From assembly GCA_028287545.1 (NCBI GenBank), contig JAQBPL010000130.1:1-5101 (forward strand): 5,101 nt of DNA. The letters are read 5' to 3'. The stretch's first letter is position 1. Every line of letters starts with the position of its first letter. Made by a program: the position numbers and the translations under genes. Of this stretch, positions 1 through 5,101 are shown one piece after another. The notes below the pieces were generated by a model that ran no database searches, was not told the DNA's origin, and saw only the letters and a program-made list of their open reading frames with translations. Source of the stretch: Vulcanimicrobiota bacterium. Lineage in GTDB: Bacteria > Eremiobacterota > Eremiobacteria > Baltobacterales > Baltobacteraceae.

Positions 1-69
1 GAGCGCGGGGCGGGCGTCGTGCTCGTCGCGCTCGCCGTCCTTTTCACGCTGCAGCATTTGGCACACTAG
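1..69 (+). CDS. 3' end of an unidentified gene, hydrophobic C-terminus
   Basis: Frame 1 is open from the left edge to a TAG at 67-69, giving 23 residues. They begin with a short charged stretch (E-R-G) followed by a hydrophobic run rich in Val, Leu and Ala, and end in Leu-Ala-His. This looks like the final transmembrane helix of a membrane protein whose body lies outside the window. The third codon positions are almost all G or C, as expected for coding DNA in a GC-rich genome. The family cannot be named from so little. The fragment could also be a chance open frame, because 23 codons without a stop is not rare at this GC content. Confidence 0.4.
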   Translation, partial: ERGAGVVLVALAVLFTLQHLAH

Positions 70-71
70 CA

Positions 72-99
72 GGCGCGCCACGGCTAGCCGCCCGGCGCC
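72..99. repeat. Nested GC-rich inverted repeats after the first gene
   Basis: GGCGC at 72-76 can pair with GCGCC at 95-99, and the interval holds the perfect 10-bp palindrome CGGCTAGCCG at 81-90. The structure starts three bases after the TAG of the upstream gene and is followed by AGTTT at 100-104. It could act as a transcription terminator for that gene, but the T-run is only three bases and short palindromes are common at this GC content. Function is a guess. Confidence 0.25.
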
Positions 100-176
100 A
101 GTTTGCGTCCGTCGCGTTACCGACCAAGACCGAACGCCAACGCGTCCGAGTCAATGAGGTACACTACAGGGGTCTA

Positions 177-977
177 GTGCCAGCCGCCGACACGGCACAC
201 GCGCGGCGACTACAAACCCCGGATCGACGGCTCGTGCGACCCCAAAAGGTCGATTTCATCGTGCAGACCGCAGACGCCGACAAAGCCTCCAAGCACTCGA
301 CCGTGATCTTTTGGTCCCTTCTTGCCTCTGCGCTACTCCATCTCTTCGCATGGGCCGGTCTCACGTGGTCCGGTCACCTTTCATTTTGGCGCAACGTCCA
401 GTTTGAACGGCCGCACGAGACGCTCATGGTTTCGTTGTCGTTGATCCGCATCGAGCGCCGCACCATTCCGCAGCCGCCAAAGCGCCCACGGCAGGCACGA
501 CGCATGGTAGCGGCGCCGCAAGGGCCCTCGCTCTCGCCACCGCAGCCGGCCGCGCTCTCTCTGCCGCCTGCCTGGGCGAAGCAAGATTTTGGTAATAAGG
601 CCGCGACTGACACCACGCTGTGGCTGGACTGGACGAAGCAAAGCGGCACTTTCGTACCTCGCGTCTTTCTATGGCAGATGAAAGCGGTAGCAGGTTACAT
701 GCGGGGACCGTCGCTGCAAGGCGCCGTTGGGGACGTACTTGCCTCGCTACGCGCTCGGGACGCCAAAGTGTACGTCAGCAAAGCGCAGCGAGTTTGCAGC
801 GGAAGACGTCTTGGGTGGTTCTTCTCGTACGCCAAGCCATCGGAGGATCGGCCTCTACACTACGATGAAACGCTTTTCATGGCAGGCGACACGATCTATA
901 GGGCAACATACATACGCCGCGAGGATCAACCCGAAGATACAAAAACCCGCGATGGGTTGAACACTTTGTGCCACTGA
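177..977 (+). CDS. TonB-like single-pass anchored protein, uncharacterised C-terminal domain
   Basis: The predicted protein has 266 residues. A basic N-terminal segment is followed by one membrane helix at about residues 42-64, then a short stretch resembling the TonB N-terminal region (His-Glu-Thr-Leu then Val-Ser-Leu, 80-87). A Pro/Arg-rich linker spans about 98-131. The C-terminal domain (about 135-266) contains Cys207 and Cys265, which could form a disulfide outside the cytoplasm. This gives an inner-membrane-anchored, periplasm-facing topology. No canonical TonB C-terminal domain is recognised, so a role in energy transduction is not claimed. The start is uncertain. GTG 177 has AGGGG at 168-172, only 4 nt away. 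GTG 261 (residue 29) has AAAAGG at 244-249, 11 nt away, and still leaves the helix intact. The gene is poorer in GC than its neighbours (about 52-58% in the lines 301-360 and 841-960, against about 70% in the transporter gene), which could mean a different origin or weaker codon selection. It appears to be transcribed alone. Confidence 0.7.
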   Translation: MPAADTAHARRLQTPDRRLVRPQKVDFIVQTADADKASKHSTVIFWSLLASALLHLFAWAGLTWSGHLSFWRNVQFERPHETLMVSLSLIRIERRTIPQPPKRPRQARRMVAAPQGPSLSPPQPAALSLPPAWAKQDFGNKAATDTTLWLDWTKQSGTFVPRVFLWQMKAVAGYMRGPSLQGAVGDVLASLRARDAKVYVSKAQRVCSGRRLGWFFSYAKPSEDRPLHYDETLFMAGDTIYRATYIRREDQPEDTKTRDGLNTLCH

Positions 978-1025
978 CCATCCCGCACGCAGTCTCACCG
1001 CACAAGCACGCCGGAAGCGCCGGCG

Positions 1026-1244
1026 TTGGCGGCTACGCTCGTCGCCCTCCCTACGCGGCACCCGGCGTTGGCAGACGCGCTCACCGGTCCGCCTGTGGGC
1101 GTTGCGGTGTGCCAAGCAACGAACTTCAAGGGCTGGGCTTCGCAGCGCTTCTTCCTCGGATACGAAAACCGCCAAGCGGTGCCCGCTGACCTCATCGGCA
1201 GCATCTGGGTAGAGCCGCGTCGGCAAGCCCGGCAGAGCAGCTGA
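1026..1244 (+). CDS. Doubtful small ORF, 72 aa, in the same frame as the preceding gene
   Basis: The 356-bp gap between the TonB-like gene and the regulator holds one open frame with coding-like features. It starts at TTG 1026 with GGAAG at 1013-1017 (8 nt spacing) and ends at TGA 1242-1244. By my count 56 of 72 sense codons end in G or C (about 78%), which fits a gene here. The frame is the same one as the TonB-like gene, and there is no stop from just after its TGA (975-977) to 1244, so it could also be a detached or decayed C-terminal extension. The protein has one Cys, no membrane helix and no domain I recognise. Overlapping minus-strand frames (855-1313 and 995-1294) look Arg-rich and less gene-like. 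It may simply be non-coding. Confidence 0.27.
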   Translation: MAATLVALPTRHPALADALTGPPVGVAVCQATNFKGWASQRFFLGYENRQAVPADLIGSIWVEPRRQARQSS

Positions 1245-1289
1245 GGTTTTGAGGCACGCACCGACGCCGCCCGGCGTGAAAACCTCCAG
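1241..1289. repeat. Nested inverted repeat before the regulator operon
   Basis: GAGGTTTT at 1243-1250 is perfectly complementary to AAAACCTC at 1279-1286. The pairing extends by CT 1241-1242 with AG 1288-1289 if C1287 is bulged. Inside, ACGCC 1264-1268 pairs with GGCGT 1273-1277 around a GCCC loop; an alternative inner pairing is CACGC 1255-1259 with GCGTG 1274-1278. It begins at the stop codon of the doubtful ORF. There is no T-run after the stem on either strand, so it is not a textbook intrinsic terminator. It may still end transcription from the left, or be a leader structure or protein-binding site for the operon that starts about 40 bp further on. Confidence 0.4.
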
Positions 1290-1310
1290 TCCATTGTAGG
1301 GGCCGACTCG

Positions 1311-1336
1311 CATATTCGCGAAAGTTCTTGAATATG
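1311..1336 (+). promoter_or_regulatory. Putative ArsR-family 12-2-12 operator over the regulator start codon
   Basis: The left half-site CATATTCGCGAA (1311-1322) and right half-site TTCTTGAATATG (1325-1336) are separated by 2 bp. The right half reads CATATTCAAGAA on the other strand, identical to the left at 10 of 12 positions, with the outer seven (CATATTC/GAATATG) perfect. The 12-2-12 inverted-repeat layout and AT-rich outer arms are the known operator form for ArsR/SmtB repressors. The site covers the possible TTG start (1328) and ends on the ATG start (1334-1336) of the ArsR-type gene. That placement suggests autorepression of the whole operon, by blocking polymerase or early elongation. 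CATATT at 1311-1316 could serve as a -10 element, but no good -35 is visible. The promoter itself is therefore unassigned. Confidence 0.65.
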
Positions 1337-2020
1337 GCGGTACGGGGTACGAGCCGAAGCCGGAAGCGACGCTTCAAGGACGAGCTCTATGCTGCCGTCG
1401 CGCGCGTCCCCGCCGCGCTAGCGAACGGTCACCGGCTCGAACTCCTCGACCTGCTCTCGCAACGGCCGCGCACGGTCCAGGACGTCGCCGCCGAGGCGGG
1501 CATCACGGTCGCGAACGCATCGCAGCATCTCCAGGTGCTTGCGCGGTGCGGATTGGTCGCGGTGGAGCGCCGCGGAACGTTCGCCCATTACCGCGCTGCT
1601 GGGCCGGCTGTGTATCGGCTGCTCGTCGAGCTGCGTGCCGTCGCGGAATCCGCGGATGCCTCCGTCGCGGATGCCGAGCAGGCATATTTCGGTCCGCGCG
1701 AGCCCGGAATACGGACCATTGACGAAGCGCGCGACGCGCTCGCGGACGCGCACACCGCCCTGCTCGACGCTCGTCCCCGCGCGGAGTACGAAGCCGCGCA
1801 TCTCCCCGGCGCGATCAGCGCGCCGCTTGACGCTCTGCGATCCGGCAAGGTCGCCCTGCCTCGCTCGAAGCGATACGTCGTCTATTGCCGTGGACCGTAC
1901 TGCGTCTTCGCAGACGAGGCGGTCGCGCTGCTGCGCGAACGCGGCCTCGAGGCCAGTCGCCTTTCGCTCGGCCCGGCGGAATGGGTCGCCGCCGGCGGCG
2001 ACGTGCAGCGTGTCGGCTGA
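1334..2020 (+). CDS. ArsR-type HTH regulator fused to a rhodanese domain
   Basis: The 228-residue protein has a basic N-terminus (about 1-15) and a winged helix-turn-helix of the ArsR type at about 18-105. The recognition-helix region (about 58-69) includes Ser63-Gln-His-Leu-Gln, then Cys72-Gly-Leu-Val and the beta-wing (about 76-87). A rhodanese-like domain follows at about 127-227: Leu-Leu-Asp-Ala-Arg at 143-147, Glu-Tyr-Glu-Ala-Ala-His-Leu-Pro-Gly-Ala at 151-160, and the active-site loop Cys185-Arg-Gly-Pro-Tyr-Cys190. The metal-sensing Cys-Val-Cys motif of classical ArsR proteins is absent. The fusion therefore probably represses the operon until Cys185, perhaps with Cys190 or Cys72, is modified by persulfide or another thiol-reactive ligand; that mechanism is inferred. 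The start chosen is ATG 1334, with GAAAG at 1320-1324 (9 nt spacing); TTG 1328 would add two residues. The stop overlaps the transporter start by 11 bp, indicating co-transcription and translational coupling. Family assignment is firm, the ligand is not. Confidence 0.93.
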   Translation: MAVRGTSRSRKRRFKDELYAAVARVPAALANGHRLELLDLLSQRPRTVQDVAAEAGITVANASQHLQVLARCGLVAVERRGTFAHYRAAGPAVYRLLVELRAVAESADASVADAEQAYFGPREPGIRTIDEARDALADAHTALLDARPRAEYEAAHLPGAISAPLDALRSGKVALPRSKRYVVYCRGPYCVFADEAVALLRERGLEASRLSLGPAEWVAAGGDVQRVG

Positions 2021-3290
2021 GGGGGCGGGCCCCGTTCGGCTCGGGCTTGCGGCGAACGCAACGCAATTCTGGCTGCTCGTCGCAGTGAACGCGTTCGTCG
2101 GCTCGATGGTCGGCATCGAGCGCGACGTGCTGCCGCTGGTTGGCCAGCGCGTTTTCGGCCTCGCGTCCGAAACGGCGGTCCTCTCCTTCATCGTCATGTT
2201 CGGGTTCACGAAGGCGCTCGCGAACTTGTACGCGGGCCGGACCGCGGACCGGCTGGGCCGCAAGCCGCTGCTCGTCGCCGGATGGCTCTTCGCGATCCCG
2301 GTTCCGTTCTTGCTGATGTACGCGCCGGCGTGGGGTTGGATCGTCTTCGCGAACGTCTTACTCGGGATCAACCAGGGCCTGTGCTGGTCGATGACGGTCG
2401 TGATGAAAATCGACTTGGTCGGCCCCAAAGCGCGCGGCCTTGCGATGGGCCTCAACGAGTTCGCCGGTTATCTCGCCGTCGGCGTCGCAGCGTACCTCTC
2501 CGGCGTGATCGCTGCGGCGTACGGATTGCGACCGTGGCCGTTCGCTCTGGGCGTCGTCTCAGTATTCGTCGCGCTGGCGCTCTCGGTGTTCTTCGTGCGC
2601 GAGACGCACGGGCACGCGCGCTTCGAGGCCTCGAGCGGCGAGCCGGTCAACCAAGCTGCGGGATCGTCGTTCGCTGCGCTGTTCGCGCGCGTCTCCTGGA
2701 AAGACCGCACCCTCTCCTCCATCAGCCAGGCGGGACTCGTGAACAACCTCAACGACGGCCTGGCCTGGGGACTGCTGCCGTTGCACTTCGCCGCCGCCGG
2801 TCTCGCGATCGAGCGCATCGCGATCCTCTCGGCCGTCTATCCGGTGACGTGGGGAGTTTTCCAACTTCTCACGGGCGCACTGTCGGACCGCGTCGGCCGC
2901 AAATGGATGATCGCCGGCGGCATGTGGGTGCAGGCGGTCTCGATTGCGGTCTTCCTTGTCCCGGTGAATTTCGCGCTGTGGTTCGCCGCGGCCGTGCTGC
3001 TCGGCGTCGGGACGGCCATGGTGTACCCGACCCTCCTCGCCGCGATCGGCGACGTCGTCGATCCGCTGGTGCGCGCGTCCTCCGTCGGGGTGTACCGGTT
3101 GTGGCGAGACTCCGGCTACGCGTTCGGCGCGCTGATCTCCGGGATCGTCGCTCACCAGCTGGGTCAGGACGCCGCGATCGCGGTCGTCGCCGCGCTCACG
3201 CTCGGCTCGGGCGGGATCGTCGCCGTGCGCATGCGGGAGACGCTTTGGTACTCTCGCCGCGCGCTTTCGACCAGAGGTGCATCGCTATGA
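2010..3290 (+). CDS. Major facilitator superfamily (MFS) transporter
   Basis: The 426-residue protein has about 12 hydrophobic helices in two halves, joined by a polar central loop (about 196-230, around the Arg-Glu-Thr-His-Gly segment). The MFS motif A appears twice: GRTADRLGRK at residues 76-85 between helices 2 and 3, and GALSDRVGRK at 289-298 between helices 8 and 9. The first helix carries the charged group Glu37-Arg38-Asp39, and helix 5 contains Asn149-Glu150; these may line the substrate path. Length and helix count are normal for MFS. The substrate cannot be read from the sequence. Lying between a rhodanese-fused ArsR regulator and a persulfide-dioxygenase-like enzyme, it may move a sulfur compound, an oxyanion or a toxic thiophile. 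GTG 2010 is chosen because it leaves nine residues before Arg10 and puts the first helix at about residue 20. The same frame stays open upstream to 1539, but that part only shadows the regulator gene. GTG 2010 lies inside the regulator gene, and the stop TGA (3288-3290) overlaps the next ATG. Confidence 0.92.
   Translation: MSAEGAGPVRLGLAANATQFWLLVAVNAFVGSMVGIERDVLPLVGQRVFGLASETAVLSFIVMFGFTKALANLYAGRTADRLGRKPLLVAGWLFAIPVPFLLMYAPAWGWIVFANVLLGINQGLCWSMTVVMKIDLVGPKARGLAMGLNEFAGYLAVGVAAYLSGVIAAAYGLRPWPFALGVVSVFVALALSVFFVRETHGHARFEASSGEPVNQAAGSSFAALFARVSWKDRTLSSISQAGLVNNLNDGLAWGLLPLHFAAAGLAIERIAILSAVYPVTWGVFQLLTGALSDRVGRKWMIAGGMWVQAVSIAVFLVPVNFALWFAAAVLLGVGTAMVYPTLLAAIGDVVDPLVRASSVGVYRLWRDSGYAFGALISGIVAHQLGQDAAIAVVAALTLGSGGIVAVRMRETLWYSRRALSTRGASL
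3273..3279 (+). promoter_or_regulatory. Strong ribosome-binding site that fixes the MBL gene start
   Basis: AGAGGTG at 3273-3279 contains the Shine-Dalgarno core GAGG (3274-3277), 9 nt before ATG 3287. With the ATGA overlap at 3287-3290 this makes 3287 a convincing start for the hydrolase. It matters because the frame from this start meets a TGA at codon 20, so the TGA lies inside the gene rather than upstream of it. Confidence 0.75.
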
Positions 3291-4030
3291 TCTTTCGACA
3301 GATCCTTCGAGCCGAGACCGGCTGCGCATCCTACGTCTTCGGTTGAAGCGGCCAAGGCCGCGCAGCGGTCGTCGATCCTCAGTTCGAGGTCGCTCAATAC
3401 GTGGAAATCGCGAACCGCTACGGCATGCGGATCGAAGCGGTGTTCTCGACCCACGTTCATGCTGACCATCGCTCCGGTGAACGTGAACTCGCGGCCTTGG
3501 CCGGCGCCGCGAACTACCATCATCGTTCCGCTGAGCTGGAATATGCGTTCACGCCACTCGACGACGGCGCGGAGATATCCCTCGGCAACGTCGTCGTTCG
3601 CGCGCTCCACACGCCGGGACACACGCCGGAGAGCCTTTCGTTCCTCGTCACCGATCGCACGCGATCCGACGAGCCGTGGATGGTTCTTTCCGGCGACACG
3701 CTCTTCGTCGGCGACGTCGGAAGGCCCGATTTCGGCGGCGATGATGCCGGACGCCAGTTGCATGCTTCCCTGCAACGGCTCCTCGCGCTCCCGGACTATG
3801 TGGAGGTCTACCCGGCCCACATATCGGGAAGTCCGTGCGGACGTGCGATGAGCGGCAAACCCTCCTCGACGATCGGGTTCGAGCGCCGCCACAATGGCGC
3901 GCTTGCGCACGCCGACCCAGACACGTTCGTCGCCGCACTCTTCGAAGGGCTGACTCCCAAGCCGCCCGGCTTCCTGGAAATGATCGCAACGAATCGCCAT
4001 GGCGGCGAGGCAAGGACGCGGGGCGTTTGA
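3287..4030 (+). CDS. MBL-fold persulfide dioxygenase-like hydrolase with an in-frame UGA at codon 20
   Basis: Counting codon 20 as an amino acid, the protein has 247 residues. The first 19 (MIFRQILRAETGCASYVFG) match the typical start of ETHE1-like MBL proteins. After the TGA (3344-3346) the frame continues with Ala-Ala-Val-Val-Asp-Pro, then His56-Val-His58-Ala-Asp60-His61 (the HxHxDH metal motif). His112 (HTPGHTPE), Asp137 (SGDTLFVGD) and His178 (YPAHISGS) supply further ligands, and the C-terminal CGRAMSGKPSSTIGFERR signature is present. Enzymes of this group use a mononuclear iron to oxidise glutathione persulfide to sulfite in the cytoplasm; activity here is inferred. Length is normal for the family if the TGA is read through. 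The gene overlaps the transporter stop as ATGA. If UGA is not decoded the gene is a pseudogene, or a shortened protein starts at GTG 3401 (GAGG 11 nt upstream), which keeps HxHxDH but loses the first beta strands. TGA also ends the neighbouring genes, so UGA is not a general sense codon. Confidence 0.82.
3344..3346 (+). other. In-frame UGA: candidate selenocysteine codon or nonsense mutation
   Basis: The TGA follows Gly19 and precedes Ser-Gly-Gln-Gly of the MBL hydrolase. From memory, several relatives have Cys at this point in a Tyr-Leu-Phe-Gly-Cys context, and ETHE1 has Asp. A UGA aligned with Cys in homologues is the usual hallmark of a bacterial selenoprotein, and TGC or TGT to TGA is also a one-base nonsense change. 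The two readings cannot be separated from this window alone. Confidence 0.4.
3348..3389 (+). promoter_or_regulatory. Candidate SECIS-like hairpins downstream of the in-frame UGA
   Basis: GGCCGC 3356-3361 pairs with GCGGTC 3365-3370 (6 bp, one G-U) around loop GCA; the loop starts with G and lies 15 nt after the UGA. CCTC 3377-3380 pairs with GAGG 3386-3389 around loop AGTTC, with G in the second loop position and 34 nt from the UGA. Bacterial SECIS elements usually have a small apical loop with G in its first two positions about 16-37 nt from the UGA, so both are borderline fits. A third hairpin, GCGGC 3348-3352 with GCCGC 3357-3361 (loop CCAAG minus one pair, or a 6-bp stem with a 2-nt loop), competes with the first. 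Such stems arise easily in GC-rich DNA. Confidence 0.22.
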
Positions 4031-4037
4031 TACTCGG

Positions 4038-5101
4038 TTAGTGGCGCAACGCGACGCCCAGAACCGCGCCCAGCCCGACGTATGCCTGATCGGGGATTCG
4101 CTTAGCGAGGAACGGTGCGGCTAGGACCACGAGGAGAAGCGCGGCGGTGAAGCCGTCGACGATGATCGGACGACCGATCAGATACGTCGTCCCGGCAAGG
4201 ACGCCGACGACCGCGACCGTCACGCCGCGCACGAACCCCGCGACGCGCGGATGTCCGCCGTAGCGCAGCAGCAGCGGCGTCGCGACCACGGTGAGGATGA
4301 TCGAGGGCAGAAAGATGCCGAGCGTCGCGGCCAGCGCGCCGGCGAAGCCGGCCACCGCGTAGCCGACGAACGTCGCCGTGATGACGACCGGTCCGGGCGA
4401 GATCATGCCGATCGCGACGGCGTCGACGAAGGTCCGGTTGTCCAGCCAATGATACTGGTCGACGACGTACGTTTTCACGAACGACACGACGACCAGCCCG
4501 CTGCCGAAGACCAGAAATCCCGTTTTGAAAAAGAACCAGAACAGCGCCGGAGCGAGCCCCGCCGACGGCGGTACGATCGCGCCGAGCAACGCCGGTACAC
4601 CGACGGCGTGCATCTTCGGCGCGACCGGCGCGACGGGCGCAGCCGGAACCAACTTTGCTCGGGGCGCGAACGCAAAGATGCCCAGGACCCCCGCGGCCAG
4701 GAACAGCCAGACCAGCTCCTCTTTCAATGCGATGGTCACCGCGCAGGCGACGATTGCAACCGCCCACGCGGCGTAATCGCGCTTGAGGGTCTTGCGGCCA
4801 AGGTTCCAGCTCGCGCGCAAAATCAGCGCGACGACGACCGGGCCGATGCCGTAAAAGAGGCCGCGGGTGATGCCCGCACCGGCGAACCGTTCGTAGAACG
4901 CGGCGATCGTGACGACGATGGCGAACGGCGGGAGCGCGAACGCGACGGCCACTGCAAGCGCGCCCGGTATGCCGTGCGTAACGTAACCGCAGTACACGCC
5001 GAGCTGATAGGCCATCGGGCCGGGGCACGCCGTCGCGATGGCGAGCCCGCGCTCGTACGACGCCTCGTCGATCCAACCGCGCTTCTCGACGAGATCCCGG
5101 C
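4038..5101 (-). CDS. chrA: Chromate efflux transporter ChrA, N-terminus beyond the right edge
   Basis: The minus-strand frame is open from the window edge to TAA at 4038-4040, giving 353 residues. It holds both halves of a long-chain CHR protein. The first half contains Arg-Gly-Trp-Ile-Asp-Glu-Ala (visible residues 7-13) and Ala-Cys-Pro-Gly-Pro-Met-Ala-Tyr-Gln-Leu-Gly (24-34). An Ala/Pro-rich linker lies at about 146-167. The second half has a Phe-Lys-Thr-Gly segment, FGSG at about 198-201, Trp-Leu-Asp at about 218-220, and ISPGPVVIT at about 233-241, followed by the FLPS stretch at about 263-266. ChrA is an inner-membrane protein that exports chromate. The Met at 5013-5015 is not the start, since the conserved CPGP motif lies upstream of it. 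About 30 residues, including the usual FGGP motif, should lie beyond the edge. The gene converges on the hydrolase with 7 bp between stops. No ChrB or other chromate gene is visible, so real function in chromate resistance is inferred from family. Confidence 0.9.
   Translation of the reverse strand, partial: RDLVEKRGWIDEASYERGLAIATACPGPMAYQLGVYCGYVTHGIPGALAVAVAFALPPFAIVVTIAAFYERFAGAGITRGLFYGIGPVVVALILRASWNLGRKTLKRDYAAWAVAIVACAVTIALKEELVWLFLAAGVLGIFAFAPRAKLVPAAPVAPVAPKMHAVGVPALLGAIVPPSAGLAPALFWFFFKTGFLVFGSGLVVVSFVKTYVVDQYHWLDNRTFVDAVAIGMISPGPVVITATFVGYAVAGFAGALAATLGIFLPSIILTVVATPLLLRYGGHPRVAGFVRGVTVAVVGVLAGTTYLIGRPIIVDGFTAALLLVVLAAPFLAKRIPDQAYVGLGAVLGVALRH

What the first reader, a model, noticed from the sequence alone, without database searches (positions are those of the whole stretch)
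3287..4030. MBL hydrolase gene with one in-frame UGA at codon 20: possible undescribed selenoprotein
Seen: a strong RBS and ATGA coupling fix the start at 3287, the first 19 residues fit the family, TGA 3344-3346 interrupts, and the same frame then runs 227 sense codons with every metal-ligand motif intact. Known: UGA at a position of a homologous Cys is the standard sign of Sec, and the thiol/sulfur chemistry of this enzyme group suits it. From memory, relatives read Cys after Phe-Gly here. Inference: either Sec is inserted near the start of a persulfide-dioxygenase-like enzyme, or the gene was broken very recently. Genome-wide UGA recoding is excluded because neighbouring genes end in TGA.
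Basis: partly seen in the sequence, partly recalled or inferred. Interest (0 to 1): 0.82.

Follow-up and report, generated by a model that had tools for sequence, protein, structure and literature searches.

The report
Selenocysteine enzyme on metallo-beta-lactamase fold
A bacterial enzyme of the metallo-beta-lactamase fold, related to persulfide dioxygenases, appears to read one UGA stop codon as the rare amino acid selenocysteine, and distant relatives place selenocysteine at either or both of the same two cysteine positions.

Summary
UGA codon 20 lies in a column that is Cys in homologues. All 14 Eremiobacterota genomes (of 149 searched) with a close homologue have UGA there; the 10 full-length database neighbours have Cys.

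In the class of Sulfobacillus, 16 of 154 genomes carry UGA in this gene, mostly two: at codon 20 and at the column of Cys184. Cys20/UGA184 forms also occur there and in Nitrospinota and Chloroflexota, so U/C, C/U, U/U and C/C all exist.

Of 33 UGA-bearing genomes, 31 have tRNA-Sec or SelB; of the two others one assembly lacks the whole locus and one shows a selA-selB deletion scar. Synonymous codons after UGA20 are unusually conserved. A complete hairpin follows UGA184 in 20 of 20 sequences and in 0 of 79 Cys184 sequences; free energy alone did not discriminate.

The fold is closest to the MBL half of CstB-type proteins; with rhodanese-containing neighbours a sulfane-sulfur role is likely but untested. 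A 2026 review's 119-family table and my paper searches show no MBL-fold selenoprotein. The window's own genome is not held, and Sec in the protein is unproven.

The parts
3287..4030 (+). MBL-fold selenoprotein gene, 247 residues with Sec at position 20
3344..3346 (+). UGA codon 20, predicted Sec
   Evidence: UGA in 14 of 14 Eremiobacterota genomes with a close homologue; Cys in 10 of 10 full-length database neighbours
3356..3391 (+). putative SECIS region; holds hairpin 3374-3391 (GAUCCUC-AGUUC-GAGGUC, bulged U, loop G 36 nt after the UGA) and a competing hairpin 3356-3370
   Evidence: synonymous codon identity 0.83 over codons 21-37 against 0.52 gene-wide in 13 genes; nearly invariant block in alignment A1; hairpin energy not discriminating
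3452..3469 (+). HVHADH metal-binding motif, residues 56-61
3836..3838 (+). Cys184 codon, the column that is UGA in Sulfobacillus-class, Nitrospinota and Chloroflexota relatives
4028..4030 (+). terminal stop TGA
2010..3290 (+). MFS transporter gene, overlaps the start of the selenoprotein gene
   Evidence: PF07690
1334..2020 (+). ArsR-family regulator fused to a rhodanese domain
   Evidence: PF01022, PF00581; NF033788 over cut-off
4038..5099 (-). ChrA-type chromate transporter gene, convergent, runs off the window; probably not part of the unit
   Evidence: TIGR00937 over cut-off

Best explanation
The gene encodes a selenoprotein: SelB and tRNA-Sec insert selenocysteine at UGA codon 20, directed by an RNA element in about 45 nt downstream. 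The protein is a stand-alone MBL-fold enzyme related to the MBL half of CstB-type persulfide dioxygenase-sulfurtransferases. Shown by comparison: UGA/Cys exchange at residue 20 and, in other phyla, at residue 184; RNA constraint after the UGA; Sec genes in relatives; kept metal ligands; neighbouring ArsR-rhodanese and MFS genes. Inferred: Sec20 and Cys184 act as a chalcogen pair that takes up sulfane sulfur or closes as a selenenylsulfide and hands persulfide to the metal site or protects it; the ArsR-rhodanese protein senses reactive sulfur; the MFS protein exports a product such as sulfite or thiosulfate. I put the selenoprotein part at about 0.96 and the sulfane-sulfur role at about 0.6; the number given is for Sec insertion plus an MBL-fold thiol/sulfur enzyme.
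For: UGA kept in 14 of 14 Eremiobacterota genomes with a close homologue. Cys in 10 of 10 full-length database neighbours. Second UGA at the column of Cys184 in relatives, all four Sec/Cys combinations found. tRNA-Sec or SelB in 31 of 33 UGA-bearing genomes. Synonymous conservation after UGA20, 0 of 20000 random column sets as high. Hairpin after UGA184 complete in 20 of 20 and in 0 of 79 Cys184 sequences. Fold closest to 3tp9 and 3r2u. Rhodanese in the neighbouring regulator and, in L033, in the same protein, with YeeE/YedE and NrfD/molybdopterin genes.
Against: The window's genome is not held, so its own Sec genes are untested. G005 has the UGA gene but no tRNA-Sec, SelA or SelB over cut-off. 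Sec genes are common in the phylum anyway (100 of 149 tRNA-Sec, 113 of 149 SelB), so co-occurrence there says little. Hairpin energies at UGA20 are like those at other codons of the same genes, and the window has two competing candidate hairpins. The hairpin stems were defined from U-bearing sequences. No coordinates to measure the 20-184 distance. No activity data.
Confidence: 0.85

Rival explanations
1. Pseudogene or recent nonsense mutation: the UGA stops translation and the rest drifts.
For: Standard code reads a stop. The G005 relative, whose selA-selB region looks deleted, has Tyr at ligand position 112.
Against: Same UGA in 14 genomes at 66-90% identity, two of them at about 52%; dN/dS 0.10-0.17 downstream; peak of synonymous conservation right after the UGA.
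Confidence: 0.02
2. Translation restarts downstream (Met47, as databases annotate it) and the UGA is only a leader stop.
For: 110 of 120 listed database hits start after residue 20, 80 of them at residue 47.
Against: Residues 1-46 hold three strands of the modelled fold and are conserved; 10 of 10 full-length neighbours read Cys through; UGA184 relatives could not be explained this way.
Confidence: 0.03
3. UGA is recoded by another route (suppressor tRNA, SelB-dependent tRNA-Cys) and gives Cys or Trp, not Sec.
For: Homologues have Cys at the column; a tRNA-Cys that resembles tRNA-Sec exists in G008 (L079, 57 bits to RF01852, anticodon GCA).
Against: Strong tRNA-Sec genes with anticodon TCA in the U-bearing genomes tested by ARAGORN; that tRNA-Cys would not read UGA; selA present in 9 of 12 U20 genomes searched.
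Confidence: 0.03
4. It is a selenoprotein, but a metal-dependent hydrolase of the glyoxalase II type or a detoxifier of another kind, not a sulfane-sulfur enzyme.
For: MBL fold; best NCBIfam hit is GloB TIGR03413 at 83.9 bits, under its cut-off of 200.8; MFS and ChrA neighbours do not name sulfur.
Confidence: 0.3

Closest known systems
CstB-type MBL-rhodanese proteins (PDB 3r2u, Staphylococcus aureus; 3tp9, Alicyclobacillus acidocaldarius)
   Different: The window protein has no rhodanese domains of its own and has Sec at 20; 3r2u and 3tp9 have Cys there.
ETHE1-type persulfide dioxygenases (4chl, 4ysb, 5ve3, 8zbd, 9g8t)
   Different: Lower identity (about 25-32%); not known as selenoproteins in anything I searched.
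Known bacterial selenoprotein families (Table 1 of PMC13188914)
   Same: In-frame UGA at a Cys column, Cys homologues, downstream hairpin, selA/selB/selC in genomes.
   Different: None of the 119 listed families or subfamilies is MBL-fold/PF00753 (table read). Nearest in theme: rhodanese forms, YeeE/YedE, a sulfide:quinone reductase subtype.
BigR/Blh sulfide operons
   Same: ArsR-family regulator beside an MBL-fold sulfur enzyme (PMC5823870, abstract start in search listing only).
   Different: Window protein scores 57.1 bits on Blh NF040641 (cut-off 625) and the regulator is a rhodanese fusion under the BigR cut-off or not listed.

Membership tests
Bacterial selenoprotein | In-frame UGA at a column that is Cys in homologues, kept as UGA in other species | tested here: met
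Bacterial selenoprotein | SECIS hairpin after the UGA | tested here: inconclusive
   For the window: strong synonymous constraint and a fitting hairpin, but two candidates and no energy signal. For relatives' UGA184 and Sulfobacillus-class UGA20: stems complete in 20 of 20 and 14 of 14.
Bacterial selenoprotein | selA, selB, selC in the same genome | tested here: inconclusive
   Own genome not held. tRNA-Sec or SelB in 31 of 33 U-bearing relatives.
Bacterial selenoprotein | Sec shown in the protein | not testable with these tools
   needs 75Se or mass spectrometry
MBL-fold persulfide dioxygenase | MBL fold close to ETHE1/CstB structures | tested here: met
MBL-fold persulfide dioxygenase | 2-His-1-carboxylate ligands (H56, H112, D137; roles recalled) | tested here: met
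   present in the window; across 14 U/C rows H112 in 13, D137 in 14
MBL-fold persulfide dioxygenase | Iron content and GSSH (or other persulfide) dioxygenase activity | not testable with these tools
   needs purified protein
CstB (MBL-rhodanese fusion) | C-terminal rhodanese domains in the same protein | tested here: not met
   247 residues, only PF00753 found; fused in relative L033
Glyoxalase II (TIGR03413) and Blh (NF040641) | Curated NCBIfam cut-off | tested here: not met
   83.9 of 200.8 bits and 57.1 of 625 bits

The most novel reading that the evidence does not exclude
A new class of selenoenzymes on the MBL fold: residues 20 and 184 form one redox or sulfur-relay couple that evolution builds as Sec-Cys, Cys-Sec, Sec-Sec (a possible diselenide) or Cys-Cys, with two separate SECIS elements in one short gene in the Sec-Sec form, feeding a metal site that in the Sulfobacillus class has exchanged its carboxylate ligand for a third His.
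Probability: 0.4. Interest if true: 0.85.

Novelty: new variant of a known kind. Interest (0 to 1): 0.74.

Why it matters
To my searches this would be the first selenoprotein of the metallo-beta-lactamase superfamily. It occurs in Eremiobacterota and, with Sec at one or both sites, in the Sulfobacillus class, Nitrospinota and Chloroflexota. Most of the near database entries start after the UGA, so the family is probably being annotated as N-terminally cut proteins. The natural Sec/Cys permutation at two positions offers a direct test of why a persulfide-handling enzyme would use selenium, and suggests that the two matching cysteines of CstB-type enzymes are functionally linked.

Tried and rejected
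Hairpin free energy as a SECIS test: not discriminating; at UGA20 the share of 25 control codons at least as stable was 0.00-0.56 per gene. I turned to synonymous conservation and pair counts; the stems counted were defined from U-bearing sequences, which favours them.

Co-occurrence with Sec genes inside Eremiobacterota: base rate too high to discriminate (100 of 149 tRNA-Sec, 113 of 149 SelB over cut-off).

Synonymous conservation in the Sulfobacillus class (15 genes): around UGA20 0.52 against 0.41 gene-wide (p 0.004 by random columns); around UGA184 the test is empty because my script cut several genes at the second UGA.

Rfam on the window: two matches under their gathering scores, taken as chance. 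ARAGORN on the window: none. One search also showed that several RF01852 matches near the cut-off are tRNA-Ser, tRNA-Trp or tRNA-Cys, so I counted only matches at E 1e-10 or better or confirmed by ARAGORN.

Distance between residues 20 and 184: no coordinates are laid in the Python box.

Literature: searches gave no selenoprotein of the MBL fold or persulfide dioxygenase kind; others were for CstB and the Tso selenoproteins. PMC13188914: parts 1 and 2 of 3 of section 7, with Table 1, read, else passages. PMC9312934, PMC12013277, PMC6060420, PMC7409299, PMC4378227, PMC12856154: passages only. Others: search listings only. The CstB paper PMC4874178 and PMC5572905 are not held.

Rows dropped: eight loci that repeat other loci before the counts; ten loci (repeats or short) named for dropping before the tree; L145, L146 left out of the codon test. 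Two paper searches' long lists were read only as listings.

First attempt to file this report was sent back (format and the one-time check); the text was recounted against the calls before this filing.

Full report
OBSERVATION. Frame 3287-4030 reads MIFRQILRAETGCASYVFG-U-SGQGRAAVVDPQ and on to a terminal TGA; the internal TGA is codon 20 at 3344-3346. The start overlaps the stop of an MFS gene, itself preceded by an ArsR-rhodanese gene; a ChrA-type gene converges from the other side. No tRNA lies in the window. No whole genome is held for it.

HOMOLOGUES AT CODON 20. The nearest solved proteins by sequence, 3tp9 and 3r2u, have Cys at this column. A scan of genome contigs gave 57 loci: all 7 from Eremiobacterota or WPS-2 have TGA at codon 20, and so do 5 Bacillota loci, one of them Sulfobacillus harzensis; the rest have Cys, Ser, Asp, a gap or do not reach the column. 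In the protein database 110 of the 120 listed hits begin after residue 20 (80 at residue 47); the 10 full-length ones all have Cys20. Some of the 110 may be cut by contig ends.

PHYLUM SURVEY. Of 149 Eremiobacterota genomes, 147 have some match; the 14 best-matching genomes (248 bits or more) all have TGA at codon 20. The 16 further loci fetched (L147-L162) have no stop inside and carry Cys, Ser, Asp or a gap.

SECOND SITE. Sulfobacillus-class homologues have a second in-frame TGA at the column of Cys184. Of 154 genomes of that class 16 have TGA in this gene, in 18 matches. Fourteen distinct genes are Sec/Sec; three (two copies in G260, one in G262) are Cys20/Sec184; one (L171, G271) has UGA20 and ends before residue 184; G265 and G266 are Cys/Cys. 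Nitrospinota L010 and Chloroflexota L033 and L039 are Cys20/Sec184. TGA was found in 1 of 18 Nitrospinota genomes and 1 of 400 sampled Chloroflexota genomes. On a quick tree of 97 rows residue 184 needs 2 changes and residue 20, over all its states, 11 (short search, long branches flagged).

SEC MACHINERY. Eremiobacterota with the UGA gene: tRNA-Sec 9 of 14, SelB over cut-off 11 of 14, either 12 of 14. Sulfobacillus class with the UGA gene: SelB 16 of 16, tRNA-Sec 14 of 16, not G276 or G278. Cys20/Sec184 genomes G016, G310, G311: both in 3 of 3. Together 31 of 33 have at least one. ARAGORN called tRNA-Sec with anticodon TCA in 15 of the 25 loci given to it. SelA was sought in 20 genomes only: over cut-off in 9 of the 12 U20 genomes. 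Of the seven genomes of that set without Sec in this gene, G013 and G015 have none of the three over cut-off by a confirmed match; G014, G017, G018, G019 and G020 have some or all. Exceptions: G007 shows only short chance-like matches to the gyrA-trx-selA-selB stretch, so the whole locus, gyrA included, is missing from that assembly; G006 has selA running into a contig end; G005 keeps gyrA, thioredoxin and a SelB C-terminal piece close together on one contig, as if selA and most of selB were deleted. In G005 the MBL gene has Tyr at 112 and Gln at 58 (Gln58 also in L004, which has Sec genes); dN/dS against L004 is still 0.11. So the deletion is recent or an assembly fault.

RNA ELEMENT. In 13 Eremiobacterota genes synonymous codons agree in 0.83 of comparisons over codons 21-37, against 0.52 over 180 scored codons; none of 20000 random column sets was as high; codons 11-20 are also raised (0.69). 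The block holds GAUCCUCAGUUCGAGGUC, a hairpin with a bulged U, four pairs and GU in the loop, reminiscent of E. coli fdhF (recalled), loop G 36 nt after the UGA; the published model asks for a G in the first two loop positions and 16-37 nt to the loop (PMC13188914, passage). A second hairpin at 3356-3370 competes. Free energies do not set these apart. After UGA184 the 7-bp stem GUGGAAA/UUUCCAC is complete in 14 of 14 Sec/Sec and 3 of 6 Cys/Sec sequences; the other three complete a 5-bp stem whose 3' arm lies one codon earlier; none of 79 Cys184 sequences completes either. L177 lacks the loop G. After UGA20 in the Sulfobacillus class the inner stem AGUGG/CCACU is complete in 14 of 14; the Cys20 relatives L174, L178, L219 keep 2, 3 and 4 of 5 pairs. 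Eremiobacterota do not share that geometry except L146.

CONTEXT AND FUNCTION. In one search an MFS gene lies directly upstream in 7 of 8 Eremiobacterota loci (not called in L224) and an ArsR-rhodanese gene was called in 3 of 8 (the simple caller hides overlapped genes). In the Sulfobacillus class, of L012, L016, L018, L022 the ArsR-rhodanese gene is called in 3 and MFS in 2; in Calidithermus L009 an ArsR-rhodanese gene precedes the Cys form. In L033 the MBL protein is fused to rhodanese domains and stands among NrfD/FeS, molybdopterin oxidoreductase and YeeE/YedE genes. I commit to a sulfane-sulfur enzyme in which positions 20 and 184 act together; that step is inference.

NOVELTY. Table 1 of the 2026 review (119 families) has no PF00753 entry; the terms 'lactamase' and 'hydrolase' do not occur in PMC9312934 or PMC12013277; searches gave none; no NCBIfam selenoprotein model matched P0001 at E 0.001. 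Subscription papers and preprints are not covered.

Noticed in passing
L216 (G005:C141:35500-40500): Thioredoxin gene followed directly by a SelB C-terminal piece; in G002 and G003 selA and full selB lie between. Looks like a selA-selB deletion scar in a genome that keeps the UGA gene.
   Followed up: partly
L012, L016, L018, L019, L022, L164-L178 (column of residue 137): The metal-ligand Asp is His in the Sulfobacillus-class Sec forms, so a three-His site is predicted.
   Followed up: partly
P0002-P0121: 110 of 120 near database proteins start after the UGA; likely mis-annotated, N-terminally cut selenoproteins.
   Followed up: partly
L033:1125-8689: Chloroflexota Cys20/Sec184 MBL-rhodanese protein among NrfD/FeS, molybdopterin oxidoreductase and YeeE/YedE genes.
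   Followed up: no
L079 (G008:C290): A tRNA-Cys (GCA) that scores 57 bits on the tRNA-Sec model; second matches of 58-59 bits also in G259 and G271.
   Followed up: no
L006 near 6441: The U/C gene of this assembly changes frame near residue 147; true break or sequencing error not resolved.
   Followed up: no
window 177-977: Open frame of 266 residues without a Pfam match; a membrane stretch followed by a Pro-rich part, TonB-like by eye.
   Followed up: no
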